Positions 1 to 45,195 of a stretch of 45,195 nucleotides of DNA are shown one piece after another. Every line of letters begins with the position of its first letter. Position 1 is the stretch's first letter. A model generated the notes under the pieces. That model worked only from the letters and a program-made list of their open reading frames with translations, was not told where the DNA came from and did no database searches. Origin of the DNA: Anaerolineales bacterium (lineage in GTDB: Bacteria > Chloroflexota > Anaerolineae > Anaerolineales > Villigracilaceae); NCBI GenBank assembly GCA_014860805.1, contig JACZJB010000006.1, positions 1 through 45,195 of the forward strand, written 5' to 3'. Both the position numbers and the translations under genes were made by a program.

Positions 1-224
1 CCGATTCCACTGGTGCTGCAAAAAAGTACGCTGAACAAAATCCACCTGGCAGATTTGCTTTTGAACAGAATACTAAGGGGAACAGCAGGTCGTATCACCA
101 GAAGTGCAAGCAAAATAGCGATATGAAATCCGATCAGCGTAAACCACGCATTTTTGAATAAAAACAATCCTGCCCACACAGCGAGATAAGGAAGGATGGA
201 GGTGAAGAGATTCATTGGCATCAT
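1..224 (-). CDS. Integral membrane protein, N-terminal fragment cut by window edge
   Basis: An open frame starts with two adjacent ATG codons (224-219) and runs off the left edge after 74 codons. The fragment is very hydrophobic. It shows two or three membrane segments, roughly residues 8-24, 28-46 and 61-73, with basic residues between the second and third (KSKSAR), as expected for a polytopic protein. The family cannot be named from this fragment; CPBP-type membrane proteases and small permeases begin similarly, but no motif is visible. A hairpin terminator at 247-279 separates it from the upstream operon, so it probably has its own promoter in 225-246 or just upstream. Confidence 0.6.
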   Translation of the reverse strand, partial: MMPMNLFTSILPYLAVWAGLFLFKNAWFTLIGFHIAILLALLVIRPAVPLSILFKSKSARWILFSVLFCSTSGI

Positions 225-246
225 ATCAACGACAGATAAAAAATCA

Positions 247-279
247 AAAATGGGAGAGCCTGATTGGTTCTCCCATTTT
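247..279 (-). terminator. Hairpin terminator after the GH8-prenyltransferase-mevalonate kinase operon
   Basis: An 11-bp stem, AAAATGGGAGA (247-257) paired with TCTCCCATTTT (269-279), has an 11-nt loop. It lies 17 bp downstream of the stop codon at 297. The flanking A and T runs would let it work on either strand. Confidence 0.8.
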
Positions 280-296
280 ATTGCCAGGTTAACCAA

Positions 297-521
297 TTAA
301 TTTCCAAATGTATTGGCTGCACCACAAAACCGTCTCAACACAGAGCCACTTGGAACATCCCAAAAGCGGATAATCGTTACTGCAAAGCCCGTCTCCAATA
401 ATACTAGGGTTTCGAGGTCAAGCCAAATTATATTGGCATAAACCACCCATCCTTTTCCCGAAGGCAATCTAGCGAACAGAACCAGGAATTGCATTAAAAA
501 AATCACCCACCAAATGACCAA
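297..521 (-). CDS. Small hypothetical membrane-associated protein (74 aa, TTG start)
   Basis: This small ORF lies 25 bp downstream of the mevalonate kinase stop and immediately before the operon terminator, which favours it being translated. The chosen start is TTG at 521-519, because AGGA lies 6 nt upstream and no ATG is available in frame. Residues 1-17 (MVIWWVIFLMQFLVLFA) look like a single membrane anchor. The rest is short with no recognisable motif. I do not recognise a family. It could be a remnant of a longer gene, since the C-terminal half has no clear secondary pattern. Confidence 0.45.
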   Translation of the reverse strand: MVIWWVIFLMQFLVLFARLPSGKGWVVYANIIWLDLETLVLLETGFAVTIIRFWDVPSGSVLRRFCGAANTFGN

Positions 522-546
522 CGACTTTCCTATGAAAACACGATGT

Positions 547-1470
547 TCAACCGATCTCCGTGATGATCGTCCGTTTTGCGCCTGCGGAGATTAATACACT
601 CGCCACAGACTCCGCCCGGGCTTGCTCCACCAACGCGATCATGTTGCCGCCCCGTCCACCGCCGCTGAGTTTGGCGCCGAGTGCTCCAGCATCCTTCGCG
701 GCTGTAACCAGCTTGTCCAACTCAGGAGAGGAAACGGTCATTTCCTGAAGCAAGGCATGGTTATGGTCCATGAGCTCGCCAAGTAATTCAGGTTTGCCGC
801 TTTCGATGGAGCGGCGGGCAATCAAAGAGATTTGTGCAATCTCATTGAAGATATTCTCGAAATGATTTGTGTCTCTCAGCCATAAGCGGCGCACATCGCC
901 CACGGATTCTATTGTCAAGGCAGGGACTCCCGTGTCGCCAACAACGACAGTAAAGGGCTTGCCTGTCTTGAAGGTTTCGATCGGCTGGCCTTTGATGAAA
1001 TACACAGGCATGTTATAGGTGATGACGGTGTTATCAATCCCCGAGGGAGTGCCGTGGTGAAGTTTTTCGATCTCGTAGACCAATTCGTTGACCTGCCGAT
1101 TTGTCAGCGGGTAGGCAACATGGGGCGCAAGGGCGCGGACCAACGCTACAGAAACTGCCGCGCCAGAGCCAAGCCCTGCCGCAACGGGGATGGTGGATGA
1201 AATATCAATTTTGAGGTCAGGCGTTTGGGAAATATCGAAGAATTGAAACAGCTTGAGAATAACAGAAGCAACTGGATGGTCAGAAGGAAGCGTAGTCAAT
1301 TCGGCGTGCAGGTCAATGACGGGGGCGTGAATCCAAATCCCTTTGCGTGGCGAATCGACAACTTCCACATCCACATGAACCTGTGTCACAGGCACGGCAA
1401 GCGCAGGGCGGCTGTACACCACCGCGTGTTCACCAAAAAGGATGATCTTACCGGGCGCAGATGCTTTCAC
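547..1470 (-). CDS. mvk: Mevalonate kinase (GHMP kinase family)
   Basis: Phosphorylates mevalonate to 5-phosphomevalonate in the mevalonate route to isoprenoids; cytosolic. All three GHMP kinase motifs are visible in the 307-aa product. They are PGKIILFGEHAVVY (6-19), the ATP-binding PVAAGLGSGAAVSVA (95-109) and the glycine-rich LSGGGRGGN near the C-terminus. HHGTPSGIDNTV (138-149) contains the catalytic Asp (about 146). The start is GTG at 1470, which overlaps the TGA of the upstream prenyltransferase as GTGA; the frame stays open further upstream, but the overlap and the PGK motif position favour GTG. Translational coupling to the prenyltransferase is likely. GLGSG replaces the commoner GLGSS, a mild variant. 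Phosphomevalonate kinase is the main alternative, but the FGEHAVVY motif favours mevalonate kinase. Confidence 0.9.
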   Translation of the reverse strand: MKASAPGKIILFGEHAVVYSRPALAVPVTQVHVDVEVVDSPRKGIWIHAPVIDLHAELTTLPSDHPVASVILKLFQFFDISQTPDLKIDISSTIPVAAGLGSGAAVSVALVRALAPHVAYPLTNRQVNELVYEIEKLHHGTPSGIDNTVITYNMPVYFIKGQPIETFKTGKPFTVVVGDTGVPALTIESVGDVRRLWLRDTNHFENIFNEIAQISLIARRSIESGKPELLGELMDHNHALLQEMTVSSPELDKLVTAAKDAGALGAKLSGGGRGGNMIALVEQARAESVASVLISAGAKRTIITEIG

Positions 1471-2336
1471 AAGAGGTAGAAGATAGCCAGTACGGCCGCT
1501 CCCCAAAGGATCATCGCAAGTTGAAATGGACGGTCAGTAAGCAGAATCTCTTCCGGGGAACCGCCAATGTTTTCCACTTGAATAAGATAAAGATAGCGAA
1601 AGATGGTGTACACCACGAATGGGATGGTGAGCATCATACTATGGTTCTCCGGGACGTTGGGTGCGGAAAAAGTATAAAGCGAATAGGATACGATGGTGGT
1701 TCCCGAAACAATCATGATGTATTGATCGAGAAGCGGCAGGGTATAGCCATCCAGAACTTTGCGGTGCGAACCCGCTCCTTGTGCAAGCAATGCGATCTCG
1801 GCACGCCGTTTGCCGAAGCCGAGGAAAAGCGAGAGAAGGGTCATAACCACATACAGCCAGGGAGAGAAGCGTTCAACGGAGATCAACGTCACACCTGCGT
1901 GAACACGTAATACGAATCCCGCTGCAATGACAAGCACATCCACAATCGGAATATGTTTAAGCCATTTTGTGTAGGCCATGTTGAGTAGGAAATAAATAAT
2001 TACAACCGCTTCAAAGCCGGGCGCCAAAAAATAGGAGATCACAAAAGTGGTGACGACCAATACGATGCCGGCAACCCATGCAAGGCTGATTGGGAGCTTG
2101 CCGGATGGAATCGGGCGGTTCTTCTTTTCAGGGTGCTGGCGGTCTGCCTCCACATCAGCGATGTCATTGAAGATATACACGCTGGAGGAGATCAGACAGA
2201 ACAATGCAAAACCTGCCAGAGTCCGCAGGAAAGAATCAACATTCAACAGTTGTTTGTCGAAGACAAGCGCGGCAAAGATGAATATATTTTTCGTCCACTG
2301 CCGCGGGCGCATGGTTTTGAATAATGCAGTTAACAT
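1467..2336 (-). CDS. UbiA-family prenyltransferase, decaprenyl-phosphate phosphoribosyltransferase-like
   Basis: An integral membrane protein of 289 aa with about eight or nine hydrophobic helices. The N-terminal MRPRQWTKN and the Asp-rich motif NDIADVEADRQHPEKKNRPI (57-76) are typical of the UbiA branch that transfers phosphoribose from PRPP to decaprenyl phosphate (DPPR synthase, Rv3806c type). The second motif LGFGKRRAE (172-180) also fits that branch and not quinone or haem O synthases. The product would feed decaprenyl-phosphoryl-arabinose or a related glycan precursor; this pathway assignment is inference. It overlaps mevalonate kinase by 4 nt and follows the GH8 gene by 31 bp, so the three form one operon. 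Generic UbiA-family polyprenyl transferase is the fallback call. Confidence 0.8.
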   Translation of the reverse strand: MLTALFKTMRPRQWTKNIFIFAALVFDKQLLNVDSFLRTLAGFALFCLISSSVYIFNDIADVEADRQHPEKKNRPIPSGKLPISLAWVAGIVLVVTTFVISYFLAPGFEAVVIIYFLLNMAYTKWLKHIPIVDVLVIAAGFVLRVHAGVTLISVERFSPWLYVVMTLLSLFLGFGKRRAEIALLAQGAGSHRKVLDGYTLPLLDQYIMIVSGTTIVSYSLYTFSAPNVPENHSMMLTIPFVVYTIFRYLYLIQVENIGGSPEEILLTDRPFQLAMILWGAAVLAIFYLL

Positions 2337-2367
2337 AGTGGATATTTTACCTGTATTTCCATCTGTT

Positions 2368-3657
2368 TCAGGGAGTCCAAAAATTGCCGGTCATCACCAG
2401 CAAACACAGTAGATTTACTGAGTCTTCGTAGTAATCCTGGCGAGTGTTGTAAACTGAATCATAAATGGCATTCAGCCATTCCTGCTGGGCGGAATCGGTC
2501 ATGGCGGCAACGCCCAATGGGGCGACAAAGAAAGTTGTGAAGTAATTGCTGTCAGGCAGGGGTGAGCCGTTCAATTCATATCCTGCGCGGATTTTGTACG
2601 GGTCGCCATTTGCGTTTGCCTCAACCCAATGAGATAGTTTTTGGACAATTGCGCGGGAAGTCGTGTCATCATGGAGCAGAGCGTCCGACCCCACCCGCCA
2701 GGGATCGCGCCCTGCGTTGTAATTATAGGAACCGTCGGTGGAATTCTCCAAAAAATAAGGCGGAGCCGGTTCGCCTTGCACAATGAAATCAGGAAGCAGG
2801 CCCGTCTCCGGGCTGTAATTCGTTTGGATCGCAATCATTGTATTCTGACTCTGGACAACCACATCCTCCCAAACGGGGTTATTCGTCGCCCTGCCAAATG
2901 CGCGGAAATTAGCCAGCATAAAATCTGAAGAGCGGGGCGCATATTGATTATATTGAGGTTCGCCTACATTCACCCAATCTCCCAGCATCGGCAAGCGGCT
3001 CTCTCCGCCAATGGTGGATTCAAGAATCCCACCGATCATATTTACTGCTTCTGCTTTGTAGTTCACAAGCCCGTTGCTGCCCCATTGAGCATCCGCCAAA
3101 AGCAAACCATAGGCAATATCAGCATCCCCGTCAAAAGCACTGGCGTTACCTTCAGGCTCAGGCACATTCCAATCCATAAGGCGCGGGTCAATTTCACTGG
3201 GGTGCTCCCGAACAAAAGCCAACATCCCGTCAAAAATGACCTGGGCATCAGGGTCGTATCCTGCCATCATTGGCAAAATCAACATGCCATAGCCCTGCCC
3301 TTCGGAAACTGTGGTTTCGTAAGCCGGCTGGTCTTTCCCAAACGCAATCCGGTACATCATCATTCCTGCGGAATTCGCGCCTGCCTCAGCCAGATATTCT
3401 GATTTCCAATAATCATAAAAAACACGCACATCATCATCCATCTGTTCGCGTGTGCGGTGACTCGGCAAAATGCTATTCGGCGCATAGCTCACATGCTGCG
3501 GAAATGGATGAATTACTGATAACGTGATTGGCGTTGGTTCGAAAGTTGAAGTCTCGACAACGGGCACAGATAATTCCGTCGCAGGCGCACGAAGCGGAAC
3601 AAGCCCGCAAGCCAGAATTATCAGCAGAAGCGGAAGCGCAATCAATAAGCGTTTCAT
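2368..3657 (-). CDS. Glycoside hydrolase family 8 lipoprotein
   Basis: A 429-aa exported beta-glycanase candidate. Residues 1-17 are a lipoprotein signal with lipobox LIILAC (Cys17), followed by a Thr/Pro-rich linker. GH8 hallmarks are TVSEGQGYGM (116-125, general-acid Glu about 119), MDWNV (161-165) and SAFDGDADIAYGLLLA (173-188, with the catalytic-type Asp). GH8 enzymes act on cellulose, xylan, chitosan or lichenan; the substrate cannot be told from sequence. The start is ATG at 3657 because GGAG lies 7 nt upstream; a TTG directly before it is a weaker option. It is the first gene of the operon with the prenyl-phosphate transferase and mevalonate kinase. Its promoter should lie in the 51-bp gap to the divergent tlyA. 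Confidence 0.88.
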   Translation of the reverse strand: MKRLLIALPLLLIILACGLVPLRAPATELSVPVVETSTFEPTPITLSVIHPFPQHVSYAPNSILPSHRTREQMDDDVRVFYDYWKSEYLAEAGANSAGMMMYRIAFGKDQPAYETTVSEGQGYGMLILPMMAGYDPDAQVIFDGMLAFVREHPSEIDPRLMDWNVPEPEGNASAFDGDADIAYGLLLADAQWGSNGLVNYKAEAVNMIGGILESTIGGESRLPMLGDWVNVGEPQYNQYAPRSSDFMLANFRAFGRATNNPVWEDVVVQSQNTMIAIQTNYSPETGLLPDFIVQGEPAPPYFLENSTDGSYNYNAGRDPWRVGSDALLHDDTTSRAIVQKLSHWVEANANGDPYKIRAGYELNGSPLPDSNYFTTFFVAPLGVAAMTDSAQQEWLNAIYDSVYNTRQDYYEDSVNLLCLLVMTGNFWTP

Positions 3658-3708
3658 CAAATTTCTCCAGTTTTCCGTTTATATCATCACTGCAAGTAAA
3701 ATAGGGAC

Positions 3709-4521
3709 ATGCCCAAAATTCGTTTAGATGTTTTACTTGTGGAACGTGGATTGGCAGATTCGCGCGCCAAAGCCCAAGCCTTGATTATGGCGGGACAGGT
3801 GCGGGTGAACGATCAAGTCGCGCTCAAACCTGCCACTGGCACTGATACAAAGTCCACGCTGACAGTTGACTCCGGCCCGCGCTTCGTCTCTCGCGGCGGA
3901 GAAAAACTGGACGGCGCGTTGGACGCATTCGCCATAGACTTAAAAGGTTTCGTCTGTGCGGATGTAGGCTCCTCCACGGGCGGCTTTACAGACTGCATGT
4001 TAAAGCGCGGCGCATCAAAAGTCTACGCCATTGACGTGGGCAAAGGCATCCTGCATTGGAAATTGCGCAACGACCGCCGCGTTGTAGTGATGGAAGAAAC
4101 CAACGCGCGCTTTGTCGAGTCCCTGCCTGAAAAAATAGATTTTATTACAGTGGATGCTTCATTTATTTCCTTGAAGGTATTGTTGCCAGCCATAAAAAAA
4201 TGGGTTTCACAAAACACCCAATTAATCTGCCTGATCAAACCTCAATTTGAAGCAGGCAAAAAAGATGTCTCCCGTGGCGACGGTGTCATCCGCAGCCCCG
4301 AAATTCACAAGCAGGTTTTGCTGGATGTATTAACCTATGCAAAAAGTGAAGGGTTTGGCTTGCGCGGATTGGTCAAATCGTCATTATTGGGGCCAAAGGG
4401 AAACGTGGAGTTTTTGCTTTGGATGGATTTGAAACCAAACAATGGCTCTGTGGATGAAATGGTAAATCGTGTGATGGATGAGGAGGTTGCTTCGGGCGGA
4501 ACTATATCGTCCTCGCAATGA
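3709..4521 (+). CDS. tlyA: TlyA-family rRNA (cytidine-2'-O)-methyltransferase
   Basis: A 270-aa protein with an N-terminal S4 RNA-binding domain (about 1-60) and an FtsJ-like SAM-dependent methyltransferase domain. The junction RFVSRGGEKL (58-67), the SAM motif DVGSSTGGFTDCML (85-98) and VDASFISL (148-155) are characteristic of TlyA/YqxC. Family members 2'-O-methylate cytidines of 16S and/or 23S rRNA, and some have been linked to haemolysin phenotypes. A -10-like TAAAAT (3697-3702) ends 6 nt before the ATG, so the mRNA may be leaderless or have an extremely short leader (AGGG at 3703-3706). The zinc-ribbon gene follows after 8 bp. Confidence 0.93.
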   Translation: MPKIRLDVLLVERGLADSRAKAQALIMAGQVRVNDQVALKPATGTDTKSTLTVDSGPRFVSRGGEKLDGALDAFAIDLKGFVCADVGSSTGGFTDCMLKRGASKVYAIDVGKGILHWKLRNDRRVVVMEETNARFVESLPEKIDFITVDASFISLKVLLPAIKKWVSQNTQLICLIKPQFEAGKKDVSRGDGVIRSPEIHKQVLLDVLTYAKSEGFGLRGLVKSSLLGPKGNVEFLLWMDLKPNNGSVDEMVNRVMDEEVASGGTISSSQ

Positions 4522-4529
4522 CATAAGCA

Positions 4530-4952
4530 ATGAACTGTCCTAAATGTAATTCTGACCTTGTTAAAAAATTTTACAAAGGCATGATCGAAGTGGATTCGTG
4601 TCCCAACTGCCGCGGCATGTGGTTGGATTCGCCCGAATTGGACAAACTGGAAGACACTGCCTTTGACGACGATCCTCATAAAGGCTCTCTCGTGCATTTT
4701 CAATCCAAAACATCTTACCCCTGTCCTCATTGTGGAAATGGATTGGATGAATTTCAATATCGTCTCTACGACCTGAAACTGGATTATTGCGCCTCCAATG
4801 GTCACGGCTTCTGGCTGGATGCCGGCGAAGATGAACGCGTAATTGAGATTATGCACCAGCGCGCAAAGAATATTCAACGCAAGCTGGACGCCGAAACCAC
4901 ATGGAAACAAACTCTGAAAGAAATGCATTCCTTTCTAAAGAAGGGCAAATAA
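4530..4952 (+). CDS. TFIIB-type zinc-ribbon protein (zf-TFIIB)
   Basis: A 140-aa soluble protein with two tandem zinc-ribbon-like halves. The first has CPKC (3-6) and CPNC (24-27) followed by RGMWLDSPELDKL. The second has CPHC (about 64-67) and a degenerate YCASNGHGFWLDAGE, in which the second knuckle keeps one Cys plus His. The C-terminal 40 residues are basic and probably helical. Such proteins are widespread and of unknown function; metal or nucleic-acid binding is inferred only from the ribbons. It is 8 bp behind tlyA and likely cotranscribed. The stop is immediately followed by a strong bidirectional terminator. Confidence 0.8.
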   Translation: MNCPKCNSDLVKKFYKGMIEVDSCPNCRGMWLDSPELDKLEDTAFDDDPHKGSLVHFQSKTSYPCPHCGNGLDEFQYRLYDLKLDYCASNGHGFWLDAGEDERVIEIMHQRAKNIQRKLDAETTWKQTLKEMHSFLKKGK

Positions 4953-4982
4953 AAAATCTCCCGCTTTTGCGGGAGATTTTTT
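4951..4982. terminator. Bidirectional hairpin terminator
   Basis: A perfect 14-bp stem, AAAAAATCTCCCGC (4951-4964) and GCGGGAGATTTTTT (4969-4982), with a TTTT loop. It sits between the convergent zinc-ribbon gene and the P-type ATPase and can serve both strands. Confidence 0.92.
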
Positions 4983-4989
4983 ATTTCTA

Positions 4990-7893
4990 TTATTTTTCTC
5001 TTCTTCGCAGGAAGAACTTTGTAATTTCCTCTGCAACAGCAGGCATGATTGCCAGACCGAGCACCAACCCCCATTCACGGGCGCTGAGGAAGTGAGTATT
5101 GAAGATGGGCTGTAGGAAAGGCACAGCGCACACGATCAACAGCAATGCAATGGAAATCCCCACCGCGTACTGCATGTATTTGTTCGAGAAAATACCGATC
5201 TTGAAAATGGACGCGCGTTCCGAGCGAACAGTATAAGCGCGGAACAATTCAGCGAGCGACAAGGTAACGAAAGCCATCGTTTCCGCTGTCTGAACGTCAA
5301 CGCCGCGCCATTCATGATTCAACACGAATGACAAAACGTTCGAACCTGCGGGGATAACTGCTCCTGCTTCGAGATGCCATGCCAACCCTGCGACAAATGC
5401 ACCGAGTACCGTGCTTGTTTGAGCAAAGGTCTGAATAATAATCCCGATCCCCATCGAACGGTTGATAATGGGTTCATTCTTGGCACGCGGCTTCTGATCC
5501 ATAATATCGGGATCGCCTTTTTCCATGGCAAGAGCCAACGCAGGCGCACCGTCCGTGATGAGGTTGAGCCAAAGCAATTGAATCGCAGTTAACGGAGCGG
5601 GCAAACCTGCCAACGTCGCGAGGAAAATGATCATGATCTCCGCCACATTGGAAGAGAGCAGGAAAAACACAAATTTGCGGATGTTGCTGTAGATGATGCG
5701 CCCCTGTTCCACAGCCGAGACGATGCTGGCATAGTTATCATCAGTGAGGACCATGTCTGCGGTTTCTTTTGCCACATCTGTGCCGGTAATCCCCATCGAC
5801 ACGCCAATATCTGCACGTTTGATGGCAGGAGCATCGTTCACGCCGTCACCCGTCATGGCGACGATCTCATCGTTGGCTTGCAAGGCATCCACGATGCGCA
5901 TTTTGTGTTCAGGGGAAACACGGGCGAACACGTCTGTATCCTCGATGACATTCTTAAGTTCGTTATCGTCAATCTTGTCAAGCTCGGCGCCTGTCATTAC
6001 CTTTTTACCGGGGCGCAGCAGACCAATTGACTCGGCGATGGCTTTGGCTGTATTTGGAAAATCCCCTGTGATCATCACCGTACGGATGCCTGCATGGCGC
6101 GCCTTTTCGAGCGCAGGCTTTACTTCAGCCCGCGGCGGATCGATCATGCCGAGCAAGCCAACAAAGACGAGCTCTTTTTCGAGATCATCGGCTTTGAGGT
6201 CTTCTGGATTATCAGGAACATCTTTTTCCAAACGATAGGCAAAGCCAAGCACGCGCAAGGCGTCTTTGGTCATGACATCGTTGGCGGCAAGAATGCGTTC
6301 TTTTGCTTCCTTTGTCATTTCGCGCGGCTTGTCGTCCATGCCTTGATATTTCGTGCACAACTCAAGCACAATATCCGGCGCACCTTTGACTGCAATAACA
6401 TCCCAATCCTTGTGTTTTTCATCGTAAAAAGGAGACAGGTCGTTTGGATTCGGGTTGCGCACATCGTGAATGGTGATCATGCGTTTGCGTTCTGAGTCGA
6501 AGGGCACTTCGTTTTCGCGCGGATAGGCCTCGTCAATTTCGACGTGGATCGCTCCAGCTTTGGCTGCTGCCACTAGCAGAGCACCCTCTGTCGGGTCGCC
6601 AACGATGCGATAGGTTTTGGATGAATCATTCTCGCCAGTGGATTCGATGGTCGAGTCGTTGTTCAACAGACCGAGCCAGAGTGTCGAAAGAATGGCGGGG
6701 TATTCATCCACATTTATTTTTTTGCCGTCCACTTGAAATTCGCCGTTGGGTGTATATCCTGTTCCTGTGACGTGAATGAATTGATTATCTGCCCATACGC
6801 GGGTGACGGTCATTTCGTTTTGGGTTAATGTTCCAGTTTTGTCGGAGCAAATTGTCGTGGCTGAACCCAGCGTCTCCACAGAAGACAGCTTGCGGATGAG
6901 CGCGTGGCGCTGCACCATTTCGCGCATACCGAGCGCGAGAGAGATGGTAACCACGGCAGGGAGACCCTCAGGAACGGCGGCAATCGCAAGGCTGATGGCA
7001 ATGATGAAAACTTCGGTAATTTCCGCGGCGAATTCTTTGAGGTAATCCAAAGGCGCAGAGAACAAGCCGCCAATTTCGGTGTAGTTGAAAAGCGCAACAA
7101 TAAATACAACGGCAACCAATATGAGCGAACCAATGCTCAATGACTTGCCGAGTTGGTCCAGCCTTCTTTGCAGCGGAGTCTCTTCCGTTTCCACATTTTG
7201 GAGCATGGTGGCAATAAGGCCAAGTTGTGTGTGCATGCCCGTGCTGGTCACCACACCGCGTCCGCGCCCGTAGTTGACAACGGTGCCCATGAAGGCAGTG
7301 TTCTTTCGATCTCCAAGCGGAACGTTTTTCTCAAGTACGGTGACTGCATTCTTTTGCACAGGCAGCGATTCCCCCGTCAGCGAGGCTTCCTCTACACGCA
7401 GGTTGACAGCTTCGAGCAGGCGCAGGTCCGCGGGAATAAAATTCCCTGCTTCCAAAAAGACAATGTCACCCGGCACAAGATTATAGGAGGGCACAGAAGT
7501 CCGCACGCCATCACGGATCACTTGCGCGTCTGGCGCCGCAAGTTTCTTAAGCGCTGCCAATGCCTGCTCAGCGCGTTGTTCCTGCACAATGCCAAGTACT
7601 GCATTCAAGACGACTATCGCCATGATGGCGGCAGCTTCCACATAGTCACCAAGCAATGCAGAAATAACTGAAGCGATGATCAAAAGGATCACCACAAAAC
7701 TGTTCAATTGCGCCCACAAGATGGTCAGAAAGCCCGGACGCGGCGCTTCACGCAGTTGATTGGGACCATAGTGTGCAAGGCGTTTCTCCACCTCTGCGGT
7801 TGTCAGGCCTTCATTATGTACTTCCAAATGTTTAAGGACATCCTCCGCTTTAAGCGCGTACCATTCCTGCTGCGTTGTCTCTTCGTGTGCCAT
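4990..7893 (-). CDS. P-type IIA Ca2+-type ATPase, probably exporting Ca2+ and/or Mn2+
   Basis: A full-length 967-aa P2A pump. Visible parts are a cation-ATPase N-terminal domain (1-75), actuator TGES (173-176), the M4 motif AAVPEGLP with Glu309, the phosphorylated Asp351 in [19 protein letters not shown] in the P domain and about ten membrane helices. The SERCA-type Ca2+ ligands are present: NVAE in M5, NLITDG in M6 and a Glu in M8 (SLAELFRAY). Glu309 and Asp351 even fall at SERCA numbering. The start at 7893 is backed by GGAG 6 nt upstream. A yybP-ykoY Mn2+ riboswitch lies in its leader, so Mn2+ export is a likely physiological role. Substrate specificity between Ca2+ and Mn2+ cannot be settled from residues alone. 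Confidence 0.93.
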
Positions 7894-7940
7894 GCAAATC
7901 TCCTGATACCAAATGGTTTTTGTCTGCCTAGTCTCTAAAT

Positions 7941-7973
7941 TAAAACAAGACCACCACGCCTCCGTGATAGTCT
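7941..7973 (-). terminator. Attenuator hairpin (expression platform) of the ATPase riboswitch
   Basis: On the minus strand AGACTATCACG (7973-7963), loop GAGG and CGTGGTGGTCT (7958-7948) form an 11-bp stem with two G-T pairs, followed by TGTTTTA. The 5' arm shares AGAC with the aptamer's 3' conserved box, so folding of aptamer and terminator would be mutually exclusive. Confidence 0.75.
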
Positions 7974-8072
7974 CGCCAAACGTCTAAGCGTCCGCGTTGC
8001 CGATGGCATTTAAGCCAATGAGATGACGGCAACGTATCCTGCACCCAACCGCAGGCGGCTACTCCCCAACCC
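7941..8072 (-). promoter_or_regulatory. yybP-ykoY (Mn2+) riboswitch leader of the P-type ATPase
   Basis: On the minus strand the leader begins about 8072. It carries the class hallmark GGGGAGTAGC (8067-8058), then a small CCGC/GCGG hairpin, then a long arm with stem CGTTGCCG/CGGCAACG (8034-8027 with 8002-7995), and ends with GGCGAGAC before the expression platform. This order of conserved 5' box, helical arms and 3' GAGAC box is that of the yybP-ykoY family, which senses Mn2+ and typically switches genes on. Known family members precede TerC proteins and P-type ATPases, which matches the gene here. I could not run a covariance model, so the call rests on motif recognition. Confidence 0.82.
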
Positions 8073-8078
8073 GCAGAT

Positions 8079-8108
8079 AGTGTACTCCAGTGTTAAATTC
8101 ACTGTCAA
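8079..8108 (-). promoter_or_regulatory. Sigma70-type promoter of the P-type ATPase leader
   Basis: On the minus strand a perfect -35 TTGACA (8108-8103), an 18-nt spacer and -10 TACACT (8084-8079) place the transcript start near 8072, just upstream of the riboswitch. Confidence 0.75.
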
Positions 8109-8178
8109 GGAGGGAAATTATCAATTCTGTTCAGCAGTATAATGTCTGAAGTAATTGATGCTTCATTCTGGAGGGAAC

Positions 8179-8622
8179 ATGCCTATTATAAAAACACCGA
8201 GGACTCGAGAGGAGTTTAAGGCGTACTACGCACTTCGATATAAGGTTTTACGAGAACCTTGGGGACATCCAAAAGGGACTGAAAAAGATGACTATGAACC
8301 GATCAGCGAACATTTTATGGCAGTGGATGAGCAAACAGGTGAAGTAGTAGGTGTGATTAAATTGTATGAGAAGGCACCCAATGTGGGGAATGTTTCTCAT
8401 TTGGCTGTTGCAACGGCTCACCAGCATAAGGGAGTTGGCAGGCTGTTGATTGAAGCTGTGGAAAATCGCGCACGAGAACGAAAGTTCAAAACCTTAGGCT
8501 CCATGTCTCGTGTAACCGCTACAGCCTATTTTGAAAGACATGGGTACCATATCGCCGGGATCCCGACCCCTCACCTGGGAACCATTCATCTGGTGTGGAT
8601 GGAAAAGGAATTGAAGGACTGA
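8179..8622 (+). CDS. GNAT-family N-acetyltransferase
   Basis: A 147-aa GCN5-related acetyltransferase. The beta4 strand (VSHLAVATAHQ) leads into the acetyl-CoA pyrophosphate loop HQHKGVGRLL, the Q/RxxGxG/A signature. The C-terminal YFERHGYHIAG is the usual end of the fold. The substrate is unknown; the family acts on small amines or protein N-termini. The start is ATG 8179, because GGAGG lies 4 nt upstream. An in-frame ATG at 8155 lacks a ribosome site. The gene ends at a strong bidirectional terminator shared with TerC. Its promoter must overlap the region of the divergent riboswitch promoter (8079-8150). Confidence 0.85.
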   Translation: MPIIKTPRTREEFKAYYALRYKVLREPWGHPKGTEKDDYEPISEHFMAVDEQTGEVVGVIKLYEKAPNVGNVSHLAVATAHQHKGVGRLLIEAVENRARERKFKTLGSMSRVTATAYFERHGYHIAGIPTPHLGTIHLVWMEKELKD

Positions 8623-8667
8623 AATATAAAACAGGGATTGCTTGACGAGCAATCCCTGTTTTATATT
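8623..8667. terminator. Bidirectional terminator with a 20-bp perfect stem
   Basis: AATATAAAACAGGGATTGCT (8623-8642) pairs perfectly with 8648-8667 across the loop TGACG. It closes the GNAT gene on the plus strand and overlaps the TerC stop codon (8666-8668) on the minus strand. Confidence 0.92.
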
Positions 8668-9538
8668 ATTCTACCGTCTGCGTTCTGGATGAACGAACAA
8701 ACAATCCAACAACAAGATCAAAGACAGCTTTAAAAGGCACGAATAACCAGTCTACAAATTCATTGATGATGCCAATCCCTTGTGCAAGCCAAGTTAACAC
8801 AAAGCGAAACTTTTGCAGAAACGGAATGTGTGCGTATGCCAGGGCAAGCAAGATGGTTAATATTGAAATTCCAAAACGTGCCAGGTCTGATATTTCGACA
8901 TGCCAGACCTGGTCGAGGATTAACTCTACGCCAATGTTCAACACGAGAATGTACGCAGCCTGCTTCAAGATCGGTTCGCGTTCCACGGCATAGCTAAAAA
9001 CTCCGGCAGCAAAACGCATTGTTAGAATGCCAATGCCAACTCCCAACAATACCACCCATATCTGCTCAGACAGGGAAACAGCCGCAACAACATTATCAAT
9101 GCTGAAGACAAGATCCATAGTCTCAACAGTCAGCACGGTTGCCCAAAACGAACGCACCTTGATCGGTTCAATGATCCCATCATCATCGCCGCTGCCAGCC
9201 ATATCTTCCAAATTGTCAAATGCGAGGTGGATCAAATAAACTGCGCCGATCAACTTGATCCAGGAGTTGTGAATGAGGAAGCTTGTAAAAAACAACATTG
9301 CCCCGCGGCCAACATAAGCTCCCAATAATCCCACGCGCAAGGCTGCCAATCTTTGAAAACCAAGAAAGGGATGCAGGATCTTTCCAAGCTTTTCCAGCCT
9401 GCCTGGCCATGGTACTTCCTGATTATCAGGAAGAGGAGACACCAACGCCCCAATCACCGCCGCATTATCGATGGATAATATCCCTTCCAAAAAGATCAGC
9501 TGCAAAATAATTACAACAATCGGCCAATACTCGTTCAT
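8666..9538 (-). CDS. TerC/Alx/YkoY-family integral membrane protein, probable metal (Mn2+) exporter
   Basis: A 290-aa polytopic protein of the TerC superfamily. Both signature segments are visible: an N-terminal FLEGILSIDNAAVIGALV and a second ETMDLVFSIDNVVAAV, the two SIDN motifs whose acidic and Asn residues line the metal path. Eight or so membrane helices surround an acidic loop (GSGDDDGIIE). Family members linked to yybP-ykoY RNAs export Mn2+, some while loading secreted enzymes; that role here is inference. The start is ATG 9538, preferred because GGAG sits 6-7 nt upstream; a GTG four codons earlier overlaps that site. It is transcribed alone from a TTGACA/TACACT promoter through a structured leader. 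Confidence 0.9.
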   Translation of the reverse strand: MNEYWPIVVIILQLIFLEGILSIDNAAVIGALVSPLPDNQEVPWPGRLEKLGKILHPFLGFQRLAALRVGLLGAYVGRGAMLFFTSFLIHNSWIKLIGAVYLIHLAFDNLEDMAGSGDDDGIIEPIKVRSFWATVLTVETMDLVFSIDNVVAAVSLSEQIWVVLLGVGIGILTMRFAAGVFSYAVEREPILKQAAYILVLNIGVELILDQVWHVEISDLARFGISILTILLALAYAHIPFLQKFRFVLTWLAQGIGIINEFVDWLFVPFKAVFDLVVGLFVRSSRTQTVE

Positions 9539-9600
9539 GTATTTCTCCACAACAGGGTTTTTGAATTTAATTCCACACTCATTTCAAATGAGTTTTGCCG

Positions 9601-9703
9601 AACAAATAAGGCCACCACGCATCCGTGGTGGCCCGAGTATCGATGAATGTTTCATGTGGGGGTTATATATTCCAATGAAAACATAGGCGGCTGCGCCTCG
9701 AAC
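9601..9703 (-). promoter_or_regulatory. Structured 5' leader of the TerC gene, candidate riboswitch of unassigned or diverged class
   Basis: The predicted transcript (start about 9703) contains three elements. First is a short GGCG-CAGC-CGCC hairpin (9697-9686). Second is a longer arm, ATGTTTTCAT (9684-9675) pairing with ATGAAACAT (9655-9647), whose loop ends in a C-run. Third is the hairpin GGCCACCACG-GATG-CGTGGTGGCC (9633-9610), followed by TTATTTGTT. A CGAG/CTCG pairing (9700-9697 with 9637-9634) could close a junction. The canonical yybP-ykoY GGGGAGTAGC is absent; the aligned stretch reads GAGGCGCAGCC. The terminator loop region is nearly identical to that of the ATPase riboswitch, suggesting common ancestry. 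Confidence 0.6.
9610..9633 (-). terminator. Attenuator-like hairpin in the TerC leader
   Basis: A perfect 10-bp GC-rich stem, GGCCACCACG / CGTGGTGGCC, with a 4-nt GATG loop, followed on the minus strand by TTATTTGTT. It lies 72 nt before the TerC start, so it probably acts as a conditional terminator and not as an end-of-operon signal. Confidence 0.7.
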
Positions 9704-9709
9704 GTTTTT

Positions 9710-9738
9710 AGTGTATCCACATGCAAATGGATTGTCAA
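9710..9738 (-). promoter_or_regulatory. Sigma70-type promoter of the TerC leader
   Basis: On the minus strand TTGACA (9738-9733), a 17-nt spacer and TACACT (9715-9710). Both hexamers are identical to those of the ATPase leader promoter. Confidence 0.78.
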
Positions 9739-9760
9739 GCAAACGAACTTGAAGCGTTAA

Positions 9761-11737
9761 TCACTGCTTAATAGAATATAGCTTAAAGTACTCATTTGTG
9801 GCTTCCAACTCTAGAAAGGGCAAAATTGGGTCAAATTGTTCTGAAAATTGTTGGTAGGTCGGATATTTATAAAGGAGGATATGGGTGTACCCTTTCGATT
9901 TCCAATCATTCAGGATCGCATCCACATTTCCGTACAGGAAGTAATCGTGCGCAAGATTGTTGTTGATCGGGTCCGGTTGAGCTTTGCGAGGCATATTGTA
10001 ACTACGCGGTTCAAACATGAAATACACAAATGCATCGGGCGGTGTCGAGTCCACCAGTTCAAGAGCGGATGAATAACGGGGCTGCACCCGCTGAAAGTAG
10101 GACTGTCGCGATTCCATCCCAAGGGCATATTGCAAAGGTCTACGGACTATCAGGCTCAAGGTATTGTCGAGCAAGGTCATTGTAATGATGAAGCCAATGA
10201 TCACAGTATAGATAAAACTCATTCGAAAGCGCGGCAGGTCCAATTTGGACAGAAGCGTGATGCCAAATCCAATGGGAATGGAGAGAGAGAGAAGGCCAGG
10301 CCAGAGTAGACGCGACTGCCAAAGGGATATCGTTTGAGTAACACCTAAAGTCCAGAACAGATAATTGAGCAGGGCAAATTCACCAAATATAAAAAAGGCT
10401 TTTCGCGCAGACTCGGAGGCGGAACGATTTTTCCAGAGTGCCCAAACTGCAAGCGGGAGGAACAGGAGAAATAATACGCCGATGCGTCCATCAAAATAAT
10501 TTTGGTCGCGATGACCGAGCGTGATGTTGAACGGCAACAGAACAAGTTCAATGGGATTCCATCCAATACCTGTACCACTGCCCGCATACCATTCTGCTTG
10601 AAATACGTCCCAGTAGCGTCCGCCGAATACAAACGGGTAGAAGGGATTTCCCATGACAACCCAGTTGCGAATGTACCAAGGGGACGCCGTCAGAACAGCT
10701 GTCAACGAAAAGGATATTATCGAGACAATGCCTGCATAGAAATTTTTTCCCCATAAAAAGAACAATGCAACACAAAAAATCGGCACAATAAAACTTGTAT
10801 ACTTGATACCCATTGCCATTCCAGCAAACAAGCCGCTGATAATGCTCCATCTATTATTTGTGCCATTTGATTTCCAAACAGCATAGAGAGCAGCGAGCCC
10901 AAAAAATGCAAGCGCAATATCTGTATATGCCCACGACGAAAGCCAGGGAAGGGACGGCATAGAGATTAGAACAGCCAGAGACCACCATGCTATTTTGCTC
11001 CCAGATATTGCGTACGCCCATTCCCACACCAGCCCAAACATGAGCAGCGAAAATGTCCAATGGATTAATTGTGCTGTACTCTCGGCACCGAGACCGAGAG
11101 CCCAAATAAAATTCCCTTCCATCAAGCCTGGAAACCAGAATTGAAGAATATTATATGGAATTATCCGTTGATCAGCCAACAGTCTTTCAGGCAGGGCAAG
11201 ATGATAGAACAATCCATCGAACCCTTCGGCTGGAGGCAGGAGAGCAAAGATGAAACCAATGATTAAGGTTGCTGCAATAGCGGGCGGAAGCCATGCAGGA
11301 ATATCACTTTGTGTATCTCGAAATGAAATTAAAAACGAGCGTAAACAACTCCATAACGTGATATGAAGCTGTGAGATAAAGACCCAACCCAATATGGCAA
11401 AAAGAATGGCAAGTAAAATGAGCGGTTTTGCAACACCCATTGCCCCCAATCCATAGCCGAGCAGACCAAATACGCCAAGGCCAAGCCCCGTCCCAAGGAG
11501 TATCTGTTCATGGGGATTGACGAACAATTGCATCTGCTTGAATAAAAAAGACCCCAACGCTGCAGAGTTCACGATCAGGATGATAGCCAATGCAACGGCC
11601 CACAGCGTTGCCATAGTTCCACTAATCACTTGAAGAAACAAGGGACGCTGTGTGATATAAAATGCAGATAAAATGAACGCGCTCCAAATCAGAAACACTG
11701 CTGCGTATGTGATTTTTCCGATAGTTTCTTTACCCAT
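9761..11737 (-). CDS. Polytopic GT-C-type membrane glycosyltransferase-like protein
   Basis: A 658-aa protein with about 12 or more membrane helices and a soluble C-terminal tail (about 540-658). The first large loop holds EGFDGLFYHLALPERLL, the acidic extracytoplasmic position typical of lipid-linked-sugar GT-C enzymes (PMT/ArnT-like fold). The stretch ASPWYIRNWVVMGNPFYPF recurs in that superfamily. Such enzymes transfer sugars from polyprenyl-phosphate donors on the outer face of the membrane; donor and acceptor are unknown. The start is placed at ATG 11737 (MGKETIG), ahead of the first helix; a further 33 upstream codons are open but their sequence is not membrane-like. No strong ribosome site is seen. 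TATAAT about 10 nt upstream could be a -10, implying a very short leader. Confidence 0.7.
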   Translation of the reverse strand: MGKETIGKITYAAVFLIWSAFILSAFYITQRPLFLQVISGTMATLWAVALAIILIVNSAALGSFLFKQMQLFVNPHEQILLGTGLGLGVFGLLGYGLGAMGVAKPLILLAILFAILGWVFISQLHITLWSCLRSFLISFRDTQSDIPAWLPPAIAATLIIGFIFALLPPAEGFDGLFYHLALPERLLADQRIIPYNILQFWFPGLMEGNFIWALGLGAESTAQLIHWTFSLLMFGLVWEWAYAISGSKIAWWSLAVLISMPSLPWLSSWAYTDIALAFFGLAALYAVWKSNGTNNRWSIISGLFAGMAMGIKYTSFIVPIFCVALFFLWGKNFYAGIVSIISFSLTAVLTASPWYIRNWVVMGNPFYPFVFGGRYWDVFQAEWYAGSGTGIGWNPIELVLLPFNITLGHRDQNYFDGRIGVLFLLFLPLAVWALWKNRSASESARKAFFIFGEFALLNYLFWTLGVTQTISLWQSRLLWPGLLSLSIPIGFGITLLSKLDLPRFRMSFIYTVIIGFIITMTLLDNTLSLIVRRPLQYALGMESRQSYFQRVQPRYSSALELVDSTPPDAFVYFMFEPRSYNMPRKAQPDPINNNLAHDYFLYGNVDAILNDWKSKGYTHILLYKYPTYQQFSEQFDPILPFLELEATNEYFKLYSIKQ

Positions 11738-11839
11738 AAATAGTATTATAAAAGAAGTTATGCGAAATATATAGAACTCGCTAATAATTACGAACTGGTC
11801 ACTAAACAAAATTGCCTGGATGCGATTACAATTCACGCC

Positions 11840-12448
11840 ATGTCCAAATTCAAACCGCCAATTATTTATTTCTTCATCACAGTCATTGCCATCGCAATGC
11901 TGACTCTTCTTGGTCCCGAGGAGAAATCACTAGGCGCCAATGTGCGCATCGTCTACCTGCATGGAGCCTGGGTGCTGACTGCCGAAATTGCTTTCTTCGC
12001 CGCGGCGCTTGCCGGACTTTTAGGTTTGCTCCTGCGTAAGGACATTTTCCACACCTGGTCTGCCGCGCTCGGCCGTACGGGTATCATCTTCTGGATCACC
12101 TACCTTCCACTTTCATTATTTGCCATGCAAAGCAATTGGAACGGGCTCTTCCTCGCTGAGCCGCGATTCCGACTCGCCATGATATTTGCAATAACGGGTG
12201 TTTTGCTTCAAATCGGCTTGTGGATCTTCAATATTTCCTGGCTTACATCGCTGGCAAACATCATCTATATTGTTGTTTTACGAGTGATATTTTCCACCGC
12301 CGAAAACATCATGCACCCGCCTCCATCGCCGATCTTCAACTCAGGGAATTACGTCATCATCGGATTCTTTGTCGGCTTGAATCTGCTGGCTTTGCTCGCC
12401 GCCTATTTTCTGACGCGCTTCTTCATGACCCTTAAATCAAACAACTGA
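11840..12448 (+). CDS. CcmC/CcsA-like multi-helix membrane protein, divergent
   Basis: A 202-aa protein with five or six membrane helices. The segment EKSLGANVRIVYLHGAWV resembles the region of CcmC (haem exporter for cytochrome c maturation) where the MG...RI.Y.H sequence precedes a conserved His. The FAMQSNWNGLFLAEPR loop lies where a WWGTYW-like Trp-rich element would sit but lacks the canonical form. HPPPSPIF forms a second His-containing periplasmic loop. Relation to haem handling is therefore a weak inference; hypothetical membrane protein is the safe call. It heads a plus-strand run with the MFS transporter (8 bp) and methyltransferase. Confidence 0.55.
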   Translation: MSKFKPPIIYFFITVIAIAMLTLLGPEEKSLGANVRIVYLHGAWVLTAEIAFFAAALAGLLGLLLRKDIFHTWSAALGRTGIIFWITYLPLSLFAMQSNWNGLFLAEPRFRLAMIFAITGVLLQIGLWIFNISWLTSLANIIYIVVLRVIFSTAENIMHPPPSPIFNSGNYVIIGFFVGLNLLALLAAYFLTRFFMTLKSNN

Positions 12449-12456
12449 CAATTCCC

Positions 12457-13605
12457 TTGCGAATCCGCTATCAACTTATCATCTTCATGTTCCTTCGCAC
12501 CATCCTGAATACCGCCCACAGGATGGTGTATCCATTTTTATCAGTTTTCGCGCGCGGCCTTGGCGTGGATATTTCCACCATGTCTCTGCTGATGACCGCA
12601 CGCTCCCTGCTTGGAACAACAAGTCCGCTCTTTGCGCCTCTTGCCGACCGCCGTGGACGCAAATTCGGCATGCTGGTTGGTATTTCCGTTTTCACTCTTG
12701 GAGTTGGTCTGGTTGCGATATACCCATCCATCTGGACTCTTGCCGCCGCTCTGCTGCTTGGAATGGTTGGAAAATATATGTTTGACCCCGCCATGCAAGC
12801 CTACTTTGGAGACCGCATTCCATACGAACAACGCGGTACAGCTTTGGCCGTCACCGAAGTTGCCTGGTCAATGGCATTCATCGCAGGCGTTCCTGCTGTT
12901 GGTTTTTTGATCAACAGCTTCGGGTGGTCTGCACCGTTCCCGATCTTTACTGCCCTAGGTGCTCTAATTCTCCTTATCGTTTGGCGGATGGTTCCGAGCG
13001 AAGACCCGCACCATGAACCCGCAGCCAATTCTCGTGACGGCTATCGCGCCGTGTTCACTTCCATCCCTGCGCTGGCTGGAATTTCCATTGCTTTGTGGGC
13101 CAGCGCCGCAAACGAAGTGGTCAATATCATCTTCGGCGTCTGGCTCGAAGATTCCTTTGGATTGAAGATTATTGCCCTCGCAGGTGCCTCGGCTGTGATC
13201 GGCATCTCTGAATTAAGCGGGGAGGGATTGGTTGCCCTCACCACGGACAGACTGGGAAAGCCGCTCGCTCTTACCATTGGGCTGGTCGGCAATGCCCTGG
13301 CCTCGATCCTACTCCCGTTCATTGGGCAAACGCAAACAGGTGCTTTGGTTGGCTTGTTCTTGTTTTACATCACCTTTGAATATGTGATGGTCAGCCACAT
13401 CCCGCTAATGACAGAACTCGTCCCTTCTGCGCGGGCAACCATGTTATCCATGAACGTCACTGGCCATGCGATAGGACGGGCACTCGGCGCATTTCTCGCT
13501 GCTTTTATCTATCAGCAATTCGGCTTTCTTTTCGTAGCGCTGACAGCCGTTCTGCTCAACCTGGCAGGGCTTTTGGCATTGCGGAGAATGCAAAAGGGGA
13601 AGTAA
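12457..13605 (+). CDS. Major facilitator superfamily transporter
   Basis: A 382-aa protein with 12 predicted membrane helices in two six-helix halves. The loop between helices 2 and 3 carries PLADRRGRKFG, the MFS motif A (G-x-L-x-D-R-x-G-R-K/R), and a diverged copy (TDRLGKPLAL) lies at the same place in the second half. The substrate is unknown; drug or metabolite efflux antiporters of this size are the usual matches. The start used is TTG 12457, 8 bp after the previous gene; ATG 12487 is an alternative. The stop overlaps the next ATG by one base, so it is probably coupled to the methyltransferase. Confidence 0.85.
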   Translation: MRIRYQLIIFMFLRTILNTAHRMVYPFLSVFARGLGVDISTMSLLMTARSLLGTTSPLFAPLADRRGRKFGMLVGISVFTLGVGLVAIYPSIWTLAAALLLGMVGKYMFDPAMQAYFGDRIPYEQRGTALAVTEVAWSMAFIAGVPAVGFLINSFGWSAPFPIFTALGALILLIVWRMVPSEDPHHEPAANSRDGYRAVFTSIPALAGISIALWASAANEVVNIIFGVWLEDSFGLKIIALAGASAVIGISELSGEGLVALTTDRLGKPLALTIGLVGNALASILLPFIGQTQTGALVGLFLFYITFEYVMVSHIPLMTELVPSARATMLSMNVTGHAIGRALGAFLAAFIYQQFGFLFVALTAVLLNLAGLLALRRMQKGK

Positions 13606-14120
13606 TGCAGATTCTTTTCGGCGCTCTTGCAGTATTTATCATTATGATTGCCCTGCTGTGGGTTTTGGTTCCTGCAATTTATGGGTTGCCGCCTGTTTCC
13701 TCACGTGATGAGCGTATCCGCAGGGCGCTGGAATTGGCAAATCCGCGGGCAGGAGAGACGCTCTACGATCTCGGTTCTGGTCATGGGAGGGTATTGATCA
13801 TGGCGGCAAAGGAATTTGGTTTAAACGCTGTGGGAATCGAAGCCGGACCTGTGCAATGCGCTGTCAGTTGGATAAATGCTCTTAGAAACGGTGTCAGTTC
13901 CAACGTTCATGTTGAGGCGGGAAATTTCTACAAATCTAATTTGAAAGACGCAGATATCGTCTTCGCATATCTCACATCTGACCACGGAAACCGTCTTCAG
14001 GAAAAATTAGGCAGAGAATTGAAACCCGGCGCTCGTGTGGTAACTGTTTCTTTTGAATTACCCGGCTGGAACATTGATTTTTTCGACCGCGAGCAGTTGA
14101 TCTATTTGTACAAAAAATAA
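13605..14120 (+). CDS. Membrane-anchored SAM-dependent methyltransferase
   Basis: A 171-aa class I methyltransferase with one N-terminal membrane helix (residues 1-28). SAM motif I is LYDLGSGHGRVLI, preceded by a positively charged RDERIRRALELA. GIEAGPVQ is motif II, and ADIVFAYLTSD lies at motif IV. The small size, N-terminal anchor and LGSGHGR motif resemble FAM173-like lysine methyltransferases and their bacterial relatives; the substrate is not known. Its ATG overlaps the MFS stop (TAATG). A perfect terminator starts within its last codons. Confidence 0.75.
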   Translation: MQILFGALAVFIIMIALLWVLVPAIYGLPPVSSRDERIRRALELANPRAGETLYDLGSGHGRVLIMAAKEFGLNAVGIEAGPVQCAVSWINALRNGVSSNVHVEAGNFYKSNLKDADIVFAYLTSDHGNRLQEKLGRELKPGARVVTVSFELPGWNIDFFDREQLIYLYKK

Positions 14121-14150
14121 AAAGCCCCGTCGTACGACGGGGCTTTTTAT
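14117..14150. terminator. Bidirectional terminator between the methyltransferase and pilin genes
   Basis: The stretch 14117-14150 is a perfect 34-bp palindrome of the form ATAAAAAGCCCCGTCG-TA-CGACGGGGCTTTTTAT. It closes the methyltransferase gene on plus and the first Flp pilin gene on minus. Confidence 0.92.
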
Positions 14151-14167
14151 AAGCGATTGGCGGGAAA

Positions 14168-14323
14168 TTACACGCCGGACAGGCTGGAGTTGATTTCGCT
14201 GAAGACGTTACCGATGATTGGGCCAAGAACCATCAAAGCCGCAATAACAACGATAGCTACCAAAACAAGAATCAGCGCGTACTCAACAAGACCCTGGCCT
14301 TTTTCTTTGGGGGAAAATAACAT
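14168..14323 (-). CDS. Flp-family type IVb pilin, copy 1 (51 aa)
   Basis: A complete small pilin. The short basic leader MLFSPKEKG precedes QGLVEYALILVLVAIVV, the Flp signature with the conserved Glu (+5) and Tyr (+6) and cleavage expected at the Gly before Gln. The hydrophobic stretch is the pilin helix. Mature protein would be polymerised by a Tad/Flp secretion system, but no tad genes are in the window. The start is ATG 14323, with AAAGGAG upstream. It differs from copy 2 only at the last two residues (GV instead of SF). A -35-like TTGCAT and -10 TAAAAT with 16-nt spacing lie upstream on minus at 14387-14410. Confidence 0.88.
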   Translation of the reverse strand: MLFSPKEKGQGLVEYALILVLVAIVVIAALMVLGPIIGNVFSEINSSLSGV

Positions 14324-14388
14324 TTTGAAATTTCTCCTTTCTTTTGAATTTCACAGGAAGGCCTCCAGTGATTGTCTTTATTTTACAT
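14177..14388. repeat. Tandem duplication unit 1 (pilin gene plus leader)
   Basis: About 212 bp covering pilin copy 1 and its untranslated leader, repeated at 14535-14745 with only scattered substitutions. The conservation extends through the leader to TACAT, past the coding region. Confidence 0.9.
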
Positions 14389-14466
14389 CTCTCGTAAAAA
14401 AATGCAAGTGTGTCAAGGGCATTTTCCCTAACAGTTATGTTAGCCTTTCAGAAAAGAAAGTTATTA

Positions 14467-14504
14467 AAAAATATCGTGAACAAAAAAATGTTCACGATAT
14501 TTTT
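14467..14504 (-). terminator. Terminator of Flp pilin copy 2
   Basis: A 15-bp perfect stem, AAAAATATCGTGAAC (14467-14481) with GTTCACGATATTTTT (14490-14504), loop of 8 A/T bases. It lies 21 bp after the copy 2 stop, so each pilin has its own transcription unit. Confidence 0.88.
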
Positions 14505-14525
14505 GATCGAAACTACAGTGTAAGC

Positions 14526-14681
14526 TTAGAAGCTGGACAGGCTGGAGTTGATTTCGCTGAAGACGTTACCGATGATTGGTCCGAGAACCATCAAAGCTGC
14601 AATAACAACGATAGCTACCAAAACAAGAATCAGCGCGTACTCAACAAGACCCTGGCCTTTTTCCTTGGGTGAAAATAACAT
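14526..14681 (-). CDS. Flp-family type IVb pilin, copy 2 (51 aa)
   Basis: Nearly identical to copy 1, with the same MLFSPKEKG leader, QGLVEYALILVLVAIVVIAALMV core split over the cleavage site, and a short C-terminal tail ending SSF. The start is ATG 14681, with AAAGGAG 9 nt upstream; a GTG ten codons earlier would lengthen the prepeptide and overlap the ribosome site, so it is less likely. A promoter with -35 TTGCCA (14764-14759) and -10 TACAAT (14742-14737), spacer 16, lies upstream. The copies arose by recent tandem duplication, since the leader DNA is also conserved. Confidence 0.9.
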   Translation of the reverse strand: MLFSPKEKGQGLVEYALILVLVAIVVIAALMVLGPIIGNVFSEINSSLSSF

Positions 14682-14745
14682 GGGAAATTTCTCCTTTCTT
14701 TTGAATTTCACAGGAAGGCCTCCTGTGATTGCTTTTATTGTACAT
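14535..14745. repeat. Tandem duplication unit 2 (pilin gene plus leader)
   Basis: Second copy of the unit at 14177-14388, same orientation. The 146 bp between the units is unique and holds the copy 2 terminator and the copy 1 promoter. Confidence 0.9.
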
Positions 14746-14764
14746 TAAATATTGGTTTTGGCAA
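14737..14764 (-). promoter_or_regulatory. Promoter of Flp pilin copy 2
   Basis: On the minus strand TTGCCA (14764-14759), 16-nt spacer, TACAAT (14742-14737). It lies just outside the duplicated unit, so the two pilin copies have different -35 regions. Confidence 0.6.
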
Positions 14765-14944
14765 AAGAATCAAGGTTTTTTTATTTTACATTTATGTTAG
14801 GTTCTAAGGGAAAATTAAGGCGGGTTTTCGACAAAAATGAGCAACAACCGTCTGATAGTGGTATATCCCAAATATAAACACCCTATTCACTCGTTTCTGT
14901 GGTTAAATTACAAGGTCAGGCAATCATGAATATACGGTGAAATC

Positions 14945-16219
14945 ATGCTTATACATTCTGCTTCCCAGCTTCTTACCCTTGCAGGCGGACCGCAACGCGG
15001 AAAAGCGCTTGGCACGCTTGGAATTATTGAAAACGGCGCCATTGTGATTCGCGATGAAAAGATCATCGCAATCGGCACCACAGATGAACTAAAGAATGCC
15101 TATCCGGACGAGCCCACCCTTGACGCGAGTCGCTGTGTGCTGATGCCCGGGTTTGTAGACCCCCACACCCATCTGATCTGGGCAGGGGATCGTGCCAATG
15201 AATTCGAGATGAAGATGGGTGGCATGGCTTATCTCGATATTCTCGCGGCAGGCGGAGGAATTATTTCCACTGTCAAAGCCACGCGCACAGCCAGCATGGA
15301 GACTCTCATTGCACAGACCCGTCCGCGTTTGCTGCGTATGTTTGCCCATGGCACAACTACTGCCGAGGCAAAGACCGGGTACGGCTTGCAAACTTCCACA
15401 GAACTGCGCCTGTTAAAAGCCTTGCTTGCGCTGGACGATGAAAGTCCGCTTGATCTGGTCATCACCTTCCTTGGCGCACATGCCATTGCCCCTGAATTCA
15501 AGGATAACCCGCAGGGCTACACCGATGAAGTAGCCAACACCATGCTGCCCGTGCTAAAAGAATGGTGGGAGACTCACGCACCGCGGCTGCCCCTGCCCTT
15601 TGTGGATGTTTTCTGCGAAACCAAAGCTTTCACCCTCGAACAATCGCGTCAAATTTTGACGAAGGCTGGGTCGCTGGGATTCCCGCTCAAGATCCACGCT
15701 GACGAATTTGACAACCTTGGCGGCGCTGCCCTTGCCGCAGAGCTGGGCGCAGCGTCAGCAGACCATCTCGTTGTCACTTCGGATGCAGATATCGCCGCCC
15801 TCGGAAAATCGGATACGGTTGCCGTATCACTGCCCTGCACGCCGTTCGGGCTTGCGGAGTGTCATTACACCCCCGCCAAGAAATTGCTTGAAGCGGATGC
15901 CATTCTTGCTCTTGCCACGGACTGCAACCCCGGCACGACATGGAACGAATCCATGCAATTTGCGATTGCGCTTGCCTGCCGTTCCATGGGGCTGACCCCA
16001 GCCCAGGCCATAGCGGCATCTACTATCAATTCAGCGCACGCAATTCGCAGGTCCGATAAGATCGGCTCTTTGGAAGTCGGCAAGCAGGCGGATATGTTAA
16101 TCCTCTCCGTTTCAGATTATCGCCAGGTGGGGTATCGCTACGGCACGAATCTCGTAAAACAAGTCATCAAACGCGGACAGGTATATTCCGTGGACGTGGG
16201 GTATTATCGAACGGCTTAG
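14945..16219 (+). CDS. hutI: Imidazolonepropionase
   Basis: Hydrolyses 4-imidazolone-5-propanoate to N-formimino-glutamate, the third step of histidine breakdown; cytosolic metalloenzyme. The 424-aa protein has the amidohydrolase metal motif FVDPHTHLIWAGDR (70-83), followed by the HutI-specific EFEMKMGGMAYLDILAAGGG. Further on it has GAHAIAPEF, a KIHADEF metal His and ATDCNPGT near the C-terminus. Length is normal for HutI. The start is ATG 14945, with GGTGA 4 nt upstream. No hutH, hutU or formimidoylglutamase is in the window; the plus-strand neighbours are a diguanylate cyclase and an arginase. The 199 bp upstream (14746-14944) hold no recognised gene. Confidence 0.95.
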   Translation: MLIHSASQLLTLAGGPQRGKALGTLGIIENGAIVIRDEKIIAIGTTDELKNAYPDEPTLDASRCVLMPGFVDPHTHLIWAGDRANEFEMKMGGMAYLDILAAGGGIISTVKATRTASMETLIAQTRPRLLRMFAHGTTTAEAKTGYGLQTSTELRLLKALLALDDESPLDLVITFLGAHAIAPEFKDNPQGYTDEVANTMLPVLKEWWETHAPRLPLPFVDVFCETKAFTLEQSRQILTKAGSLGFPLKIHADEFDNLGGAALAAELGAASADHLVVTSDADIAALGKSDTVAVSLPCTPFGLAECHYTPAKKLLEADAILALATDCNPGTTWNESMQFAIALACRSMGLTPAQAIAASTINSAHAIRRSDKIGSLEVGKQADMLILSVSDYRQVGYRYGTNLVKQVIKRGQVYSVDVGYYRTA

Positions 16220-16238
16220 CTCGTCGGAACGCCTATCG

Positions 16239-17891
16239 ATGGATATCAAGTGGATCATCTTTGCGGTTATTTTGATTGCCAATGCTGTAACGGCATTTGT
16301 AATTGCGCTGCTGCTATCCCGCAGGCCGGCGAAACCCGGCATCCGCTCGATGACATTGACCCTGTGTGCACTGGGCATCTGGTCATTCAGTTACGCAATG
16401 ATCACAGTATCACCCACCCTTGAGACAAAACATTTCTGGCTGAAAGTGGAAAATATCGGCATTATCACTGCGCCGGTATTATGGTTCTTCTTCACTTTGA
16501 AATACACGAGGATGGATAAATGGCTGACGGGTAAACCGATCATGCTGTTGTTCTGGGTTATCCCGGTCATCTCCTTGTGCTTTATTTTCTCCGAACGCTG
16601 GTTCCATCTATATTACACATCCACTCAGGCCGCAGTGGAGTCCGGAGGACCACTGCTCATCAGCCGCGGACCCATGTATTGGCTGGCTCTTGCTCAAAGT
16701 TATCTATTGGAATTGGTTGGGACGGGGGTTTTGATCTGGCGGTTTATCCAGTCACGGCTGGTCTATCGCAGACAAATGTTATATTTGATCGGGGCCGTTA
16801 CCATCCCTTTTTCCATCAATATCATCTACCAGTTAAACCCAAGGCTGCTGCCATTCCTATCTGTCCCTGTAGATCTAACACCCCTTTTTTTTAATGTCAC
16901 AGCCATTTTGCTTGTTGCAAGCATTTTCGGATTGAGTCTGTTTGACCTGGTACCCATCGCCCGGGATACGGTTATGGAACACATCCCGGAAATGGTCTTC
17001 GTTGTAGACGCACACGACCGCGTTGTGGACGCAAATCTAATGGCTCAAAAATGGCTGGGGAAATCCATCAATGAGATATCCGGACAAGACCCGGTGGAAG
17101 TCTTTCGCGGCTGGCCTCAGCTGTTGAATCGATTCTTTTTCACGGAATTCTCGCGCGAAGAGATCGAGATCCCGGGGACGCCGCCACACATGCTTGAGCT
17201 CATCGTCACACCTATCTACAATCGTTTGAATACTCTGGAGGGACGTGTCATTGTTGCGCGGGATATTACAGAAAGCAAGGCGCTTGAGAACAAGCTAAAA
17301 GAAGTCAATCTGTCGCTGCAAAAGCAATTGGCTGAAAATGAAACCCTGCGCACCAGACTTCAGGAACAAGCCATCCGCGACCCGTTAACAGGGGCTTTCA
17401 ATCGCCGCTATTTTTCCGAAGCGCTGGATCAGGAATCCGCGAGGTCGAGCCGCGAAAAAGCCCCATACTCCATCCTTATCCTTGACATTGATCGCTTCAA
17501 GCAATTTAATGATACGTATGGTCACAAGTGCGGCGATATTGTGCTGCAATCTCTGGCAAACTTTCTTAATGAAAACACCCGCCAGGGTGATATTGTCTGC
17601 AGGTATGGCGGCGAGGAATTCGTGATCCTGATGACGGATGTTACCTCTGAAGCGGCATATAAACGTGCGGAGCGTTTCAGAAAACAATTTGAGGAAATGG
17701 TCATTGAGTATGATGGAAAAAAATTGCAATGCACATTTTCAGCAGGGATCGCCTCTTATCCTGTTCATGCTGATGTTGGCGAGACTTTGTTATCATTTGC
17801 AGACCAGGCGCTTTACCGATCCAAAACCGAGGGGCGTAACCGTGTTTCCGTCTATGTTCGTGAAAACCATTATCAAACTTCAGGCAATTAG
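16239..17891 (+). CDS. Membrane-bound diguanylate cyclase (7TM sensor - PAS - GGDEF)
   Basis: Makes cyclic di-GMP from two GTP. The 550-aa protein has, in order, an N-terminal seven-helix sensor domain of the histidine-kinase 7TM type (about 1-235), a PAS domain (about 241-343, ending VARDITESKALE), a short coiled coil (345-380) and a GGDEF domain. The active site is RYGGEEF (455-461) and the inhibitory I-site RQGD (448-451) lies exactly five residues before it, so product inhibition is expected. DPLTGAFNRR (381-390) and DIDRFKQFND are intact, predicting an active cyclase. It lies 19 bp after hutI and 26 bp before the arginase gene, suggesting cotranscription. The ligand of the 7TM domain is unknown. 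Confidence 0.92.
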   Translation: MDIKWIIFAVILIANAVTAFVIALLLSRRPAKPGIRSMTLTLCALGIWSFSYAMITVSPTLETKHFWLKVENIGIITAPVLWFFFTLKYTRMDKWLTGKPIMLLFWVIPVISLCFIFSERWFHLYYTSTQAAVESGGPLLISRGPMYWLALAQSYLLELVGTGVLIWRFIQSRLVYRRQMLYLIGAVTIPFSINIIYQLNPRLLPFLSVPVDLTPLFFNVTAILLVASIFGLSLFDLVPIARDTVMEHIPEMVFVVDAHDRVVDANLMAQKWLGKSINEISGQDPVEVFRGWPQLLNRFFFTEFSREEIEIPGTPPHMLELIVTPIYNRLNTLEGRVIVARDITESKALENKLKEVNLSLQKQLAENETLRTRLQEQAIRDPLTGAFNRRYFSEALDQESARSSREKAPYSILILDIDRFKQFNDTYGHKCGDIVLQSLANFLNENTRQGDIVCRYGGEEFVILMTDVTSEAAYKRAERFRKQFEEMVIEYDGKKLQCTFSAGIASYPVHADVGETLLSFADQALYRSKTEGRNRVSVYVRENHYQTSGN

Positions 17892-17917
17892 TTTCATACA
17901 AACTTCAGGAGACCTAC

Positions 17918-18823
17918 ATGCAAATTGATATTATCGGCGTCCCCATAGACCTTGGCGCAGATCGCCGCGGTGTGGACATGGGACCCAGCGCGATTCGTTA
18001 CGCGCACTTACAGCAAAAACTCGAAGAACTAGGATATGTCATTCAAGATGAGGGCAATGTCGAAGTGCCCATTGCGGAGATGTGCAGCATCACCAACCCG
18101 AAATTAAAATATATCGACTGCATTATTCCGATGTCACGGCGTGTGGCAGGAGCCGTGGCAACCTCCGTAAAGGCGGGACGTTTCCCGCTGGTAGTGGGCG
18201 GCGACCACAGTCTTTCGATCGGCTCCGTTCGCGGAGCAGCGCGCGATAAAAAGCTCGGCGTTATCTGGATCGATGCACATGCTGATTTCAACACCGCTGA
18301 AACAACCCCTTCGGGAAACATTCACGGCATGTCGCTTGCGATCCTTGCAGGGCTGGGCGATAAAAGCCTGGTACAACTATGGGATGAACCCACTCCCGTC
18401 ATCGACCCAAAAAGGATCGCCATCATCGGCGCGCGCGACCTGGATGCAGGCGAAAAGGTCAATTTGCAAAATGCAGGCGCAATGGTCATGAGCATGGAGC
18501 AGATAGACCGCTACGGCATGGTGGCCGTGGTGGAAAAAGCCATCGAACATGTCAGTCGTGATGTGGATGGCATCTATCTTTCCCTCGATCTTGACGCGCT
18601 CGATCCACGGCATGCCCCCGGTGTTGGAACGCCCGTTCCCGCAGGTTTGACCCAACGTGAAGCACATCTCGCTTGCGAGATGATCGCCGAAACCGGAAAA
18701 TTGATCGGCATGGACCTGGTCGAAGTCAACCCAATTCTCGATGTGCAAAATCAAACCGCATCCCTCGCCGTGGAGTTTGCCCTCTCCGCATTGGGACGCC
18801 GTATTTGGAACGGACATTCATGA
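17918..18823 (+). CDS. rocF: Arginase (ureohydrolase family)
   Basis: Hydrolyses arginine to ornithine and urea with a binuclear Mn2+ centre. The 301-aa protein has [21 protein letters not shown] (broken here as residues 7-27), GGDHS (94-98), DAHADFN (119-125), SGNIHGM (132-138) and [10 protein letters not shown] (221-230), which carry all metal ligands. The N-terminal DLGADRRG motif and SGNIHGM favour arginase over agmatinase or formimidoylglutamase. The hutI neighbour makes a formiminoglutamate hydrolase the main alternative. The start has AGGAG 7 nt upstream. Its stop overlaps the next start (ATGA), indicating translational coupling. Confidence 0.9.
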
Positions 18824-19593
18824 AACCAACCCGAAACGATCTGGAACGACTCGCCCGTGGAGCAGGAACCATTCTGCGGGATGGATACAGCAAAGAACAC
18901 ACGGTTCATTACAAAGGGACAATTGATCTTGTCACCGAAATAGACCACGCCTCTGAATCATTCTTAATCGGCGAGATACAATCCCAATTTCCCGACAGCC
19001 ATATTCTCGCGGAAGAAAGCGGCGAAACAATTGGAGACAACGATGGCATCTGGTACATCGACCCCTTGGACGGAACAGTCAATTACGCCCACCACATCCC
19101 TGTCTTTTGTGTCTCCATCGCGTATGCAATCAAAGGGATCGTCACACTTGGCGCAGTCTACGACCCGCTGCTCGACGAAATGTTCATAGCCGAGCGCGGC
19201 AAAGGCGCGTTTTTGAACGGTAAAAAAATCTATGCCTCCGAAACCACGGAACTGCAAAAAAGCCTGCTCGTGACAGGCTTTCCCTACGACACCTGGGATA
19301 CAAAACTGGATAACTTCAAATACTTCGAGCGTCTTGCCAAAAAGACGCAGGGAGTGCGCCGCCTTGGCTCAGCCGCATTAGACGGCTGCTACGTGGCAGC
19401 CGGTCGTTTTGACGGCTTCTGGGAATTTGCCCTCCGTCCCTGGGATATTGCCGCCGCCGGGCTTATCGCCGAAGAAGCTGGCGCCAAAGTCACCGCCGTG
19501 GATGGTAGAGCTGATTATTTATCGACGCCGATTTCCATCCTTGCAGCGGCTCCGGGCGTTTACGAAAAGATATTGGAACAACTAAGGAATTAG
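18820..19593 (+). CDS. Inositol monophosphatase family protein
   Basis: A 257-aa Mg2+-dependent, Li+-sensitive-type phosphatase. Metal-site motifs are KGTIDLVTEID, LAEESG, WYIDPLDGTVNYAH and the C-terminal WDIAAAGLIAEEAG. Family members dephosphorylate inositol-1-phosphate or related sugar phosphates, and in some lineages histidinol phosphate or fructose-1,6-bisphosphate. DPLDGTVNY is the typical SuhB/IMPase form. The start is ATG 18820, overlapping the arginase stop. The open frame extends 49 codons upstream inside the arginase gene, but the overlap start fits the family N-terminus. Confidence 0.9.
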   Translation: MKPTRNDLERLARGAGTILRDGYSKEHTVHYKGTIDLVTEIDHASESFLIGEIQSQFPDSHILAEESGETIGDNDGIWYIDPLDGTVNYAHHIPVFCVSIAYAIKGIVTLGAVYDPLLDEMFIAERGKGAFLNGKKIYASETTELQKSLLVTGFPYDTWDTKLDNFKYFERLAKKTQGVRRLGSAALDGCYVAAGRFDGFWEFALRPWDIAAAGLIAEEAGAKVTAVDGRADYLSTPISILAAAPGVYEKILEQLRN

Positions 19594-19620
19594 ATTGTTT
19601 GTCAAACAGGATGATGAAGC

Positions 19621-19980
19621 ATGAAACTGATCCTGATCTACACCCTTATTGCCGGCCTAATTTCCGCCGTTACCGCCCCCATACCGGGAACATCCTTATT
19701 ATTAACTGCCCTGGAAATTTATATGATCGTGCATCTTGCCAAAGTGCATGACTATAAACTGGGATTCAAGGAAATCGGATATTCCGCCGTCGCCATCTAT
19801 GGACTTTCGACAATGTTAAAGGATGCCGCGCTCGAGATCCTCACTTTTGTACCCGTCATTGGCTGGGGTTCCGAAGTGATCGTGGCTGTTCTGTTTGTTT
19901 TCTTTCTGGGAATGCTGGCGAATTTATATTTCAGCAAATCGTCACGGCAGGGGCGGGACCTTAAGAAGGACGCCGACTAA
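19621..19980 (+). CDS. Small membrane protein of unknown function
   Basis: A 119-aa protein with three membrane segments (about 3-24, 50-65 and 75-103) and a basic C-terminal tail (KSSRQGRDLKKDAD). The segment PIPGTSLLLTALEIYMIVHLAKVHDY resembles the hydrophobic hairpin of DUF697-type proteins, but I cannot assign a family. AGGA lies upstream of ATG 19621. The last 39 bp overlap the convergent VIT-family gene tail-to-tail. It is 27 bp after the inositol-phosphatase gene and probably in the same transcript. Confidence 0.65.
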   Translation: MKLILIYTLIAGLISAVTAPIPGTSLLLTALEIYMIVHLAKVHDYKLGFKEIGYSAVAIYGLSTMLKDAALEILTFVPVIGWGSEVIVAVLFVFFLGMLANLYFSKSSRQGRDLKKDAD

Positions 19981-20706
19981 ATAACCAGCCATCGCGCTGA
20001 TGGTTCCGATCAACATCATTTCAAGACCGCTGCGCACGGGCTTGCCAACGGTCACACGCGCCTTATATGCCCCGATGGCAAACAACACCAAGGCTGTCAC
20101 CACCACAGACATCCACATGCTTGCTGAAACAGGTAAAAACAGAAAAGGCGCCGTCGGTATCAACGAACCGATGATCGCAGAAAGCCCCACGACCCAGGCG
20201 GCACGGAAGGCGGTCTTGCGGTCTACTGGCGCAAGCTTGTGCTCTTCCGCCATCATAACAGCCACCCACACATCCTTGTTCGCGGTGATCGTCTCCACAA
20301 TATGCCCGAGCAATTCACCCTTGAATCCCTTGCTTTCATAAATATCGCGGATCTCTTTTGTTTCGAGGTTTGGTGCTTCCTGAATGTGACGATACTCGCG
20401 CTCACGTTCGCTTTGATACAGGTCTGCGTCGGCAAGCGTTGTAGTGTAGGCTACAGCGCCCATCGAAATGGATTCCGCAAAAGCAGTGGCAAGCCCGGCG
20501 ACTAAAACCACGCGGGCATCGTTCGTGGCAGCTGCAATTCCAAGAACTACGCCAAGAACATTTACCAGTCCGTCCTGAGCGCCCAGGATAAAGTCCGAAA
20601 GACCCGAGGCGCCTTTATGCGGGTCTGTTTTCGTATGGTGCAAAACTTCGTTGATTATGTTATCAAGTGATGTAGAATTCATACCCATATCATACATTTT
20701 CATCAA
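19942..20706 (-). CDS. VIT1/CCC1-family Fe2+/Mn2+ transporter
   Basis: A 254-aa (up to) integral membrane protein. The first helix pair carries SDFILGAQDGLVNVLGVVLGI, the family hallmark, followed by AESISMGAVAYTTT in the second helix. The cytosolic metal-binding domain between helices 2 and 3 is Glu-rich (EREREYRHIQE, KEIRDIYESKGF, MMAEEHKL). Three more helices follow. The family moves Fe2+ or Mn2+ out of the cytosol. Start is uncertain: ATG 20706 or ATG 20682 (MNSTSLDN); neither has a strong ribosome site. Together with the P-type ATPase and TerC this is a third Mn-capable exporter in the window. Confidence 0.88.
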   Translation of the reverse strand: MMKMYDMGMNSTSLDNIINEVLHHTKTDPHKGASGLSDFILGAQDGLVNVLGVVLGIAAATNDARVVLVAGLATAFAESISMGAVAYTTTLADADLYQSEREREYRHIQEAPNLETKEIRDIYESKGFKGELLGHIVETITANKDVWVAVMMAEEHKLAPVDRKTAFRAAWVVGLSAIIGSLIPTAPFLFLPVSASMWMSVVVTALVLFAIGAYKARVTVGKPVRSGLEMMLIGTISAMAGYLVGVLLKVPPLP

Positions 20707-20791
20707 GTTTCTGATAATGGATAAATGTCACAGATATTAAAACCAATGGGGCATTGCCGCCATATGTTTACTGTTTATGATAGGAAAATCC

Positions 20792-21793
20792 ATGAAATTG
20801 CGCAACCGCAGCCTATTTACCTTGATATTTCTCCTCCTCTTTGCCTGCCAGATACCGGGCAACCTGGAAACTCCTTCAGTTACATCGACTCCATCCGCCA
20901 CATCCACCCCGACTTTCATCCCCACATTAACACTAACCCCAACGCTCACCATCACGCCGACACCTGCGCCTCTCGCACGCCGGGTACTGATTCTATCCAT
21001 TGACGGTTTGCGCCCCGATGCAATTCCGCTTGCGCCCATGCCAAACCTGATGGATTTGATGGACAGCGGAGCATACACCCTCTCAGCGCAGACGATCTAC
21101 CCCAGCGCAACGCTCCCAGCTCACACATCCATGCTAAGCGGATTGTGCCCGCAAAAACACGGCGTGGACTGGAACGACTACATCCCTGAAAACGGCTACG
21201 CCCAAGTCACTGATATTTTCGACATCGCCCATGCGGCTGGCATGCAAACGGTCATGTACGTTGGCAAGGAAAAACTGCGGCAGATCACAGAGCCTGCCAG
21301 TACGGATATCTTTGAATACATCAACGACCGCGACCTCGTCATCACCGAAAAACTGATCGAGAATTTCCCCGCCGATTTTGACCTGATGTTCATTCATTTC
21401 CCTACAGCCGATGGCATGGGGCACGTCTATGGCTGGCTTTCAGGCGAGCAGTTGAGCGTGTTGTATCGCGCCGACCAGGCAATTGGCAACCTGCTCGCAG
21501 AATTGGATGCGCGCGGTTTGCGCGAGGAAACCTTGATCATCGTCACATCGGATCATGGCGGGCACAACACCACGCACGGCTCCAGCCTGCCTGAAGATAT
21601 GACCATTCCCTGGATCGCGGCAGGTGCGGGAATTCAACCCGTACAATTGATAACTCAAGTCCAGACCGTGGATACAGCCGCTACAGCAGCATTCGTACTC
21701 GGCTTGCCGCTTCCAGCAGAATGGGACGGCATCCCCGTCTATGAAGCTTTTGGACTGCCCATTGGAAATCCGTCACAAACTTGTCCAAAATAA
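20792..21793 (+). CDS. Alkaline-phosphatase-superfamily phosphodiesterase/nucleotide pyrophosphatase lipoprotein
   Basis: A 333-aa secreted lipoprotein with signal MKLRNRSLFTLIFLLLFAC (Cys19), then a Thr/Pro-rich linker (about 28-60), then a type I phosphodiesterase domain. Metal and nucleophile motifs are LSIDGLRPDA (Asp71), the nucleophile Thr in YPSATLPAHTSMLSG (Thr107) and TSDHGGH. It resembles the NPP/ENPP branch, which cleaves phosphodiester or pyrophosphate bonds. The start is ATG 20792, because AGGA sits 6 nt upstream; ATG 20777 has no such site. It acts outside the cell. A strong terminator follows at once. Confidence 0.88.
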   Translation: MKLRNRSLFTLIFLLLFACQIPGNLETPSVTSTPSATSTPTFIPTLTLTPTLTITPTPAPLARRVLILSIDGLRPDAIPLAPMPNLMDLMDSGAYTLSAQTIYPSATLPAHTSMLSGLCPQKHGVDWNDYIPENGYAQVTDIFDIAHAAGMQTVMYVGKEKLRQITEPASTDIFEYINDRDLVITEKLIENFPADFDLMFIHFPTADGMGHVYGWLSGEQLSVLYRADQAIGNLLAELDARGLREETLIIVTSDHGGHNTTHGSSLPEDMTIPWIAAGAGIQPVQLITQVQTVDTAATAAFVLGLPLPAEWDGIPVYEAFGLPIGNPSQTCPK

Positions 21794-21831
21794 AAATATC
21801 CCCTGCGCCAAACAGGGGATATTTTTATTTT
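21787..21831 (+). terminator. Terminator of the phosphodiesterase gene
   Basis: A 19-bp stem, AAAATAAAAATATCCCCTG (21787-21805) with 21813-21831, 7-nt loop. A/T flanks on both sides make it usable for the convergent endonuclease-like gene as well. Confidence 0.9.
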
Positions 21832-21911
21832 TCCATTGAGTTGCAGAGGATCTTCTTGATGCAAGGGCAGAGTCCGCCCAAACCAAATAGGATAATTATT
21901 TATTCATCCTT

Positions 21912-22862
21912 TTACGGGAAATAGAAATCAACTGCCAGCGGGGAATGATCCGACAGGTTTCTCATCACATTTTTAGGCAGGAAAGGTTCGGCGCTTACCT
22001 TTGGCAATATATAGGATTGAACATCCTGCATGGATTGAGTCACCCACATATGATCAATCTGGCTTACATCCGCAAAGAAGGACAGCCCTGCATCCACCAG
22101 AATGGGCGGGCATGCGATTTCACTGGTGGAATATCCCATGATCACTCCGGGAGGCGGAAGGCTCATGTCACCCATCAGGATCGCCTGACTGCCAATAAAG
22201 GGTTCCATTGCCTTGACAATATTCTCCACGTTCTTGCACCCGTCCACATCAAAATTGTGGAAAAGTTGGGTGGCAAAAACCTGAACAGAGGCTCCGCCTG
22301 TTGTAACCACCTCGGCACGAACGAGACAATTTGCCACATTGGAATAGGTTTCAGAACTCTTAATTTCCAGCTTGGAAAATAAAACAAGATCATACGTGTT
22401 GCCGTTATTATCCACTGAAGCAGCATCAGCGTTGCAATAAACATATTCCATGCCAAGATCGCCGGCAACCTGTTTTGCTATGGCAAAATCATCAGCGCCC
22501 CAGCCGTTCGCCTCCTGAACGGCAAGCACATCAGCGTTATATGCCTGCAAAGCAGATATGATCTCGGTTAATTTATCCCGCCCGCCATCCTGAATGTTGT
22601 AACTCATGAAACGGACAGCACCCTGATGGGTTTGCAGCGCCTCGGCAGTTGCCGTCAGCACGGAACCGCCCGGGACAGTGGCCGTTACATAAGGCGTCTG
22701 TGTTGGAATGGACCTCGTGGGAGTATCCTCGATGATCCTTGCTCCTTCGGGTATCTTTGGCCCGCCGCAGGCTTGTATCAAAGCCATTGCCAACACAATG
22801 AAGAAACTTGTCTTTACCCACCTTTTATACTGGCTGTTCTTTTTTAGGTTAATGTCGCTCAT
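21912..22862 (-). CDS. Endonuclease/exonuclease/phosphatase (EEP) family lipoprotein
   Basis: A 316-aa protein with a lipoprotein signal (lipobox ALIQAC, Cys32) and a Thr/Pro-rich linker, followed by an EEP-fold domain. Motifs are MSYNIQDGG (about 86-94), DVLAVQEANGW (catalytic Glu about 117), ILMGDMS and the C-terminal SDHSPLAVDF with the catalytic His. The family includes nucleases, sphingomyelinases and inositol-phosphate phosphatases; secretion argues for an extracellular nuclease or phosphodiesterase. The start is ATG 22862, preferred over a frame 12 codons longer because GGAG lies 6 nt upstream. TATAAT at 22930-22925 (minus) is a likely -10. Confidence 0.85.
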   Translation of the reverse strand: MSDINLKKNSQYKRWVKTSFFIVLAMALIQACGGPKIPEGARIIEDTPTRSIPTQTPYVTATVPGGSVLTATAEALQTHQGAVRFMSYNIQDGGRDKLTEIISALQAYNADVLAVQEANGWGADDFAIAKQVAGDLGMEYVYCNADAASVDNNGNTYDLVLFSKLEIKSSETYSNVANCLVRAEVVTTGGASVQVFATQLFHNFDVDGCKNVENIVKAMEPFIGSQAILMGDMSLPPPGVIMGYSTSEIACPPILVDAGLSFFADVSQIDHMWVTQSMQDVQSYILPKVSAEPFLPKNVMRNLSDHSPLAVDFYFP

Positions 22863-23101
22863 ACGAATCTCCTCGTTTCCTCTATTTGGTTTTCGCACAT
22901 TGCTTGCACCCTATGGAAGCGCTTATTATAAAAGATTACAGCCGTTTGAGAGACCTTTGGGAGGAATTTTCACGATTTTCTCATAAGGAAATAAGGGAGC
23001 TGCGCATCCTTCCGCCCTGCATCACAGGGAACGTGGTTATTCCATGTTAGAAACTTTTTTAGCGCAAAGCACCCGATCAGGATTGCGCCCTCTTCTTATG
23101 A
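22863..23101. other. Intergenic region without a recognised gene
   Basis: 239 bp upstream of the EEP lipoprotein gene. It holds a -10-like TATAAT on minus (22930-22925) and a small CCCTG/CAGGG hairpin near 23013-23027. No credible coding sequence was seen on either strand. Confidence 0.6.
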
Positions 23102-23452
23102 TCAAAACCGGGAATTCCATAACGCATCTGCGGCAATAATGGAGAGGAGAAACGAGCCAAAGGCAAAAATAACGCCCAGAGTTGTACCTGCTAAAACGGA
23201 TAAAATGACAGCCAGGACTTTGTTCCAATTAAATTTCTCAATAAACAGCCGTAGCAACCGGCTTGCAAGGATGGCGGAGAGGATCAATCCGCTCCCCTGA
23301 CAAATTAGCGAGATCGCGATGGCCGCATTGCCTTCACGGTCGCCATAGCCATTCAGTGCGAGAACCGTGAATAAGAACGCAACGATACCAAGCAGGATGA
23401 GTGAAATTACAGTAAGAACAACCGAAATGATGGAAAGGGTTTTAGTGGTCAT
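23102..23452 (-). CDS. Small four-helix-type membrane protein of unknown function
   Basis: A 116-aa protein with three or four hydrophobic segments (about 8-33, 43-64 and 79-110) and no recognised motif. GGAG lies 7 nt before ATG 23452. It follows the DUF6176 gene by 20 bp and is probably cotranscribed with it. Short loops and no conserved charged residues inside the helices give no clue to function. Confidence 0.65.
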   Translation of the reverse strand: MTTKTLSIISVVLTVISLILLGIVAFLFTVLALNGYGDREGNAAIAISLICQGSGLILSAILASRLLRLFIEKFNWNKVLAVILSVLAGTTLGVIFAFGSFLLSIIAADALWNSRF

Positions 23453-23472
23453 CTCTTATCTCCAAAGTGGTT

Positions 23473-23883
23473 TTATTCGGGACGATAGCGGACGATCTCT
23501 CTCCGCTCAAAGTTGGTGATGCTTGCAGACGGATTTTCCCAGCCCATGGCTTTAGCAGTGTCCGCGGGGACCATCACCACCTGCGGCTGGGACTCGTGCG
23601 CACCATATGCGTGGTCGATGCATTCATCATGAAACGCAATATGCTTGTGATCCAATTCAAATGGCGAAGTTATGACAGGTTCACCCGCTTCGCCATGCAC
23701 CTCGAACCAATAAAGATATTCTTCGCCGTCGATCATTTCACGAAAAATAACTTCAATCTTCATCTGCTCGCGGTCCAGGGTTTGGATTACTTCGCTCATA
23801 TTATCGTTGAGCATCTTCAACCATTCATCAACACGCGTCGACTTGCCAGCCTTCACTCGAAAACGGGATAATTCTACTTTCAT
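23473..23883 (-). CDS. DUF6176 family protein
   Basis: A 136-aa soluble protein. The N-terminal MKVELSRFRVKAGKSTRVDEWLKMLNDNM (in two parts, residues 1-15 and 16-29) and FREMIDGEEYLYWFEV match the DUF6176 pattern as I know it, a small ferredoxin-like alpha/beta fold of unknown function. The second half is less conserved. The start is ATG 23883; an ATG four codons upstream overlaps the AAGGA ribosome site. Expression is likely together with the small membrane protein downstream. Confidence 0.7.
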   Translation of the reverse strand: MKVELSRFRVKAGKSTRVDEWLKMLNDNMSEVIQTLDREQMKIEVIFREMIDGEEYLYWFEVHGEAGEPVITSPFELDHKHIAFHDECIDHAYGAHESQPQVVMVPADTAKAMGWENPSASITNFERREIVRYRPE

Positions 23884-23942
23884 AACAGCTTTCATCCTTA
23901 TATTTTTAAACTTGAAGCCTATTTTACTTCCCTTGATAAATA

Positions 23943-23979
23943 AAAAGGAGATGGCACTATAAAATGCTCATCTCCTTTT
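23943..23979 (-). terminator. Terminator of the AraC-DUF1801-SRPBCC operon
   Basis: An 11-bp stem, AAAAGGAGATG (23943-23953) and CATCTCCTTTT (23969-23979), 21 bp after the SRPBCC stop on minus. Confidence 0.82.
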
Positions 23980-24000
23980 GGAAGGATATCTTTTGCGAAA

Positions 24001-24417
24001 TTATTTTTCTGCTTGCTTTTTGAGCGCAGCTACAAAACCCTTGAAATTATCAGTCAGATCAGGGATGTTTCTCCCAAACACTGGAAGTAATAAACCACTA
24101 AAAATCTCCTCTGTGTAAAATTTTGTCAATCCATTATCGGCAGGAGTTAACGTGTGCATGCGTTCGGATTTGAAAAGTCCCAGCGGCATGCCTCCTGTGA
24201 GAACCATCTTTTTACCAGGCTCAAATACAGTTACCTTTACAGGAAATGCCTGAGGGCTGAATTTGGTAAAGAATTTCACCGTTTCACCCAGAGCAAGTTT
24301 TCCTTCAATATGATCCATGCTCAAATCCCAGGCTGGATATCCGCTTGCATCTGACAAGATTCTCCAGATGGTTTCAGGAGAAGCATTGATTGTGATTGAC
24401 GCGCCATATGTTTTCAT
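24001..24417 (-). CDS. SRPBCC (START/Bet v1-like) family protein
   Basis: A 138-aa protein of the polyketide-cyclase/dehydrase-like SRPBCC fold. It opens with ITINASPETIWRILSDASGYPAWD, the standard N-terminal strand-helix pattern with the conserved Trp-Asp, and ends in a long amphipathic helix (NFKGFVAALKKQAEK). These proteins bind hydrophobic ligands in a deep cavity. The ligand is unknown. GGAG lies 8 nt before ATG 24417. It follows the DUF1801 gene by 13 bp, in an apparent operon with the AraC regulator. Confidence 0.85.
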   Translation of the reverse strand: MKTYGASITINASPETIWRILSDASGYPAWDLSMDHIEGKLALGETVKFFTKFSPQAFPVKVTVFEPGKKMVLTGGMPLGLFKSERMHTLTPADNGLTKFYTEEIFSGLLLPVFGRNIPDLTDNFKGFVAALKKQAEK

Positions 24418-24430
24418 TTACAAAACTCCA

Positions 24431-24790
24431 TTACTTCTCGTTTTTCAACGTTTGTTTGACATAATCTTTCAATGCAGCTTTATTGAAATTAAGCGAACTA
24501 ACCCGCATTGTGCGTGCTTTGTTCCCATCGCCTTCCAATAAGCCATATTTGTCCTTGAGAGAAGCGCCTTCAAAGAAAATCAAAGAGACCTTGCCTTTGC
24601 CAACGACTGTTTGGATATGGTTTTTCGTTGTTCCATACACGAGACAATTCTTCCACTTGATGCTCTCGTTGAAGGATGGTCCAGCCTCGAGAACACAGGC
24701 GCGGATTTCCAGAAAGAGTGGAGCGACATCCTCACTCAGCGCGTTGATGTATTCGTTGACAATATCATTTTTGGATTTGGTATATTTCAT
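24431..24790 (-). CDS. DUF1801 domain protein (YdhG/YjbR-like)
   Basis: A 119-aa soluble protein. FLEIRACVLEAGPSFNESIKWKNCLVY has the core DUF1801 pattern of a helix followed by E-x-IKW, and the C-terminal half shows the LIFFEGASLKD strand and a basic tail. Function is unknown in the family. The start is ATG 24790 (MKYTKSK), about 12 nt after AAGGA; an upstream frame extends 11 codons. It lies 61 bp downstream of the AraC gene. Confidence 0.78.
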   Translation of the reverse strand: MKYTKSKNDIVNEYINALSEDVAPLFLEIRACVLEAGPSFNESIKWKNCLVYGTTKNHIQTVVGKGKVSLIFFEGASLKDKYGLLEGDGNKARTMRVSSLNFNKAALKDYVKQTLKNEK

Positions 24791-24851
24791 TTTCAAGTTC
24801 GATCCTTTCGTTGGCAGACACAAAATGAATTACAACCTGTATTTTATGAGG

Positions 24852-25616
24852 TTATTCCAAAACTTCATTGTACGAAGCGGACATAAGATTATCCTGCAGG
24901 ATCGAACTGGACTGAAAGTATTCAACTGGGGAAAAGCCCGTGATCTTTTTGAATGCATGGTTTAAATGAGGCTGGTCATAAAACACTTCAGGATTAACAT
25001 GCCGAATAATGCGGGGGTTTTGCGAACCGAAGTCACAAGTCTGCTCTAAAAATGCATGGACGTTTTGAATGCTCAACATCTCTTTTTTGCTGATACCAAA
25101 TACCGATTTATACAGCCTGCTTTTATGTCTCCGCGAATAGCTGCCCAGCCATGTAGACTCTGCCAATCCATGCGAAAGCAGCGGGGCAACAGTTTTCGGA
25201 TCGCGATATTTTTGAATATAATTAGTGACTTGGGACGCGAAAGAAGTCAGGCTGCTCGTGTCTTTGTCCACCCAATTTTGTTCCAGAAACGAATTGGGTT
25301 TGACATCTTTTCCCCAAAACAACTCTGCAAATTTCAATGACAGTCGTGCTCCATACAAAACAAGCGGGCTTGAAAAAGCAAAACTTAACGGGCGAGTGTA
25401 AATCATTTTCAAGGATTGATGAGGCAAAGTCGACTTTCTTCTCTGTAAATCGACGAGCTCCATCTTTCCCTTTTTGACAAAGAAATAATCATAAAACAAT
25501 TCTGGAATGAAGTGATCCGTGATGAAGACACGCGCTCTCGTATCTATCGTCATCTTCCAGAAAAACAAAACCCCAAGGGATGCACTTCCTGATCTCTTTT
25601 GAAAAGAAATTTTCAT
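24852..25616 (-). CDS. AraC-family transcriptional regulator
   Basis: A 254-aa protein with an unassigned N-terminal sensing domain and a C-terminal AraC DNA-binding domain. The second helix-turn-helix and hallmark tail YDQPHLNHAFKKITGFSPVEYFQ are clear. The N-terminal part has no cupin signature that I can recognise. The start is put at ATG 25616 (MKISFQKRSG); TATAAT at 25637-25632 on minus would be its -10, 16 nt upstream, leaving a short leader with no ribosome site. It probably regulates its own operon (DUF1801, SRPBCC) and perhaps the divergent ABC exporter, 188 bp away. Confidence 0.85.
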   Translation of the reverse strand: MKISFQKRSGSASLGVLFFWKMTIDTRARVFITDHFIPELFYDYFFVKKGKMELVDLQRRKSTLPHQSLKMIYTRPLSFAFSSPLVLYGARLSLKFAELFWGKDVKPNSFLEQNWVDKDTSSLTSFASQVTNYIQKYRDPKTVAPLLSHGLAESTWLGSYSRRHKSRLYKSVFGISKKEMLSIQNVHAFLEQTCDFGSQNPRIIRHVNPEVFYDQPHLNHAFKKITGFSPVEYFQSSSILQDNLMSASYNEVLE

Positions 25617-25804
25617 AGGCCGCTTATGCGGGATTATATCGTATGCTTTTTGAGCGCATCCTTTTCCCACATCAGACTTTCATTAACCTCCCCGCTTGTC
25701 CAGTTGCGGAATCAAGCGTGCGGGGGCACAATAGAAGACAAGAGAGCAGGGCGCAGGTTTTCGGACTGAACCTCTACTCATCATTTCCCAGGAGTTTTAC
25801 TATT

Positions 25805-27748
25805 ATGCATGGTGGCTGGTATCAATATATGCGCTCGGGCGATGCAAAGCCCAAGGTGACCAAAGAACTTTTATTGCGCGTCCTGACCTATGCGCGTCCC
25901 TACTGGAATCAAATTGCAGGCATGCTGGCGACCATTCTCATCAGCACCGCGTTGACTCTGGTTTCCCCACTGATTTTCAGAACCATGATCGACAAAGTTC
26001 TGCCTTCCAAGGATATCAATCAATTGGTTCTGCTCGCAATTGCGCTTTTGCTCGTACCTGTGCTTAACGGCGGCATCGGCGTCATCCAGCGCAGACTCAA
26101 CTCCACGGTTGGCGAAGGTGTGATCTACGACCTTCGCTCATCGCTCTTTTCGCGATTACAGCACATGTCTTTGCGCTTCTTCACCAACACCAAAACAGGC
26201 GAGTTGATGTCCCGCCTCAACAATGACGTGGTTGGCGCGCAGAACGCCATCAGCAACACCATCGTCAACATCATCACCAATGTCATTGAAGCGGTTGCAA
26301 TTCTCGCAGTCATGCTTTCGCTGCAATGGCAGTTGACCATCTTAAGCGTGCTCATTCTGCCAATCTTCATTTTCGTGGCGCAAAAGCTCGGCGTTGTCTT
26401 GCGCGACATTGCGCGCCAGGCCATGGATCTCAATGCGCAGATGAACGCGCACATGAACGAGACTCTCAATATCGGCGGCGCATTGCTCGTCAAATTATTT
26501 GGACGCACCAAAGAAGAGGAAGCCCGCTTCCGTGACCGCGCAGCAGGCGTGCGCGATATCGGCGTGCGGCGCTCCGTCATTGGCTCGACCTTCTTCGTCA
26601 TTCTCGGTCTTGTCAGCGCGGTGGGCACGGCGCTGGTCTACGGCCTCGGCGGTTATTATGTCATTCAAGGCAGCTTCACCATCGGCACCATCGTTGCCTT
26701 CGGCTCGTATCTCGGTTCACTGTACGGCGCGCTACAGGGACTCGCCGGCGCACCCGTTGAATTTTCAACCAGCATGGTTTCCTTCGAGCGCGTCTTTGAA
26801 TTGATCGACCTGCCGCAGGATATTACCGAAAAAGAAAACGCCGTTGTGCTCAACGATGTGAAGGGTCAACTCGAATTCGACAATGTCAACTTCAATTACA
26901 GCATCGACGACACCAAACTTCTCAAGGATGTAAAACGGTACGGGAAAATGGAAGATGTTGGCGCGGTCTTGTCTTTGGGAGAAAAAAACAACGGGGAGAA
27001 AATGACGAAGAACAGCGCTTCAGACTCAGGGACGTTTGAACCGTCCTCTCAGGCACGTGAAATAGCTTTGAGCGGAATCTCATTTAGATCCGCCCCCGGA
27101 AATCTGGTTGCCCTGGTCGGTCCTTCTGGCGCCGGCAAAACCACGGTGACGTATTTGATTCCGCGATTGTATGACCCCACCAGCGGAGTCATCCGCATTG
27201 ACGGACACGATCTGAAAGATGTCACACTGGATTCTCTTTCGTCTGCCATCGGCATGGTAACTCAGGAGACGTATCTTTTTCACGATACCATCCGCACAAA
27301 TTTGACCTATGCAAAGACTCATGCCACGCAGGACGAGATCGAGTCTGCTGCGCGGGCTGCCAACATTCACAACTTCATTATGGATCTGCCCGACGGTTAT
27401 GATACCATCGTTGGCGAACGCGGCTATCGCCTGAGCGGCGGCGAAAAACAACGCATCGCACTGGCGCGGGTCATTTTGAAGGACCCGAGGATTTTGGTTT
27501 TGGATGAAGCCACCAGTTCGCTGGACAGCGAATCCGAAGCACTGATTCAAGACGCGTTGAAACGAGTAATGGCGGGCCGAACAAGCATTGTCATTGCGCA
27601 CCGCTTATCCACAATTCTCGCCGCTGATCTAATTCTGGTTATGGACAGGGGACAAATAGTCGAACAAGGTACGCACGAAGAGCTGCTCGCGCTCGGCGGG
27701 TTATACAGTCAATTATATGAAACGCAGTTTCGAGGGGAGAGGGTGTAA
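25805..27748 (+). CDS. ABC exporter, fused membrane and ATPase domains (MsbA/LmrA type)
   Basis: A 647-aa half-transporter, six membrane helices (about 35-320) then an ATPase domain. ATPase motifs are intact: aromatic A-loop FNYS (about 363-366), Walker A GPSGAGKTT (439-447), Q-loop TQETYLF (486-492), signature LSGGEKQR (543-550), Walker B ILVLDEA (563-569) and AHRLST. It would act as a homodimer or heterodimer exporting lipid, drug or peptide. About 44 residues (377-420, DNA about 26933-27064) are inserted between LLKDV and the strand before Walker A, a position where typical homologues have almost nothing. The start is ATG 25805, with AGGAG 10 nt upstream; the frame is open 54 codons further. 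Confidence 0.92.
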   Translation: MHGGWYQYMRSGDAKPKVTKELLLRVLTYARPYWNQIAGMLATILISTALTLVSPLIFRTMIDKVLPSKDINQLVLLAIALLLVPVLNGGIGVIQRRLNSTVGEGVIYDLRSSLFSRLQHMSLRFFTNTKTGELMSRLNNDVVGAQNAISNTIVNIITNVIEAVAILAVMLSLQWQLTILSVLILPIFIFVAQKLGVVLRDIARQAMDLNAQMNAHMNETLNIGGALLVKLFGRTKEEEARFRDRAAGVRDIGVRRSVIGSTFFVILGLVSAVGTALVYGLGGYYVIQGSFTIGTIVAFGSYLGSLYGALQGLAGAPVEFSTSMVSFERVFELIDLPQDITEKENAVVLNDVKGQLEFDNVNFNYSIDDTKLLKDVKRYGKMEDVGAVLSLGEKNNGEKMTKNSASDSGTFEPSSQAREIALSGISFRSAPGNLVALVGPSGAGKTTVTYLIPRLYDPTSGVIRIDGHDLKDVTLDSLSSAIGMVTQETYLFHDTIRTNLTYAKTHATQDEIESAARAANIHNFIMDLPDGYDTIVGERGYRLSGGEKQRIALARVILKDPRILVLDEATSSLDSESEALIQDALKRVMAGRTSIVIAHRLSTILAADLILVMDRGQIVEQGTHEELLALGGLYSQLYETQFRGERV

Positions 27749-27767
27749 TAACCAGAGACTTTAAAGG

Positions 27768-27797
27768 GGCGGATGGCTTCGTAGTATCCGCCTTTTT
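27768..27797 (+). terminator. Terminator of the ABC exporter gene
   Basis: GGCGGAT (27768-27774) pairs with ATCCGCC (27786-27792), followed by TTTTT. The stem is 7 bp with an 11-nt loop. Confidence 0.75.
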
Positions 27798-27803
27798 GGC
27801 GCC

Positions 27804-27832
27804 TTGACAACTTACTAACTAGTAAGTAAAAT
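27804..27832 (+). promoter_or_regulatory. TetR promoter with overlapping palindromic operator 1
   Basis: -35 TTGACA (27804-27809), 17-nt spacer and -10 TAAAAT (27827-27832). The spacer is the perfect inverted repeat ACTTACTA-AC-TAGTAAGT (27810-27827), so bound repressor would block polymerase. The ATG at 27840 lies 8 nt after the -10, so the transcript is probably leaderless. Confidence 0.85.
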
Positions 27833-27839
27833 CACGTTT

Positions 27840-28412
27840 ATGGTGAAGATCGAAAACTCTAAACGGACTATTTTGAACCTGGCGGAGGCCTTGCTGCAAG
27901 ACAAAGGTTTCAACGGGTTTAGTTATGCTCATATCTCATCTGAGTTGGGTGTGAAGAATGCCGCCATTCACTACCACTATCCCACCAAGGAATCGCTGGG
28001 CTGTGCAGTGGTCAAACGCTATCGTGACCGCTTTCAACTATGGGTTAACAATTCCCGCGTGAAGGATCTTTCCCCACAGGAGAAATTGGATTGGTTCTTT
28101 AGCATCTATACCGACATGCGCGCAGACAAAGGCAAGGTCTGTCTGGTTGGTTCCATGGAAGCAGAATTCAACTCGATCCCCCAGGATTTGCAAGTTGAGA
28201 TCACAGCGCTGCATAAGGAATTGCTTGCCTGGCTGCAAACCATACTCGCCGAAGGAAGAGATGCAGGCGTGTTCAAATTCAATGGAGAACCTGCAAACAA
28301 GGCGGTGTTGATCCATTCCAGTTTGCAGGGTGGTTTACAGATGGCGCGTGCCTTGGGAACGAAACGGTTTCATGATGTCGTTGAGCAGATCAAGCTTGAC
28401 TTGCTCGTCTAA
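27840..28412 (+). CDS. TetR/AcrR-family transcriptional repressor
   Basis: A 190-aa regulator with an N-terminal TetR helix-turn-helix (about 9-55: ILNLAEALLQDKGFNGFSYAHISSELGVKNAAIHYHYPTKESL, split over two helices) and a helical ligand-binding domain. The C-terminal part resembles the YxaF/LmrA-type TetR C-terminal domain (WLQTILAEGRDAGVF). It is likely autorepressing through operator 1 and repressing the hydrolase through operator 2. The start is ATG 27840 without a ribosome site, consistent with a leaderless mRNA. The inducer is unknown. The downstream alpha/beta hydrolase may act on it, as is common for such pairs. Confidence 0.92.
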   Translation: MVKIENSKRTILNLAEALLQDKGFNGFSYAHISSELGVKNAAIHYHYPTKESLGCAVVKRYRDRFQLWVNNSRVKDLSPQEKLDWFFSIYTDMRADKGKVCLVGSMEAEFNSIPQDLQVEITALHKELLAWLQTILAEGRDAGVFKFNGEPANKAVLIHSSLQGGLQMARALGTKRFHDVVEQIKLDLLV

Positions 28413-28428
28413 TTTTTTTGTTAACAAA

Positions 28429-28451
28429 ACTTACCAGGTAGTAAGTATATT
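28429..28451 (+). promoter_or_regulatory. Hydrolase promoter with TetR operator 2
   Basis: ACTTACCA-GG-TAGTAAGT (28429-28446) matches operator 1 in 15 of 18 positions and keeps both outer half-site ends. A -10-like TATATT (28446-28451) overlaps its right edge, and AGGAG (28455-28459) precedes the ATG at 28465. The -35 is weak (TTAACA, 28421-28426). Confidence 0.8.
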
Positions 28452-28464
28452 TATAGGAGAAACA

Positions 28465-29271
28465 ATGAACGCTTTAGAAATGAACACAAAGTATCAGGCA
28501 GTCGTGAAAAAGGTCTATCAGGCATTTTTTAGTCCATCACAATATGAAGTAAAGTCTATAGATCGTGAGATTATCGAACGCGGAAATAATTACCGCATCC
28601 CGTTTGATGGCGGCGAGTTGGCGGTCACTACCTGGGGCGACAGCGGTCCCACAGTTTTGCTGATGCACGGCTGGGGCGGTGCTCGCGCTCAAATGACGGG
28701 TTTTGTTGCGCCGTTGTTATCGGCTGGTTATCGTGTGGTGGCGTATGACCAACCCGCGCATGGCGAGTCTGATGGGAAGATGACCAACCTCATCGAGATC
28801 GCACCAACCATGAGTTCGGTTATGAAGCACGAAGGAGAATTTGATGTAGTCATTGCCCACTCATTCGGGACTTTGATTACATCCTACGCACTGGTCAACT
28901 TGAATTTCCTGCCTCCTTCCAAGCTGGTATATTTCGGCGCTTTCAATCGGCTTTTAGATTCCCTGCCGCGTTTTCAAGTTCTGGCAAATTTGCCAGATGA
29001 GGTCATGGATGGCTTGAGCGCCGCGATTGATGAGAACTTTGGGAAGAATGTATTAGATGCCATTGTGAATGAGACTCTCGTGCCACAGATCAACATCCCT
29101 GCATTGATGTTCCACGACACGGCAGATAATGTCACCCCGGTGGGAGACAGCCGCGCCATTGCGCGAGTTTGGGAGAGTGCGCAATTTGTAGAGACCGACG
29201 GCCTTGGTCATCGCGGAGCGCTTCAGTCAAAGGAAATTCATGAACAGGTGTTGAAGTTTTTGAAAAGTTGA
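28465..29271 (+). CDS. Alpha/beta hydrolase
   Basis: A 268-aa alpha/beta-fold hydrolase. LLMHGWGGARAQM gives the oxyanion-hole region, AHSFGT the nucleophile elbow (G-x-S-x-G variant with Ala replacing the first Gly), HDTADNVTP the acid Asp and GLGHRGAL the catalytic His, so the triad is complete. The substrate is unknown; lipases, esterases and peptidases share the pattern. The start is ATG 28465, with AGGAG 5 nt upstream. The gene is separated from TetR by 52 bp containing a second TetR operator, so it is the likely regulatory target. Confidence 0.88.
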   Translation: MNALEMNTKYQAVVKKVYQAFFSPSQYEVKSIDREIIERGNNYRIPFDGGELAVTTWGDSGPTVLLMHGWGGARAQMTGFVAPLLSAGYRVVAYDQPAHGESDGKMTNLIEIAPTMSSVMKHEGEFDVVIAHSFGTLITSYALVNLNFLPPSKLVYFGAFNRLLDSLPRFQVLANLPDEVMDGLSAAIDENFGKNVLDAIVNETLVPQINIPALMFHDTADNVTPVGDSRAIARVWESAQFVETDGLGHRGALQSKEIHEQVLKFLKS

Positions 29272-29280
29272 TCCAGCAAC

Positions 29281-29312
29281 AAAAAATGGACTCGCTGGCG
29301 AGTCCATTTTTT
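29281..29312. terminator. Bidirectional terminator after the hydrolase
   Basis: AAAAAATGGACTCGC (29281-29295) pairs with GCGAGTCCATTTTTT (29298-29312). It also closes the convergent DinB-like gene. Confidence 0.92.
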
Positions 29313-29328
29313 GTGCTTTATTTATTAG

Positions 29329-29793
29329 TCAAGATGCTTGTTCTCTTTGTTCCCATAATTGCCGTGTAAGTTGGATCTGACCAAGATGAAGCATGGAATG
29401 TTCCAACGCATGAAGCAGCGCCCATGCTACTGTAACTTCCCGTCCATCTCTTGGAGAAATGCGGGATAATCCCAGATCTGCAAGATCAAATGTATCCAGA
29501 ACACTGGCTGCAAATGTCAGGTTATCTTCAAGGCGTTTTTTCAAGACGCTCACATCCACACTGTGGACTTTGAATTCCGCGTCTCGGTCTCTTTGGGATG
29601 GTTTCTGTGCAGCAACATCGCTGATCCAATACTGTTCGGCGCCTGTGAGGTGAAACACCAAAACGTTGATTGAGTTCATGTCCTGTCCTGGAACCCAGTC
29701 AAGTGCAACGGACTGGAGTCCATCCACACCTTTGAGAATATCAGTATGGCATGTCTGCAGGATTTTTAAGTATTCTTGGAAATAGGTTTGCAT
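29329..29793 (-). CDS. DinB-family protein
   Basis: A 154-aa four-helix-bundle protein of the DinB/YfiT superfamily. The three metal-ligand His positions are suggested by VFHLTGAEQYW and HALEHSMLHLGQIQLTRQ, the typical DinB C-terminal signature. Members are putative metal-dependent thiol S-transferases or stress proteins; the activity here is unknown. The start is ATG 29793, preferred for AGGTG 4-5 nt upstream; five more upstream codons are open. Confidence 0.85.
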   Translation of the reverse strand: MQTYFQEYLKILQTCHTDILKGVDGLQSVALDWVPGQDMNSINVLVFHLTGAEQYWISDVAAQKPSQRDRDAEFKVHSVDVSVLKKRLEDNLTFAASVLDTFDLADLGLSRISPRDGREVTVAWALLHALEHSMLHLGQIQLTRQLWEQREQAS

Positions 29794-29814
29794 AAGGCAC
29801 CTGAACATTCCAGA

Positions 29815-30057
29815 TCAAGATGATAAGACAGTTATTGGCTCGTACTCCAGCACTTCCATCTTTTCTCCGGCTCGTGCCATTCTCTCCGCTTCACGCAAAA
29901 GGTTGGCAGTGACAGACTCTTCTGCATAGGCTTCGCCGCAGTTCGGGCAGATCTGCGCAGGGACATTGTTGAAGGTAAGTGAATGTTCATCGCGTTCGAG
30001 CAGGATCGAGGTCAAGCCGGGAAGCGTTTCAGCTTCTTCACAGATAATACAGATCAT
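29815..30057 (-). CDS. YgiT/MqsA-type zinc-finger protein, probable antitoxin
   Basis: An 80-aa protein with the YgiT-type zinc finger: CIICEE (3-8) and CPNCGEAY (37-44), separated by about 34 residues that include VPAQI. In the MqsA family the N-terminal zinc domain binds the toxin and a C-terminal helix-turn-helix binds DNA; here the protein stops after a short helix, so the DNA-binding half is missing. Its ATG overlaps the stop of the upstream DUF4258 gene (ATGA), giving tight coupling in toxin-then-antitoxin order. It may instead be autoregulated through a partner. Confidence 0.82.
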   Translation of the reverse strand: MICIICEEAETLPGLTSILLERDEHSLTFNNVPAQICPNCGEAYAEESVTANLLREAERMARAGEKMEVLEYEPITVLSS

Positions 30058-30338
30058 AATTTTCGAGCCTTGAAGCCGGGTTTCCAGTAGGATAATTTCG
30101 GTTCGTATACGGTGACGACAATCAACTCATTCTCTTTTGTGCTTTCGGTCATGACCACATGCAAGGGACGGGTTCCCCGTTTGCCAAGCATCAATCCGCC
30201 GGGACGCGGCATTTCATCCGAATAATCTTCGATGAGTTCCCCGTCTTGCAGCACCTGACGCACATGTTCTTCGGTAACTCTTCGCTCGAACATTCGTTGA
30301 ACGGCGTGAACGCGGAAGATGATCGGGCGGGAATCCAT
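30054..30338 (-). CDS. DUF4258 protein, probable toxin of a toxin-antitoxin pair
   Basis: A 94-aa protein. FRVHAVQRMFERRVTEEHVRQVLQDGELIEDY is the DUF4258 pattern: a His-containing helix, then Ile/Leu-Glu-x-Tyr. Then come LMLGKRGTRPLHVVMTES and VVTVYEPKLSYWKPGFKARK, the BECR-like strand core shared with RelE/MqsR-like RNases. Catalytic candidates are the His near residue 10 and the Arg/Lys-rich C-terminus. mRNA cleavage is inferred from family and from the linked zinc-finger gene. The start is ATG 30338; an in-frame extension of 34 codons upstream lacks homology. No ribosome site is obvious. Confidence 0.8.
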   Translation of the reverse strand: MDSRPIIFRVHAVQRMFERRVTEEHVRQVLQDGELIEDYSDEMPRPGGLMLGKRGTRPLHVVMTESTKENELIVVTVYEPKLSYWKPGFKARKL

Positions 30339-30358
30339 GCAGGCATTATAGCACTGCA

Positions 30359-30397
30359 AAACGAGAGACCAGCCCCATGCGGGCTGGTCTCTCGTTT
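30359..30397 (-). terminator. Terminator after the small charged protein
   Basis: A 17-bp stem, AAACGAGAGACCAGCCC (30359-30375) and GGGCTGGTCTCTCGTTT (30381-30397), loop of 5. On minus it lies 12 bp beyond the stop at 30409. Confidence 0.9.
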
Positions 30398-30408
30398 CAT
30401 TACAGATA

Positions 30409-30600
30409 TTACTTTTCAGGAACTTCCACAGGAGTTTCAACTACTGGGACTTGCTCTGTGGCTTCAGCCTCTGATTCGTTCACAATCACGCTGGACTGAT
30501 TTCCTTTTTTCTGCTGCTTCTCCCTTAACTTCTGTTCCTTCTTGCGCTTCTTGTCCAGTTCCTTTTTGCGCTTCTCGTATTGATAGTTTACTTTGACCAA
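30409..30600 (-). CDS. Small highly charged protein with basic coiled-coil and acidic tail
   Basis: A 63-aa ORF beginning (TTG)VKVNYQYEKRKKELDKKRKKEQ. The first 35 residues are Lys/Arg/Glu-rich and probably one helix or coiled coil; the last 28 are acidic and Val/Pro-rich (ESEAEATEQVPVVETPVEVPEK). The start is TTG 30600, because AAAGGA lies 7 nt upstream on minus; a TTG 16 codons earlier has no such site. No function can be assigned; the charge segregation suggests a nucleic-acid or ribosome-associated protein, which is only a guess. A strong terminator follows. Confidence 0.6.
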   Translation of the reverse strand: MVKVNYQYEKRKKELDKKRKKEQKLREKQQKKGNQSSVIVNESEAEATEQVPVVETPVEVPEK

Positions 30601-30689
30601 TTTAACATCCTTTTTGTGGGTGACGGCTCGATGAATGAATTTATTCAAACATTATAGCACCCATCATCGGATATTCTATTCGCCGCACG

Positions 30690-31526
30690 TTATTCAATGG
30701 GACGGACTTCGCCGCGTACCGCCACGCTTTCTCCAACTGTTGGGCCATATTCCACAACCAAACGAGACGGCATGCCCATATCTTCTCCCTGCAAAATGGT
30801 AAACGTGCTTTCGCCCTGCCAGTTAATATCCCGCAAGTAACCAGCCAGCGCCGCAGCTGCCGCGCCTGTGGCGGGGTCCTCATACACGCCGCCTGAAGCG
30901 AAGGCGTTGCGGGAATGAAAAATGTTTTTCGATTCATTCCAAAGCAAACTAATGGTAACCAATCCCTGCTCAGCCATGAGGGCGCGTACCTCATCGAAGG
31001 CATAATTCATCTCAGCGAGAGACTTGCGTTCTTTCAGGAAAAGGATCAAGTGCTTCGCGCCTGCGGACGCAAATCGGGGAGGGAATGCCAGGGCAAGGCT
31101 GTCAACTGTCAGGTGGAAAGAGGCGAGGGCTTTGTCCAGATAATCCTTCGATACTTCCTCCGAATGAGTTTCAGGAGATTGAAGCGTCGCCTCCATCCCG
31201 CCTTTGCCTGTTCTCTCCGCCCGCACGCTGATCTCACTCTGATTCAGATAGAGCTTATACGTTCCTTCGCCAAAACGCTCACCCAATGCTGCGCCTAACG
31301 CAATCGTGGCATGCCCGCAAAAAGGGACTTCCATTTCGGGCGCAAAATAGCGCACCCGCCAGCCGTCATTTTGCTTTACGAGAAATGCCGTTTCGGAATA
31401 GCCAACTTGTTTGGCAACAGCGAGCATTTCTTCTGCGGCGGGCATTTCATCGTAAAATGCAACGCCGGCCGGGTTGCCGCCTTGTCCGTTCCGCGAAAAG
31501 GCGGCGAGTCTTAAAACGTTCGTCAT
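30690..31526 (-). CDS. PhzF-family isomerase/epimerase-like protein
   Basis: A 278-aa protein of the PhzF/diaminopimelate-epimerase-fold family. It has the catalytic Glu in GYSETAFL (Glu45), FCGHATIA (69-76) and YEDPATGAAAAALAGYL near the C-terminus, all hallmark elements. The family catalyses proton-shift isomerisations; in most genomes the substrate is unknown and no phenazine genes occur here. Full length. GGAGG lies 7 nt before ATG 31526. Confidence 0.92.
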   Translation of the reverse strand: MTNVLRLAAFSRNGQGGNPAGVAFYDEMPAAEEMLAVAKQVGYSETAFLVKQNDGWRVRYFAPEMEVPFCGHATIALGAALGERFGEGTYKLYLNQSEISVRAERTGKGGMEATLQSPETHSEEVSKDYLDKALASFHLTVDSLALAFPPRFASAGAKHLILFLKERKSLAEMNYAFDEVRALMAEQGLVTISLLWNESKNIFHSRNAFASGGVYEDPATGAAAAALAGYLRDINWQGESTFTILQGEDMGMPSRLVVEYGPTVGESVAVRGEVRPIE

Positions 31527-31625
31527 CGTTATACCTCCAAAAATTTGTTAAGAATAAAGACGCCGCCTGCTGAATAAGATTTACCCAATTTGAAATCAAA
31601 ATACGATATGATAGCGGCAATCCTT

Positions 31626-32555
31626 ATGGAAGACCTTCAAATTGCCTACTATTTCGGCGTCATTATGATCGGCTTCGCCGCGGTTGCCATTTCGGGGTTT
31701 TGGGCGTTCAAGACTCGCGAAGTTGACCTGTGGAATTTCTGCTTTGTTTATACGGCATTTACCTTTGTGCTGATCGTTTCGGTTCTCAAAAAATATTTAT
31801 CCCTCAACGTGGAGGAGTATTCCCCCTCGAACTGGTATGCGGTTTCGGGGGTGTATTACATATTCAATTGCTCTGTCGTGGCCGCACTCATCCATTTTTT
31901 GCTTGGGGCATACAAAATCGCGCACCGAAGACTCATCTCCTCAATCGTTCTGCTCACCATGCTGATCTCCATCGGCTTGATCTACTCACCCATCGGCGCG
32001 GTCCTCGATGAAGATAGTAAGATCATTCACCTCGGCGCGGGTTTTATTGCCGCCTCCATATGGTATCTATTGACGTTCACCTTTGCCCTTGCAGTGGGAT
32101 TCGTCTCCTTGCGGCACATCTGGAATACCGATAGAAGGAACTTAATCCTCGGCCTATTGATATTTGCGCTTTTCGGTTACGGGGAAAGTTTGTTCAATGC
32201 ACCAGGCGGACTTCGTATCCATACAGCCTCATTTGGAGAAGAGGGAGTCTTTTTATACAGCTCGATCCCTTACCTGCTTTATGGAATTTTCGTCATCCAC
32301 TACTTCCTGAATTTCTCGCCCCCGACTCCCATCATAGCGGATACCCTTTCAGAGAGCTTTCTCTCTGCTTATGGTATCACTGACCGCGAACGGGAGATCA
32401 TCGAGAAGGTCATCGAAGGCAAAAGTAACGCGATCATCGCCAGCGAGCTTATTATTTCGCTTGCCACAGTTAAGACCCACCTGCACAACATCTACAGCAA
32501 GACCGGCGTAAAAAGCCGCTTTGACCTGCTTGCCAAAGTTCGCTCTGCAAAATAA
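31626..32555 (+). CDS. Membrane-embedded LuxR-type transcriptional regulator
   Basis: A 309-aa protein with seven or so N-terminal membrane helices (about 5-235) and a C-terminal LuxR/FixJ helix-turn-helix: YGITDREREIIEKVIEGKSN, then IISLATVKTHLHNIYSKTGVKSRFDLL. Regulators of this layout would sense at the membrane and bind DNA from there; how is unknown. The start is uncertain: ATG 31626 is used (MEDLQIAYYFG), with ATG 31608 and TTG 31590 upstream in frame. It is transcribed divergently from the PhzF gene and upstream of a DUF2306 gene. Confidence 0.85.
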   Translation: MEDLQIAYYFGVIMIGFAAVAISGFWAFKTREVDLWNFCFVYTAFTFVLIVSVLKKYLSLNVEEYSPSNWYAVSGVYYIFNCSVVAALIHFLLGAYKIAHRRLISSIVLLTMLISIGLIYSPIGAVLDEDSKIIHLGAGFIAASIWYLLTFTFALAVGFVSLRHIWNTDRRNLILGLLIFALFGYGESLFNAPGGLRIHTASFGEEGVFLYSSIPYLLYGIFVIHYFLNFSPPTPIIADTLSESFLSAYGITDREREIIEKVIEGKSNAIIASELIISLATVKTHLHNIYSKTGVKSRFDLLAKVRSAK

Positions 32556-32732
32556 TCGGGGAAAACCAAATCTACATCCAAAGTTGTAGACGAATTCCAC
32601 AAAAATAAATCCAAAGATCGATTCTCAAACCCATCTTATTGTAGGAAGATCAGCCCGTTCGAATCGTTTCCTGCCGTTGTACCTTTTATCGCATTGGATA
32701 TGGAAACCCACAAACCTTTAAAGGAGTCTCGT

Positions 32733-33425
32733 GTGAAAGATTATTCTCATCTCATTTCCGCAAGGATATTTTCAAACCGGTCAAAAGAACAGACGATATC
32801 AACTCCACAGAAAAAAGCATTTTCTAAAAAGGCCGGCCTCGGCTGGAGTCTGATGCTTTTTCTGGCGTTGCTTTTATTTTTACTTGCGAGCCGCTATCTG
32901 ACCTTGAATCCTGACGTCTATTTCCCTGAACAAAAAGGGGTCTACATCGCAAATACGACTTTTCTACTCATGCATATCATTGGCTCCATGCTTGCCATCC
33001 TCATCGGACCTTTCCAATTCCTGCCAAAAATCCGCACCGGGCGTTTGCTCAACCTGCATCGCTGGCTTGGGCGCATCTACCTGCTTGGAATCCTGATTGG
33101 CGGCACTGGCGGACTCTACATGGCGCAGCTTGCCTACGGCGGAATCGTCACCCGACTTGGATTCACCACCCTCGCGCTCCTCTGGCTTGTCAGCGGAGGT
33201 ATGGCGTACAAAACCATCCGCAATAAACAACTCGAGATTCATCGCAAATGGATGACGGTCAACTACGCCCTGACCTTTGCCGGTGTGACCTTACGCCTCT
33301 GGCAGGTTATTTTCGGAATCAGCGGTTTGGATTTTCTCACCGGCTATCTCATCGTCTCCTGGCTTTGCTGGGCACCAAACCTGCTCGTTGCGTTCTGGAT
33401 AAACAGCCGCGACAATTCTGTCTAG
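32733..33425 (+). CDS. DUF2306 family membrane protein
   Basis: A 230-aa protein with about 45 N-terminal hydrophilic residues followed by six or seven membrane helices. NLHRWLGRIYLLGI and EIHRKWMTVNYALT carry the two conserved His-Arg pairs of DUF2306, which could bind haem or metal; function is unknown. The start is GTG 32733, preferred for AAAGGAG 6 nt upstream; ATG 32700 is an alternative. It is 177 bp after the membrane LuxR gene, so cotranscription or regulation by that protein is plausible. Confidence 0.8.
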   Translation: MKDYSHLISARIFSNRSKEQTISTPQKKAFSKKAGLGWSLMLFLALLLFLLASRYLTLNPDVYFPEQKGVYIANTTFLLMHIIGSMLAILIGPFQFLPKIRTGRLLNLHRWLGRIYLLGILIGGTGGLYMAQLAYGGIVTRLGFTTLALLWLVSGGMAYKTIRNKQLEIHRKWMTVNYALTFAGVTLRLWQVIFGISGLDFLTGYLIVSWLCWAPNLLVAFWINSRDNSV

Positions 33426-33435
33426 CTCGAAAATA

Positions 33436-33466
33436 ACACAGACCGCGCTTATCGCGCGGTCTGTGT
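33436..33466. terminator. Hairpin between DUF2306 and the sdh operon
   Basis: ACACAGACCGCGC (33436-33448) pairs with GCGCGGTCTGTGT (33454-33466), 13 bp, loop 5. The minus strand continues TATTTT, so it mainly ends the sdhCDAB transcript; it is 24 bp after the sdhB stop. Confidence 0.8.
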
Positions 33467-33490
33467 ATTCCTTATCGACTATTCTCTGCG

Positions 33491-34198
33491 TTAATCCAGC
33501 TTGCCAGTGATCATCGCCATCTTCACTTCACCAATCGCCTTGGTGATCTTGATCTCACGCGGGCAGGCTTCGGTGCAGTTGTACGCCGTGTGACAGCGCG
33601 CCACGCCATCCGTCTCTGCGAGGATTTGCAAGCGTTCGCCCGCAGCTTCATCGCGGCTGTCGAAGATAAAGCGATGAGCAGTGACAATAGCCGCGGGACC
33701 GTAATATTCACCGTTTGCCCAATACGACGGACAGGAAGTAGTACAGGCCGCACACAAAATGCACTTGGTTGTTTCATCGAAACGCGCGCGGTCTTCAGGG
33801 CTTTGCAAGCGTTCGCGTCCATCAGCGGGCAACGGACTTTCGTTGATCATGTACGGAAGCATCTTCTTGTAGTTATCGAAGAACGGATCCATGTCCACGA
33901 TCAAGTCTTTCTTGACCTTCAAGCCAAGCACAGGCTCCACAGTGATGTTCGCGCCCACATCGCGCACCAACGTTTTGCAGGCGAGATGGTTGCGTCCATT
34001 GATGCGCATCGCATCTGAACCGCAGACACCGTGAGCGCACGAGCGGCGGAACGCCAGCGTGCCGTCCGATTTGCCTTTCACCAATTCAAGCACATCCAAC
34101 ACGCGGTCATTCTCATCGCCTTCCACCACGTAGGTCTCGTAATGGCCGCGCACATCTTTTTCAGGATCGTAACGGAAGATTTTGATTGTAATTTCCAT
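33491..34198 (-). CDS. sdhB: Succinate dehydrogenase iron-sulfur subunit
   Basis: Electron-transfer subunit of complex II. 235 aa. The [2Fe-2S] ligands are Cys54, Cys59 and Cys74, with Asp62 at the fourth site, the same arrangement as in E. coli SdhB. The [4Fe-4S] motif is CILCAACTTSCP (Cys146, 149, 152, 156) and the [3Fe-4S]-type ligands are in CHTAYNCTEACP (Cys202, 208, 212). It would sit on the cytoplasmic side with SdhA on the anchor. GAGG lies 5 nt before ATG 34198. Last gene of sdhCDAB, 12 bp after sdhA. Confidence 0.95.
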   Translation of the reverse strand: MEITIKIFRYDPEKDVRGHYETYVVEGDENDRVLDVLELVKGKSDGTLAFRRSCAHGVCGSDAMRINGRNHLACKTLVRDVGANITVEPVLGLKVKKDLIVDMDPFFDNYKKMLPYMINESPLPADGRERLQSPEDRARFDETTKCILCAACTTSCPSYWANGEYYGPAAIVTAHRFIFDSRDEAAGERLQILAETDGVARCHTAYNCTEACPREIKITKAIGEVKMAMITGKLD

Positions 34199-34210
34199 GT
34201 TCGCCTCTTA

Positions 34211-36004
34211 TTAATAAACTCGCGCCTTGGGTTGATATTTGGTAATGACCACGGGCTTGTAATCAATTTCGAGCTTGCCGTTCTTGTTCCATACCAGCGT
34301 GTGTTTCAGCCAGTTCTTGTCATCGCGTTCGGGGAAATCTTCGCGTGAATGTCCGCCGCGGGATTCTTTGCGGTTCAACGCACTCAACGCGACAACTTCA
34401 GCAATATCCAACAGGTTGCCGAATTCCCACGCATTCAACAATTCGGTGTTAAAAATTTTGCCTGTGTCTGTCACGGTGATGTCTTTGAAGCGTGCTTTCA
34501 ACTCGCGCACCTTCTCCAAAGCAGCCTGCATGTCTTTTTCGTTTCGATAAATGCCAACGTCCGCAAACATGACCTTCTTCATTTCAATGGACAAGTCGTA
34601 GACGTTCTCTTTGCCTGAACCTTTACGAAGCGCCTCAAACTCAGACTTTGCAGCTGATTCAGCGTTCTCAGGCAGTTTCTCAAACTCAGCAGTTTTTGCG
34701 TACTCGGCGGCGCGCAATCCTGCGTGTTTGCCAAAGACCACAAGATCGAGCAATGAATTGGTGCCAAGGCGATTCGCGCCATGCACAGAAACACAAGCAC
34801 ATTCGCCAGCCGCGAACAAGCCAGGGAAGACAGTGTTCTTATCGTCAATGACGACTTCGCCGTATTTATTTGTGGGGATGCCGCCCATCGCATAATGCGC
34901 CGTTGGCTGGATCGGCATCATCTGAGTCACAGGGTCAACACCGAGATAGACGCGGCAGAAATCCACAATGTCAGGGATCTTTGTCAGAACCGTGTCACCC
35001 GTTATTTTCAAGGGAGAGCCGTCGGGGTTGGTGCGTCCATCCAACGCGGCAAACTTGTTGACCGTTTCAGGACGAATATCCAAATAGACAAAGTTCTTGC
35101 CGCCGATGCCGCGGCCTTCTTTAATTTCAGTATAGATCGCGCGGGAAACCACATCGCGTGAAGCGAGGTCTTTCACGGTGGGAGCGTACTTGGGCATGAA
35201 GCGTTCGCCCTTGTCGTTAATCAACACCGCGCCCTCACCGCGTGCGCCTTCGGTGATGAGAATGCCGAGCTTGTAAATGCCCGTGGGGTGGAATTGGAAA
35301 AATTCCATATCTTCCAACGGAATGCCGTGACGCAAAAGAATGGCAGGGCCATCGCCTGTGTACGCATACGCATTGGATGTGACTTCAAAGATGCGGCCAT
35401 ACCCGCCTGTGGCGAAGATGACAGCCTTTGCATGAATGGTGTGCAGCTCGCCCGTGGAAAGCTCCACTGCAACAACGCCTGCCGCCCTGCCATTGACCAT
35501 GATGAAATCAAGCACCTGAAACTCATCGAAGAAATTAACCTTGTTTTTCAAGCACTGCTGATACAACGTTTGCAGGATCATGTGACCTGTACGGTCTGCA
35601 GCGTGCGCGGCACGGCGGACGGGTTTGCCTGTTTCGTTGTTGGTGTGCCCGCCAAACGGACGCTGTGAGATGCGTCCTTCGGGGGTACGGTCAAAGGGCA
35701 GCCCCATGTGTTCCAGTTCAAGGACTGCGTCAATGGCTTCGTTACACATGAACTCGATTGCGTCCTGATCGCCTAAATAATCCGATCCTTTGACAGTGTC
35801 ATACGTGTGCCATTCGGGTTTGTCTTCTTCATAATTGCCAAGCGCGGCAGAGATACCGCCCTGCGCTGCGCCCGTATGAGAGCGCGTGGGATACATCTTG
35901 CTGATGACCGCGGTCTTTGCCGTCCTGGATGCGTACAACCCAGCCATGAGTCCCGCCCCGCCGCCGCCAACAACGACCACATCAAATTGATGAACGTTTG
36001 CCAT
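34211..36004 (-). CDS. sdhA: Succinate dehydrogenase flavoprotein subunit
   Basis: Oxidises succinate to fumarate. 597 aa. The FAD dinucleotide fold is [16 protein letters not shown] (10-25), and [13 protein letters not shown] contains His43, the residue that binds FAD covalently in the family. The succinate-binding regions include HPTGIY and the active-site Arg-rich [14 protein letters not shown]...RT. Downstream are [13 protein letters not shown] and [17 protein letters not shown], typical of SdhA over fumarate reductase, though the two cannot be told apart by sequence alone. AGGAG lies 6 nt before ATG 36004. An unusual hairpin-rich spacer separates it from sdhD. Confidence 0.96.
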
Positions 36005-36029
36005 GAATTACTCCTGAAAAAATTATTAC

Positions 36030-36087
36030 CACAAAGGAGACAAAGGGTCACAAAGGAAAACTTTCGTTCTCCTTAGTGATCCTTTGT
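36030..36087. repeat. ACAAAGG-rich hairpin repeat between sdhD and sdhA
   Basis: Three ACAAAGG words (36031, 36040, 36050) are followed by an inverted TCCTTAGTGATCCTTT (36070-36085), which pairs with AAAGGGTCACAAAGGA (36042-36057) with two mismatches. It lies in the 94-bp gap and would form a hairpin in the sdh mRNA. It looks like a dispersed short palindromic repeat family. Confidence 0.6.
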
Positions 36088-36098
36088 AGTTAAACGAT

Positions 36099-36530
36099 TT
36101 AAGAAGTCCAAATGAGATACAAGCCGATGCCGCTCATTGAAATCATCATCACAATGCTCAAAAAGCGGATAAACTTGCGTGCGCCTGCGCCGGCGATGTA
36201 ATCATCCGCGATGACGACAAGTCCGTGCACACCGTGCGCTACTGCAACGAGCAGCAAGGCGCTGGCGGTTAATTTCCAGAACGGGGAAGCCCAGGGATTG
36301 AGATCCTGAAGATCCGTGCTTTGCACGTGCGTGACATTGGGCATGAACGCCCAGCGCATGACGTCTGCAAAGTTCATCTGGTTGCGCGCGCCCATGATCA
36401 AGGCGCCGATCAAGCCGACGAGGATCAGGCCATATATCGCTAGGGCAGAGAGGCGGGTGAAAATCCACATGACGGCTTCGAAGTTCGTCAATCCGCGCTG
36501 TTTGATGGAGAGGGTTCTTTTTGTAGTCAT
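36099..36530 (-). CDS. sdhD: Succinate dehydrogenase hydrophobic membrane anchor subunit
   Basis: A 143-aa anchor with three membrane helices (about 25-45, 87-106 and 120-140). The second helix carries AVAHGVHGLVVIADDY, whose His is a candidate haem b or quinone-site residue. GGAGG lies 5 nt before ATG 36530, overlapping the SdhC stop region (1-nt gap). Together with SdhC it anchors SdhAB and hands electrons to quinone. Confidence 0.88.
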   Translation of the reverse strand: MTTKRTLSIKQRGLTNFEAVMWIFTRLSALAIYGLILVGLIGALIMGARNQMNFADVMRWAFMPNVTHVQSTDLQDLNPWASPFWKLTASALLLVAVAHGVHGLVVIADDYIAGAGARKFIRFLSIVMMISMSGIGLYLIWTS

Positions 36531-36531
36531 C

Positions 36532-36906
36532 CTAGCCTCCCAATGCCGAATTCATGATCACAAAAACGGAGATGCCGAAGAGTGGAATGAAGACTGCCCA
36601 TTCGAGCCAAATGGCTTCCTTCTGATAGTCGAGCAGTTTGGGCCACAGGTCGAGGATGGTGATCCGCAGCCCGTTGATGGCGTGAAACAGCACGCAAAAG
36701 AAAATAAAGATCTGAAATGCCCAGTTTTCGTAAATGCCATTGAAAAATCCCCCGGTCCTGCCGCCAATGAAAGACGCCAGAAGATGCACAGTGATAAAAA
36801 TCGCCATGCCCAGCCCGCCGATGCGGTGCAGGATATAGGTCAGGTATCCTGACGGTCCTTTGTAACGCAACCCCGCCGAAAGGCTCACACCTCGTTTCAA
36901 GCCCAT
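36532..36906 (-). CDS. sdhC: Succinate dehydrogenase cytochrome b556 subunit
   Basis: A 124-aa protein with three membrane helices. ILHRIGGLGMAIFITVHL near the first helix and LFHAINGLRITILDLWP in the second are SdhC signatures; the His in LFHAINGLR is the usual haem ligand. First gene of the operon. A TTGCGA/TAAAAT promoter lies 74-102 bp upstream on minus. Confidence 0.9.
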   Translation of the reverse strand: MGLKRGVSLSAGLRYKGPSGYLTYILHRIGGLGMAIFITVHLLASFIGGRTGGFFNGIYENWAFQIFIFFCVLFHAINGLRITILDLWPKLLDYQKEAIWLEWAVFIPLFGISVFVIMNSALGG

Positions 36907-36979
36907 CTATGCCTCCGTATCAATTTTCAGGAAGATTCTCGCGCAATCTCACCCAAATTATTTTGTAGTACAAGTGCCT

Positions 36980-37008
36980 ATTTTACTCTCGAACCTTTGG
37001 AATCGCAA
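36980..37008 (-). promoter_or_regulatory. Promoter of sdhCDAB
   Basis: On minus: TTGCGA (37008-37003), 17-nt spacer, TAAAAT (36985-36980); start near 36973. Confidence 0.55.
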
Positions 37009-37072
37009 AAGCAAGTGAAAACGTGAACAATAAAGGTGACAATCATCCTAGTTATTTCGTTATCAGCCATCC

Positions 37073-37102
37073 TTCAAAAAAGGCGACAAAGACCCTTATA
37101 AT
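37073..37102 (+). promoter_or_regulatory. Promoter of the Rieske-cytochrome b operon
   Basis: TTCAAA (37073-37078), 18-nt spacer, perfect TATAAT (37097-37102). The transcript would start near 37109, 78 nt before the Rieske gene. Confidence 0.6.
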
Positions 37103-37186
37103 CCAATTCACACGCTTGGTTTTATAAAGAAACTCCTTTATTCATGATCCGTTCTGGAAGCGCAATAAAAATCTCAGGAGGCGCAC

Positions 37187-37684
37187 ATGTCTGGTTCGCA
37201 TGAACTTTCCCGCCGCGATTTCATCAAAGTGACGACGGGAATTGTAGGTGGTTTGATCGGCGCAGTTGTCGGTCTGCCCGCCATTTTTTATTTGATAGAC
37301 CCGGCACTGCAAGAGGGAGGCAAGGAAGCGTGGATACCCATCGGGAAATTTGAAGATATGCAAGTCGGTGTGCCATATCCCTTCTCGTTCACCCGTGTCC
37401 AGGTCAACGGCTGGGAACGGACCGCCAGTTCCTTCGGCGGATATGCCATCCGCAAATCGGATTCTCCAGATGACCTGCTCGTCCTCAACAGCAGATGCAC
37501 GCATCTTGCCTGCACTGTCAATTGGCACGCAGAATCTGACGCATATATCTGCCCCTGCCACGACGCCAAATTCAGCATGGAAGGTGAAGTGCTGGACGGT
37601 CCCCCTCCGCGCGCATTGGACATCTACGAAGAACACCGCCTGACAGATGACGGCCTGATCGAGATCTTCTTTAAGGAAGGCTAG
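37187..37684 (+). CDS. Rieske [2Fe-2S] protein of a cytochrome bc complex
   Basis: A 165-aa membrane-anchored iron-sulfur protein. SRRDFIK (8-14) with the following helix (18-38) looks like an uncleaved twin-arginine signal-anchor. Cluster ligands are CTHLAC (Cys104, His106, Cys109) and CPCH (Cys122, Cys124, His125); within these, Cys104, His106, Cys122 and His125 bind the cluster and Cys109/Cys124 form the disulfide. CTHLAC replaces the usual CTHLGC. It transfers electrons from quinol at the cytochrome b Qo site. AGGAGG lies 6 nt upstream of ATG 37187. Heads a three-gene operon. Confidence 0.95.
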   Translation: MSGSHELSRRDFIKVTTGIVGGLIGAVVGLPAIFYLIDPALQEGGKEAWIPIGKFEDMQVGVPYPFSFTRVQVNGWERTASSFGGYAIRKSDSPDDLLVLNSRCTHLACTVNWHAESDAYICPCHDAKFSMEGEVLDGPPPRALDIYEEHRLTDDGLIEIFFKEG

Positions 37685-37688
37685 AATC

Positions 37689-38348
37689 ATGTGGAATACC
37701 ATTTATAACTGGCTCGATGAACGCCTCGGCTTCAACGAGCTGTACACCAACCTGCTTGACCGTCCCGAACCGAAAACCACCTGGTGGAATACCCTCGGCT
37801 CTGCCAGCATGTTCCTCTTCATCATGCAGGGACTGACGGGCATCTTCCTCACCGTTTATTACACTCCCTCCCCCGACCATGCCTACGACTCCATTCAATA
37901 CATCATGGAAGGCGTAGCCTTTGGCTGGCTGATCCGCGGCATTCATCATTGGGGCGCAACCCTGATGGTGATCCTGGTCTTCGTCCACATGCTGCGCGTG
38001 TTTTTCACCGCCTCTTTCAAGTTCCCGCGTGAGTTGACATGGCTCATCGGCATCGGACTCTTCCTCACCACTCTCGGCATGGGCTTCACAGGCTACCTGC
38101 TCCCATGGAATCAAAAAGCCTACTGGGCAACCACCGTCGGCACACAAATTGCAGGCACAGTCCCTTTCCTCGGCGAATTCATCCTCAAAGCCCTGCGCGG
38201 CGGACCTGAACTGAGCGCGCTCACACTCCAGCGCTTTTTCTCCGCACACATTTGGATCATCCCCGCCCTTCTTGCAGGCTTGATGGGCGTGCATTTGTAT
38301 CTCATCATTAAACATGGCGAATCGCATTTCCCAACGAAGGAAGACTAG
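37689..38348 (+). CDS. petB: Cytochrome b6-type subunit (N-terminal cytochrome b domain)
   Basis: A 219-aa protein with four membrane helices. Haem b ligands are His86 and His100 in RGIHHWGATLMVILVFVHML, split by 14 positions, and His187 and His202 in SAHIWIIPALLAGLMGVHL, split by 15. That second spacing is the b6f-type rather than the bc1-type. The positions coincide with the usual b6 numbering. The protein contains no Cys, so the covalent haem c(n) attachment site of b6 is absent. It forms the quinol-oxidising core with the Rieske protein and subunit IV. The b6-type call is based on His spacing and the split gene arrangement. Confidence 0.92.
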   Translation: MWNTIYNWLDERLGFNELYTNLLDRPEPKTTWWNTLGSASMFLFIMQGLTGIFLTVYYTPSPDHAYDSIQYIMEGVAFGWLIRGIHHWGATLMVILVFVHMLRVFFTASFKFPRELTWLIGIGLFLTTLGMGFTGYLLPWNQKAYWATTVGTQIAGTVPFLGEFILKALRGGPELSALTLQRFFSAHIWIIPALLAGLMGVHLYLIIKHGESHFPTKED

Positions 38349-38350
38349 CG

Positions 38351-39742
38351 ATGAACGACGAAACCAAACAAAAAATCAACAAACGCTACGAACGCGAACT
38401 GGACAAAGGCGAACGCTTCTGGCCCGACACCATTTTCCGCGACCTCATCATGTCGCTGGGAATTTTCCTTCTCTTGATTTTGCTCGCCTCCTTCGTCGGC
38501 ATCCCCGTCGAACCCAAAGCCGACCCAAGCGACACCTCCTATATCCCGCGCCCTGAATGGTATTTCCTCTTTCTCTTCAAATTCCTGGCGCTGTACGGGC
38601 AGCTCCCTCTCATCGGCAAGATAGAATGGCTGGCGACTGTCCTCGTTCCTGGTGTTGCCATTGGCATACTTACCTTGCTGCCCTTCATCGAGAAAAGCCC
38701 CAACCGCTACTACAGCAAACGCATCCTTCCCATCTCGATCATGACCATTATGGTCACAGGCATCGTCATGTTGACTTTGATGTCCGAAGTCCCCACCGTT
38801 GCAGAAGATGGCTCCACACTATTAGGGACTTTGCAAACCATCGTTGGGATTTTCATCCCAGTGATTGCCTACGTTCTGTTTGCCTTCTTCAAATCCAATA
38901 CCCGCCTCATGATCTGGACGACCAGCCTGGCCGCTCTTTCAATGATCATTATCTCAGGGACGGTTCTCGCACTCGCTCCCGAAAAGAAAGCTGAAGAGAC
39001 GGAAGTCGCCACTACGTTGGTTGACCAGATCTTTGCGGGGCAGGATCTATACTCCATCCACTGCACTGAATGTCATGGTGACGATGGCTCCATCGCCGTC
39101 ATTCAAGGCGTGGAAGGACTCGAAGGCGAGAAGATCACCCCCATCAACAGCCGCGACGTACTTTACACCATCACAGACTCTGCCATGGCAGAAGTGATTG
39201 CATATGGACGTCCCAGTTCAGGTATGACCCCGTTCGGCAAGACGTACGGCGGTGAGCTCTCCAAAAGCGAGATAGATTACATAGTGGTGTTCATGCGCTA
39301 TATGTGGGATGACAGGTTCGAGGTCCCGCAAGAAGCGCTTAAGCCGTTGTTCCCGCCGCTCGCAGCAGGGGAAGTCCCATCCTACGATGTTCACATCCAA
39401 CCCATTGTCAAACGCTATTGCATTTCCTGTCACCGCGCCGGCAAGGAAAATAACAATTATCTGATGACCACTTACGAAGAGATTCTCACAACAGGCGACC
39501 AGGCCGCCAACAATGTAATTGCGGGCGATGAAGGCAGTTACCTCCTGCAAGTCATTCAGGAACACGCCATCATGAATCCTGAAAAACCCGGCGAAGAGTT
39601 GATCGGCGTCATGCCTCCCAACCGCGCCCTGAAACCCAACGTTGTGGACGTCTTCTTCCGCTGGGTGATGAACGGCATGCCGCGGACCGCAGTTGAAGCA
39701 GGCGCACTTTCCACAACTCCCGCAGCGACGCCAACGCCATAA
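38351..39742 (+). CDS. Cytochrome b subunit IV fused to a di-haem cytochrome c
   Basis: A 463-aa protein. Residues 1-205 are the C-terminal cytochrome b part (petD-like), with the Qo-site motif PEWY (68-71) and further membrane helices at about 90-112, 130-148, 162-180 and 188-208. After a short linker come two c-type haem sites, CTECH (238-242) and CISCH (357-361). The first is an ordinary mono-haem cytochrome c domain with a candidate axial Met292 in SSGMTPFG. The second lies in VPSYDVHIQPIVKRYCISCH, a PSCyt1-like domain. The tail is Pro/Thr-rich. The fusion keeps the electron exit chain tethered to the complex. Stop is followed by a strong terminator. Confidence 0.93.
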   Translation: MNDETKQKINKRYERELDKGERFWPDTIFRDLIMSLGIFLLLILLASFVGIPVEPKADPSDTSYIPRPEWYFLFLFKFLALYGQLPLIGKIEWLATVLVPGVAIGILTLLPFIEKSPNRYYSKRILPISIMTIMVTGIVMLTLMSEVPTVAEDGSTLLGTLQTIVGIFIPVIAYVLFAFFKSNTRLMIWTTSLAALSMIIISGTVLALAPEKKAEETEVATTLVDQIFAGQDLYSIHCTECHGDDGSIAVIQGVEGLEGEKITPINSRDVLYTITDSAMAEVIAYGRPSSGMTPFGKTYGGELSKSEIDYIVVFMRYMWDDRFEVPQEALKPLFPPLAAGEVPSYDVHIQPIVKRYCISCHRAGKENNNYLMTTYEEILTTGDQAANNVIAGDEGSYLLQVIQEHAIMNPEKPGEELIGVMPPNRALKPNVVDVFFRWVMNGMPRTAVEAGALSTTPAATPTP

Positions 39743-39763
39743 TTTGTAAGAACGTGATTAAGT

Positions 39764-39802
39764 AAAAAAACAGTCGAGATATTGAGTCTCGACTGTTTTT
39801 TT
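39764..39802 (+). terminator. Terminator of the Rieske-cytochrome b operon
   Basis: A 16-bp stem, AAAAAAACAGTCGAGA (39764-39779) and TCTCGACTGTTTTTTT (39787-39802), 7-nt loop. Confidence 0.93.
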
Positions 39803-39856
39803 TGATTTCAGATAAACAGGTACAATAGCACGAAAAATATTCAAACTGGAGAAACC

Positions 39857-40192
39857 ATGAAAACATCAAGCGGACTCGAATACATTGAAGTGGAAGCTGG
39901 CACAGGCGCACAGGCTGTGGCTGGCAAGAAAGTCAGTGTGCATTACACAGGCAAGTTTCAGGACGGCAAAGTCTTTGACAGTTCCATCTCTCGCGGGCAG
40001 CCCATTGAATTTCAATTGGGACGCGGCAACGTCATCAAAGGCTGGGACGAAGGCATTGCCCTTATGAAAGTAGGCGGCAAAGCCCAGCTTATCATCCCTC
40101 CCGACTTGGCTTACGGCGAACGCGGCGCAGGCGGAGTCATTCCGCCCAACGCCACCCTCGTCTTTGATGTGGAGCTTGTAGAAGTGAAGTAG
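39857..40192 (+). CDS. FKBP-type peptidyl-prolyl cis-trans isomerase
   Basis: A 111-aa single FKBP domain with no signal peptide, so cytosolic. [42 protein letters not shown] (split by loops) holds the active-site Tyr, Phe, Asp and Trp residues of FKBP12, and [22 protein letters not shown] closes the fold. It accelerates proline isomerisation during folding. GGAG lies 5 nt upstream of ATG 39857. Single-gene unit. Confidence 0.95.
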
Positions 40193-40481
40193 TAGCCAGA
40201 AATAGAGCCAATCGCAGGTTTTTATGCAATACAGACCTCTTGGATCACGTCCTTTTGTACTTGCAAGCCAAGTGATGGAAGCAAGGCTAAAACAGCAACT
40301 TTGCGTAATAATGTAGATTAATTTGGGTTTCATAGTACTCTCCTTAGTAATATTTTCTTGCCTATGTAGTTAAGGGGTTTGAATCGAAAAAATAAAGCCA
40401 ACTCTTGGGACGCAGTTTTTAGAATCAAAAAGGCCGAGACTTTCAAGTCTCGGCCTTTTACTTTTTACTTGTTACTTCTAC
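40193..40481. other. Intergenic region with a decayed-looking ORF start on minus
   Basis: 289 bp between convergent FKBP and icd. The only notable signals are the terminator at 40428-40459 and, on minus, GGAG six nt before ATG 40333. That frame opens as a signal-peptide-like sequence but runs antisense into FKBP. No convincing gene is called. Confidence 0.5.
40428..40459. terminator. Terminator of icd
   Basis: AAAAGGCCGAGACTT (40428-40442) pairs with AAGTCTCGGCCTTTT (40445-40459). On minus it lies 22 bp after the icd stop; usable for FKBP as well. Confidence 0.9.
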
Positions 40482-41885
40482 TTAATCCATCCACTTAATA
40501 ATCGCATCCCCAAACTCGGAGCACTTGATCTCTTTCGCGCCTTCCATCAGACGGGCGAAATCGTAGGTGACGGTTTTTGCAGCCACAGCACCTTCCATGC
40601 CTTTGACGATCAAGTCGGCAGCTTCGCCCCAACCCATGTAACGCAACATCATCTCACCCGAGAGAATGACCGAACCGGGGTTGACCTTGTCGAGGTCAGC
40701 GTACTTCGGCGCAGTGCCATGAGTCGCTTCAAAGATGGCGTGACCCGTCTCGTAGTTGATGTTCGCGCCCGGGGCAATGCCAATCCCGCCGACCTGTGCA
40801 GCCAATGCATCGGAGAGATAATCGCCGTTGAGATTCAACGTGGCGATTACATCATAATCTTTCGGGCGGATAAGCGTGAACTGCAAACTCACATCGGCAA
40901 TCGAGTCTTTGATGAGCAGCATCTTCTTCCACTTGCCGTCGCCGTGGGTATCCCATAACTTCAAGGCTTCTTCCACTTCGCTCTTAATATCGTTCTGCTG
41001 GGCAGGAGACATCATATCAAAGCCAGGATCGATCATCTTGGCATTTTCTTCAATCGACAGATTTGGATTGGCTTCCTTGTTTCCGAGAATCCAGGTTTCC
41101 CGTTCGGTCACGATGCGGTTACGGAATTCGCGTTTGGCGAGGGTATAGCCCCAATCCTTGAATGCGCCTTCGGTGAACTTCATGATGTTTCCCTTATGGA
41201 CGAAGTTCACGCTCTTGCGTTTATTCTCCAACGCCCATTGGATCGCAGCGCGCACGAGACGCTCGGTACCTTCCACAGACACGGGTTTGATGCCGATGCC
41301 CGCCGTATTCGGAAAACGCATCTTCGCATATTCCTTCGGGAAGGCTTCCTTGAACAAGCCCATGAATTTCTTATTGTCTTCGGTACCGTATTGGAATTCA
41401 ATCCCCGTGTAAATATCTTCCGTATTCTCGCGGAAAATGACCATGTCCACATGTTCGGGGTGCTTCACAGGGGAAGGCACTCCCTGATACCAACGCACGG
41501 GGCGCTGGCAAACATATAAGTCCAACAACTTGCGGAGCGCAACATTCAAAGAGCGAATGCCGCCGCCGATGGGAGTCGTGAGCGGTCCTTTGATGCCCAC
41601 CAAAAATTCGCGGAACGCTTCGGTGGTCTCATCGGGCAGCCAGCTCTGGAACATCTTGAACGGCTTTTCGCCCGCGTACACTTCCATCCAGTGGATTTTG
41701 CGCTTCCCGCCGTAGGCTTTTTCCACCGCCGCATCAAACACGCGCACCGAAGCGCGCCAGATATCGCGGCCTGTCCCGTCGCCCTCCACGAACGGAATGA
41801 TCGGATTATCGGGAACATTCAACTTCCCATTTTGGATTGAAATCTTCGCCCCGCCTGCAGGGACCGTAACATTAGTGTATGCCAT
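40482..41885 (-). CDS. icd: Isocitrate dehydrogenase (NADP+-type)
   Basis: Converts isocitrate to 2-oxoglutarate in the TCA cycle. 467 aa. It has the substrate loop RSLNVALR (111-118, Ser112 is the position phosphorylated in E. coli Icd), [36 protein letters not shown] and HGTAPKYAD (389-397), where Lys-Tyr after the Ala-Pro indicates NADP+ rather than NAD+. It is about 50 residues longer than E. coli Icd; the extra sequence lies at about 262-322, between LAKREF and KDSIAD. AGAGG lies 5 nt before ATG 41885. Single-gene unit. Confidence 0.95.
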
Positions 41886-42025
41886 GCTTACCTCTTTATC
41901 CTTTGGAAATTTTTTCGGATTATATCACCCGTGATATTTTGAACTAAGTGACGATTCTCTTAAATCCCGCCTCATTCTTAACCCAGCCTGTCTCCATTTC
42001 GAAAGCATTTTTCCACCCTGAAAGA

Positions 42026-43252
42026 TCAGCCCCCCTCGTCTTCATCGCTGAAAATGATTTCCTGCGCGAGCTTTTGTAATTCATCTGTGTCTCTGGTTTT
42101 GGCTGCGTCAAAATATTGCGAGAGCAGGTCCAGCGGACTCAAACTGCTCACCACCTGTCCCTCAGCGATCCGCACACGCGATTCACTTTGCGGCCTCTTC
42201 ACCAGATGGAATTCAAACGTGCCCTCGGTATATTTCCGCAGCGCGGATTCATCGATCAACGAATCCCATTCCCGCGGATAGTCCACCACCAACCGCACAA
42301 TCGCCTCAGACATTTCCTTCGGCTTGGGTAACGCCTCTTTAAGCACATCCGTCACATTCTCGCCTGACTTGAGAACGGTTCGGCGGTCAATGAATTTTCT
42401 CACTTCTGTGAGTTCGATCCATTCCACTTCAGTGTCCTTGCCTTTCTCAACCTCTGCAATGATAAAAAAGCGGTCTTCCTTCGCCTCGCCAAAGTCCACA
42501 CGTTCTATCGAGCCCGGGTAAATGACAGGCGGCTGATGTCCTTCATTAACATCCTGCGGCTTGTGGATATGTCCCATTGCCACATAACTAAGCTTTGGAT
42601 TCTTGACCAGGCTGCCGGTGAGCACCAGGTCGTTGCCCAACATCACCAATCGCTCGCCGCCAAACTTCGCGCCTTCAATCGAAGCGTGAGCTGTCAGAAC
42701 AATGGGCAGGGATGGGTCGGCTTCTTCAATCCATCCTTCGATCAATTCACCGATATTCCCTTCAATTCGCGAGAACGCATCTGTTGAATTGGTCTCACCT
42801 GTGGCAGCCATTAATCCAGAACGTGCCACCCATGGCATGGCAATCACCTGGACTGGCAAATCCCACAGATCTTTTGACGAAAGAAATTCAGGTTTTTGCA
42901 GCACGCGGATAAACGGCACATGCAGTGTGTCAAATTCCTGAATCGCATGCGCACGTCCCACTGCCGGGGAAATATCGTGGTTCCCCACCAACAATAAAGT
43001 GGGGATTTTTGCCTGAGACAACCGCATGATACGTTTACCCCATTCGCGTTGAAATGTGGGAGCGGGCGAACGGTCTTTGTAGGCGTCCCCGGCAAAGATG
43101 ACCATATCCACGTTTCGTTGAATCGCCGCATCGACAATCGTATCCAAAGATTTGAGAAAATCCAACACACGCAGAGGCAGCCCCGTCTGTGGGTCATGTC
43201 TGCCATAGTTGGCCATGTCAATATGCGCATCAGCGAAGTGGAGTATTTTCAT
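42026..43252 (-). CDS. SbcD/Mre11-type DNA-repair metallophosphoesterase
   Basis: A 408-aa calcineurin-like phosphoesterase. Metal motifs in order are FADAHID, FAGDAYKDR, LLVGNHDIS, LTAHASIEG and MGHIHKPQ, the Mre11/SbcD order. A C-terminal domain of about 150 residues with VKRPQSESRVRI and an acidic end (SDEDEGG) follows. SbcD works with the SMC-like ATPase SbcC as a double-strand nuclease, but no sbcC is in the window. The start is ATG 43252, 2 nt after the stop of the C39 peptidase gene; an upstream in-frame option overlaps that gene by 50 bp. Confidence 0.88.
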   Translation of the reverse strand: MKILHFADAHIDMANYGRHDPQTGLPLRVLDFLKSLDTIVDAAIQRNVDMVIFAGDAYKDRSPAPTFQREWGKRIMRLSQAKIPTLLLVGNHDISPAVGRAHAIQEFDTLHVPFIRVLQKPEFLSSKDLWDLPVQVIAMPWVARSGLMAATGETNSTDAFSRIEGNIGELIEGWIEEADPSLPIVLTAHASIEGAKFGGERLVMLGNDLVLTGSLVKNPKLSYVAMGHIHKPQDVNEGHQPPVIYPGSIERVDFGEAKEDRFFIIAEVEKGKDTEVEWIELTEVRKFIDRRTVLKSGENVTDVLKEALPKPKEMSEAIVRLVVDYPREWDSLIDESALRKYTEGTFEFHLVKRPQSESRVRIAEGQVVSSLSPLDLLSQYFDAAKTRDTDELQKLAQEIIFSDEDEGG

Positions 43253-43254
43253 GA

Positions 43255-44622
43255 TTACGGCTGCAATCCCAGCTCCTGCAATGCCTGCACAGCCGGGAAC
43301 CAATTTACATGGACTTTCAATGCCGCGCGGTAATCATCCACGGCAGCTTTGGTATTGCCGATCATATAATAGGCACGTCCGCGCCACAAGAGGGACTCTT
43401 CCAGTGTCGGGGTGGAGATCGTATCGTTCAACGTGGTATTGGCAAGATTGATCACGTCCTGATAGCGGGCGGAATAGTAATAGGAAAAATAGGGACCGGT
43501 CTGATACCACATCATACGGAAGGGGCGGTTGCCAACTTTGACATTCCAGCCCGCATAAACGGTGAATGCCTGGTCATAGGCATTGGCGGCATCCACATAT
43601 TGCTGCAAGGCAACATGGCTTGTTCCTTTGTTAAACCACGCAAAGAATAGATCATTCCCAGTCAGGGACTGGATATCATTTTGAGCCAGCTCAAGCGCGT
43701 GTTGGGAAGCCCACTTATCGTCAGCCCATGGACCAAGTATTTTCATCACTTCAGCCTCGCGGCCCGCAGGATAAACAACCATAAAGAGGTAGTTAAAAGA
43801 TCTCCATCCATCCAGGTAATCGTCGTAGGTACTTAATAGATCCTTGCCGGGTTTGAGATAGGCATCCTGCACGATGAAGCCGCCGCGCGCATCATCATAG
43901 CCTGTGGTGAAAAGGTAATGTCCGAGCCAGTCGATCTTTCCATTGTAGTCACGTTCATAGTATCCCTTCTCTACCACAACGGGATAGCCTGCTGCGATCA
44001 GGCGTTTAATGAGTTCCATATCGCCGCCATAGCGCGAGAGGGCGCGGTATTCCGTGTTGATATTGACAAAGTCCACAAGCTCGTAGGGCATGACGTTCTT
44101 ATCAGGCAGCCCCTGTTCAATGAAATTCTTCTTGGGGTCACCCGAGCCAGGTTTAACAACTTTGGCCACGTCATCACGAGTGCCTTTCCAGCCCCAAAAA
44201 TTAAGTGCCATTGTCAGGTTGGCGGGACCGCAATAGTTCCAGCGGTTGTGCTGGTCGACGTAGATAACTCCCGGCAGAATAACAGAATCAGGCAGGGGCG
44301 TGGATGTGACCGTCGGCGTGAGAGTAGGACCCGCCTTGGGCGTGGGAGTCCCCAAAGGGGGTGTTATCGCCTGCGAAGTTAATGTCAATGAATATTCAGC
44401 GCGAGTTGTCGCAATGACTGTTTCGATGGTAAGGGCGGTTTCGCCGCTGGGTTGAAAGACGGCATCGTTGGGCGGGTTGAAAAAGTAAACAATTCTTGTG
44501 CGTAGAAGATCCACACGAGTTGCGAAACGGTCATGCACGGGAGGCAAAAAGTACACACCGATGGCAAGCAATATTGCAACAGGAATGAACCATAATTTGT
44601 TTATATTTTTAAATCTTTGCAT
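43255..44622 (-). CDS. C39-family peptidase-like membrane protein with TPR repeats
   Basis: A 455-aa protein with one N-terminal membrane helix (about 11-29), a Thr/Pro-rich linker (about 86-112), a C39-like papain-fold domain and C-terminal TPR-type repeats. The catalytic Cys131 lies in WNYCGPANLTMAL, His235 in LGHYLFTTGYDD and Asp253 in VQDAY, so the triad is complete. TPR repeats are at about 300-450 (SHVALQQYVDAANAYDQAF, SLLWRGRAYYMIGNTKAAVDDYRAAL). The peptidase domain would be extracytoplasmic. The start is ATG 44622; TATAAT at 44634-44629 is 7 nt upstream, suggesting a leaderless transcript. Followed after 2 nt by the SbcD-like gene. Confidence 0.85.
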   Translation of the reverse strand: MQRFKNINKLWFIPVAILLAIGVYFLPPVHDRFATRVDLLRTRIVYFFNPPNDAVFQPSGETALTIETVIATTRAEYSLTLTSQAITPPLGTPTPKAGPTLTPTVTSTPLPDSVILPGVIYVDQHNRWNYCGPANLTMALNFWGWKGTRDDVAKVVKPGSGDPKKNFIEQGLPDKNVMPYELVDFVNINTEYRALSRYGGDMELIKRLIAAGYPVVVEKGYYERDYNGKIDWLGHYLFTTGYDDARGGFIVQDAYLKPGKDLLSTYDDYLDGWRSFNYLFMVVYPAGREAEVMKILGPWADDKWASQHALELAQNDIQSLTGNDLFFAWFNKGTSHVALQQYVDAANAYDQAFTVYAGWNVKVGNRPFRMMWYQTGPYFSYYYSARYQDVINLANTTLNDTISTPTLEESLLWRGRAYYMIGNTKAAVDDYRAALKVHVNWFPAVQALQELGLQP

Positions 44623-44805
44623 GGAAAGATTATAAAGCAAAACAAGATGTGAGTTTTATGTTCATCTCATTAAAGCACTGCTCCCACCGTACTACTGGAG
44701 TGCCTTCCTAATGCAATATTAATAATTACCCGTAACTTCCTGCCCGCAAAAACGACCTTTTTTATTAATACCAGTAGTGTGTTCACTTACCAAAGGAGTG
44801 TAAAA

Positions 44806-45195
44806 ATGCGAAAAAGTACCCTGTTTATCTCAGCCATGTTGACCATCTTCCTCATGGCGACCATGTTTGGAGCGGCGTCAGCCTACAAACAAATCGTGAA
44901 GAATAATGATGCGGCAACGACCAAATCAGAATCCGGGCCGATGATTGCCAACGTGCAGCCTACAGCTACAGTGGTTCCAACCGCTCAACCACTTGTGATT
45001 TCTCCGGAGCAAGCCACCACGGTTGCCATCGATTTTCTCGGCGACACGAATGTGTACAGCGTCGAGTCCGTCATCTATGAAAATGCTTCTGCCTACCTGG
45101 TTACTTTTAGCTCTGGTAATTTGGTTTATGTAAGTCCGTCAGGGGAAATCATCACGAACACCACTGTCCAGCCTGTGTACGTGGCTGCTTCAAGC
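44806..45195 (+). CDS. Exported PepSY-like domain protein, cut by window edge
   Basis: The first 130 residues are visible and the frame is open at the right edge. A signal sequence (residues 1-26, ending AASA) is followed by a Thr/Pro-rich linker. Then comes SPEQATTVAIDFLGDTNVYSVESVIYE and AYLVTFSSGNLVYVSPSGEI, the strand-helix-strand pattern of a PepSY domain. PepSY proteins are thought to inhibit peptidases, and a C39 peptidase is encoded divergently 183 bp away; the link is only suggestive. AAAGGAG lies 7-8 nt before ATG 44806. The intergenic region carries an ACTACTGG/CCAGTAGT inverted pair (44692 and 44771). Confidence 0.75.
   Translation, partial: MRKSTLFISAMLTIFLMATMFGAASAYKQIVKNNDAATTKSESGPMIANVQPTATVVPTAQPLVISPEQATTVAIDFLGDTNVYSVESVIYENASAYLVTFSSGNLVYVSPSGEIITNTTVQPVYVAASS

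Follow-up and report, generated by a model that had tools for sequence, protein, structure and literature searches.

The TerC leader of an Anaerolineales bacterium as a probable decayed Mn2+ riboswitch that keeps its promoter and a predicted attenuator

The leader of a TerC gene in an Anaerolineales bacterium (contig JACZJB010000006.1, of which we analyzed a stretch of 45,195 nucleotides, here called the window) poses a simple question: is this RNA a sensor of its own, or is it what remains of one? The encoded protein scores 171.4 bits with TIGR03716 (R_switched_YkoY; cut-off 138.5), placing a member of a riboswitch-linked exporter family downstream of the leader. A first-pass annotation made from the DNA letters had described the leader as a structured RNA of an unrecognised or strongly diverged riboswitch class. 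We found the promoter, a short GC hairpin, the attenuator, the Shine-Dalgarno (SD) sequence and the ATG where that annotation had placed them on the minus strand (Table 1). The -10 element lies 171 nt from the ATG, and transcription probably starts near 9703. The attenuator consists of a 10-bp hairpin, 71 nt before the ATG, with a dG of -20.9 and a terminator score d of 35.9.

Table 1. Position and make-up of the TerC and ATPase genes and their leader elements in the window
Feature	Position	Strand	Details
TerC promoter TTGACA-17-TACACT	9710..9738	minus	TTGACA 9738-9733, 17-nt spacer, TACACT 9715-9710
First 33 nt after -10	9677..9709	minus	conserved; holds GC hairpin 9698-9685
Drifting middle	9634..9676	minus	position of aptamer core in ATPase leaders
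Predicted attenuator	9601..9633	minus	hairpin GGCCACCACG-GATG-CGTGGTGGCC 9633-9610; U-rich tail TTATTTGTT 9609-9601
TerC gene, YkoY-type membrane protein	8666..9538	minus	ATG 9538, SD GGAG 9548-9545; PF03741 and TIGR03716 above cut-offs
P-type ATPase Mn2+ riboswitch leader	7944..8108	minus	promoter 8108-8079, aptamer 8075-7976, attenuator 7977-7944
P-type cation ATPase	4990..7893	minus	driven by TerC-type promoter in genus members without TerC

Known RNA families did not identify the leader. No Rfam family reached its cut-off anywhere in the window, and RF00080 (yybP-ykoY) gave no match to the TerC leader at E ≤10, also when the leader was searched alone; the best Rfam match in that search was isrD at 18.1 bits (cut-off 37). 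The terC RNA motif (RF03067) is located upstream of terC genes, a position that the TerC leader shares, but RF03067 did not match the leader at E ≤10, and its one match in the bacterium's own genome lies elsewhere and reaches 16.6 bits (cut-off 39.9). We therefore rejected identity with this motif, a relation that the first-pass annotation had raised. The phrase 'terC RNA motif' was not found in a limited search of the open-access literature.

The RF00080 cut-off is nevertheless a weak test for this lineage, because intact ATPase leaders fail it too. The leader of the P-type ATPase in the window scores 15.7 bits (7928-8069) against a cut-off of 45, the ATPase riboswitches at loci L059, L060 and L061 score 19.8, 19.4 and 28.6 bits, and none of 20 intact Mn2+ riboswitch loci of the genus (L117-L136, the 20 scanned of 30) reached the cut-off. 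The Rfam threshold for the Mn2+ riboswitch thus misses this lineage.

We found an ATPase orthologue in 40 of 57 genus genomes. Counting as intact the leaders with core and attenuator, and as aptamer-less those with the core lost and promoter and hairpin kept, we found 27 intact leaders, 8 with the core lost, 1 partial leader (G121) and 4 genes without a leader. The alignment of the 27 intact aptamers contains 21 pairs, 10 of which show at least one double change, and from these aptamers – the window's ATPase leader among them – we built a lineage model, R1. It gives 83.1 bits to the window's ATPase leader, a member of the training set, and 51.6 bits to the partial leader; by its sequence, the ATPase neighbouring TerC keeps an intact Mn2+ riboswitch. 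The window's TerC leader scores 9.7 bits (E 1.8 over 129,702 bases), aligned at 9707-9634; in the remaining three leaders of TerC under this promoter R1 finds nothing at E ≤10. When the 208-nt TerC leader was searched alone with filters off, the 9.7-bit match (E 0.003) aligned the homologous 5' part, which fits ancestry and not an intact aptamer. R1 matches a single one of the 8 aptamer-less ATPase leaders, that of G134 (14.0 bits), whose ATPase is 98% identical to the window's. TerC itself was found in 20 of 152 family genomes; over all 20 loci, the window's 9.7-bit match is the only one that R1 finds upstream of TerC, and the others lie downstream.

Two TerC loci (L063 1219-1324 and L065 2415-2519, in genomes G071 and G139) hold an intact, R1-detected Mn2+ riboswitch between TerC and a second, Alx-type TerC-family gene (TIGR03718, 437 and 438 bits; cut-off 246.4). 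The bacterium's own genome carries a second Mn2+-riboswitch-like leader (C21:15470-15561; L001 1498-1589; 23.1 bits with RF00080, 29.8 bits with R1); a short reading frame and a further P-type ATPase lie downstream of it.

The hallmark GGGGAGTAGC is missing from the TerC leader, as the first-pass annotation had noted. In the four TerC leaders, the L1 loop GGGGAGUAGC is replaced by GAGGCGCAGC, GGGGCACAGC and, twice, GGGGCGUAAC. The triplet UCA is invariant in 27 of 27 aligned aptamers, and neither the alignment nor R1 places a homologous P3/L3 in the TerC leaders. An invariant L3 adenosine contacts Mn2+ in the Mn2+ riboswitch, according to PMC6754395, and UCA probably holds, by equivalence, the adenosine whose N7 makes this contact in solved structures.

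The TerC leader retains clear marks of its ancestry. A DNA search with it across 150 family genomes, its own included, matched 43 at E ≤0.1, and the 23 best matches (the window itself excluded) all fall within query bases 3-72. Twenty-two come from the same genus and one (G007) from another; 3 are TerC leaders (L004-L006) and 20 are P-type ATPase leaders (L007-L026), one of them in front of an ATPase only 45% identical to the window's (G097). TerC was not found in any of the 20 genomes with matching ATPase leaders. The canonical core is present in 18 of these 20 leaders (exceptions G134 and G122), with TTGACAATCCATTTGCATGTGGATACACTCAAAGCGTTTGGGGAGTAGCCGCCTG as the typical sequence; in the window, G076, G129 and G130, TerC stands under the same promoter, and GAGGCGCAGC, GGGGCACAGC or GGGGCGTAAC replaces GGGGAGTAGC. 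The promoter is identical in 29 of 29 columns among these four TerC orthologues and equals the consensus of 26 same-type promoters in the genus (22 ATPase, 4 TerC). Comparison of GRGGCRYARCCGCC with GGGGAGTAGCCGCC identifies the first 33 nt as an apparent relic of the 5' end of a yybP-ykoY aptamer.

Gene order points the same way. Upstream of the ATPase, 16 of the 20 loci have as their next gene a homologue of window gene 11840-12448, which is divergent and matches no NCBIfam family, and G054 has a homologue of window gene 9761-11836 (no Pfam family); neither homologue was found in the stretch examined at the remaining 3 loci. TerC adjoins 9761-11836 in the window and a homologue of 11840-12448 in G076, and therefore occupies the place where the ATPase starts elsewhere. 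In the window, G076, G129 and G130 the order is TerC, acetyltransferase, ATPase, and the ATPase has its own intact riboswitch under a different promoter. An exact search of the window finds the core CACGGANGCGTGGTGG in two places, the TerC attenuator and that of the ATPase, which bears out the likeness that the first-pass annotation had seen between them; with up to 2 mismatches there are 3 matches against 0.05 expected, the third overlapping the TerC hairpin on the opposite strand. We read the window's ATPase leader as one promoter type joined to an attenuator like those of TerC-less genomes, and recombination may lie behind this arrangement. Promoter, 5'-leader identity and gene order together support descent of the TerC leader from the ATPase Mn2+ riboswitch, which the first-pass annotation had suggested. 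The block of TerC, acetyltransferase (mostly inverted) and P-type ATPase, window 4990-9550, is common to loci L037-L041, and a long hairpin at 8628-8664, between the convergent acetyltransferase and TerC genes, is by eye likely their common terminator.

We next asked which parts of the leader are maintained, comparing the four TerC leaders (window, G076, G129 and G130) – about three independent samples, since G129 and G130 share 97% amino-acid identity. A fifth close TerC orthologue, G102 (82% identical), lacks both this promoter and the hairpin and was omitted. Identical columns number 25 of 33 in the first 33 nt, 13 of 52 in the middle, 17 of 24 in the hairpin, 18 of 54 from the hairpin to 20 nt before the ATG and 5 of 20 in the last 20 nt; at four-fold sites of the four TerC genes the count is 21 of 95. 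Binomial tests against this four-fold rate give p 8e-11 for the first 33 nt, 0.62 for the middle and 5e-7 for the hairpin. This pattern indicates that the promoter spacer, the first 33 nt and the hairpin are under selection and that the middle, in which the four-orthologue alignment shows no conserved element, drifts like four-fold sites.

Base pairing sets the two hairpins apart. Across 14 positions in the four orthologues, 47 of 56 attenuator cells are standard pairs. Double changes fall at 3 positions, of which two lie at the base. Pairing is almost complete over the eight outer positions; further in, three relatives carry an A-C mismatch, and G129 and G130 show two more broken pairs. In the GC hairpin we saw no double change, and one of its pairs is broken in G076; we set it aside as a structural element. 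Of the stems that the first-pass annotation had proposed, the attenuator is thus conserved among close relatives and carries compensatory changes at its base; the GC hairpin carries none. Given a GC-rich hairpin and U-rich tail kept by selection between promoter and gene, we regard this element as a predicted intrinsic-terminator attenuator. In the window, a 17-bp palindrome, ACTCATTTGAAATGAGT, lies at 9577-9593, between hairpin and start codon; it was not seen there in the three relatives.

Folding of the 118-nt leader (z -2.83, with 3 of 200 shuffles equally good) is accounted for by the attenuator hairpin, which with its tail reaches z -5.49. For the 76 nt preceding the hairpin z is -1.52, a value reached in 15 of 200 shuffles, and roughly corresponding stretches in the three relatives give 0.11, 0.54 and 0.38. 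Because a strong z appears only with the hairpin, the earlier figure of about 100 structured nucleotides was overstated, and clear structure is confined to the hairpin; a 9-bp arm described with it appears in the predicted fold and gains no further support. With the middle drifting like four-fold sites and the non-hairpin part folding no better than most shuffles, with no credible Rfam match and with 9.7 against 83.1 bits in the lineage model, we found no support for a new or diverged riboswitch class.

Aptamer loss in this genus extends to the ATPase. The eight ATPase leaders that have lost the core (G134, G122, G131, G138, G106, G108, G100 and G126) are like the TerC leader in that the promoter survives in them together with a hairpin and its U-rich tail; they differ in the gene that they precede, in representing separate losses and in their residual sequence. 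A tree of the ATPase, built on the first 600 residues of 43 rows, requires 2 changes for the aptamer-less label relative to the other labelled rows, with 2 forced by starred branches, a count that leaves out 26 unlabelled and mostly intact rows. The aptamer core would on this tree have been lost at least twice, and the TerC leader appears to be a further case. The four states intact, partial, aptamer-less and leaderless need 7 changes. The four leaderless ATPase genomes form one clade (100/100); at these loci (L090, L095, L097 and L102; G146, G151, G144 and G117) the start codon follows the -10 element by 6-18 nt.

The predicted terminators differ in strength. Median d is 11.9 in aptamer-less ATPase leaders (n=8) and 29.6 in intact ones (n=27; p 2.8e-4, kinship ignored), a difference that a need to restore read-through would predict; in 3 of the 8 (G138, G108 and G131) d falls below zero, so their terminator function is doubtful. 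The TerC leaders score 35.9, 13.9, 4.3 and 3.3, which is not significantly different from the intact leaders (p 0.08, kinship ignored). Their U-tracts are poorer, at 3.74-3.78, than those of intact leaders, for which the median is 4.31 (p 0.007, kinship ignored), and 2 of the 27 intact leaders lie below 3.8. The strong TerC hairpin of the window species argues that its own terminator has not been relaxed.

Taken together, these comparisons lead us to think that the TerC leader is probably a decayed yybP-ykoY Mn2+ riboswitch that now acts as a fixed attenuator and holds TerC expression at a reduced level independent of Mn2+. We favor a relic over a new sensor because the promoter and the transcription-stop hairpin are kept and the metal-sensing part is lost. 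The sigma-70-type promoter, the first aptamer stretch and the hairpin with its U-rich tail remain; comparison with the ATPase leaders indicates that the sensing core has drifted away. RNA polymerase would start near 9703, part of the transcripts would end at the hairpin, and the rest would read through into terC at a reduced level and without dependence on Mn2+. Attenuation would be the default state, because the sensing parts are gone and the hairpin stays.

In the L. lactis Mn2+ riboswitch, as described in PMC11087558, the 3' segment of switch helix P1.1 joins the terminator when Mn2+ is absent. The TerC leader resembles RF00080 systems of this terminating type in its promoter, aptamer 5' start and hairpin with U-rich tail, has a metal-exporter-type gene downstream and goes back to a common ancestor with the genus's ATPase leaders; it differs in its altered L1 loop, in the unrecognisable remainder of the core and in having no significant RF00080 score. 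Three observations sit less easily with a relic: the conservation of the first 33 nt exceeds what the start of an ordinary transcript would need (p 8e-11), decay by itself leaves the retention of the hairpin unexplained, and TerC in G102 does without this promoter and the hairpin. A limited open-access search for degenerate, vestigial or lost riboswitches returned no account of the present case in titles and abstract openings, from which we claim no absence. On this reading, a riboswitch has lost its sensor but its promoter and terminator-like hairpin are still selected for, and a single genus offers intact, aptamer-less and leaderless leaders for comparison, which makes testable how a gene is regulated once the aptamer has died and a default-off terminator is left.

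Selection on the promoter spacer, first 33 nt and hairpin is also what one would expect if the attenuator were still conditional without a classical aptamer. Read-through would then be governed by the first 33 nt themselves or by a protein that binds either this segment or the promoter spacer. We consider this unlikely. A 5' segment, GRGG-CCGCC, can pair with the hairpin 3' arm GGYGGCCTY in all four TerC leaders (p 0.014-0.056 in single-leader shuffles), but the signal fades when conserved columns (p 0.08) or the arm (p 0.13) are shuffled, and predicted occupancy is at most 0.006 expected pairs against 8-11 in the hairpin; an antiterminator in which the start of the transcript pairs with the 3' arm therefore remains a weak lead. 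The promoter-spacer pattern has 17 genome matches at up to 3 mismatches against 0 in a backward control, yet all seven sites examined, of the 16 besides the TerC site, fall within long reading frames. A spacer operator built on the dyad ATCCA-N8-TGGAT, of which 14 of the 26 promoters of the TerC type carry a perfect copy, is no more than a candidate.

Leaders in which a promoter is followed by a hairpin with no aptamer occur before the 8 ATPases and, outside the genus, before TerC at L106, L107 and L108, and these too speak for conditional attenuation. Riboswitch leaders of the genus might then lose the aptamer repeatedly and keep promoter, first stretch and attenuator under selection because conditional read-through persists; we hold this broader proposal to be improbable in the same degree. 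The read-through signal in such an aptamer-free mode may come from RNA polymerase, NusA, a trans-acting factor or the conserved 33-nt segment, and TerC would be one of several genes under aptamer-free attenuation inherited from the Mn2+ riboswitch.

Still less probable, in our judgment, is that the hairpin is kept merely as a stabiliser of the mRNA 5' end or as the terminator of an upstream gene. Window gene 9761-11836 does lie upstream on the same strand, but G076 has in that place the divergent gene (window 11840-12448), so there is no upstream transcript to end, and the hairpin is kept; the U-rich tail that follows it in 4 of 4 leaders is not needed by a stabiliser. Continued Mn2+ sensing by a yybP-ykoY riboswitch whose core has changed, as the first-pass annotation had envisaged, would suit the clear descent and the Mn2+-linked YkoY-type gene downstream, but we regard it as very improbable, given an GGGGAGUAGC loop altered in 4 of 4 TerC leaders, an invariant UCA with no counterpart in the drifting middle and 9.7 bits with the lineage model.

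Several leaders show further variation on the arrangement that we attribute to a decayed riboswitch at TerC. At L106, L107 and L108, which belong to other genera, a promoter is followed some 25 nt on by a terminator-like hairpin, at most about 100 bases upstream of TerC, and the interval leaves no space for an aptamer. In two aptamer-less ATPase leaders, a small hairpin is visible by eye at the former aptamer site, GAGGC/GCCTT at L075 (G122) and GGCGG/CCGCT at L105 (G131), each perhaps a new element.
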